A stretch of DNA of 64,000 bases from Tubiluchus corallicola (taxonomy: Eukaryota; Priapulida; Priapulimorpha; Priapulimorphida; Tubiluchidae). The notes under the pieces are model-generated. The model was not told where the DNA came from, did no database searches, and saw only the letters and a list, made by a program, of their open reading frames with translations. Shown here piece by piece: positions 1 through 64,000 of this stretch. Within the stretch, counting starts at the first letter, position 1. Each line of letters starts with the position of its first letter. The position numbers and the translations under genes were made by a program. The DNA lies in NCBI GenBank assembly GCA_030141605.1, contig JAQGDQ010002372.1, forward strand, positions 372,001 through 436,000, given 5' to 3'.

Positions 1-1263
1 ATAGAAAAATATCAAATTTACCCATTTCGTCGTTATCTCGTATTAACAATCATGCGTTATCTATATTCGTGCATTCGACCACTTTCCGATTACTCTTATT
101 TATATCACGAAACCTACTCCTACTATTACTTTTAGCACCACTACTACAGAATTTCAAGTGCCACGTTAGTATCAGAAGCAGTGGTAGAAATCCTGTGACA
201 ACAGCAGCGTTTGCGCATAGGTCCTGTACACCGTATTACAGAAAAAATAAAAAATGTATGTCGATGGGCAATGATAATTAAATTTTTCTGGACCTATATT
301 TATGCTTGCACTTTTCATCTATGGCCTGTTATAGCATCTGGTTGTATAATCGTAAACAATTTGTAGTAATGTTACCTCCATATGTGGACATGATTCTTAA
401 GAAACAAATCAATCTAATCTCAAGAAATATATAACTTGACATAAAACCAAAGCTCTTATTTATTATCATAGAATTTAGAAAAATACAGGTTTTGGTCTTC
501 ATTTATCCTTATTTCAGTTTTCATTAAAGTTGATAGTTAATTATCTTAGCTGCAATAGAGCATCGCTTAAAATTAATGCAGTTACATATTCCATTAGTTT
601 CACTCTCTGCTGCCAGAACTTTGAAAGAGTACTACAAATTAGTCAGTCGTCTGTGTTGGATTTTTGTGAAAGGGCTTATCACTTAATAATCATTGCTTGG
701 GTTAGACTGGTGATTAATTAAACAAAAAATACGCCAAGCATTTGTTTCATTAATTCTTTAGCTTTGCAACAGTTTTTTGTTCAAGCCTTACAAGACACAA
801 TTCCTGACCTAATTGTGGTTCTACTGTTTTTTGCCACCGCTTTCGTACTATGTAGTGAAAGGCGGTAAAGATTCACTGGTTAAAATGTTTTTTCGAATGA
901 CTACTTTTGAAGAACGTTAAACTAATTGCAGTGTGTCTTTTGCTTTTTGACGGTTTCCTATATTGTCGGTTAGACAGTTGCAGTCCTGAGGGCAAAGCTG
1001 TTACTGTCCCATTTTGTGACATGGAAAAGTCATTTTGACTTCTAGATGGCACCTATTGCGATAGTGATGCACATTCACTGAGTCTATTTGTTAAAAATGT
1101 GAGTGAAATTACAACACACGTGTAACCTAGTTTAAACGCGGTTAAAAGAAATAAAATCAACATTTAAGAGTCAATTTTGCGTGATTATCTACGAAAATAT
1201 GAAAGTTTACACGCATAATTTGAAAACATTATTTTGTACACCGGGCGTCTAGATTCCCGGGGT

Positions 1264-1279
1264 GGGGGGGGGGGGGGGG
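1264..1279. repeat. Poly-G tract of 16 G followed by a purine-rich block
   Basis: An uninterrupted run of 16 G is followed by about 160 bases made mostly of A and G (to about 1440), including short GAAA and AAAT repeats. This is simple sequence, prone to length change and sequencing error, with no coding signal. Confidence 0.9.
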
Positions 1280-2734
1280 TGAAAGACGAAAAGTAGACAA
1301 AGAAAGAGGGAAAAGGGAATGTTACATGAATGAAAAAGCGAGCAAATAAAGAGTGACCAAATATACAAATGAAAGAAAGAATAAATAAATAAATGTATGA
1401 AAGAAAAATGAATGGACGGGTTGATATTTAGATAGACTTATAAGAGAACGAAGAAACTCGCGAAGAGCGTGACCAGAACTTTCTATGTCAACCGAACAAA
1501 CCATTAAGTAGTGGGTTACATTTAAACCGGTTACCAAAACTCATGTTGATAATTTCAAAAACTTCTAGGTGACAGCATCTTACACGTGCTATTCGCACTG
1601 TGTCACTGACTACATTATGTGTACATTGGCTAATGAATACCTGCCCGCCCGTAAGAATACAGGGCCAATAACCGTGATGATAATTTATGCGCATATTTGC
1701 ACACACATTGTCGTCCGATTTAGACACCAACTTTATTTATTTAGTTTTGCCATAACGAAAATGGCTATATTCAAAATTTAGTAAATGAACCAATAATTCG
1801 TAATCTTGCAATTAAAATTATGCATAATTTGTTGTACTACAAAATTTTATAATATTCTTTTATAAGTTCTTTGTAATATTTTGAAAGCTTTGAGGCACGA
1901 GTAGTTGTAAATGGTGTACAGTAATGAACTTGTTGTTAAGAAATGTTGTTGTAAAAAAGACTTGTAAACAACAAACAGAAACAACCTCAAGTGATGGCAT
2001 TGTCACATTTCATTCTGGTTGATTTTTAGGGCGATACTCAAGAGTCACAAGTTTTGAATGTACTGTTAAATAATTTTGAAAATGGAACAAGGTTTTCACG
2101 TTGTTTGTATTGTTTGTTTAAATGGGCTTTTCATTGGCGATGTCACATCAGCAGGCACACCTATCCCTGTATAGATAGTTTTCTTCATTTGGTTTTTAAA
2201 GGTACGTAGAATTTTGTTTCTATGTTGCTAGTCTTTTGTTGCTCTTTTTAAAGTACGTGATGATTTATAGCTTTTCCCATTTTTGTCTAGAAATTGTCGG
2301 TGGAGTGAACTAGCAATTGTAGCATAATGAGTCTTCTTTTGGTCCTTTTTCTAATTTTTTTTGAAGAACTGTATAGGCATATGTTTGTTGTAGTTAAATG
2401 GGCAGGCAAACCGTTGTTCCAGGCTTACACTGACTTTTTTCGATTATCTGTGCAAGAGAATCAGACGTGAGAAAAATGAAACTGATTAAGTGAAAAGCAA
2501 TTAAAACAGCTTGCAAGTTTGTGGTTTCGACTTGTTTGTCCGTATTTGTATTGTGTTTGTGGCGTTGACTGGTATTTTCGCTAAATTGTTCAGCAGATAT
2601 TAAAATTAGCAGTTTTTACCTGTACTACATTACTTCAGGATTTGAATTTTTTCTGATGCTGCACTATTAGCTTTATAATGACGAGCCTTATTCACAATCA
2701 CATTCACAATTGAAACCTACTATTCGTTGAGGAT

Positions 2735-2880
2735 GACTAATGTTGCCGCTGATGATGGTAAGCTGGTGATGGTGGTATCCGTGTTGTGGTTGTTGTTTTC
2801 ACCATCGCCATCCATCACTCATTGCCATCGTCATCGCCATTATTTGGTCGAATTTCTCGTCATTGTTATTGTTGTCGTCG
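2735..2880. repeat. Degenerate GAT/ATC and GTT trinucleotide-rich block
   Basis: The block shows interrupted triplet repeats: GATG and GGTG units, then CCATC and CATCG units, then TTGTTG. The complementary GAT and ATC halves could fold back weakly. It is microsatellite-like and no gene is evident. Confidence 0.55.
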
Positions 2881-3838
2881 CTTTCATATTGTTGTTTTTT
2901 TAGTAGATAGGAAACCAGCGTCGACAACAACTTCTGCCTGAGGTTTGTGTTTGAAAACACATACCTGTAGGATAAAACTGTATTGCCCGCAGGTTTGAGT
3001 TTCAAATGATAAAACCTGAACAGGGGAGTTGCAAACTTCCAAATATTATTTCAGTACAGGAATGCATTTTGTGTAATTGAGCAGAAAAATCAGAAAAAAT
3101 TATCCATACTCAAACGTTTATTTCCAGTTCTGTCACGCATGCCAACTACACCGCCTGTTATTTTTTCCCTTGCTTCCTGCGAAATTACGATGTTTCATAT
3201 TTGTGTAATTTTCAGTAATGCGCGTATTTTATCTTTGTAATGATGCATAATTACTTAATTTCAAAAATATTCATGTGGACCGCATATTTCGTCTTTAGAC
3301 AGAAGATCATTATGCTGCTAATATGATCACTTTAACTATCTTTATCTTGCACGCACATCTAAAATTAAATTGCAGTAATAATTCAAAGTTCTCATTTTGC
3401 GTCCTTCAGAAGGTAAAGAGTTACCAGTTAATCACATACTGGGGTATGTTATTTACGTTTTCTACTATAATTATTAAAGAATTTCGAGATATGCTTAAGA
3501 AAGGGAAACAGTTGTTCATTTAGCATTCAACTATTTACCGGTATGAAGACCCAGTGAAGGATAAAATAAACAACAACAAAAAATATTAGAAGGACGTCCA
3601 CAAACAAAAAAAGAGTCGAAATATACCGTACATCAGAGTCATTTGCAATATTTGCCGCCAGAGCACTGCCAGATTGCACAACTCTGGTAAGCAGATCACA
3701 CTAACACTTGCGTCGTATATGAATAAAGTGTAGAAGAAATAAATTTACACACTCCTGAGATGCATTGCAATCATATGTGTTTAAATTTAAAAAATTTCCT
3801 TATACCATATACGACACCCTAAGTTTCTCTAGAATATA

Positions 3839-4344
3839 CACGCTTGTGCAAATTAATTGAACGACTGACAGATTTTACGGCATTTTTCCCACCTCTCATG
3901 GTATTTTCCAGCCATGAACTGCGACTTGCAGATTATGAAATCCCCTTAACAGCATTTCTGACATGAATTGGCCTAATTTTGCCTATTGTTATGCGAAAGT
4001 CGTTCCCTATGTTCCATGGGGAACGTCGCCAGAAATTTCTTGAAAAATGAGACCGCTAAAGTTTACTGACACGGCACCTCTTCGGATTTAAGCCCAGTTG
4101 AAAACTTGTGGTTGATTGTCAAGCTGCGCCTGCGAGAACAGAGTGTATCGCCAGGCAGAAGCTGATAGATGTCATCATCCAGCTGTGGTACCATGTCGCT
4201 CAGATTTTTTTGTGAATTCCATGCCGAAACGAAATTATATTCCGAAAATTATCAGAGTGATTAAAATGAGTGTTTTGAATTATAAGAAAACAACGCATTT
4301 TCATTCATTTTTATGCATTGGTTCACTTAATTTACACAAGGGTG
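3839..4344 (+). mobile_element. Tc1/mariner-type deletion derivative with TIRs and TA target duplication
   Basis: The ends are inverted repeats. The left end reads CACGCTTGTGCAAATTAATT. The right end, on the other strand, reads CACCCTTGTGTAAATTAAGT, differing at three positions. A TA lies on each side (3837-3838 and 4345-4346), the target site of this superfamily. Inside, near 4073-4125, one frame reads SSDLSPVENLWLIVK, the signature around the third catalytic residue of Tc1-like transposases. Further on, frame-shifted, the text resembles the transposase C-terminus (an SMPKR-like motif near 4219-4233). The frame is broken and most of the transposase is missing, so this is a 506-bp non-autonomous relic. 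Confidence 0.85.
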
Positions 4345-5452
4345 TATTTGTCTAAATTAACTCAGAGTGAACAACAATAGAAGGTACAACAGTAAATTTT
4401 GAAAAGAAGGGATTTAACATTAGCAGAACAGTTACTAAACTTCCTTATTAAAGTATTAATGCAGACATAGAACAACTGCGTTATATATTACAGAATTGCA
4501 CCAGGTGGCTTGGAGAAACTACCGAATTTCAGATCAAATAATTTCACTACTGTTTCACACTACAAAGTTTAAACAGAAGAGTGAGTTAACACACAACGGC
4601 ATTGGGCCACGACATGTAACAGATATCAGATAAGTGCAACATTATGAATCACATGTGTTGTGTGATTTATATTTGTATCAAAATTGTATTTTTTATGCAC
4701 ATGGTAACAAATATGTGTCCGATAGTTCATGCCGTTATGCGTTCTGTGCTTCTAGTTGAAGCCTATATCAATCCTGAAGACTATCTTCTCTTTAGCTGTA
4801 AATTGAACTAATTTTTAATGTCACATTGCAAGCGAATGTCTCAAATTGAAATTGAATTCTCAAAATTTGTAGACTAGAAATTCCCCTAAACGTTTTTTGT
4901 TTGTTTGTCTGCTTGCTTGCTTGTTTGATATTTATGTCTGCCAGAAAGCACAATATCGGTGTTGGATAGGTTAGGGTCGTTCTACGCACGTTTGTAAATA
5001 CTGCATACATGTCGTTTTAACCACGTAGTTTATGTAAAAATTGTCCTATTTTGTGTTTTGTGTGTGTCACTATTTCCTAATCCTTCTAGGTGTTGTTCTT
5101 AATACCACGTATTCACTACCTGCGGTACCAGTACCAACCCTTGTAATTAGGAATAATTAATTCTGACACTGACCTGGTAGTAACGATATAATTTGCATCT
5201 CATTATAATACCGATGAAGCTACCGATAGAAGCGTATTCGTAATCGGTGAATTCGTCACATGTCAGCTTATCAGACAAAATATGTTTTCCGTATACAGCA
5301 AACTCTGTGAGAATTGTTTACCCATGATTGACTAAAATATCCTTTTTGCCTGTGCTTTTTCTGTGTGCATGTCAAGTTCGGGAAGTCCGTACGGCTTTTT
5401 TGTGCAGTTCGGCCTGATCCAGTGCTCAGTAGCGGACTTACTTAAAACAAAA

Positions 5453-6042
5453 CAATCTTAAACTGTAGATCAAAACAATCTAATCTTTAAAATATTGAAG
5501 TAAACATACTATTTTTTCAAAAATGACTTACGTGAAAGAATTATTACCACACAAACACAATTTCGCGTTCGCGTTCGCGCCACTAGTTCCTCATCGTTGC
5601 ATGCATTTCGCCATTCGCTAGTTAGACAGGCACCAGTGCCTGCATCTCGGAAGCGCATTGCACAAAAAACAGATGCTGTACTTCTCAATTCAGATGTATT
5701 AGTTTGTGACGAACTACACACGTTCGACAGCTCATGCGTGAGCACAGCGGTAAATCTGAAATTTTAATTTTTTATATTAAAACTTGTCTGATTTTAGTAC
5801 AACACACTGAACAACTTACAGTAGCACTGTACTTCAATTTTCGCTTTTGCAAACACGTGCAACACGCTAATGGAATATTTTTGCTGTTGAAAATTGTTAG
5901 TTAAAGATGTCATCAATAGTTGGTCTCGCCCACCATTAATTAATTATCAGAAACGCTTTTGCAGTATTAATTGTGTTAAAATGTGTTTTTATTTGACTTG
6001 AAAATGAGGTAGTATATGAAAAATCATCCTGTCTTCCTTTAA
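5453..6042 (+). repeat. Dispersed repeat of unknown family, copy A
   Basis: Shared blocks with 49657-50053 include AGTACAACACACTGA, TGCAACACGCT, GAATATTTTTGCTGTTGAAA, GATGTCATCAATAGTT and a final ATCCTGTCTTCCTTTA-like block, in the same order and orientation. Copy A carries about 150 extra bases (roughly 5530-5755) that copy B lacks. No coding capacity, long TIR or LINE tail was recognised. It is a non-autonomous element (SINE or MITE) by inference. Confidence 0.75.
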
Positions 6043-6362
6043 CCTAGGTGGTGTGGCAGTACCAGAATCTGAGTAATTATCATGTATAGACCCCTCAAAT
6101 GAGACACTGAGCCGAATTGCTGCCTCATTCACATTCACGTATTGCATATAACGGTTGTGAATAAAGGGAATATTGGAATACAAACATTACACATGAACTT
6201 GAAGCCGTCCAGAGACAGTTTATTCGATAGTCACTTGTCCATTTGCTAACCAGTTCCGGCGTTACTTAAAGAGGAAGAAACTTTAGGCAGTTTTAAAGTA
6301 TGTTCCAAATACCTGTTTGAAATACTTATATAACTAGAAGAGAAGAGGCTTACTAATTTAAA

Positions 6363-6463
6363 ATGTTCGCGTCTACTGATAAAATGTCACTCACTCACCT
6401 TCCTAGTGTTCAAGCTGATTCGCCAAAAATATTTTTAATTTTATTGACAAATGACAAGATGAA
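6363..6463 (+). CDS. Possible first coding exon of an unidentified gene
   Basis: An ATG with A at -3 and an in-frame stop three codons upstream opens 33 codons plus two bases. The frame ends at a strong donor (AA|gtaagtaa). The peptide ends ADSPKIFLILLTNDKMK, which looks like the first strand and turn of a beta-grasp or Ras-association fold. Its exit phase matches the entry phase of the PHLPP exon at 16469. That makes it a conceivable PHLPP 5' exon, but one in three random exons would match, and the PH domain that should lie between was not found. It could be chance. Confidence 0.25.
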
Positions 6464-9400
6464 GTAAGTAATTTATATTTTTGCTTAGCTAGTGAAGTGT
6501 ACCTAGGAATACTGTGATGATTTTTTCAAATTTACGCAATGTTACCTAAATTTGTTTCAAACAATCTACCGGTCAAATGGCTGTGCCTAACGGTCACAGA
6601 GGGAGTTTAAGTTTTCAAGTTTTATACTGCGTTGCTGATAATACAAGTGCTGTGCGCAGTTAAGGAGTAAGGTGATACAAAAGCGCAACACGATTTTTTG
6701 CTTTATGTATGTAAAGGGTTCTCTTGTGCTTTACTTTTACAGCGAAGGTCGCACAGCTAACAGTCAGCTGTTCCCGTTGCTATATAATTCTTCATTACTC
6801 ACTTTTTCTGTATTGTATTTTTTACAATTGTACCCCCCTGGTAAAATGATCGATTTCTTAAATTCCAAAGATAAAAAAGTTTTAAAAGATTTTTCAAGTA
6901 TTTATTTGCTTATCTGATTTTGCGCCATACATAGGAAATAACTTCAAAGGCATGCTTAATTTAACAAACGTTTTTCTTTTGCGGCGTGGTTGTGACACTG
7001 CTATGTTTGTTTCCAGTCTTGTTTACTGTCTGTTACATGCATTTTGATGTGCTAAGACAACCTGTAGAGTTCAGGTTATGCTAATAAACCATTAGCTGTG
7101 TTAATTTCCATTATTAAACCCTAATGACACAGTAACCATTGTTTCAAACATTCTACCAAATCTTCAGTAGTGAAGTGTTGTAAATGATCAAGAGCGATCA
7201 GTTTGTTAAGGGCTCATTTGCAATGTTAAATACTTTCTTTCAGTGACCTTTCACCCTTTAGTTTAAGGGTGTTGTTGAGAGGAGCCGATTTTAACGGTGA
7301 ATTTATTCTTATTTGCTGATTAATTCTCCACATGAATAGTTAGTTAGCGCGGCACTGCAACTTAATTAGCATTATTTGTTTAAATGATCTGGCAATAGAA
7401 CATAATTATGCTATCTAAAATAATCTGACTATCTGTGAGGTCGCAATTACATATGCTGAACATGTACCTTACTAAACTTACTAAACCGTTGTATATGTAA
7501 TTCTGAGATCAGGATCACGTGATTTGTTTATGACGTGCAACAATGGCTGCCAAGATGCTCACAAAAGTTAGTTTCGATCCAACATCCTAACGCTAAATTT
7601 TATCAAACTTAATTTTTCAGTTTTGAAGAATTTTAAGTAACAAACTCTGGGTTCTGTGAAGAAACAAAGTACAAATACTTTAGTTTATGGATAACTTTGC
7701 TGTGCACATCGAATTCACAGACGTAGTTATGTGCAGGATGTCCCACACATCACTATACAATTTTCATTTTCTATATTTTTAGCAAAGCAAAATATTTGAA
7801 AATTTGTACAAGTGAATTAAAATCGAGTACAATGAGTAAGCTTTGATATTTTCGCTGCCTTGTTCAAGGAACTCTATAGCTTTAGAGACCAGTCCAATGG
7901 CAAGTCGGACATTCTGCATCAAAAAGTCGCTCACAGCCTGTGAGTGGCAAGGAATTACTGCACCTTGTTAAAAAATTATCAATATTGTCGTCCATAATTA
8001 TGGTGTTCTAAATTTCCGGTAACTTCAGTTGGTGATCGAAAAACCTCATACCTGTCGTCGCTGTAGCGCCGGGGTTCCAGTCAAAATGAATAAAAACAAT
8101 TGCCAAATGCCCCTTATGATTCATGTACGAGTTTGCTGATGTCGGAGATAAATTTAAAAAGCAAATTAGAATCAAAAGTGCAAGGTGAGTTATGAGACAC
8201 CTTATATAATAATCGCCTGTTAGAAAAGATGGCGCATAATCATTTAGTCCAGACAAACAGTATGACCCAATGGCAACTGCATATTAATAAGTACATTCAG
8301 ATGATAGTGTATAACGGAGACTGCATGCCAATCAGATTGTAATATAAGGACTGGTATCTGATTGGCACACGTATCAGTACGACGGTCATAAATGATGACC
8401 TAAAAGTCTATATAATTGTAAAAATTGTATAGAGAGTAAAACGGCATATATAAACGGCAATTAAAATGATAATAACTTTTGATGCATGTTATTTTTGTTA
8501 GCTTAGCGTGTAGTGTAGTATATTTGAAGGTATTGTACATGCATAATATTAATGTACAAAGATGAGTAATTGAGTGACTTCCTAATGTTAAATTTCAGTC
8601 TATCACTCTTACGTTATCCATTCGTTTGACTTTGATTTTTTTTGAGTACGTATTGAAGATGATAAAATATTATTTTCAAAGTAAATTAATATAACGAGAT
8701 GTTTAAACCGTAAAACCTTCAATCGGGCGAGAGAAATGTTATTGCCAACCGAAGTAAGGCAATACTGAGACAGGTAACTAAAAAGACTGGCGACACTCAG
8801 GAAGATCCCTTCCGCAATTTTGCCAAACATTCTGTTGTGGGCTATTTTCATCTGCCTTATTGTCTTTAACTTTGTAGTCTTCTATTTCCTCAGAGGGAAT
8901 GTATATTTTAAGAAAATAGTTATATTTAAAAATAAAGTCAATATAACGGAAACGCTCGCACTATAAAAAGCTGTTCTCATTAAATTCAAAAATTTTAGTT
9001 GTCAAGTAATGCAGTACATGTTTATTGAGCAAGTAGTACTATCTCAGCTCAAGGTGATATGATGTAGCCAAAGTTAGTTGTTTAAAGATTATTTGTTAAA
9101 TACTGTATACTACACGCAATCAATCACTCAATTTTGAAACAACTCCATCCACGTTCGCCGACCCACCCCACCCCCATCTAATCGCCCACTTCCTCAGAAA
9201 ACTGCGGAACTTGATTATACCACCAGTAACTCGCTCTGATTCACTCTGTGCGATTTCAAAAAGCTATTTTAGCACTGTTAACACAATACTTGACATGCTA
9301 CTATTAACCATCAGTAGTACTACCACTGTATTTTCAGGCAGTTTTTTTCTCCATTCTTTGTTGTGTGTTTACGTAGATGTTTATTTCCTCCACTGATATT

Positions 9401-12400
9401 TTTTTCATCAGTTTTTGCAGTGTCAAAATTACTCAGGTGAATTTATTATTGTCATTGCCGTTGTCAGTAGGTTTGAACCGTAGGATAAGCCAGTTATGCT
9501 TGCGTGGCGATTTAATGAAACATGTAGAATTGGGTTCAAGTAGTCAATCGCCCACACAGAAATTCAAGACATGGTTCATGTGTTAGAAATATGGCTCAAT
9601 CACACCTAATCAACATTACGATTCATGTTGATTAGTCTATCAGTTGTGTTGGAAGGTAAAATTTAAGTGCCACATGCACAGCAGCAGCGAAACTACGAGC
9701 TTATATTCGTAATTAGTTGGCAACGTCATATGGAACACACACAGAAAAAAACCAAAAACAGTGCAGCTTGCAAAGTTTAGCTGAGGTTAACGTAGCCACT
9801 ATAGAATAAAATGTCTAGTTTCTGCTTAGGTGTAGGCTAGGCGTAATAAGCTTTGTAGTAAATACAACACCAAGAAAACGTGACTGATTAATGCTGACCG
9901 GCGATTTTTCCCAAATGCTCACCGAAAACAAAACATAGCGCTAAGTATGGAAGATTCTGTTCAAAATCGGTCGTGTTAAACAGGCCCAATTGGGGTAAAA
10001 ACGAATAATGCACAGTAGAAAATCTAACAAAAAATAAACAGAAAATAAATGGAAAATATGCGAGCTACAGTAGTTACGCACACAGCTTCATCAAGACGCA
10101 TTTCTACTCATTTTGTTTTAACACAAACTGGGTTTTGCTGTGGCAGTGAACCTTTCTCGTGTTTTAATTTTCAGATGAGAGTTGATTAAACGCGCATTTT
10201 TAACAAATTAAATTCCAAACGTTAAGCTGCGTATTTTGTACTAAATCAGGTCTTCGTGAATTTAGTTCAGCTTGTTTTGTGTTAAGTTAAATACGTACTT
10301 ATTGAATTAAATTCCCTTACAATATGCTGTTATGCTGCACAGTGCCGAAACTATTGATGATTGGGCATCAAAACCGACTTACCATAGACCTTGAATCTCT
10401 TAATTAAAGAAAGCTGTGGACAGCTTTTGAGAAATAATTAAGCCAACAAATTTTCTCGAGTATTTTGCTTGTCAAAGGGTGCTTGATGAATTGCAGAATA
10501 ATTGCGAGTGTTTTTTAATTTTGCCGAAGACTTTCGGTGTTTGCAAGGGGTTGTTCTGAAGGACGCAGAGGTCGAGTTTTTCTCTTTCTGTACGTTCTAG
10601 TTTCTGTTCTATATAATAAATTAATAATAACGCCCAATATTGCTCGTGGACTATTATAGACGTAAATTAATGCTTTTATAGTCACTTGGGCTTTTATAAC
10701 TCATAATATCTTTTTATTTGCAGGCGGTTTTTTGTGTTTCTTAATATATACAAAGCTATAGTTTCAGGCAAATTATGTTAATCCAGTGTTGCTGTTTAAT
10801 TCGTTCTGTGTTCTTTTAATTGATCACCAAGTAGTTTTTAGCTGTTAATTTTTATAATTTTTACTGAGACACGGCCTTTTTCATTGCCAAGATAACAACA
10901 CATTTTCCTGTTTGCAGTCATGTTCAGAAAATTACGTATTATTCCGCAGTTGCCCTTGAAGGTGATGGGTTGAGAACTCAGTGGATAGTTCTAAGTACTT
11001 TTCTAGAAGACAAGCTTGAATAATAATTTTCTCCTTAGTTTGCACAACGTAATGAGTTAACTTAGGCCACAAACTGATGATTATAGTCGAAAAATGTAGG
11101 AAAGCGTAAAAAATTTTAGTGGTGTCGCTGCACAAGTTAAACCTACCATGCTTTCGTACAAGACTTAAATTGCAAAAACTTCAATTTTAATATCAAAGAA
11201 ATAACCAAAACCCTAATTTATCTAACATGTCTTTCTACTACGTATGAGCTCTCTTTTTATTAATATGAGGTGATACAGAAAAATATGCTGAACTAGACTG
11301 CAATACTATTAGAAGCAAGTACCTTCAAAGTAGAAATTTCACAGCATACTGTTACAATACATTTATTTTTGACTGTGAAAGTTACAAGTTTATAATTTTT
11401 GTAATTTTTAAGTAGTAGCCGAAAAGCTTTTGCATATTAAAAGTTTACATGCTGGAACAGATAATCATCACCAACTGAAAAAACCACGTTGGTGCATAAA
11501 TTACTTCATACGTGTCAGCAAATTTATAAAGAAATCAAGTCTAGTTAGTCAATTAGGTTATATCCAATAGGTTACACACATGTCTTCACTACAAAAGACC
11601 GATATTAAAATTTTGTTATCAATAAAAGTAGGACTTGATCGCCTAGACTACGGTACCTGGAATCCCCTTGAAGAGAAAGTCAAGAACAGTCGCACAGAGC
11701 CGTTGATGCGCAGGAAAAATGCAAAAATTGTTTTGAGTGCTGGCCTCTACCTCCTTAAGGAAGTGAGAAACTACATCAGCTGTTAGAAGAAACGCCTTCG
11801 TCTAGTTTGTATTGAAAATAATGGACACGTAGGCACTGCTGTAAATTTTAGCAGTAGCGACATACAGTTTTTTCTTGCCACGTTGTTTTGACACGTTGTT
11901 TTCAAGCTTCTGCGTCTTTGGGAAAATCTAAGGAAATAACCTGTTTATAGGTAATCGTCTGTAGCGTTAGTGTGGTTATTGTCAAATTCCGGACATTTTA
12001 TAGCGTAGTACATATGTCTCAGAATTGTCCCATTTTTTACTATTTAAATTAATTCTTTGAGATTACACAATCATGATAAAGTAAGGCGCTTTAGCTTGAT
12101 GAATAGAGTTAAGCGTACATTTTCTCTTAATTTGATTATAGGAACGAAGTAAGAGAGGTCACAAATATAGTACAAAAACGATATCAGTGTCACAAACTGC
12201 AAACATGGGTAATAACTTTTCCCATCTCTAGTGAGTTGTTTACACTAGTTATTGTAATAATTACTGGTTCCACGTATTGTATGTGGATTAGGATATGCTA
12301 TTGTTCGTCATTGTGTTAGTGGCCCCCATTTCATCAGTAATCCTCAGTGGGTTTTGCTGATATAGCTTTAGTAGCCTACCAAACTACCTGTATTATGTGT

Positions 12401-13800
12401 GCCTATTGTCTGGTCAATCAATTTTGTAAAGTTCATTACCTGCAGATGCTTTCAGTCCTCCATCATGCCAGTCCGCAAAAATTGGTGGTCTGTGCTGTAT
12501 ATGTCTAGATTAATAGATTGCGCCTGCGCAAAATATCTAATGGGAAAAAGGAGGGTTTTTGAGCTACAGTTAATATAAAACAATACCACTGGGAAAGCCA
12601 AGTGACGTTTTTAAAAAAATAAGTCTATGCCTTTTTATTGAGAACAAGGGTATTGTGACGTTATAAGGTTGCTGTGGTTAAGGACTTTAGGTCAGCTTAT
12701 CAAATTCAATAACCGAGGTATTATCAAAAACTGTGACTTTTTTGCGTAATCGGGATTTTAGATCCTTTCAGTATTTTTAGATACTCTTCTTGTTTGTACG
12801 TCCTGTTTTTCCTGTTTGTCCTTTTTATTTTTATGTTGACAATTTTCAGTGCGTTCTCTTTTATAGCCAAGTCACAGCAGTAAGGATAAAAGTTGTTATA
12901 ATTTTTGAGAGGAAAGAGTAAATGAGGGAAAGATTTGAGCTCGCTACCTGAGTTTACCATACCTGTTTTTGCCATCTCAGGTAATATACATTTTAGATAC
13001 AGCTCAGCCTTAGAAGTTCAGCACTTTCGACGTATCCTATATGTTTAGTTCTTTAACTTTTTGTCATGATTTCAAAAACAATTATTCTTGTAGTATACTT
13101 TCATTGAATAGATAGACAGCCTCCTGTCAGGGTATTTTGCCTGCTAATTAGCTGTTTTTATTAACCTCAACCACATCTTTAGGCCCCTTAAAAAAGTAAC
13201 GCCTAATATATCAAATTGATGGTTCCAGTTCAATACAGTGACATGGATGTTTTAGTGACCTCTCGTTGCGAAAGCCAAACAAATTCCTTCACACTAATCG
13301 ATGTGTTCAACAAAGGTGGACAGAGAAACCTAAAAGCAAAATCATTAATATCTGTCTCAAAATAGTTTTTTACTTTCTGATCGAACCGTTTACTATACAG
13401 GACGACTATCACCTCTAACAAGACGTTTGTAAGAGATTTATTAATGGCCCCGCGGACAAACGGTTCACTAAAGTTGTGATGAAATTAATTTATTAACTAA
13501 TCTCAGGACAGCCAAAAGTTGGGGAAAAGTTATGTTTTTCTGATTGATCAACTCTGCAACAATTTGAAATGCGCCCAAGCAACATATTTATTCTGGCAAG
13601 ATATTTGTTGAGAGATACATATATTCAGACACGTGAGGTAGCCACAAGGCCAAATGATATAAGGTGCCATGTAAAAAGACAGAAACTGCTAGACTATATT
13701 TGTTCCCTCTAAGAACAACTATGGCGGGCCCTAGATATGTGTACAAGTTCTACAAGAGAAATTGGCAACCAAATGCGCTTTCATGTATGTATAATTTTCC
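6464..13800. other. Stretch without a recognised gene
   Basis: No exon with a known domain was seen on either strand. An inverted repeat lies at 8326-8367. A 68-codon ATG-initiated frame at 11580-11786 has no recognisable similarity and I do not call it a gene. The rest is AT-rich sequence with short chance frames. Confidence 0.5.
8326..8367. repeat. 12-bp perfect inverted repeat (hairpin or MITE core)
   Basis: TGCCAATCAGAT at 8326-8337 is mirrored exactly by ATCTGATTGGCA at 8356-8367, across an 18-base spacer. Each arm contains CCAAT in opposite orientation. This may be the core of a small transposon or a chance palindrome. No flanking target duplication was seen. Confidence 0.7.
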
Positions 13801-13972
13801 TGTATGATGGTGCCGATGTCATCGGTCAAATGCAGCGGAGAATTTTTTAACCAGAACCAAAATCCCAGTATTCGATTGGCCTGGAAACAATCCGGACCTT
13901 AACCCCAGTGAAACTTTGGATAATTGTAAGTGTAATTGTTGATAAAATTGCAGAAAAACAACCATCAAATAC
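13801..13972 (+). pseudogene. Decayed Tc1/mariner transposase C-terminal segment
   Basis: Reading across frameshifts, the segment gives HRSNAAENFL, then TRTKIPVFDWPGNNPDLNPS, then a NLWIIV-like stretch and VDKIAEKQPSNT before a stop. The pattern DWPG-x2-PDLNP-x-E is the conserved block around the last catalytic acidic residue of Tc1/mariner transposases. At least two frame changes separate the blocks, so it cannot be active. It looks distinct from the element at 3839-4344, whose corresponding motif reads SSDLSPVENLW. Inverted ends were not found, so the full extent is unknown. Confidence 0.75.
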
Positions 13973-14109
13973 ATAAAACCGGACAATAGACTCAATCTCA
14001 TTATAATTTACTGTCCAAATTATATATTTTCTTGCCTATAAAAGTTAGCAGTTGCTTATAATATTTTAATAATTACCTTGGAAACTTAACTAACGTCAAC
14101 TGAACACAG

Positions 14110-14409
14110 CTATCGCTTACGTCACAAACTAACCACTGTTTGTGCAATGGTAGACATCTTCCCTGCTCCGTCAAGCACGTTTGCGTAAGCGAAGATTACT
14201 ATAAGACACTGATGCGATGTCCCGAAAATGAACCCTACGTCATAGTGATGTCAAAGACAAACACTGCAGTTCACGATCATGCTTATCACGGTACCGCACC
14301 TATTTGTCAGCCACTCGAATGTGCCAAAATGCATTATTGTCAGTCTGAGTGGATTCGCTGTGCCGCGCGTAGCTTTGAAAGTTTAACAAAATCTAACAAT
14401 CCGAGCTAA
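14110..14409 (+). CDS. Cysteine-rich open exon, unidentified
   Basis: An open frame of 99 codons runs to a TAA at 14407-14409. It is clearly richer in G+C than its surroundings and uses codons evenly, unlike the chance frames nearby. It opens after a possible acceptor (gaacacag|CTATCG) and has no early ATG. It encodes ten cysteines in about 90 residues, in clusters such as CLCNGRHLPC, then PICQPLEC and HYCQSEWIRC, the pattern of a disulfide-rich extracellular domain. It could be the last exon of a secreted or receptor protein whose other exons lie elsewhere, or the relic of one. I recognise no family and do not assign a function. No polyadenylation signal stands out after the stop. Confidence 0.35.
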   Translation, partial: LSLTSQTNHCLCNGRHLPCSVKHVCVSEDYYKTLMRCPENEPYVIVMSKTNTAVHDHAYHGTAPICQPLECAKMHYCQSEWIRCAARSFESLTKSNNPS

Positions 14410-16468
14410 TTATTATTTAATCTAAGGTTTGATTTAAAAAGGCTTGTAGTTTTCAATATTTTAGTGCATACTTTATTTTGACCTAATGTCTACACAATCG
14501 CCCGGTTTTCTTTAAGAGAAACCCCTAAGGATATAATTATTATTCTTTGGGTAAAAGAATTCTCCACAGAAAGTTGTAACTTGACAGCAGCATACCGAAC
14601 GCTTATACACAATGGGTTGTCAAAAGTAAAACAAGCTACACAAAATATTGAAATTTTTGTGACATGGAAACAATTTTCGTGCCGGAAATTTCATTTAAGA
14701 ACGTAGCTGTTCCTTCTCGAAAACAAAATTTGCAAATGACTGTAAAATTGAAATATGGGCAATTAAGCAGAAAAACTCGATAAGCGAGAAGACCAACGCT
14801 TCGCGTTTCGGAGTTTACTTTTAACTCGTTTCATTTCGCTAAAATAGTCGTGGCATCGTTATACAAATTATGATATTCGTGCGCTAATTTCAATTTTAAT
14901 TTTCAATTTCAGTTAGCTTTCTGTTATACACCCGTGTTCCAGGCATAAATTGAAAGTCCCTGTTCCTGTTTCTGGATCTAGGTTTGCTTATAAGTGTTAA
15001 TGACCTTCAGAGACGGCCCCGCAGAGGGTTACCCAAGAGAAGGTTGTTTCCCTTGTGCCACCGTTACTCTGCATAGTATACCTGTGTCGCGTGATTTCTT
15101 AACGCTTATTAAGTAACCCAAGGTAGCGAAGGATAAGGATTAGTCGGTATTTGTGGATTTGATAATTTGCTTTCTTTACTCGCACGGGTAAACTTTCTAT
15201 GCGCACGCACAGTTGACTTTTCCCTTAATTGGCAATTACAGAGAGCGTTCACATTTCTAGATGCGCGCTTATTTTACCTTGTAAAAATTAATCGTGTTTG
15301 GCAGCTCATTTGACTCGGTTTACAGTGTTAGCTAAAATAAGCTGTTTATAATTATTTATTTCCATGTTCTGTTAGAGCAGTGATCCTTGCTTTCCTCTTC
15401 CTGGACACAGAAAACCATTCACGTGTGTGAAACCATAATTTATAACTAACTGGCATTTTTTCCGATAAAGTTTAATGCTTCTGTTTGTTTTTTAAGTGCC
15501 GCTTGTTATGGGCTTTTTACAGTAAAACATGAACAATTACGAACCGACTTCGTAATAAGATAGTTTAACTTAATTAGCTTTTTGCTGTAACTCGATATAT
15601 GATTGTTTCTTTCCAAAATAATCGTGTTGATAATTTTGAATGGTAACCCAAAATCTTATAAGTCAGTTGCATCACCATACATTATGAGATTAATTTGTGA
15701 CAGTCAACAAGCCCCATTGCCCTTCCTCATTACCTTTTGTGTTGACACACGTGTATTAACTTATGAGTTTGCCACTGAAGGGCCCGTATTTACATCGCTG
15801 GGACAAACAGATGAAAAAAACGTCACCTATAGATTAGACTATTTGTACATGTACTATATTAATTAAGCGGCTCTTACGCACGCAACGGCATCTAAGACGC
15901 CACAAACAAGTATTTCAACTATGTATATGTACAATTAAGTATATGTTAAGTTAACATTAAAACCCTTTGAGGAATACCTGTGGTATTTGAGGTGCATTTG
16001 CATATAATTTATGTAAAAAGTTTGGTTTCGAATAACACTGATGGTTTTGTTATTTTGATCCATATGTGGTTTCGTTCACACTTTAAGTATGTGGAATGGG
16101 TGAAGCTGTAGTACAGAGTATTTGAGAAGAATGATAAGGTTTATCTTTAGCATCTTGGAATGGCGGAACAATAATAAACATCAACCTAGATGTCGTTACG
16201 TAATTAACCCTATTATGCAAATGATGCAATTTAAATATATTACATCACTCAAAATTTGCAATAACTTTTTTATACCTACAAGTAAGCTACCGTTTTATAC
16301 CTATAAGTAAGCTACCGTTAATCACAAGCAGCTTTTGTGCAGTTTTTTTGAAAACGTACGTTTAACATATTATTCACTTTTCTCTGGTTCGAGTTTGTAA
16401 CGAGATAATTATATAATATAATATATTATTAATATATTATATAACTTCCTTTTGGTTTTCTTTTCCAG
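14410..16468. other. Stretch without a recognised gene
   Basis: Nothing coding was recognised. Just before the first visible PHLPP exon there is a 25-bp tandem duplication (16270-16319) and an AT-only palindromic stretch (about 16405-16442). The stretch is probably intron of the PHLPP gene, because the exon at 16469 starts inside a codon. Confidence 0.5.
16270..16319. repeat. 25-bp tandem duplication
   Basis: Two adjacent 25-base units (16270-16294 and 16295-16319), each ending AAGTAAGCTACCGTT, differ at one base. They look recent and lie 150 bp upstream of a splice acceptor. Confidence 0.9.
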
Positions 16469-19400
16469 TTTGCGGGCTCTGCATCTTCACAATAATCATC
16501 TCAGTTCTCTACCAAGTGAACTTGCCAACATGAAGCAACTATCTGAACTCATACTGGCATTCAACAGGTTCAGCGTTCTTCCTGAAGTCCTAAGTAGAAT
16601 GAATCAGGTATGTAATGGCATTTTCGTACGTCGTACGTTTTCAGTCTTCAACTGATATTAAGTCGGTAATTTAATAGGTTACTTTTACTGATGCACCCAT
16701 TGTTTCATTAATGAAAAATGAGGCCTAATGAATGATAATAATGATTATGATTATGTTCTTTAGTTTAGGTTATATATTTCTTGGTAATTAGTGTACGTCA
16801 GAAGACTAATAGCTCTAAAGATCTGATGACTTATTGATCAGGTATAAAGTTTCTGCTAAACTGGTCTTAAAGAGTGCCGTTTCTGTGTAGTATAGGCTGT
16901 GTAACTCATTGCTTTGAGTACCACAGGCTGGGTGAATGATATTCTATATTTTAGAACTTCTAATATCCAATTCTTCTTATTGTTGTTGTTGTCTTATGTT
17001 AACTGGAACTGGGAGTGCATTTTATGAGAATAAATAACAGTGGGAAACTTCAGTGACTAATCACTTAACCGCTGTCGTGTGCCAAGTATGTATCCAAAGT
17101 GTGACCTTTATAAAAAATAAGATCTGAGCATGAGAAAGATGAACTAATTAGTGACTTAGAAGTAATCGAATATTCAGAACATCAGATCTACCTATAGATG
17201 TACATTTCCTCAGATGAATTGTGATTAGGATTATATATGTACTTTTCAGCTCGATAACATTGTAATGACGGGCAACTATGTGGAGCGATTACCTGGTGAT
17301 ACTGTGTCTGGTCTTAAACATGTCCAAAAGGTGCGTATGTCATTAGTTAGCCACTTGTCATTTTGTTGTTGAGGCATCCTTAAACACGAATAGTATTTAA
17401 TAGTTTCTAATTACTTAATTTTTTATTTGCAGATGGACTTTAGGTTAAATTGCTTGACCTTGCCTCCAGTGGAAACCATGACATTTGAGCTGTTAGAGCA
17501 TTTAACACATTTGGATGTTAGTCACAACAGGATTACGAATTTAGATGTGCGTAATCTGACTGCTCTAGAATATCTAAACTGTGAACACAATAAACTGGTG
17601 ATGTTGCAAGTCTCCGGACAAAGTCTGAAACATATGCGGACTGCCCATAACAGTAAGTTGATGGCATAACATCCCACGACTCAAAATCAGTTGTGGTACT
17701 TTAAGTAGCAATTTCGTACTGCCATTGTGTTTTATAGTATAATTTACTTGTTTGTCTAATGTTTTTCAAGGCCTTTCTTTTCTAATAGTGTAGGATTTAA
17801 TTCTTTCCTCATGCAAAGGTATTTTAACTTTATTTGTTTTATCAAGGCAAAATGTGCATTTTTTATGTAAGGTAACGTGATACAAGTGAGTATCCACCGT
17901 ACAATGGCAATTTAAATGATGTTGTGAACCAAAAAACTGTTCATTGGCAATTATAATCCTCTTAAGATCAAATTGAATTGGCAGGGATGTATGAGATGCA
18001 TTATGCATTCTCCTCAGCAAGAAAAATGGTTGGTAGATAAAACCATCCGGAAACAATTTTTCTTGGTGATCACTCATCCATTCACCAATCAGGTGCAGCC
18101 CTGCAAAACCTTGGTCGCTATTTCCATATTATAGCCACTCAATTATTTCTCTTGCCATACAATCCAGCTTTTCTTTCACATAGTGTTAAAGGAATGTTTG
18201 CCTGTAATTGTGATTTCAAGGTGGAGACCAGGCAGTCTGTTACAGCCAAAAGTGGTTAAAAGACCTTTCTTTAATAAGTAAATACAGTGCTCCAGATTCT
18301 TTTCACATATTGTGTGAAATGTGTTCTGATTGCCGTTGTACTTGTCTATTACTTTTTCCTGTTAACTTTAGGAAAGTGTTACGACATTCCTTTTGCGCAT
18401 GTTCCACTCTTTTGTATTATCACAATTCATTAGTGAACAAATATTGTACTTGTAATTTTTTATTTTTTCAGGTCTTCAGAGCGTGTACATGACCCCACTG
18501 CCTGAAAATTTACGGATTCTAGACCTCAGTCAGTAAGTGTTACACAAATTTGCTGCTAGCTTTTCTAAACACTTGGTACAGGTAGTAGAATATCAATCTC
18601 TGTATTTGTCGTTAAGCTTATGGAACTTATTAACACTTGCGGTCGTATTTCTCAAATTCTGGGAACAAACATGTTCGTTTAATAACTTAATAACTGTTTT
18701 GCAGTCTACATATAGAGAGAGTGCTCTTTATTGCTTAAGTTTATCAAAGTAGCTGATGTTAGGCATTGCTCACTGTTTCCATGTTGAGGCTTTTATTTTG
18801 TAAAATTAGGCAGCTTTCCAACTCATTTTTAATGTTATAATTTAATGAATTTAATAATGAAAGCCAGTTGCACAATACCTTTGAACTTTGATGTTTTGAT
18901 TTTTTTCCCATTTAGCAATGAACTAAACAAATTACCAGAGTGGATTTGTGACTTGTGGAGGCTAGAAAAATTATTGGCACGACACAATCGATTGTCCATA
19001 CTTCCAAACAGGTTTGTTTTACTAGTGAAATTTTCCTGAAACTTTTGCCTCATTCGGTTTGCCTCACTAATTTTTTATCCTTGTGTTGCTACATGTGCTC
19101 TTTGCATTGAGAAGAATAGCAGCTAATAGTGTGGCTTATTGTACAGTAGGCGCATCTTGATAGACTCACTTTGAGATGGAAGTGTTTCAACCCAAGTAAC
19201 CAACTGATTCAATTTGCGGAAGTGTGTAGCCTATTACTGTTATAGAAATATGAGTCATCATCACTCATCACCTTAGTATGCATTCCAAAGGCTTTAAATG
19301 AATCTTAGAAACTAATCAAAATTCCCATGTGCATTTATTTTAGAATACTAATTTATATAAGTGAATTAATAAAAAAAATTTAAAATCGCATGAATCTGAT

Positions 19401-22400
19401 TATTACCACTAAAAGTTACAAGAATTTTTGCACGTTTGGTTGCTTCGTTTCTTCATGCAGGTTATGAAATTCTCATACTGATATAAACATGGAAAATTCA
19501 CGCAAAATACCTAGTCACCTAGTGCTTGAGCTGCAGCTGGTGATGACCTTGTTTCCCTTGTGAAAAGCAGCGCGAAATTCAAAAGCAAACCGCTGGACAA
19601 ATGATTAAATGTTTAACTTCCAGAAATAACGAGAATAACTGCAGCGGGTGACAAAACAAAACCACTACGTTAACTTATTAGCGCATATGATAAGCGCGCT
19701 GTACCTGCTTACAAACAAAGCTGTACGTAACATCCTGTACCTGTACCAAAGCTGTGCACCAAATCTACGTAAAGATGACATAAAAGCAGTAAAAGCTCTT
19801 TGGGCACACACAAGTGTCTTATTTTAAAATGAGACGTGAAAGAAAAAGTATTGAGTCAGTTATGCAAAGGAGTCAATTATTGACAGTTTTTATATACATT
19901 TGAATATGACCGGCTGGTACCAGTCGTTTTTAAGTCAAATAGGCGATTGGTTCTGTTAAACGAGAATTAAACTGAGTTTAATAAACTGAAAAATAAAAGT
20001 TGCAGTTATTGTTTAAGGAACAACTATATTATTTGACATACTGTATTTCATTCAACCTGCTTTAAAGATATTCAATTAGTTCTCATTCACACCTGGTTTA
20101 AAGCTAATAAGTTATCACTGAATATTGAAAAATCTAAATTTATTGTATTCACATATAAAAATAAAAGAATCCCTAGTAATCATACAGTAAAAATCCCAAT
20201 AAATAAAGTAAAATATACTAAGTTCTTGGGCATCATCATAGATGAACACCTAACTTGGCAAGAACATCTTAGATTTATCGAAAGCAAAATCTCCAAAAAC
20301 CATAGGTATTATATACAGAGTTAGACACATATTGCCTGAATCAGTACTTGTATTATTATATAATTCTCTTTTTTTACTATATCTTAATAATTCAAACATT
20401 ATTTGGGGAAGCACATACACCAGTCGATTGAAAAAAAATTCACATGATTCAGAAGAAAATAGTGTGAGCTATAACATTTGCGGTTATCAGGACAATACAC
20501 AACCAATATTTAAAAGTCTAAACATTTATGACATTAATAAGTTCCAAACTTCCATTTTCATGTACAAATTCTCTCATAAATTATTGCCACCCTTATTTAC
20601 TGATTATTTTTGTTTGAATGCTGAGATACATAATTACGGTACACGATGTAGACTTAACTATCACTACATACAGTGCAACACAAATGTTAGAAAATTTTCT
20701 ATTAAATACAATGGCCCTTGTATATGGAATTCAATTGCTCCAGCTATTAAAAATGCCAACACGCTGTACATATTTGAAAAAAATTATAAACTAAACTTGC
20801 TTGAAACATATAACTGATCACTCAATCATGATTTGTTGTTTTTCATTTTCAAAAACTTCCCCTCTAGTATAATAATATTTTTATTACTTCCCACCCTTAT
20901 ATATATCTGCAATGAGCACCTCCATATAGTCTAAACAAGTGTTGCCTCCTCCACAAATGCTTAACGAATGTGTTAAAGCATTTATCATTTCTCTGTACCG
21001 ACCATCAGTTTACATTGCAGTTATGGAAATTATTACTACTAATGCCCACTGTAACTCACACTAGCCATTAGCAATATATTGTAATTTTTCTCGTAACTAA
21101 TTTTAGTGGCCTAGCATAAGCTAGCTTCTCGGGTCTCTAGTGCAGAATTCATGAATTGTATCATAATTTTGTATTAACAAAAACTGATTATCGATGCACA
21201 TGTAATGCATATGTATATGTTTATTGCGAAATAAATCTACTGAATTGAATTGAAATTTGTTTTTCTGTAGATTGTTGTGTAATATGGAGAATCTTAAATT
21301 ACTTATGGTTGATCACAATCAGTTGACTGTACTTCCGGAATGGGTGGAAAACTGTATGATAGAAACTTTGCATATAGAATACAACAGAATTGCTCACCTT
21401 CCTGACAACCTGCTTGTTAACTGTACAAAGTATGACATTAGTCACTATTTTTAAGTAAAACTAAAAGTTGGTAACTCCTCCTCATATAAAATATGTTCTC
21501 AAAATAAAGTTTTAAGTTTTGACTACCAAACTTTAACTTTTGTTTTTAACCCTTTCACTATGGAAGGTGGCACACTGCTGCCTACGTTTTTCTTGTAAGG
21601 GACGGAAGGCAGCAGACTGCCACCCAAGCTCAGTACTAACCGCAGGTCTGCAAAACATTAAAGAAAAGTTTGACAGCCTTGGGGTTACTTTGAAGCCAGG
21701 TACATTCCACAATACTGTACTGCATAGTATGTTCCCACACGCAAAATTACTTGTAGATCGTTGATGAAATGTTAGTTGATCACTTGACAAAACAACTGAT
21801 CGTATATTTAGTTGATTGTTCTGCATTCTTATAAAATGATTGCATATTATGAATAAGTATTGCGTCTTTTATGAAAACTGGTTTCTAAACATAAGTATGT
21901 GCTTATTTGTGTGGGTGTGCACGTATGTGTGCGCATGTGTATAAATAAGACTAATATTCAATATTACTGTTTAATGACAAATAGCTGTTTATGTAGAAGA
22001 TTCTGTTTAGAACGCACCACAAGAAGTTATTGTCAAATGTGCAAAAGCTGATGTGGCCCTGTTAATAAGCAAGTACGTAGTGAAAGGGTTAAAGTTTACT
22101 TTGAATTCTTTTGTTTGCTAAGCTGCTATTACACATACGTTGGGTAACTGCTTTTATCAATGTCATTTTGGTCTTGCAGGTTGCGTATTCTCAATGCTAC
22201 AAACAACCGGTTGACACATTTTCCACCTCTAAACCAAATACAAGACTTGAACAAAGTGTCTGAACTGTACCTCTCTTGTAACTACTTAGTAGATTCAGTG
22301 TTTGAAGAAGTCTGTGAATATCCAAGGTTGAAAATTCTGCATATGGCATACAATGACCTACAAGAGATATCCCATGAGTAAGTATTCTAACAACTGCTTG

Positions 22401-25400
22401 TTGTCTATTTTTGCAGTAGTAAGTTTTAAGTAATATGTTTCTGGATGATAGTATGGCATCGTTAATGTTTTTTTCTGGTTTCTTCAGAGCTGTGTGTAAG
22501 CTAGAGGTTCTTGAAGAACTGAACGTTTCTGGGAACAAGCTGCAATACCTGCCTGATGTAATTGGACAGCTTCCCAAATTAATTGTCCTACGAGCTCATT
22601 CAAACATCCTGCGATCGTTGCCTGACTTTTACAAGGCAGTTTCACTGAAGGTAAACAATTATCTGGTTTATAGCCAATGAAGCAGATGAACTATATCAAT
22701 TTCTATTTTTTAATTCAAATGCCTGTTGTTTCCTACGATAGTTTTTGATCCTTACTTTTAACCTGTAAGGTATGCGATAGTGTATGAGTAATTTTTTTCC
22801 ATTTTTTGCAGGTGCTCGATGTAGGATGTAACCAACTGCACAAAGTCTCTGTTTCCAATATTATGGCTTCGCAACTCAAACATTTAGATGTGTCATGTAA
22901 TTCGGGGCTACAAGTTAGTCCACAATCATTTCAGTCATTCAGGTAGGCATAGTTGATGTGCATTTATTGTCAAGAGGAACAACATAATTAAAAGTTAATA
23001 TTGCTTTTATGCTAAATCAGTGTAAGATTTTTAATTTAGTTGAACTTTTACAAGTGTTATTTGGAAACTTGGTATGATTTTACCTTGTGTTTAGCTCAGT
23101 GAAGAATATTTCTCTTGTGGACATGACCGGGCGGAGTCGCAGCACATTAATAGGAGAACCAACTATTATACAGGAACCACCATGGTCTGTAGGATTTTCA
23201 GAAACTTCTGGTTCTCGAAACAAGTGAGTAAATGAAAAATTTATTCTCTTGTTTTTATTCTGAACATCATTAAAATATTTTTTGAGTACAGTCTAGAGGA
23301 TTTAGTAAAGATTTATCACATCTAACAATTCTTTAGCAACCAAATCATTTTCGTAAGATTATAATATTTTTGCTTAATTCAAGTTTTAAATTGAAATTTA
23401 CTGTTGTGTAGATTGTGTATTACTCAAGTAAGGATACCACAGTATGGAGCTGATGAAGCATTATTTGGTATGTTTGATGGTGGCCGTAACAACGAGGCTC
23501 CACTTCTGCTACAAGAAAAAGTACCGACAATATTACGAGATGAGCTTAATCATCCAAAAACTTCTGAACAGTATATGAAATATACAATGTTAACAGCGCA
23601 TAGGTGAGTGAATCAGCTGCTCAGTCTGCAAACTCTTGCCTAAGTTGAGGAGAGGTTTGCTGAGTGGTCACGGAGTGTAATTACTGGCAGAAATTAAACA
23701 ATGCTGGCTGGCAAATTGCTTTTTTGCAGTTTTATCTGGCGTTGGCTTTTTGTCTCATCGGGGGAAATTTTATATACATCCGAACAGTTGATACTTATTC
23801 AGCATCTAATCTTATGGAATGTTCAGACTAATGAGTTTTCTCTCTGGCAGCAAACTTGCAACGTAGGCTAGTGTAGGTTTAGTTAATAAGCGATGTAGGT
23901 CCATGCTATAATCTTCAACAGTTATACCTCGTTTATTTAAATAAAAACCAGCCGTTCTTTCCACCCATAGAGACATCCAAGGTTTTGCACTAGCATTTAA
24001 ATGATTACAACGCCTACGCAAAACACACTCGACTGTCAGCAGACGTCACAATCAAAACAACTCTGCGGCAGGAATGTATTGCACAATTATAGTAATAATG
24101 GAGTTTAAACATTAAAAGCTTATTTTTTTATGATAAAATAGTTGCTGAACTGTGGCACATATTAAAAAACTTGCACCAGTCTCAAAAAGTACTCTTTTCA
24201 TTGTTGGCTTCATTTCTATATAGCACATACACTCAGGCAGTTGACCTCGGCTATAACGAGACTCGTTTATGGCGAGCAAACAGTCCCTTGAAACTCGTTA
24301 TTAACGGTTTATACTGTACCAAATTAATTTTAATATGTGAACTGTAATTGCTTTATTTTTTTGGTTAAAATTTTAAGGCTTTTGTTTAATACTGGGATAG
24401 CCAACAATTTTGCCATAACTTTCACATAGTTCTTATAAAAAAATGTATAATAGTTTGTGCAATATAGTTGGGTATTACTTGATATAGCTGCCATCATCTA
24501 CATGAATTTTGAAGTGCCCGAAAGTAATGCAGCTATATCACTATATTAGTGTACAACATATTCCATTTTATTTTTCCTTTCTGATCGATTTTACTCTTAT
24601 TTTGTAGAAAGTTGAAGGCAAGTGGGCAGCGGCTTGGTGCAGCAACAGTACTGTGTCACCTGCATATGTCTTTGGTTGATAACTTTGAAGAGTACATTCT
24701 TAATTTGGCAAATGTTGGCCATGTCGAAGTCATTCTGTGCAGACAGGGTGAGCCAATGAAACTTACCCGATTATTCACAGTAGCTGGGGATCCACTAGAG
24801 TGCGAAAGAACAAGACGTAGTGATGGCATCATCACTGAAGTAAGTTCTGTGCTACTATACAAGGATGGCATATTTGCATCATACAAACTTCAAGTTATTA
24901 TCCATGTATTTTGTAATTCCTAAAATACATTCAATTATATTGTCATATTGTTTAATAATTTGGCGGAATCATCAAAAATTCGAGGACTTTGATTGGTAGA
25001 GATGTGCAGGGTAAGTCTTATTTATTAGTTTTATCTAAAGCATTAGCCTATTGTGAATGTTGGACACTAGTCATTGTAGCTTCATGTAATTGACTGAGTA
25101 CTTTACTTAATTGAATAATTAATTAAAAGGAGTGATAGGCTGCAAACACCTGTATCTATGTAAACACTAATGCTACGTCAAATAGATAATACAAATTATA
25201 TATTTTTCCTGCCTAGAATTAACTTTTTGTTCTTTTGTAGTCATTAAATAAACCCTGTACATTAATAGCAGTGACATCTGACATTACTAATTTGTTGGTC
25301 TCAATAATCAATTTACATTTGTAAAGTAAAAACTTAAATTTTAAATCGCCTAAATCATTATTTTATGCGTCACTGATCACAAATAAAATATTTTACATTA

Positions 25401-28400
25401 AAGAAATAAAACGACACAATGATTATATATTATAAGATGAAAAGGCTTTATTGTAGAGAAAATGCAGAAAAGAAAAACGCAACAAGTATGGCCATTTCAG
25501 TTACTGCTAAGAATATTCTGCTGAATATTTGACTAGATGCAGTTTCCAGTTTAATGCACTACTTGAGTTTAAACAAATTAAGTGAGGTTAGTAATAAAGC
25601 ATTGCTTTATATTTTAGGATAATAAAGTGAATGGCAATACAGAAGCCACACGTCTGTTAGGTTGTAGTTACCTGTACCCGGCTGTGGTTCCTGATCCTCA
25701 CGTCACTACCGTTACACTGCGACATGATGATGAGCTTATCATCATTGCTAACAGTGGAGTCTGGCAGTATGTATCATACGAGGAAGCTGTGGCCGAGATT
25801 AGAGAAATTCAAAACCCGGTTCTTGCAGCTAAAAAGCTTCAGGTAGGAATATACAGTTGCATTTCAATATTTATAGAAATCGGGGAATAACGTAACATTT
25901 ACCTAAATTATGTGTGAAATAAATTCTGTGACACTATGGCATTATTCAAGCATTATTTCTAACGCATATTGTACAACATGATACTCATTGTATGTTTTGC
26001 ATGTTTTTTGTATACCTATCAGGCAAAGATCAATGGTCGCATGAAACCGATGAATGCCAAAGAAAGGGGGAAAGAGGTCAAATAAATTATAGATCTGTCT
26101 GTCAACATGTAGAGAAATGTACTTTTGAATGGCCATTTAAAAACTATTAGATTTTGTAAGGGATAACTGGAAGACTTCATTGGTTCTGGCAAAATGAAAT
26201 CACAACAAACCACAAGCTCAATTCAATGAAAAATTTTACTTTTTACTCCAAATCTTCTAATAAAAGTAATGAGTGCTTGATTGCCTAGTAGAAACTGGTG
26301 TGTTAACTTCAGCAGCCATCACATCTAAAATGTAGAAAGTGGCATATAACATCATATGAATATAATATGTTTTTATGTCATAAGAACACTATAACTATAA
26401 ACCAGCTTACTTTGAAAACTTCATTCATTACTATCACTATTTCAGGATATTGCACAGAGTTATGGATCAAAAGAAAATCTGAGTGTGATGGTAATTCGAC
26501 TCAATCTCAGTTTGTCTGTAACTCAGCGCCTTGTGCGCAAATATCACCAGAGAGGCTGTCATCTCAGTTATTCCACAGTTAATGGATCAAGATCAAGTTG
26601 TAATAGGTAAATGATGTCTTTACCACAGATGTATGGCAGATTTCAAGTTAAGAACATTCACTGTAATAGTTTACCAATGTGTTCTCACGAAAGTTATGCT
26701 AGAATAATTGCAGTACTTGTACTTAACTGGATAACCAGTTAATTATAGTTCTTAAATATTAGAAAAATTGAAAAAGACTTTAAATTTCGCAAACTAGTAG
26801 TATGTATATAATATATATATATATATATGTTAATGAATGATGATTGATTGCTCCTGTTTTTACAATATATCACTAATTTCTTTCAGCATAGTCTCAGTGA
26901 AGTCTAATGTTTCTCATGGGCATCACGGACATAACCAACGAAGATCCGATCAATCTCCTCGAACTAGGTGTGGAAGCGATCACGTTGTACATAGGCCTCC
27001 ATCTCGTATGAATGGTTATGGAGGCCATGGCTTTACAGAAAGTGAACCCAGAATACCTACCAAGGTAACATGTACTGCTTATTGAAGGAAAGGACAAATC
27101 ACCTAGCATGTTGGTTTTTTTTACTGGTATCAGTGAAACTTAGAAATATCCAATGAAATTTCCAAAAAAGTTTTAATGAAATACAAAATTAATTTATACT
27201 GCCACAGTAATGATATTTTTGGGTGCAGTGGTAGCTGCCATTCAGTTGAAATTTTCTTACTTTTGACGGAAATTGATGATGCGCTGCTTTTCTTCAGATG
27301 ATGAATGACGTGATTAGTGGAAGAAGGGGCGTTCAAAATGAAAGTGCCAACGCTTGAAACGATCGCGACTTTAAAGAGATTTTACTCTGTAACTCTGTTA
27401 CACATGAAGCTTATCGTACTTTTATTACTACATCCTTCTAACATTTTTCGTGAAAGTTGAAATAAGGTTAACTTCCCAGGAAGCTTGACCATTCCTTTAA
27501 AAATAAGTTTCCAGTCTTGGTATTTGACTATTAAGTCAGTCACTGTTTGTTTATGTCATATAACAGATCTGAATTACTTTCCTGTCTTCAGGAATATGGA
27601 TAATGTTTTCAGACAAAAGTATATGGTAGTGTTAATTTAGGATAAATTTCATTGCCATCATCGTGCAGTCATCATTATTTTTTGCAAATGAGATTATATC
27701 TGTTTCACCAGAACTTAATATTTTATCTTAGGCATTCTATGAATCTGAAGAGATGAGGATCAAATCAAATGATGACTTTGCTGAAAATGGAATTTCATAT
27801 CGGCGTATTTGCCATGATACTGTGGACGACGAAATTGCTGTAATACCAAGTCAATTGTCTTCACATTCGCTCACAAGAAAAAGTCAAAAGTTGAAAAATC
27901 AAGAAGGTATAAGATGTGTACGGAATAGAATTCTCATCACATGACAGAATTATGAAATTATCGATTGCCTAATTCAAGCTTCCTGGCACCCTAAGGAATG
28001 ATCTATGTTTTGATTTTAGTGTTCCTCTAAAATTCCTCTATGTTCCCCTGCAAGAATTTACTGAATTAGCATGTTATGTAATCCTTAGATGGACTTAGAA
28101 AACATAGCCAGGATATATATTTTTGGTACTTCAGTAGGCACCGCTTAATAGACTCACTTTGGGACCGAAGTGTTTTGACCCAATTAACGTACTGAACATA
28201 TTAACCGATGTGTGTAGTATTACAGGTATAGAAGTATGAGTCATCTGCTTACTATGCACTGCAAAGGTTTTTAATGAATTTAGAAATGAAATAATGCCTA
28301 AATTCCTTTGTGCAGTTAAAAATTAGAAAAAATATTTTTAAAATATTAATTTTTATAAGTGAATTAGCAATATATTAAAAAGTAATCTTTTTGAAATCAC

Positions 28401-29546
28401 ACAAGTCTGCTCATTTGCAAAAATTACAAAAATTCCTTCAAAGTCGGCTACTTCATTTTCTCGCGAAGAAGTTGGCCCACAAAGTTCTTGTAATTATAAA
28501 AACGTTGACAATTTGTTGTTGTGTGTGACTAAAACAGTTCTGAATCGTCTACTCACTTACATTGCCCATATTTGCTGCACGACGTTTACGTAAGTCACAA
28601 GGAATATCAGCTGATTACTGCACCTGCATCTTTGACTGTTAACTCATTAAGCCTGAAAGCGTGATTTGCAACGAGAGCATCAAAAGGAAAACGCTGGGCA
28701 AGTGCATAAATGTTTAGCTTCCAGAAATTCGAGGTTAGCGTAGCGTAATAGTGCATGATAATCGTACCTGCTTATAAACAAAACGGTACTTAACATGATT
28801 GTTTCTGCATACATAGTGCACAAAACGGAAGTAACGGTGGCATAAAAGTAGGAAAGGCTCTTTTGGCACCTACAAATATCTTATTTTAAGTAGGTGAAGG
28901 AAAAATATTGAATCAATTATACGAACTTATTTGAGTCAGTTACCGATAGTTTTTACGTATATTTGAATTGAAGCGCCCGTTCCAACCGTTTTTGAGTCAA
29001 TTAAGTGATTGACTCTATTAACCGTGAGTCTATTAAGCGGCGCCTACTGTATAAAAATTTATTGCAAAGTACTTGTAACGCCATCTACTGATCAAAGGCT
29101 CAAAGCTGATAATGCTTACTTATAAATTGGCTGCTCAGCTAAGTCAATAGTCACTGTATGCCCTAAATGTGTTGTAATAATCTAATATTATAGTAATCCT
29201 AGAATCAGTGGCAATGTTAATCAAACTTACAGTAGAACTTGTTTTATTAATAGGTATGCTTTCAGCTAGTCAGACTGAATCACAGAGAGATGAGCAACTG
29301 TCTGAATCACACAGCAGCAACACCACAATTGGCAAATACAATTCTTGGGACTTTCTTCCAGAAGATCAGCAGAACAGCTCAAAGCAGATGCTGGCACGAC
29401 CTATCACACCTGCAGAGAAACAAGCTTTGATGCGTAACACAAAGATCTCTAATTCAAACCAGCTGCTCAATGGAGAGTATGAAAATGAATCAGTGCATCC
29501 AAAATCTGTCGTCACAACTGTAAGCTTTACTGACACAAGATTGTAG
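16469..29546 (+). CDS. PHLPP: PHLPP-type phosphatase: LRR + PP2C + PDZ ligand (5' partial)
   Basis: PHLPP proteins dephosphorylate the hydrophobic motif of AKT and PKC at membranes. Seventeen exons join in one frame: 16469-16607, 17250-17330, 17433-17652, 18472-18532, 18916-19011, 21271-21429, 22180-22377, 22488-22650, 22812-22942, 23095-23223, 23412-23603, 24608-24839, 25618-25842, 26446-26606, 26887-27064, 27732-27906, 29254-29546. They give 943 visible residues. Residues 1-415 are leucine-rich repeats (for example LRALHLHNNHLSSLP and LRILDLSHNELNKLP). Residues about 446-705 are the PHLPP-type PP2C domain, with GMFDGGR, ITEDNKVNG, RLLGCSYLYP, AAKKL and AQSYGSKEN. Residues 706-943 are polar and low in complexity, ending TDTRL, a class I PDZ ligand like the DTPL/DTAL tails of the vertebrate proteins. 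The first exon begins inside a codon; the PH domain and earliest repeats are missing. As recalled, the vertebrate proteins have Asp where this one has the second Gly of FDGGR. The last acceptor could instead lie 12 bases downstream. Confidence 0.92.
19144..19990 (+). mobile_element. Pogo/Tigger-like non-autonomous DNA transposon, copy 1
   Basis: It starts TA|CAGTAGGCGCATCTTGATAG and runs collinear with 28132-29049 over most of its length. Shared blocks include ATAGACTCACTTTG, GAAGTGTTT, AGTGTGTAG/ATGTGTGTAG and ATGAGTCAT, then a subterminal CGTTTTTAAGTCAA-like block. The right end is diverged, so the boundary near 19990 is approximate. The CAGT ends and TA target suggest the pogo/Tigger branch of Tc1/mariner. 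No transposase is present. It lies in a PHLPP intron. Confidence 0.65.
20040..21254 (+). mobile_element. 5'-truncated non-LTR retrotransposon (reverse transcriptase C-terminus and 3' UTR)
   Basis: From about 20090 the translation reads WFKANKLSLNIEKSKFIVF, then KVKYTKFLGIIIDEHLTW, the post-catalytic part of a CR1/L2/Jockey-type reverse transcriptase. After a frameshift near 20300 a longer frame (20332-20817) continues with LLYNSL, NIIWGSTY, FMYKFSHKLLP, HNYGTR, FSIKYNGPCIWNS, the usual C-terminal order in these elements. A UTR follows and ends in AAATAAATCTACTGAATTGAATTGAA, a microsatellite tail. The catalytic FADD block is absent, so this is a dead-on-arrival copy. The tail ends 16 bases before the PHLPP exon at 21271. 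Confidence 0.85.
21550..22088. mobile_element. piggyBac-type MITE flanked by TTAA
   Basis: CCCTTTCACTA at 21550 is repeated inverted as TAGTGAAAGGG ending at 22088. TTAA flanks both sides (21546-21549 and 22089-22092). TTAA target duplication with CCCT...AGGG ends is diagnostic of the piggyBac superfamily. Just inside the left end, 21566-21582 and 21608-21624 form a second, 15-of-17-base inverted repeat. No transposase is encoded. It sits in a PHLPP intron, 91 bp before the exon at 22180. Confidence 0.85.
24238..24316. mobile_element. Tiny pogo/Tigger-like MITE
   Basis: The left end, CAGTTGACCTCGGCTATAAC, and the inverted right end, CAGTATAAACCGTTAATAAC, pair imperfectly, and both continue into CGAG. 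The two ends almost meet, so the 79-bp unit is essentially two TIRs. TA follows the right end; the left flank is not TA. It lies in the PHLPP intron before the exon at 24608. Confidence 0.5.
24480..24540. repeat. 12-bp perfect inverted repeat in a PHLPP intron
   Basis: TGATATAGCTGC at 24480-24491 pairs exactly with GCAGCTATATCA at 24529-24540, with a 37-base loop. It could be a small transposon remnant or an intronic hairpin, 67 bases before the exon at 24608. Confidence 0.7.
26811..26828. repeat. (AT)n microsatellite
   Basis: A short uninterrupted AT dinucleotide run lies in the PHLPP intron before the exon at 26887. Confidence 0.85.
28132..29049 (+). mobile_element. Pogo/Tigger-like non-autonomous DNA transposon, copy 2
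   Basis: The left end CAGTAGGCACCGCTTAATAG and the right end, read inverted as CAGTAGGCGCCGCTTAATAG, match at 19 of 20 bases, and both continue into ACTCAC. The right flank is TA; the left flank is TT, so one side of the target duplication is eroded. This copy of about 918 bp is collinear with the one at 19144. It lies in the last PHLPP intron and ends about 200 bp before the final exon. No transposase frame is present. Confidence 0.8.
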
Positions 29547-30660
29547 TAACACGAATATGTGTTTGATCATTTGATCAAAAGACTCGAATAGGAAATGAAT
29601 TTAGAGTACAGATATATGTTAGAACACATTCATCTGTTCTGATATGCATATAAAGTTGTCTTGTTTTATATGTATGAAAAGTAATGTTGTAGAACATCTT
29701 TTTTGGGATGTATTGGAGTTTGAGGTATATGAAGGCTACTAAAAATAAGGTGATTATATTATTATACTGTTGTGTTTTACTCTTCTGAATCTGAAGTTTC
29801 TCAAGTTTGTTATCAATTAATTGTAAGAATCTATAATCTATAACTATAATTGCTGTTCAGGATGATTTAGTGTGCTCATCGAGTTTGTCTATAGATTATG
29901 CTGTAATAGAAATAGTTGATTTTTGAATGTTTTTCTTACCACTGTACGAAGTAAAAATTGTATTATATTTTTCTAGACATTATCTTTCTATAATTCTTAA
30001 TTGTGCATATATGTGTACATTCTTACCATGGGCTGAACATAGGTATTTTGGTGATGAGAACTTCAAGTTTTATAAGTATGTATATTACTTATTTCTGTAG
30101 AATATTTGCAACTGTAAATATTACATGGTAATGATGTTTCTTGAAGTTTTTCTTTGGTCATATTAAAATATAATAGTGAAATATATGATGATTGTATAAT
30201 TTTAAGTAATTATTCCAATGCAAAATAATGATAGTATGACATCTTCTTGTTTACATACTTATATGCACAGCCTTTGTAGCTGCTGTGAGTTAGTTGTATA
30301 TTATGCTGCTGGAGAACTTGATAGCTTTGGCTGTGAAAGAAATTTAGAGGAATATTTAATTGTGTGTTTTGTGAGAACAATTTCTTATTAATTTTTTACT
30401 GTTTTATTATTTCAGTGGTTTGTTTATTTGTTTTGTATTGCTACTTTTCGTCAGTTTTGTAAGTTTTTTGTTGGTGAAGGCAATTTATGTTGTATATAAT
30501 GATATTATAAGTTTTATACATAGTTTTGTAATAATTATTTTTATAAAATGTGAAGTCATAAATTCTGGTGATGGTATTAGGAATTATTATAGTAGGTAAA
30601 GATGTGATAATTGAAGCAATTATATTATTTTTAATAAAGTTTAACTATCCAGAAGTGGTT
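29547..30660 (+). other. PHLPP: Probable PHLPP 3' UTR
   Basis: The AT-rich sequence after the PHLPP stop has no reading frame. The first convincing polyadenylation signal is AATAAA at 30633-30638, giving a UTR of about 1.1 kb. It contains two exact matches to the Pumilio consensus UGUANAUA: TGTAAATA at 30113-30120 and TGTATATA at 30491-30498. The end is inferred from the signal only. Confidence 0.55.
30633..30638 (+). terminator. PHLPP: Polyadenylation signal AATAAA for PHLPP
   Basis: A canonical hexamer at the end of a long non-coding stretch, followed by T- and GT-containing sequence. It is the most plausible cleavage signal before the next gene. Confidence 0.5.
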
Positions 30661-38443
<7,783 letters not shown>

Positions 38444-41311
38444 TGTTTAATATGAATAAGTTTGTCTATTTATCTGTAATTGTTTGCTTGTCCTTGTTTT
38501 ATAAATTTGAAAACTCTTGGCAGTCATTCAGATGCCAATTACAAAAAACTCTATTATCTGTTGGATTTTTTCCTGGGCCTCATGAAAAATAACTTAGCAA
38601 TTGGTGAAAAATGGCTAAACTTCAATTTAACTCTGAAATTACAGCCTTTACAAACATTATTATTATCACTAACTGTACAAGAGTCACATTTTCTTGTAAA
38701 AAATGCAAAATAGCTGAAAAAACTGGATTATCTTTTATATTTTATCACTGCAACTTTATGATGTTCTAAAAATGATGAAATAGTGGTTACATTACACTAC
38801 ACAACTGTCTGAACTTTTCTTCATTGCACGACAGTATAATCATTTTCAAAAATGAAAAAATCAGTTTATAAACTAGCATTGTTTCACTTTTTCCTAATTC
38901 TGAGTCTCTGACCTTTTAATATTCTAAATCTGTTCATTCTACAAACAAGTATCACTTCTCTAACAAAAGAACGAGCACTTGTAGCCTGCTAATTGAATCA
39001 GTATTAACAATTATATAATCAAGTGATCATTAAAAACATCCAAAGAGTTTATGATCCTTACGTTTATTCTTCCGAATTATTATATTTTTATACAATTCTA
39101 GCAGCACAGTGCTCTACTACAGTCACTACCATAAGTTCAAAACCACCAGTCTACAGCGTTTGTGATCTTTGCGAACTATTGCATCATCTGTTGTTATATA
39201 ATATAACAGATAATAGCTCCTGTTGTTATATTAGTTATTCTCCTCACACGATTTGACTTTGTTACAATTGTCACTATCTTTTAAATAATACGATATCTTG
39301 TGATTTTTTCTAACATTAGTGCACAATTTGAAAATGTTCAAAATATCACTATCAACACACAAAGGGTCTAAAATATATTGTAAAAAAGAGGAATGTTATC
39401 ATTCTCTAAAAGTGAAATTTGGTGCAAAGTTAGACTTTAGGTTCTTGGCATGTTTGTAACAAAGGATTTTTCACCCAGTTTTTGATGTGCACAAACTTCA
39501 CACAGAATGGTAGCTTTTGAAATCATAGCAAAAAATGCTTAGTGAGCCAAAATTGTGTAGCCGATGTCGTGACACAATAACCATAGACTAGTTAGTCATT
39601 CAACAGTGGCTAATGTAATACTTCGCAGAGATTCAAAATGTGATATTCAGGCAGGGTAGTATGCCTGATGGTGGTGACCCCATTTCAAGAGGATGTCATG
39701 TACTGTGGTCCTGATTATACAGTAAGATGGACATTAAGTTATATACAATTAAAACAGTATTAGAAATAATTTAAATCACGGTTTTTACAATTAACGATAA
39801 CTATTACTTCTCTCAAAAATAGTAGCTATGTAACACAACAAAATGATACATAGAAAAATTAGATCCTCTGGAATGGCCTACAGAGTTTAAATTTGTCAAC
39901 GTTATTTTGCACTCATCAGTATTTAAAAATATGAGAAATTTAACATGATCCACTAATAATAATAGTTACAAGAAGGAAAACAGCACTAAAATTAGCTTTA
40001 CAAATTTATCACAGTAATATTTTTTAATGTGGAACAAAGTGCATTTAACTTGCCTTTTTAATCTACACTTAGTACAGTTTGCCCTAAAAACAAAAGGTTT
40101 GATTATGGTGCACCAAACATCAATAAATGAAAATTTGCCTATTTCAAGGTGTCATTTAATTTAGTGTTATAAATTGAGACACTAAACTGTGTGAAACTAT
40201 CAGTCAGTACCGTTACCGTAAAATTTTGTGACTAGTTGTACCACAGGTGATTGGTACAAAAAACTGCACATCAATGTACTGAAGTTACCCTAGCTTCCTA
40301 GACAACCATTTCACAATTATTAAAATTAAGTAGGCTAACTCAAGCTCTGTCACTTATAAATATGGTAATGACGCCAACTTGGCATAATTAAGACATGGCA
40401 TTACAAACATTACAAATACAGTTAAACTCATTAGCCAAAGCTAATATGAACTGATAATACACAGCATAATCATGAATAATTATATGCTAACAAATAAAAA
40501 AATACTGAAGTAAAATGTGCGCATATTTATACCAAAATTGTACCATATATTAACAGTAAAACCATTTAAAGTGAGCTATTATGTAAAACTACATAAAGCA
40601 ATCAAGTGTGACGAATTACAGTTTGTAATACCTTCATAAATCTTACAAGCAGACATTTGAACTTTGTAATGACACAAAATATAAGCATACATGCAAGAAA
40701 ATATTAGCATACTGTATATTGTAAACAAATATATTAATACAAAATCGGAATAATGAATTAACTAATTAAACATAAACAAGCTGGTATTGAAAACAAAACA
40801 ACAAGCAATCATGACATGCGTAGCTAATCTAAAAAGCTCCTGATTTTTGCAAACCAAAAATTTAATAAGTGAACACTGTTAGATTAGATATAACCTGCTG
40901 AGGTAGCACCATCTCACCGGTTTTTTCAAAAACATTTAAAAATTATCAAGAGATCATAGGGAATCAAGTTTTTAATTGATATGATGTTAGAAGAAAAAAC
41001 TGTCTTGCCTATATAGTAAAATAAGGACAAAAATATGACTAGGCTACAATTGGTATTATCTTCTTATTATCCAACAAATGTATTTTATACAGTGATAAAC
41101 TATTTTTCTATGGATCCAAGAAAATGTCATAATTAATCAAATGCAAGATCTACACAACATATATCATGAATGCAATTAAACAATTTTTCAAATTAGAGAG
41201 TAAATCTTACTATTTTACTATAAATGTATGAAAATTAATAATAAAAAGATTACCTGCAAAACTAAACATTATGAACAGTGCATTTCAGATCAATAAAATT
41301 TCATAACACTA
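38444..41311. other. Convergent spacer between PSMA7 and ABCB
   Basis: The region holds the 3' UTRs of two genes that face each other. I found no coding exon. No canonical AATAAA follows closely after the PSMA7 stop (an AATAAG lies at about 38454). The exact transcript ends cannot be placed from sequence, and the UTRs may overlap. Confidence 0.5.
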
Positions 41312-44300
41312 CTACAATTTTTCATTTTCATCTTTTCTGTCTTTTAGCTGTGCATTGTTAAGTATATAATAAAGCCCTTGTGTTGCAAGTAAATCAGCAT
41401 GTTGGCCCTCCTCCGCTACCTTTCCATGATTTATAACTGCTATTTTATCAGAGTGATAAATCGTTGAAAGCCGGTGTGCAATGGTGACAGATGTACGTCC
41501 CTTTTGTGCATTATCGAGAGCATCTTGCACCACCTAAAAAATGTTGAAATTTAAAATTTCCTTGTCTGCATATTTTTCTGGTTACCTAGTTCATAACTAG
41601 ACTACCGCTAAATAACAGTTTATGAACAAAAAGTTGTAGCTTGTACCAAGTGTACTTGCAAGATAACACAAGAGCTGCTTGACTTGCAAATGAAGAAGTG
41701 GTAAACTTGCTTTACGTTGTACCATGTGTACCTGCAAGGTAACATAACAGTAGTGGCAAATAGATGGATAACAGGTGGAAAATTGTTTCTAGACAGTTTG
41801 CCCATGTTATTGTGATAACGATTATTTAACTAGTTGAGTTCCTAAGGAAAATTTATTTAACTAGTTGAAGTCCTGAGGAAAATATGTGTAACCCAAATGT
41901 GACTAAATCAGTTCTGTGGATTCAGTGTTAGATTAGAAGATTAAATCGAAGTGGAGGAAATGGTGGGACAGGCTTGTATTCTCCCTCACCATGAAGCCAT
42001 GAATGCATCTATCAAGGCTGTCATTAAGGATTTTTAAATTCGATTTCTGCTCGTACAGCAGCAAAAATCTGGCTCCTTTAAGCTTTTTTTTAAAAGAAAC
42101 CGGCATAATTTATTGTTCAATTTCAAGGAAAATTAACATTTATAATTTAATTGTAATTCTGCACATGACCCTAATTACGTAGTAGTAAGGAACATTATGT
42201 TCTTAGAAAATTCTCTAGTGTTATCTCATAATTCGTGAAACCATTTCTTGTAACTCCTTTATATAACTTCTCAATTCACAATTAACTTTACCATAATTAT
42301 TATTCAAATACGTTGCTTTCACGACAACTTTCTAAGATACAGTGTTATTTTTTTGCAAAGTATGAAGTGTCATGTAGTCCAACAGATCGTAAGACAATCA
42401 TTTACTGTCGAATCATAACTTTCTGTTTAATATCAGCGCTGCAAAAAAACTTACCCGTTCACTTTCTGTATCCAAAGCTGATGTTGCTTCGTCTAATAAT
42501 AATATTCTGGGATTACGAATCAGTGCTCTAGCAATGGCAATTCGCTGTTTTTGTCCACCGCTCAACTGGGTACCTTTTTCTCCAACATTTGTTGCATATC
42601 CCTAGTAAAGATAGTTTTGGAATTAAGGATATTTAACATACAAGTCCTAGAAAATGCATAACTATTATAATGTGTTTAATACAATACTGGATGTCACAAA
42701 AGGGACACAAATGTACATTAGTTATGACACAAACCAGCCGCAATAATGTTTTGAAAACCAGATATAAATGCCTAAAAATTGACAGCAGTACACCACTTGA
42801 AAATTCTGTCTGCAACTGAACATTCTAAGCAATTTTGTGGTGATTAATATCATAAAAGTTTAAATATTGTGACATTATCCCTCCATACATTCATGCTTTT
42901 GCAAACTAAGTCTCCAACTTCATCTTAATCTCACACTCTCCCAGACATCAAGGTTTTGACAAAATGGTTTGCCATGGCAAATCTACTGCTTGTAATGTCA
43001 GAGTGAAAAGCAATGCTGAAAAACACCTGCTTAACGATCCTGACTACACTTTAAACTCAAATAAATATACCAGTCTGTTTTCAGGTAATGTTTGAGAAAA
43101 CAAACTCGGAAAACGAACTTTCAGCTTCATGCAGATGCCTCAGCATTAACATAAATAAATCATTCATTCAACATTTTGAACAACTACTTTTGCAGCATCT
43201 AAATGTATTATCATCCATTTTCTTCAGTATCTACACATATCTACATCTACTTTGTGTAACATCTTCTTTGATAAGAGAAATTAAAATCTTCCTTGAAATG
43301 CATGCCAAAGCTGAGGTTATGTTAAATATATAAGCAAAAGTACGCTGAATTGTTACAGCTCAGATGGCCACTTCTTTCCATGAACAATTATAAGCTATTG
43401 TTAAATAAAATTGTTTATAAAAATATTTATATTATTTTTTATTTTTGCAAATACCTATAAAAAATTATCAGACAATTATCAATTTAGTATTATATGTACT
43501 ATTATAGCTGACAAAAATTTAAGTTTGTCATAGTTATCTTTTCTAGGAAAAATATGTCAGTGGGAGTAATAGTACTAGTGCTTATTTAGCCTTAATATTT
43601 TTTACTTATAGGTTAAGTGACCTGACAAATACCTAGCAAGCAGAACCATAAAATATGGATGTCGGTAATTAGTTTGGCAATTTTTCCCTTTCAATAACTA
43701 TATCAGCATTTATTGTCTATTGCTGGTCTTTTATTGGTTTTTTAAATGCTAAATGCTGTAAGTATCTACTAGACCACTTTGCTGCTAGATGGTGCCACAT
43801 TTTTGTTAGCTGCGTGCCATCGCGTCCTCCAGACGGCAGTGTCAAGAAAAAATATTCCAATTTTAATTATTAACACTTACTTAGGACACTATTATAAATT
43901 TTTGATGCTTTTTGTTTTGTATATTGTCATTAGTTTTAAAAAATTTCATTCATTTCGTTCAAGTGTCATTGAAAATGACTAAAATTTCGTTCGTTCCATT
44001 CGAATAGCTATTGAATAGCAGTGGTTGGTACCATGTACCAAACACAGCATTCACTAATCACACTGAACTGTAAACAATGAATACAGGAACTTCTGAAGGA
44101 ACATAGGCAATGATAATATTTTTAATACAGCATCACAATATAGCAAAAATACCTCAGGTAGGGACTGAATAAATGTATGAATATTAGCACTTCTGGCTGC
44201 GGCTATTATTTCATCCATGAGAACATTTCGCTCGTTATCTCCATAGCTAATGTTCTCCGCAATCGTAGCATCAAACAAAACTGGTTCTTGGCTGACAATG

Positions 44301-47300
44301 CCAAGTTGTTGTCGAAGCCATTGAATGTTCAGATTTTTTATATCTTTCCCATCAATCATCTAGTTAAAGTTAAATATCATTAGCAAAAATAGCTAGCCTA
44401 GATTATGATGAATCAAAGACTCGATTGACCGTTGCTACCTTTCACTGCTTTGAAATTTTTTGGAGGTTTTCTTCCCCTTTATTTATAAAAACTAACCTCT
44501 AAATATTTGTGAAAAAACCATCAAATTGGAAACTGTGGTAACTTTCCTGGCCATTTTTTAATTATTAATAATTTCATTTTTGCTCATTTGAAGAAAATTA
44601 TTACAGTGTATATTAGTTATTGGAAGAAAATTATTACTTAGCTTATCCAAAATTTACAAGTTCCAAAGTTTCCAAGAATTTGTTTCTGTTCACATTAACA
44701 AAGATGGGCTGATATGCCTTTAGTTGCATAAAACCAATTATACAAATAATAAGCAATTACATACAAACAGTGCAGTGTTCTGAAGATTAACTGTCAATTC
44801 ACAAAGATTTTTGCAAGGTTTCATGGCTTCCTAGATACATCCTTCTTCAAGCTTATTCTAAGTTATAGACTGGGAGTCTGGGACTAAAAATGACATATTT
44901 ACCCGATATTTAACTAAACAATACTAGAGTTTACATCCTTTACAACATATGCAGCTCACCACTTGCCCTTCTAGAGGGTCATAAAACCTCTCCAACAGCT
45001 GCACAGTAGTACTCTTTCCACAGCCACTACTACCAACTAAAGCCACCATTTGTGACGGATCAATAGTCAAGTCAAATCCAACAAGCACTGGCACATCTGG
45101 GCGTGATGGATAGTTAAAGTTGACTGACTTAAACTGTATTCTCCCAATACAAGTACTCTAAAACAATGAACAGTGAACATTCAGCATTCGAGTTCATAAA
45201 CATTGTTACAGTAAAAAAATATGTAAAATTGCAATACAGTTCTGAAAAAAATAAGGTCAACAGTTTCACACGCACTGTACTGCAAGTATCCGATGATCGT
45301 TAACAAGTTGCACTAGCGGCTCAAGCATATTGAATAGCATTAAATTTTCACAAAAAATAATCTATACAAGGAAGTAATACATTGTCATTTAGACAAACAA
45401 GCTTTCTTATTATCTCTTCAAAGGTGTAATCCTTGAAACTTTGATAAAAACTTCATTGGTGTTTTCCTTTCAAATAAGATTAATGAAAAAAACTTGGGCA
45501 GAAATGTTTATTAGAAAATACGATCCTGAAAAGATTCAACAAAAAGCACCATTTCCATTTCCTTTTCAATCCATTTACTAACCTGGCTCAGCATTACTTA
45601 ACTTTGGTTGCAAAACATATGCTATGGCCATTTTCCTTTTCACAAAATGTCAAAAAGTTACTTCTTTTATACTGATGATCAATTGTACAGCTTACAGGTT
45701 TTTCACCATCAGGAGATGAACTATCAATCAATGGAACTCGGTCAAATAAATGCAAGACTCTCTGTGAAGAAGTTTTAGCTTTGGCAAAGTCCGGTGCAAA
45801 GCTGCTGGCCTGACCCAGTGACATTGCTCCAAACACAATAGCAGAAAATACTCTAAAAGCATTAAAATAAATTATGATACAGAACTTATCAGGCAGTCTC
45901 ATTTATGGCACGAATTTAATTTGCTCTGTGCATGTTGGCAAAATAGACAACAAAACTAAATTTTTGTTTTTAGTTTAAAAAAAATCATTGTTTAAATCAA
46001 ATAAAAGAATACTTATTTGTACAAATCATCTAAACTATTTTTGATAATCTATTTGAAAGCACTTACTGACTAAAAATATAAGCAAGGAAATAACAAAGCA
46101 TGCTTATCAGCTCTACATAAAATTGGCCATACGTCTTGACAAGTAGTTAACAGCTGTTAACTGTTTCAAAAAATGCCATTTCAGATTTTTGAAAGAATGG
46201 GTATTCCTCCATTCCTTTTTAATCAACAAGTTATCAGCATGAAGTCTGTTTCAGGATTTTAACTTACCAAGAGAAGCATCAAAAACAACATATTTTATTT
46301 TTAGGATGATTTTCAGGAAAAAACTCACCAATTTCTGCACAACTCTGGATGCAAACTTCAAACACTTGTATGTATGTGCAAAGTATTTGTAAAATTTAAG
46401 CCACTCACTTGAAAACCTTTTCGTAGTCTAAACCCTTCTCTTCGATTAGCACTGCACCATAGTAGAAGCAAGCAGAATATGCAAAGAAGATGATACCCTG
46501 TGAAAAGCTGAATGCTATACCGTACAAATGACATCGGATCATTGAATTCCTGTTGGTTCAAAATAGCTTTATTGTAGAATGAATTAGCTTGCCAAATGCT
46601 TAAAGAACGGGTATTGCACTGTTACGACATTAACAAGGCTGAAAACTTTTTGAAATTTTAACAAATCAATGCCTTACAAAACAGCCCAACAATTTTTATA
46701 ATCACATAAAACAAACTATATAAATGAAAAGATCAGAAAGTACAAGTGTATCAAAAATTAGGTAGACCACAATAAAAATACATTCTCCTACTTTCCAGAA
46801 ACTGCCATAACAACATAAGTATGACATTATTGCCTAACTAATTTCCAGAACATACTAGGAAAAGAAAACTTGGCATTCGTGGCATACAAGCTTAATTAGT
46901 TCAAACAACTGCTTTAGAATTCCTCAGCTTCGCTTTAGAAGACCCGGAATTAATCCTCGGCCCAACAACAACAACAACAACAACAACAACACGCGCACGC
47001 ACGAGCACGCACATGCACACACACACACACCCTACCTCACCGAAATGAAAAAAATGTAAAACAAATCTTTGCTTTCACATGTTGATCATCAATACAAAGA
47101 TTATATATCTAAATGGAATATGAAGCCTTGACGTGTCCCTACTGTGTTCTACCTGTCATCAAACCAATCATGACAAAAATGAAAAGTGCAAAAAAAAATC
47201 TTCTTAATTTTGATACAACTACATACTTAAATGGAATACGAAGACTTGAAGAATACTGATTGACAAAATGCTTCTCCTTCGACAATGATGCCACTGTTCT

Positions 47301-50300
47301 GATGTTATCTATTCCTTCTGTAGCCACCTTTAAAATAATTGTTCATACATTAAAATCACAAGTAAATGAGCAAGGAAATAAATGAAAATTTAATTGTGTT
47401 TATTATGAGCTTCAATAAATGGACTTTGGCACAAATGTGTCATAAGAAAAAGAAAAATCTGAACTTTCTTGAGAACTCCATTTATAAAAAATCAACACAA
47501 CCGAAAAACAAGGAAAAAGAAAGAACACAACATTTCAAATTCGCACTGTAGTTTTTTCAGAACAAAAACGTGACCACAGTAAGCACTTGTGATTTTTTGC
47601 TCTTTTTGGCCATTTTTGCTCACCCGAAGAATTGCAATGCTAGTTTGAAACATTGTGTTCTTTCTTTTTTCCTTGTTTTTAATTGTGGGACGTTTTATTT
47701 CATTCTACTATTCTTGTTCTCAAAAATTGTTATCTGCGTTATGAGAGCTTCAAGCTTACACGTCCACTGTTCTCTAATGCATCCTTATCAAGATGCGCAT
47801 TTCCTGCCAACATTTTCATCTGTAGTACACCACCAAGCATTATAAAAGGTGTGAAAGCCAGAATGACCAGCGTGAGTTGCCAGCTATTAGAAAAAGCTAT
47901 AGCTAATCCACATGCAATACTAGCAAATCCGTTTAGCGTGGATCCGAGTCGTGCTCCTGTTGCCTGAAAATATAAAAATAAGCATCATATCTTCATACAG
48001 AAGGCATTATTACTGTGCCTACAATGTTAATGGCTGTTCTCTTATATTAAGAATAATGACCGAATCGTATATATGCCTGTAATGTGACATCACTTCATTA
48101 TAGTATAAACCTGCACAGAATGTTGGGTGATTATAGTGGAGCAGTAATTACAAAAGTAGCCGACTCAAAAGTCATTGATTTACAATATTTCATAACAACA
48201 AATTGTTAAACTGAACACTTATAAATTACTTCAGGTTTGCACATCATTTCTCACATTAAAGCGAAATCTAGAAATTCTGACACAAAACTCCAACATAATG
48301 AATTATACCATGTCATCTAAAAAGATCAAACATTCTTAGAATTAAAATTTCCTTCACCTCCAGTTTAAAATTTGTCAGAACAATTAAACAAAATTTACCC
48401 CTGAAACCTACCAAACAATACATCTTAAGGCAAAACACAACACATAAGCGTTACTTACATAGCTACTTGTCAAAAAGGCACCGAAAAAGTAATAGCCATA
48501 CTGGAAGTTAAGAATAAGTTTCAAATGGTGACACAAAACAAGAACAGCTTATGAAGCTGATCTCCAGGACAGCAAACACCATGAAAACATATTATTAATG
48601 ACACAATGTTTCTTAAAAAAAACCAACCCCCTGAACATTAGACGCATCAGTAGCAAGACGAGTCATGAGTGCCCCCACTGTATTCTTCCTGTCATCAAAC
48701 CAACCAATCTCTTGTCTTAGCATTGATGTGAAGCCCATATAACGTAATCTCTTAGTCAAGCTTTCTCCAGATATGCCAAAGAAATACACCTATTTTTAAA
48801 AAGTTAAGAAATTAAGTATTTAAGCAACGGCATCGACAAAGTCTTCTTAAAGAAAGAAAGAACTTTAATAGTATAATGAAATAACCCAATTTCAATTGAT
48901 TTATAATGCTACAAATACACTACAATGACTAAAAATAGTTGAAGAATCAGAAGCATAATTCCTAGAAAGCAACACTGTTTTGCTCAATGAAGAATGTTTA
49001 CAAACATAATTTAAACATTAGCTGATTAGAAAATATGTATTTGATAAGAGCAAAGGAAATTTGAGAATCTACTATTAAATACAGGAAATGTCCAAGTATT
49101 TCATTTTTTACCTGTAAAAACATAGTGGCTCCAGCTGCAATTCCAACGAGGAGAAAAAGAAGTGCATACCAATTGGACTCTTTTTCTTGCTCCTCTAGGT
49201 CTATGATTGAAAACACCTAACACATTAAAAATGCAGTTGATTTACTTCACTTTTCACATGATAAGCACCAAACGACTTTTCACCATAAAACAACTGTTCT
49301 GTGAATCCTGTAACAGAATGCCATCAACACAAAATGTGCTACTAGTTAAAAATGAAACATTAATGTTTGCATAAACAATCATCAGTCATACCCCAAGCAC
49401 TTCTGCAAAAAGGACAGCAAATATAGGCATAATAGTTCCATTAGCCATCGCACAGAATGTTCCCACAGCGATGAATGGCCACTCAGGAGAGTTCAACTTC
49501 ATCAGACGTAGTGTACTTGGAGGAGGGAGATCCGACACATCATCCTGTGGAGAAAAGTGAAATTCTCTTAATGCAGAGTGCAAAAGCTTAAAATTTTGAA
49601 AACATTTACTGCTGTCATGCCTGAAGTCAGGTGTGAAGTCAGATCAGAACTGGACTCAATCTTAAACTGTATGTCAAAACAATCTACTCTATGAAATATT
49701 GAAAGAGAACACAGTATTTTTTCAAGAATGGCATGTGTCATTGACTTCTTCACTTAATTTAAGAAAATCTGAATTTTTTTTAAACTTGCCGAGTTTTAGT
49801 ACAACACACTGAATCTCTTCAATCTTCCCTTTCATAAACACATGCAACACGCTCGTTGAATATTTTTGCTGTTGAAAATTATGTTCGTTTGTGATGTCAT
49901 CAATAGTTAATTAATTAATGCCATTAATTAAGATTTTAATCTATTTTTTAACTATCAGTAACACTTTTTCAGTATTACTGGTGTGAAAATGTATACTTTT
50001 TACTATTCTTAAAAATGGGATAGTATAAGAAAAATCAACCTGTCTTCCTTTAAACATCTCTCTAAAAAGACAAAAATGCATCTCAATCGTAACTTATCGG
50101 ACAGGTGTAATTATTAGCAATTTATACATGTAAAATCATCTATGTGATAAACAGGTAACTAAAAGACAATAAAACCATGAAATAAACTCATGCCTTTCTA
50201 CTCATTACATGCAAACTGCTTAATGCTTGTAAAAATTTGTGTCCTGCTTATTATCCTGCTGCAGTACAAAATACTTGCATTTTCTGCATTTGCAAACCAT

Positions 50301-53300
50301 AACAGCTTTTCAGAATGTACAATTTTGTACAAACAGACAAAAACAATGCTGTAATAACATCTGCATCAATTAAGTGGACATTATGCAAATTAAGCTTGAT
50401 ATACCAGTTAAAACCACAAACCATCTGAAGCTATGAAGCTGAAATTAGAAAGCCATTTTGCAATAGATATTCACTTATGAATATCAAATTTATTGTAATA
50501 CCCAGTATAAAACATTAAATTATAGTTTAAGGACGAACAGAATGCTAAAAAATCATCAGCAAAAAACTGAAGGCTTTCTCATAACTTTTCACTATAGAAA
50601 ATAACGTTCAACTTCTGTGCAAGTTCAACTGATATTTTCTGTCATATTATGGCACACTAAGTTTGTTTACAATAAAAAGATAGGCAAACAAACTAGCACA
50701 TTGGAGCAGATCGATCTCTAGCCGATAATGCTCTAATATCTGCAATAGGAACGTGGATGTTAAAAGTTTCTCCTGAAATAAATTTTCACTTTGACTACAC
50801 CTAAAATAAACTTTGATTGAGCCTTCTGTTATTAGCACAAAATGAATGGTAACAAGCACTTATGGTCATTAGTTTATGCAGTTTCTTCAAAAGGTCTATT
50901 TCATTTTCACCATGCCATTTACATACAAGTGCCACAACTTTTAAGTGCTGACTGAGCCATAAAACGTACGAGTTTGACTAAAACAGGTGTTTCATACATG
51001 TAAAATGCAAATATTTTCAAGTTCAAGCTCTGTGCCTGTGAGGTTGTTACCAAACTATCACATGTTTCTTTCGCATCTGCAATTTTACATGAAACATCTT
51101 TACCAGTTATTTTTTTCACCGTGAAGTGTTTTTTGATGTGCGTTTAAAAGCCCAAATTGCTGTCGGGACTGAAATATGTTGTTGAGTAAATTATACGAAG
51201 CTGACCCTAGCAAATGATAAACTAAAGGTATTAATAATAAAACAGAAGCTATAAACACAAAACTAGTATACAACTAGTACTTTACTGAAGGACAAAAATG
51301 TCATAATTATAACTGTAAAAGAAGTCAATAAGCGTCTTATTTAAAAGCTAATGTCATAATTATATCGTATTTTGACTTCTCACAGTCACAACATAATTAC
51401 TGTTGCAGCAATTCTAATACCAACATATCAGCTTGGGTCTGAAATCGGATCGGATCGGCCAACAGCAATAGGTAAAAATAATCGGTATCGGATCGTAACA
51501 CAGATTCCCATATCGGCACATCTCTGGTTTAGTCTAGTCTAGTCTAATCTAATGCAATCAATGCTGAACATATAAGATGAATTTTACTCAATCAATGTTT
51601 ACCTCATCAACTTCAGGAGCTGCAGGTTTATCCGATCCTATTGATGTTACTGACATTCCACGAGAAATCTGTCGACTTAACACTCTTTTTACAGACACAT
51701 GGCTCTCAGAACGAGTTTTAGGAGAACCAGAAAGATCAGTATATGATATAACGGCTGCTTCATTCTCTTCAATGTCTTCCAAACCTTCGCTCTTAAAAAA
51801 ATTAAATCAACCTCAGAAAAATTCTGAATTAGTAAAGCTGCACAGAATACAGACCATAAAGTTTTGAAGTAAAGTTCAACTCAAATGACACAAAAACAAC
51901 AACGTCCAGAAAAGCAGCAATTTGTGTAAAGTCCCTCGACCAAAAATTATGTGGATGGTTTCAATAAAAATTTTCAGTTACTAGCTTACCTGTGCCATTA
52001 CTAAGTGATAGTAGACTCCACCCTTTTTCATTAGTTCTGCATGACTACCTTCCTCAACTGACACACCCAATTCAATAGGCACAATCTTGTCAGCATTTTT
52101 AATGGTTGAAAGTCGATGAGCTATCACAACTGTAGTGCGCCCCAATCGTGCCTGTAAAACACAAGTTTGGATCAAACCCACCATACCAACTAAGGCCCTG
52201 GCAACTACTAATCAGAACAGAGCTGATAACACATAACTCTGAATGGTACAGAATCGACTTTTTAGTGGATTGTTAAAATGCCTTACATTATCCAATGCTG
52301 CTTGCACAGTAGCTTCACTCTCTGTATCTAATGCTGATGTGGCTTCATCTAGCAGTAATATCCGAGGATTACGAACAAGAGCTCTAGCTATAGCAATTCT
52401 TTGCTTCTGACCACCAGACAGTTGTGCACCTCTCTCTCCGACTAGGGTGTTGTATTTCTAAATAAACCACAACAAATGTTAATATCAGTTATGAAGACAC
52501 ACTGTGTAAAATTTTGATTGTTTACATAGCTGCACACTATTATGTACACCCCAATTACTTGCAGAATCAAGTTAACATTTCGTCAGTCAGAATCAAAGCA
52601 CAATCTAAGTACTGTAAATTTGAGCCAAAGGGCGAAGGCTGCTATATGTAAACATGACAAGCTAAATTCAGTTTTAGGCAAATCCAAAGGGATTTGTGTG
52701 CTGTTTTTAATAAAGCACTACCAACACAACTTAATAGTAATAATAAAAGTCAATTGTCAGCTAAATTGGTATAGTTCAACTTTTCATTCATGCCACAAGT
52801 TTTTGAATGCAAAAGCGACTTTTTGACACAAAGGCAGACAAAATAAAACCTGAAATTAGTGTACATGACAACAAATCCTTTCTTAATAACACAAGAGGCA
52901 AACCACGGAAAGTTTTCTCTTTTAGATATTTTATAATCTGATGATTTTAGGATGAAGAAAATGATACCTGTGGCAACTTCATAATGAAGTTGTGAGCATT
53001 TGCCTCCCGGGCTGCATCCTCTATCTGAGTTTGCGAAACTCCATCACGTCCATAGCGAATATTCTCTCCAATCGTAGTGCCAAACAATACAGGCTCTTGG
53101 CTGACGATTCCAATATTATCTCTTAACCATTTTACGTTCAGTGTTTTTATATCTCGCCCATCCAACATCACCTATAACATGATGGCCAGTTATGACATTG
53201 CAACAAAACCATGAAAAAATCATGAACTTTCTAAAGTTTGAGAAATCCTTTGACAATCATTTGCATTACATCTGTATGTCAGCAGCCCATCAACTGCTGA

Positions 53301-56300
53301 GGGTGCCCATCAACTGCTGAGGGATTTCCAGGTTTCCAAACAGCTCTTTATATTAGAATGAAAGATATAGCTAAACAATGCTTCATTGTAAAAAGGCCAA
53401 AATAAAATATCAGCAATAAATGACTCAAATTTGATGAAACTCACAATAGCAATAATAAAGACTCTGATTGTATAATAGTAAAAGTAACAATACCGAACCA
53501 TTGATGGTGTCATACAATCGTTGTATGAGTTGCACAACTGTACTTTTTCCACAACCACTTGGACCTACCAGTGCCACGGTTTGTCCATTCTCAACTCTCA
53601 AATTCAGACCTTTCAGCACCTGAGGCACAAAATAAAATTTGTAGTTTAAAGTTTCATTTTCTCAATAACTCTCAACCCAATAATAGCAAAAGGGTTGTGC
53701 AAAAATTAAAAAAATGAAACCAAACCAAATCCAAACTGAAACTTTCTAAATATTGTAATGGAAATTTTGCAAGCATCTGAAGTAAATTTACAATTGCACA
53801 ATGTCGGTCTGAGCCATTTTAAAGGCTCATCATAAATGCAAATGGACTGACTTGCCAAAACGTGAATTAGCTGTGTTCAATCTACTATAATAATGAAATT
53901 ATGGGGTCTTTACAAAGTAAACCGTGGACTGAAACTGTGGCTCAGTGGTCAACTGGGCTTGGTTTTTGCACATCCCTAATTAGTAATGTACAGGTAGTTA
54001 AAAACAGTACAATGGCATACTGATGCACAAGTCATGACATAAAATCACAAAAATGGTAAATCGAATGCTAACAGGAAATATTTTGAACTTCTAAAGGAAA
54101 TATTTTGAGCGAAGAAAGCTTTAACAACTAACCTTTACATCAGGCCTAGACGGATACTGAAAATGCACATCCTTAAATTCAATATTCCCTACAATATTGG
54201 AAGGTTTTTCACCTGATGTAGATTGTGAATCTATGACTGGAACCTATAAATAATAACACTGCCATTATAACTACTAATGAATTAAAAAATATATCACTGT
54301 CAGCAAAGCAACATTCATCACATGCAGTATACTTAACCTAAATAATACTTTTGAATGTTGATAAGCTAAATCACTTATGAGACTGCTCAGTCATTGTTAA
54401 AATGACATGAATTAGCTTAAACTATAGACATTTGCACACGCACTCTATAAATTTTGACATTAAGGAATGCATTAGTCTCAACAGACATCATTTTGATTTT
54501 TGGGAGACAATACAATATACATTTCTAAAACCACAAAAATACTGCCAACAACATCATTCTGGTAACTGGGAATATTAGTTACAACATAAAAATACTTGCA
54601 ACAAAAGTCATTAATAAATTAATGATTCACAAGACAATCACAACATCTTTGCAACTCAAGATATTACAGCAAGCCCTGCAAATATAGTCATAACACTTTA
54701 ATCATGTCTCAGTGAGTATATGTGGTCAGTATAAGAGAGAACTTTTGTAAATGAAAAATAATTTGTAATAAAGTGGTAATAAAAATATCCTATATGAAAT
54801 GGTATGACAATACAGATCAGTAAGCACTACCTGAATGACTTATCAAGAAGGAACATAAAGTTGCAAGAATTGTCTCACAGATGAGTTAAAAAAGTGAAGT
54901 ACATAATTATTTTGAAATATTTTTGAATGACAAAAATCAGCTCCAACTGACACTCTTTAACTTAAAACTTTGATTTGCCCACCCATAATTATCACCACAC
55001 CACATATCGGGTATCTGGGGCTATTATACGAAGAAAAAATGAAATTGCTTAGAAATTACCATACTGGATTAACCATAGGAATGTGCATAAATGCCAGAAG
55101 TCATTCCCTTAGATTCTTTTAAAGAAACAGAAATTTAAATCAGCAAGTCAAAAAAACAAATGCCATAAAATATTTTGTATATCTCCATTGTTAAAATTAC
55201 AAGTGCTCACATGTCCATCATTTTCAATGCAAACTAGATGAAGGCATTTTTTTCCAACAGCCGATATACCTATTACTTCTTTATGGAATATCTAGTTCCA
55301 GCACTTAACAATTTTTGCTTTCAATTTTTCTGTATCAAACATCTCTGTGCAACTTTGGGTACACTCTCTTTCAGGAATTTCAGATACCACAGTCCAGAGG
55401 ATTAAGTCCCATTTTTTCCTAACAACTTGACAATAAATCTTTATTGGTGTGTTATCTTTTGTGGTGAAAACCAAGATGTAAACTGTTTAATTTCTTTGTT
55501 GTTTTGCTGCAATTTATTGAATGCTTTATACATGAATGTGATTGTTTTTTCAATTGATGAATAGCTGATATTGTGCATTTAAATTTTTAACATACAAAAG
55601 CTTTTCGGCTACAACTTAAACTTAAACATCGCTAAAGCCAGTGGTTCCCAAAGTAGGGGTAAATTACCCCCCGGGGGTAATATGGTTTTTTTGGGGGGGT
55701 AACGGGCACCCCTCCGAAAATTTTTAAAACTTCGCTCGGAATGCATTTTACGTAGTTTTCTTCCAAAACAATACAACAACAACACCTGGAAATTTATTTA
55801 TGTCACGAGCAAACATAAATAATTTTGCTTGCTTGTGGCATATACGTGTGTTTGCTTTTTGAGTTGGAGATGTAGTACTAGGTGGGGGGTAATGGACACG
55901 ACCGGGTTTCCCGATTTGGGTAACGGTCCGAGAAAGTTTGGAAACCACTGGCTAAAGCCAAAAATATGTAGCTCTCACAGGCAAAAGTTAATGTATTGTA
56001 ACACCATGAAATTTCAACTTTTTAAGGCACTTGCTTCTAATGTTATTGCAGTCTCAACATTGGCCCATTTCTTCTGTGCCACCAAAAATATCTTAACTAC
56101 TTCTCTAACATTGCAATTAGAAAATCAGGAAACTTGTCTAATTTATCAGCCACAAAACTTAAGTATTTAAAAACAATTTAGATTAATTTATTAAGCTTCA
56201 AAATGGTAAATCTGGAAAACAGAAAATGTAAATTTCTGGAAATAACTTAACACACCGTGTCTATTATCTCATACACTTTTGAAGCTGCACCTCGTGCATT

Positions 56301-59300
56301 AGCAAAATCTGACAACGGAGCTGCTGCATGGCCCATGGCAAATGCGCCTATCATGACAGCAAAGAATACCTGAAAAATTACAGTTAGTTTATTAAACTAT
56401 AAAATAGGTTGCAAATGAGGCAAAAGAAAAATGAAGCTATTTTAAATTAGCTCACTAATTTTCAAAATCATAACATGGTTTACAAAATTCAGTTTCACGT
56501 ACATTACAAAAACTAACAAAAATATAACTCCTCGGTGATTTTAATCAGATTGATAAATCCAGCATGAGAGAACAATCTGACACTATTCTTCTGTCAATGA
56601 ATTTGTCATCTTTCACAAAATGAGCAAGTTAACTTTATACCGTCATAAGTGTACCAGCTGTGTATTCCGGATCTTCTCTTACAAGTCTGGAACCATACCA
56701 AAACGCCAAAGAGTAAACGCAGAAAATAAGCATCCATGTTAAGCCAAGCCCTGTTCCAGTAGTTAACCCTTTCTGTATTCCAATCTTCTTTGCATCAGCT
56801 AAATTTTTTTCATATCTGCATCCAGAAAGCAGAAAACATGTTGAATTTATATACTTACAACAGTATAGTATACATTTAAAAATAATTACTTTCAGCACAG
56901 CATGATAAAACGAAGTCAATTTTGCAAGGCATTACAAATGTAGGCCAATTTCTTATGAATGGTAGGACAACAAGGTTATCAAGTGTACATAGTCAAAGCA
57001 GAATTTTGTAAAATCACGTATTTCATTTAATAATGTGTCTAATTTCGGCATTTTATTAAAGAAACACAAAACAAAGACAGCAATGGCACCTCAGGAGCTT
57101 AACCATACTGCTGGCTAATCTTCAACGAGGTAAATGACATTACATGTATATATATATTCCTTAATTGTTCAAAGGCGTTAAGCTTTTCTCATCCAGAAAC
57201 AGATTTTTTTGTAATAAATTTACAGGGATATATTGAAATTATACAAGAGAGAAAGTCTAATATGCATTTCTGTCTTTTTCTGAAAATGCAAGTAAAGCCT
57301 GCATATAGGTCTTGATGTAATAATTTCATTAATTTATAGTCAGAATCATTTTAACAAAATTTAGCATTTCCTTTACCTGTGTCAAATCCAGATTATTAAA
57401 ACAAGAAAATGCTCTTTTTTATAAGTTTCAGATTAGAAAGCCTCTTTCATAATATTTTGTTACTTCTTTTAACCATCTATTACTTTTAAAGATAGTCTTA
57501 ATTACTACTACTTTACTAATTAATACAACATTATCTACCATGCCAATATGGCACATCATCTCAAAGAAGTTTGCATGCCGAAGCAGATCAGGCTACAGTT
57601 AGACAAGGTGTCAAAAACATCTTTAGAACGAATGTACCATATGGTCCTTGCTTTGCTTAAAGTTTCTTACACATAGTAATAGTGCTTTAAAAAAAGTATA
57701 AAATTTTGAGACAAGAGTACTTAGTTAAGCATCTACTTGTAAATAAAACATCCTAAATAATTTATCTAAGAAGCTATGTAGCACCATAGGTTTTTCGAAA
57801 ATACGAGTGAAAATATATATTCACCCACCTTTCAGCTTCTTTGCGTTCTCCACCAAATGCTACAACAGTTCTTATTGACATGAACACTTCTTCTGCTATT
57901 GCTCCAGCTTTCGCATAAGCGCTTAACTCTCTACTAGTCATTTCAGTAGCAAGCTGAAAACATGAAAAACCATAAAAACTGGAAGTCTCACTTATTAGAC
58001 ATACCTAATAAACATGGCATTATTATAAACCATTCAATGTACCTGAGATTTTTTTAATTGCTACAAAAAGCCGCACTTGTACAAAACTAACCAACTGATG
58101 GCTTCAGAGTAGTTCATTGAAATTTTGAACTTGGCGGCAACTGTATAATAAAAAAGAAAAGCAATAATAGCTTCTATTGCTAACCCGCAATGCATAGTTA
58201 CAACTCTAAATTAATTACAAGTTGACCTATGAATTGTAGCTTTTTGTTTCCTGCAAAATCAGCTGAACTAGAGACTTGTCAGCCAGACGACAGACATGCT
58301 TCTTTCACCTTTTGCTTTAAACTTACTTGCACGTGGCTTTATATAAGTACCCATTCACAGATATTTAATTACCTAATGAGTTTTTCACTCAACCTACGAA
58401 TTTGTCAATGCGCTTTACTCAATAAATCATGATTTCGTATTAAATATTTCCTTCAAAATAAATCGTGCGAACAATTTTCATTAAGCCTTAGTCTACTAAT
58501 ATTATCCTTCTTTTATCTAGCAGCCCACAAAACCTTTGCAATGAATTTATTAATAATAAGAACACTTTTATTTGTAGCAAAAATTTGCTTATATTGAATA
58601 CAATTGTAACTTCTTATCTGATGCCACCTACTATCTCCCATCCTCAAGAAATAAAAAAGTATTGGAGTAAAAATACAATATCGACAGAAAATAATTACAT
58701 TTGCTAAAACTTCATAAGACGTAATTTCAATAAACATTCAACAAAAATTCAAGTAAACCATTTCAAACACGTTGTGGTCAGGTACACGACTTATCACTTT
58801 GACCATACAAATTACACATAATCACACTGTTGTTTGACATAGTGATATGTATAAGTACACAAACAAACTATATTTTCGTACATGTTAACTACAATGCATT
58901 TGTTATATGATATGTGTAAAATAACAATAATAATTTAAAGGCAGAAATATTTTTTGTCTTTCCTGACACATACAACACAATAAATTTCATTTTACAAAAT
59001 TGCAATCAGCTTGTGAACTCAACAGTAGTACTATAATCTAATAAAGAGCATCTGAACTTCTATCCCTGCATTTTTTAACTGGGATGGCCCGTAAATTCAA
59101 TCAAGAGTGTTGATGTTCAGAAGTTAAAATATTACAAAGATAACCACTGAAATCATACCTTAGACATGAAGCCAGCTGCAATAGCAAGTAAAGGACTGAC
59201 TGAGATAATGACCAGACTAAGCTTCCACCCCTTGACAAAGCCAATTATAAATCCTGTTAGACAACAGGTAGTCCATTGTACAAATATTCCCAATTTGTCT

Positions 59301-62300
59301 CCCATTCCAGCCTGCATTTTTGCTACATCACTGAAATTATGCAAAATCAAAATTCAATGGTGATTTTGCTAGGCAATTTATTAGTAATTTTAGGGTTCCT
59401 GTGCAACAGATAAAAATTCAGCGCTAGCAAGCAAACTTTAACAAAGTGCTACCTATTGCTGTTAGAAAGTCTTTAAATACCTTGGTTATGTTCCTTTTTA
59501 AATGGCAGGGAAATGTGTAAAAATTAATGACAGATTTCTTGAACCATTTAGGCTTCATAGTGAAGTCTCATTAAGGATCTATGGCACTCAAAATTATAAT
59601 TAATGAAATTGTCAGTCACTACAGTCTGATATTGTTTTAAAGGACGCAAATTTTCCCATAGTAGACCATGAGAAGCTATTTAAAACAAACTTAAAGTGCG
59701 ATATTTAAGTTGAAGATTTTAATCTAAAAAGCTGTTAGCAGATTGTTCATTTTAAGGCTTCAGAGATGTTCAGAGGCAACGAATACAGATAAAGTTAAAG
59801 CATATATTACACACAATTGTCCCAATTAATTTAGGCAGTTGCTGCCTGGCACTCTAGTATTGTTGCTTTACAACCTAAAGAACTTGAAAAATGTCAACAA
59901 AGGGTGTGCAGAATGTCACAGTCTGTCAAGACAGAAAGTATCAAAATGCACCTGCTCATTTAAAACTGGAATTACTGAAAGAACGGCAAACTGAACTGTA
60001 TTTAAAAATTCGAAGCAAATTAGAAAATTCAAGGCATGGCAATTTAATTCCAGCAGCAAGAGAACAAGCAGGCCTAAGATCGACTAGAAAGAAAGAAAAA
60101 TATATTGAAGCAAAATAAGCAAAATGTAGAATTGATAGATGTTATACATCACCTTTACAATATTTAACTAGATTACTCAACGGCAAACATTAAAGAAAAT
60201 CAAGTGAAATTGTTTGGAAAATTTTATTAATTTTTTTTAATGGCTGACATGCATAACTCGTATTTGAACTGATATATGATTGTTTCTTTCAAACATGTAC
60301 TTTTATGAAAGCTGTGTGGAAAATTAATATTGTTTAGCAAATTATTGTAGCCTTTTAATTTTATTTATTTACTTTACAATCTGTAAATACCACAGTAAAA
60401 TTCAGTTTTTTAACTGTAATCAGGGTTTGTTTTAATAAACTTACTTACTTACTTATTAATAGCTTCAAATTGCAAAATATTTTCTTTGTAAAAAAATAAT
60501 GCCAAATTTTGAAACAGTCGGCACTTTTACCCTTCGAAATAGGAATGTGATGGCAAAAAACAAACAAACAAACATGAGCTTAGTGATATGGATATAGACC
60601 AGAAAGGAGAACAGCATTTTAACTAAACAGTAATTTTTAGTTAACTACCGAGATTGTGCAAAAAAAAACAATAGCTTCCCAAAATAAAAGCAACTGAAAG
60701 GCTTACGAATCGTCAAAGATGAATCACTCACTAGCCCTCAAAATACAGCAATTAAGAAAAATGGTTCCCACAAAAAAGACAAGCCTTTCTTTCTGCCACA
60801 TCTCTACATACACTTTCAAGAAATAAAAACAACATACTCAGATAATCTAGTGCTTAAACCACCAGAATGATGAATGTCAAACCATCCTATCTGTTGCCGC
60901 ATGACGGCCTCAAAAAACTTCACTCGAATCACATTTATTTGCCTTTCAGCTGCCATAGCCCAGAATGAAACCTGTCATAAAATACAAATTTATTTCAAGG
61001 CATCCTAAATCACAAATAGACTTTTTAACAATTACTCTACAATTATTGCTTACATTTTTATAATTAAAGATCCTGATTATAATTATACTACCATCTGTAC
61101 CTATAAGTATACTATTTCTTTATGAAGATAGATAAGAACAGACTAGATGACATCAGTAAGCTGATGCAGTCTTGGGTATGCTGACGAAAAATAGTAAACG
61201 TAAAAGTACAGCAAACTAAACATTTTTGCTACTTTAATAAAATAAAGTAATCTTAATATATCTAATTTATCTATTGGCAATTAAACAGGCACCAAATTAT
61301 GGATAAGCTTGTTCAATCTTAAGAAGTGCTAGTGTAACTCTTGATGTGCACCTGCATGTAGCCAAAAAGTAAAACACCCGCTCCAATGGCGGCATAGTAA
61401 ATGGAGAACATTCTCATCTGATCCATCAATGCATCTGAACCACAAATTTCATCCGGCTCATACGGTAGCTGACTGGTAAGATTTGCTGGCAGAGTGTCAT
61501 ACAACGAAGAATTTAGAAACTTATCCACACATGAACAATCATCTGCTGCCAGATTACATCCAAAAAGTTCGTTAAACCATTCTACAGATCTAAGAATATA
61601 CAAAAATGCATCAATGTTTAACTGAAAGCCCAACTAAAACAGAAATGTCTGAGAAAATGAAAATTGAGAAACGGTACTGCTGCGTGACATTGGCAATGAA
61701 GGACAAAGCCTCGATAAATTTTTAGTTCACAGTTTTAAATTTCAATTTTATCCAACGCTAATGTGTGATTTCACAAAATTGCCTTGGCATTATGACTGGG
61801 TTTAGCTTCTGCTACTCCAGTATAGCACTTACTTTTGCACAATGAGTTTCCATGAGGCAGGCACTTTTGTCTAACTAAACAGGTATTGGCGATATGATGC
61901 AATACTAAAATTAGATTTCACAATATTTCTTAAGCATAAGTCATTCTTAGAAAACAAAACATTTTTTCTCTTTTAGCATTTTAGAATGTAAATTATTTAT
62001 GTAAATGTAAGAATGTAAGTCATTTATCTATATAGCATGCTGATACGAAGTGCTTCAGTATTAAGATATAATTGTTTGGTGATAATTACAACTGGCAAGC
62101 AAGAAATAAGTTAATGCATCATTTTTGGACGATGAAGTAATAATTTAATAAAAATGTAAAGTCTGTCAAAATAGCATGAAGTCTCTTCTATGGTTACAGT
62201 TATTTTATTATAGTAATTATAACTATACATTATAAGGACTAAATTGCTTACCTCTCACCTCTTTATTTGATGTTTTTAAAAGTATAATAATTAGCACTCA

Positions 62301-62540
62301 TACAGCACACATAAGTGTAGCTGCAGCCTGCTCTATAAAGATGTGTATCAAATACCTGTTGCGCGATTCAAGACCTTCGACCAAATAGTCTACTAAATTT
62401 GGCCATATTTCATTTAGTACAAAGGAGTCAGTCATATCTCCAAAAACAATAACCATCAAAGGTAAAGCTGCTCCATGGCATAATGCTCCAAAAGTGCCCA
62501 AAAACATGAACAACTTGTCCCACACATCAGCAAAACGAAA
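41312..62540 (-). CDS. ABCB1: P-glycoprotein-like ABCB full transporter (N-terminus not visible)
   Basis: It exports lipids or hydrophobic compounds across the plasma membrane using ATP. Twenty-four minus-strand exons join in frame: 62540-62356, 61589-61352, 60971-60838, 59330-59159, 57953-57829, 56815-56641, 56369-56256, 54243-54133, 53619-53494, 53171-52968, 52457-52287, 52151-51990, 51791-51603, 49544-49392, 49216-49112, 48789-48628, 47963-47760, 47327-47227, 46549-46409, 45852-45696, 45157-44960, 44359-44153, 42601-42455, 41533-41312. They give 1300 residues ordered TMD1-NBD1-linker-TMD2-NBD2. NBD1 has Walker [10 protein letters not shown] (437-445), Q-loop Gln485, LSGGQ (541-545), catalytic Glu566 and His597. 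NBD2 has GSSGCGKST, Gln1133, LSGGQ (1191-1195), Glu1216 and His1247. Both ATP sites therefore look competent. The linker (640-702) is serine-rich with RQIS, a possible kinase site. The first extracellular loop is enlarged, with four cysteines. The first visible exon starts in phase 0 at FRFADVWDK, so roughly 30-50 N-terminal residues remain unlocated. Confidence 0.95.
41641..41745. repeat. Direct repeat in the last ABCB intron
   Basis: TTGTACCAAGTGTACTTGCA at 41641 recurs as TTGTACCATGTGTACCTGCA at 41718, each followed by AG(A/G)TAACA. The two 28-base copies differ at three positions and start 77 bases apart. Confidence 0.75.
41822..41883. repeat. 31-bp tandem duplication in the last ABCB intron
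   Basis: Two adjacent 31-base units (41822-41852 and 41853-41883), each starting TTATTTAACTAGTTGA, differ at about three positions. Confidence 0.85.
42602..44152. other. ABCB1: ABCB intron without other features
   Basis: AT-rich intron of 1.55 kb between the NBD2 Q-loop exon and the signature exon. I saw no exon, hairpin or recognised transposon on either strand. Confidence 0.5.
46963..47029. repeat. (CAA)n then (CA)n-rich microsatellite
   Basis: About ten CAA units run into an interrupted CA/CG-containing stretch and a clean CA run. It lies in an ABCB intron, next to the exon relic at 47109-47172. Confidence 0.9.
47109..47172 (-). pseudogene. Relic fusing pieces of two ABCB TMD2 exons
   Basis: On the minus strand, bases 47172-47133 match the exon at 48789-48628 around its [12 protein letters not shown] segment (29 of 33 bases in the core, plus a 4-base deletion). 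Bases 47132-47109 match the end of the exon at 47327-47227 (19 of 21 bases around CTTCATATTCCATTTA). The two pieces abut with no intron, although the exon at 47963-47760 separates them in the gene. The frame is broken by a stop. It lies 55 bp past the donor of the 47227 exon and is not part of the functional transcript. Confidence 0.65.
48459..48500 (-). CDS. Possible 42-bp cassette exon or exon relic in ABCB
   Basis: Forty-two bases between a good acceptor (cttaacttccag) and a strong donor (gtaagtaa) encode [14 protein letters not shown], in phase 0 at both ends. It could therefore be included without breaking the ABCB frame. The peptide resembles the [14 protein letters not shown] membrane segment encoded downstream by the exon at 46549-46409. 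However, it lies between the exons for NVQG and ATGARLG, which are contiguous in relatives. It may be a relic of a duplicated exon or an alternative microexon. Confidence 0.35.
49657..50053 (+). repeat. Dispersed repeat of unknown family, copy B
   Basis: It is collinear with 5453-6042. It begins CAATCTTAAACTGTA, with TCAAAACAATCTA, GAAATATTGAA and TATTTTTTCAA close behind, then GAGTTTTAGTACAACACACT, TGCAACACGCT, GAATATTTTTGCTGTTGAAA and GATGTCATCAATAGTTA. It ends in CCTGTCTTCCTTTAA. It lacks about 150 internal bases present in copy A. Confidence 0.8.
51445..51550. repeat. ATCGG and TAGTC short-repeat cluster
   Basis: Several ATCGGATCGG and ATCGGTATCGG words are followed by CATATCGGCACATCTCTGG and four TAGTC/TAATC units. 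The style resembles the ends of some DNA transposons, but no pair of inverted ends was found. Confidence 0.35.
53285..53323. repeat. Perfect 19-base direct repeat
   Basis: GCCCATCAACTGCTGAGGG occurs at 53285-53303 and 53305-53323, one base apart. Identity implies a recent duplication. It lies in the ABCB intron between the two halves of the NBD1 Walker A region. Confidence 0.95.
55639..55950. mobile_element. hAT-type MITE with perfect 8-bp target duplication
   Basis: The element begins CAGTGGTTCCCAAA and ends TTTGGAAACCACTG, imperfect inverted ends typical of hAT transposons. GCTAAAGC flanks it on both sides (55631-55638 and 55951-55958), the 8-bp duplication expected of hAT. It is 312 bp long, has G-rich and C-rich subterminal runs, and encodes no transposase. 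It lies in the ABCB intron between exons 56256 and 54243. Confidence 0.95.
56816..59158. other. ABCB1: ABCB introns flanking the 57829-57953 exon
   Basis: Two introns of about 1.0 and 1.2 kb lie either side of the exon at 57829-57953. Both are AT-rich with no recognised transposon, RNA gene or extra exon on either strand. Confidence 0.45.
59891..60118 (+). CDS. Small intronless lysine-rich ORF, unidentified, nested opposite ABCB
   Basis: An ATG with A at -3 and an in-frame TGA two codons upstream opens a 75-residue frame ending in TAA. It lies on the + strand inside an ABCB intron. The protein is basic and probably helical, with [20 protein letters not shown] in the middle and a [19 protein letters not shown] end. 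Its codon use looks protein-like, unlike chance AT-rich frames nearby. It has no signal peptide or membrane segment. After the stop, about 300 non-coding bases lead to AATAAA at 60434 and a short CTTA repeat. It may be a nested small gene, a retrocopy fragment or part of a transposon. I do not recognise the family. Confidence 0.35.
   Translation: MSTKGVQNVTVCQDRKYQNAPAHLKLELLKERQTELYLKIRSKLENSRHGNLIPAAREQAGLRSTRKKEKYIEAK
60434..60460 (+). repeat. AATAAA followed by a (CTTA)n tail
   Basis: AATAAA at 60434-60439 runs straight into four CTTA-like units. This is the style of a LINE 3' end, and also of a polyadenylation site for the small ORF upstream. No reverse transcriptase sequence was found before it. 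Confidence 0.5.
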
Positions 62541-64000
62541 CTATAACAAATTACAAAAAAAAAACACAAATAAAAGCTTGCTAGACATTATTTATTATTT
62601 TACTTGGCCATTTTATGCAACAAAGTTAGCAAATACAGGGAAAATTTTACTTTAAAAATGATTAGCGGTAACTGCTAATCAAAATCTATTTTGTATAGTA
62701 AGTTTTTTGTGCAGCATTTTTCAAAACAAGTAACTGTTATTACTTCTGCTTGCAAATTCGCATTTATTATGATAGGTTAATACTACACACATTAATGCAA
62801 TAAAAAATGCAAAAAACAATAATTGATCTAGAAACATGATTATAAAATTATTTAAGATCGTTCTGTGAGGATCTTAAGGCGATTTTAAAAAATTTCGTAA
62901 ATTTGTAATGTTCGAAGACCTTTTCAAGTGTTTCTGCACTTTTGTAAACAAATGGCAACAAATGCACAGCAATCAGCTGAAATTACGTAGCAAAATGCTA
63001 TGGGCTACCACATAACATTTTCACTGCAAATACACGAGACAATCACAAGCGCTTACACATAACTCTATAGAAGTCTCGCTCTTAACCAGTGCATTTATAA
63101 AATAGTAGAAAACTAATGACATTGATTTACACTTTCTTTATAGGCAATACATTGTCCAAACTAGAAATTTACAATATTTTTTATGAACAATATACCTATT
63201 GTATATTTCAATTATTTAGTTATGTACACAAGTTTAAAAACACACATAGTAGAACATTTTCTTAATTTGTTTGGTGTCGCAACACCTCCAAAATCTGTAG
63301 AACTAAAAGAGACAGTGTCCTTAGATTGGGTTAGAAACATCTAATACTAACAGTTACTATCCTAGCACTAAGCAGAATTGACACTGCACTATTTTAGACC
63401 TCTTCTAACTGACATATGAGCTACAGTTATTAAATGTGTTACAGTGAGCATCAAAACTTTTCTATTCAACACGTAAATGTTTAGTGACACACTAAAGAGT
63501 AAGTGCAATAAATATGCATCATAGTGATTAACCTTTGCATCATTTAATAAATATGTACATGTCCAAATAAGTTGGAAGTTCTCTACGATTTTTGTACAAT
63601 GTGATCCGTAAAAAGTAATGAATTGTACATCTTGATGAAAGTGACCATGAATGTCCCTAACACTAGAATAATTCTTATTTAGTGGTTTATTTATTTTATT
63701 AGGTTACTCAATTACAGTTGCAAAATTTCATAATATTCTAAATGGCTTATACTAGGCACCATTGGATTTTTGCAATTATTGTAAAAATTAAATCACAGTA
63801 GTAATCAAAAACATAAAAACTGCTCAATGCTCACTTAGGAAACGTTTTTCAACCTAAAATATAAGGCCAGATAGCTACAAAATGTTTCACCAAATACAAT
63901 AATTCATTTAGCATTACAAACAGAGAAGCTTAACTAAAGAACGTTAATGATGTCTTTAGTTTTATAATTGAAATATCGATAACTAGTTCATCAGTTTCCC
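62541..64000. other. ABCB1: Upstream part of the ABCB gene, no exon recognised
   Basis: The first visible ABCB exon begins at an acceptor (ttgttatag|TTTCGT), so at least one more coding exon should lie here or beyond the window. I looked for a minus-strand ATG exon ending in phase 0 at a donor and found none I could defend. The stretch is AT-rich and otherwise featureless. Confidence 0.5.

Follow-up and report, generated by a model that had tools for sequence, protein, structure and literature searches.

The ABCB1-type transporter gene of Tubiluchus corallicola (animal P-glycoprotein type, minus strand) carries, in the intron behind one of its exons, a net insertion of 118 nt that is probably an old, neutral product of template switching or patchwork repair at the DNA level. 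It is made up of 54 nt of intron, about 40 nt from the interior of one exon (A) and 24 nt from the end of another (C), and the product reads, in coding order: end of exon C and intron, piece of exon A, end of exon C and intron again. Judged by its sequence, the unit is a direct tandem duplication of the exon-C end together with its following intron, with the exon-A piece lying between the two copies. The preliminary description had reported an intronless fusion of two exon fragments; the fragments are real, but they form only the visible half of a larger 118-base duplication with a templated insertion.

Host gene and exon-derived pieces

All positions are those of the window, that is, the whole 64,000-nt stretch of DNA analysed (C1752:372001-436000), and all the features of the gene lie on the minus strand. 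Exon A occupies 48628-48789 (162 nt, AG/GT borders, open phase), exon B 47760-47963 (204 nt, intact), exon C 47227-47327 (101 nt, intact, with a donor, GTATGT, that looks working) and exon D, the next after C in coding order, 46409-46549. The four exons join in phase with AG..GT borders. The protein of the joined exons, which falls in the second half of the transporter, matched P-glycoprotein chains with an E value of about 1e-89, and a Pfam scan of stop-containing frames, with stops read as X, returned ABC_tran pieces only. The borders first proposed for exons A and C were right, both exons being phase-correct and of ABCB1 type, as was the statement that the exon between them, here B, is skipped.

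Comparing the whole window with itself, we observed that 47133-47170 is identical at 33 of 38 positions to 48669-48706, a 38-base segment internal to exon A (BLAST E 4.5e-5). The exon-A-derived piece at the duplication junction spans 47133-47172, and the list of matches from the whole-window self-comparison held no further short exon-to-intron match of that kind. Abutting this piece, and in the same orientation, 47102-47131 is identical at 25 of 30 positions to 47220-47249, a source that comprises the last 23 nt of exon C (47227-47249) and its splice donor; the derived piece (47102-47132), whose donor has decayed, retains 20 of the 23 exonic positions. The best ungapped score of the exon-C piece against the gene was 20, as against a maximum of 15 among 123 control 31-mers taken elsewhere in the window. 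The reported junction of an exon-A fragment with a fragment of the exon-C end is thus borne out. The exon-A piece and the exonic part of the exon-C piece have each diverged by 13%, and the whole exon-C match by 17%. Such similar values are as expected if the two pieces arose in one event, and divergence of 13-17% marks the segment as old, rather than as an assembly join of identical pieces.

Both joins are intra-exonic: the match to A breaks off with 41 nt of that exon remaining, and the match to C sets in 78 nt into it. The trinucleotide TCA is common to both sources at the A-to-C join and is accompanied by one extra G; at the intron-to-A join no clear microhomology is visible after decay.

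The duplicated intron and its surroundings

The preliminary description had proposed a search for longer matching flanks, and this extended the duplication: the exon-C match runs past the end of the exon, through the donor and into the intron, and some 54-55 nt of the intron behind exon C are also duplicated, in register with the exon match. The first intron copy (47173-47226, 54 nt), between exon C and the exon-A piece, is homologous to about 47043-47108, the second copy, which follows the duplicated exon-C end. The alignment (47226-47173 against 47108 to about 47043) is gapped and T-rich and ends with AAGATTTTTTTTTGCACTTTTCATTT against AAGATTTGTTTTACATTTTTTTCATTT. Anchored at the exon end, the continuation scored 31; controls from the gene region had a mean of 8.9 and a maximum of 29 (0 of 294 reached 31), and among random segments of the whole window 4 of 600 attained that score. 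The unanchored local score of 39 was matched by 14-44 of 2000 dinucleotide shuffles (p about 0.007-0.02). Taken by itself, the intron alignment would be of moderate significance; it becomes persuasive because it keeps register with the matching exon sequence. Direct observation covers the pieces, the order and common orientation in which they lie, and the duplication of the intron. Just downstream of the second intron copy in coding order, a (CAA)n run is followed by a CA/CG-rich simple repeat (46963-47032).

In its present state the exon-A piece contains an in-frame TAG (AAG to TAG), the reading frames of the A and C pieces do not agree, and the duplicate donor has been lost (GTATGTA to ATATATA). 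Since the original exon C and its own donor are intact, the 118-nt segment is most likely inert, non-coding intron, and the sequence suggests no extra exon here.

Genome searches with stretches of 181 and 81 nt, and one with the 25-nt junction that tolerated up to 3 mismatches, found the segment only at its own locus, on six contigs. The DNA search also missed the 87%-identical exon-A source and is thus of low sensitivity for short, diverged copies. The uniqueness of the junction at up to 3 mismatches indicates that the source is not a dispersed repeat or a paralogue. The six contigs (C1752, C1831, C1974, C2072, C2074 and C2107) carry the region in both orientations. In the five other than that of the window, 10-kb stretches are identical to the window sequence, and probes from close to either end of the window are identical on all six contigs, with the same spacing across 62 kb. 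These copies look like redundant assembly or identical haplotypes; as the assembly looks redundant, we do not count them as independent support. The comparison of alleles that had been proposed therefore returned a single version, with the six contigs identical wherever tested and no other allele among them.

The intron between exons B and C contains an imperfect palindrome (47504-47680; arms of 61 nt, 75% complementary) that belongs to a dispersed MITE-like family, of which the genome contains dozens of copies, 73-85% identical. Fork stalling and template switching may, according to a published proposal, be promoted by palindromes (PMC2583991); to link this element to the ABCB insertion would be speculation. 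Elsewhere in the window we observed three pairs of dispersed repeats with 68-72% identity (5759-6042 and 49765-50053; 11407-11940 and 55100-55620; 19144-19965 and 28132-29027), and an open frame of 161 amino acids at 20332-20817 whose sequence looks, on impression, like the terminal part of a reverse transcriptase protein from a non-LTR retrotransposon.

Origin of the insertion

The history that we favour would begin with the end of exon C and the following intron being copied, during replication or break repair. About 54 nt past exon C the growing end would have quit its template and found a new one 1.5 kb off, within exon A, where it re-annealed and was extended by about 40 nt. It would then have gone back to the exon-C end, beside the shared TCA and with one extra G, and copying would have proceeded through the donor and the intron; the gain of the stop codon and the loss of the duplicate donor would belong to later decay. 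We infer that the polymerase switched in one single event. Serial slippage/FoSTeS/MMBIR and polymerase-theta-type patchwork repair are the candidate processes, and either fits all the pieces in one event. Each inserted piece matches nearby DNA, including non-coding DNA. Of the mechanisms named in the preliminary description, template switching and non-homologous repair fit best, while a spliced intermediate is rejected: the joins are intra-exonic and the intron was copied as well.

The statement that the arrangement cannot come from simple tandem duplication holds for a single step; it does not hold for two, since a tandem duplication of about 1.5 kb, running from the middle of exon A across B and C and 54 nt into the following intron, gives exactly the same final sequence, duplicated intron included, once the second copy has lost the stretch between mid exon A and the end of exon C in a later internal deletion. 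The TCA at the deletion join would suit a microhomology deletion. We nonetheless consider this history unlikely, if worth keeping in view. Its intermediate would have carried exons B and C a second time in the mRNA, 305 extra nt, a number not divisible by 3, so that the frame would have been shifted and the gene broken until the deletion occurred. Loss of the whole 1.5-kb copy would also be expected more often than that particular internal deletion.

The RNA-based explanations fare far worse. That an exon-skipped transcript, with C spliced directly to A, returned to the locus by way of reverse transcription would account for the transcript order of the pieces and the absence of exon B; a splice product, however, would read ..GTTCAGGGG|GTGGCTACAG.., whereas the actual joins are at the intra-exonic positions given above, the copy continues into the intron and not into exon D (anchored score 31 for the intron, at most 7 for the exon D continuation expected of spliced RNA), and the piece has no trailing poly(A) tract. 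As the joins lie inside exons and intron is included, we regard a spliced intermediate as very improbable. More improbable still, in our view, is that unspliced ABCB pre-mRNA was reverse transcribed, with the reverse transcriptase jumping from exon A to C, and that the product recombined into the gene's own intron; if true, this would mean that RNA served as the template for local repair in an animal germ line. That the segment is a decayed alternative exon, or the remnant of a nearby paralogue, would agree with its exonic derivation and its position near exon C, but is highly unlikely: the in-frame TAG, the mutually out-of-frame pieces and the missing donor argue against an exon, and protein identity to the next paralogues is mostly 58% or below (one stretch of 37 residues reaches 70%), with the junction, at up to 3 mismatches, found in none of them in the genome search. 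Nor do we give any appreciable weight to assembly error, which the preliminary description had named beside a paralogue as a possible explanation, or to chance similarity. The presence of the region on six contigs of a redundant assembly might raise the former, but misassembly would join identical sequence and these pieces are diverged; chance similarity is excluded by the self-comparison BLAST, the anchored-score controls and the 31-mer controls.

Template switching or patchwork repair, the reading we prefer, has documented counterparts. Serial replication slippage is known at small scale (review, PMC2583991), and with slippage/FoSTeS/MMBIR the ABCB insertion shares the serial joining of short nearby pieces, a short shared sequence at a join, and sizes within the range of tens of bases to kilobases. 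Most of the known cases are disease alleles of recent origin whose joins are exact, whereas the ABCB insertion is old and decayed and its microhomology is only partly readable. Tandem duplications with templated insertions have been documented in C. elegans helq-1 (PMC8654963); with the 'patchwork' insertions of polymerase-theta end joining, our case has in common a direct duplication whose size is at least about 100 bp (here a period of 118 nt), a templated insertion at the junction (here about 40 nt from exon A) and minimal microhomology, and it differs in the distance of the exon-A template, about 1.5 kb. Processed or partly processed retrocopies resemble it in having exon pieces in transcript order with one exon skipped, but differ from it in that here the joins lie off the splice sites, intron is present and a poly(A) tract is absent.

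The ABCB insertion is therefore an ordinary mutation of an already known kind, and we attach no broader consequence to it. Because the duplication fell in an intron, the coding gene was left intact, and what persists is a fossil, still readable, of a complex duplication on a small scale. It provides one data point on intron growth and on the silencing of duplicate splice donors, and it illustrates that apparent 'fused exons' can arise by DNA copying alone.
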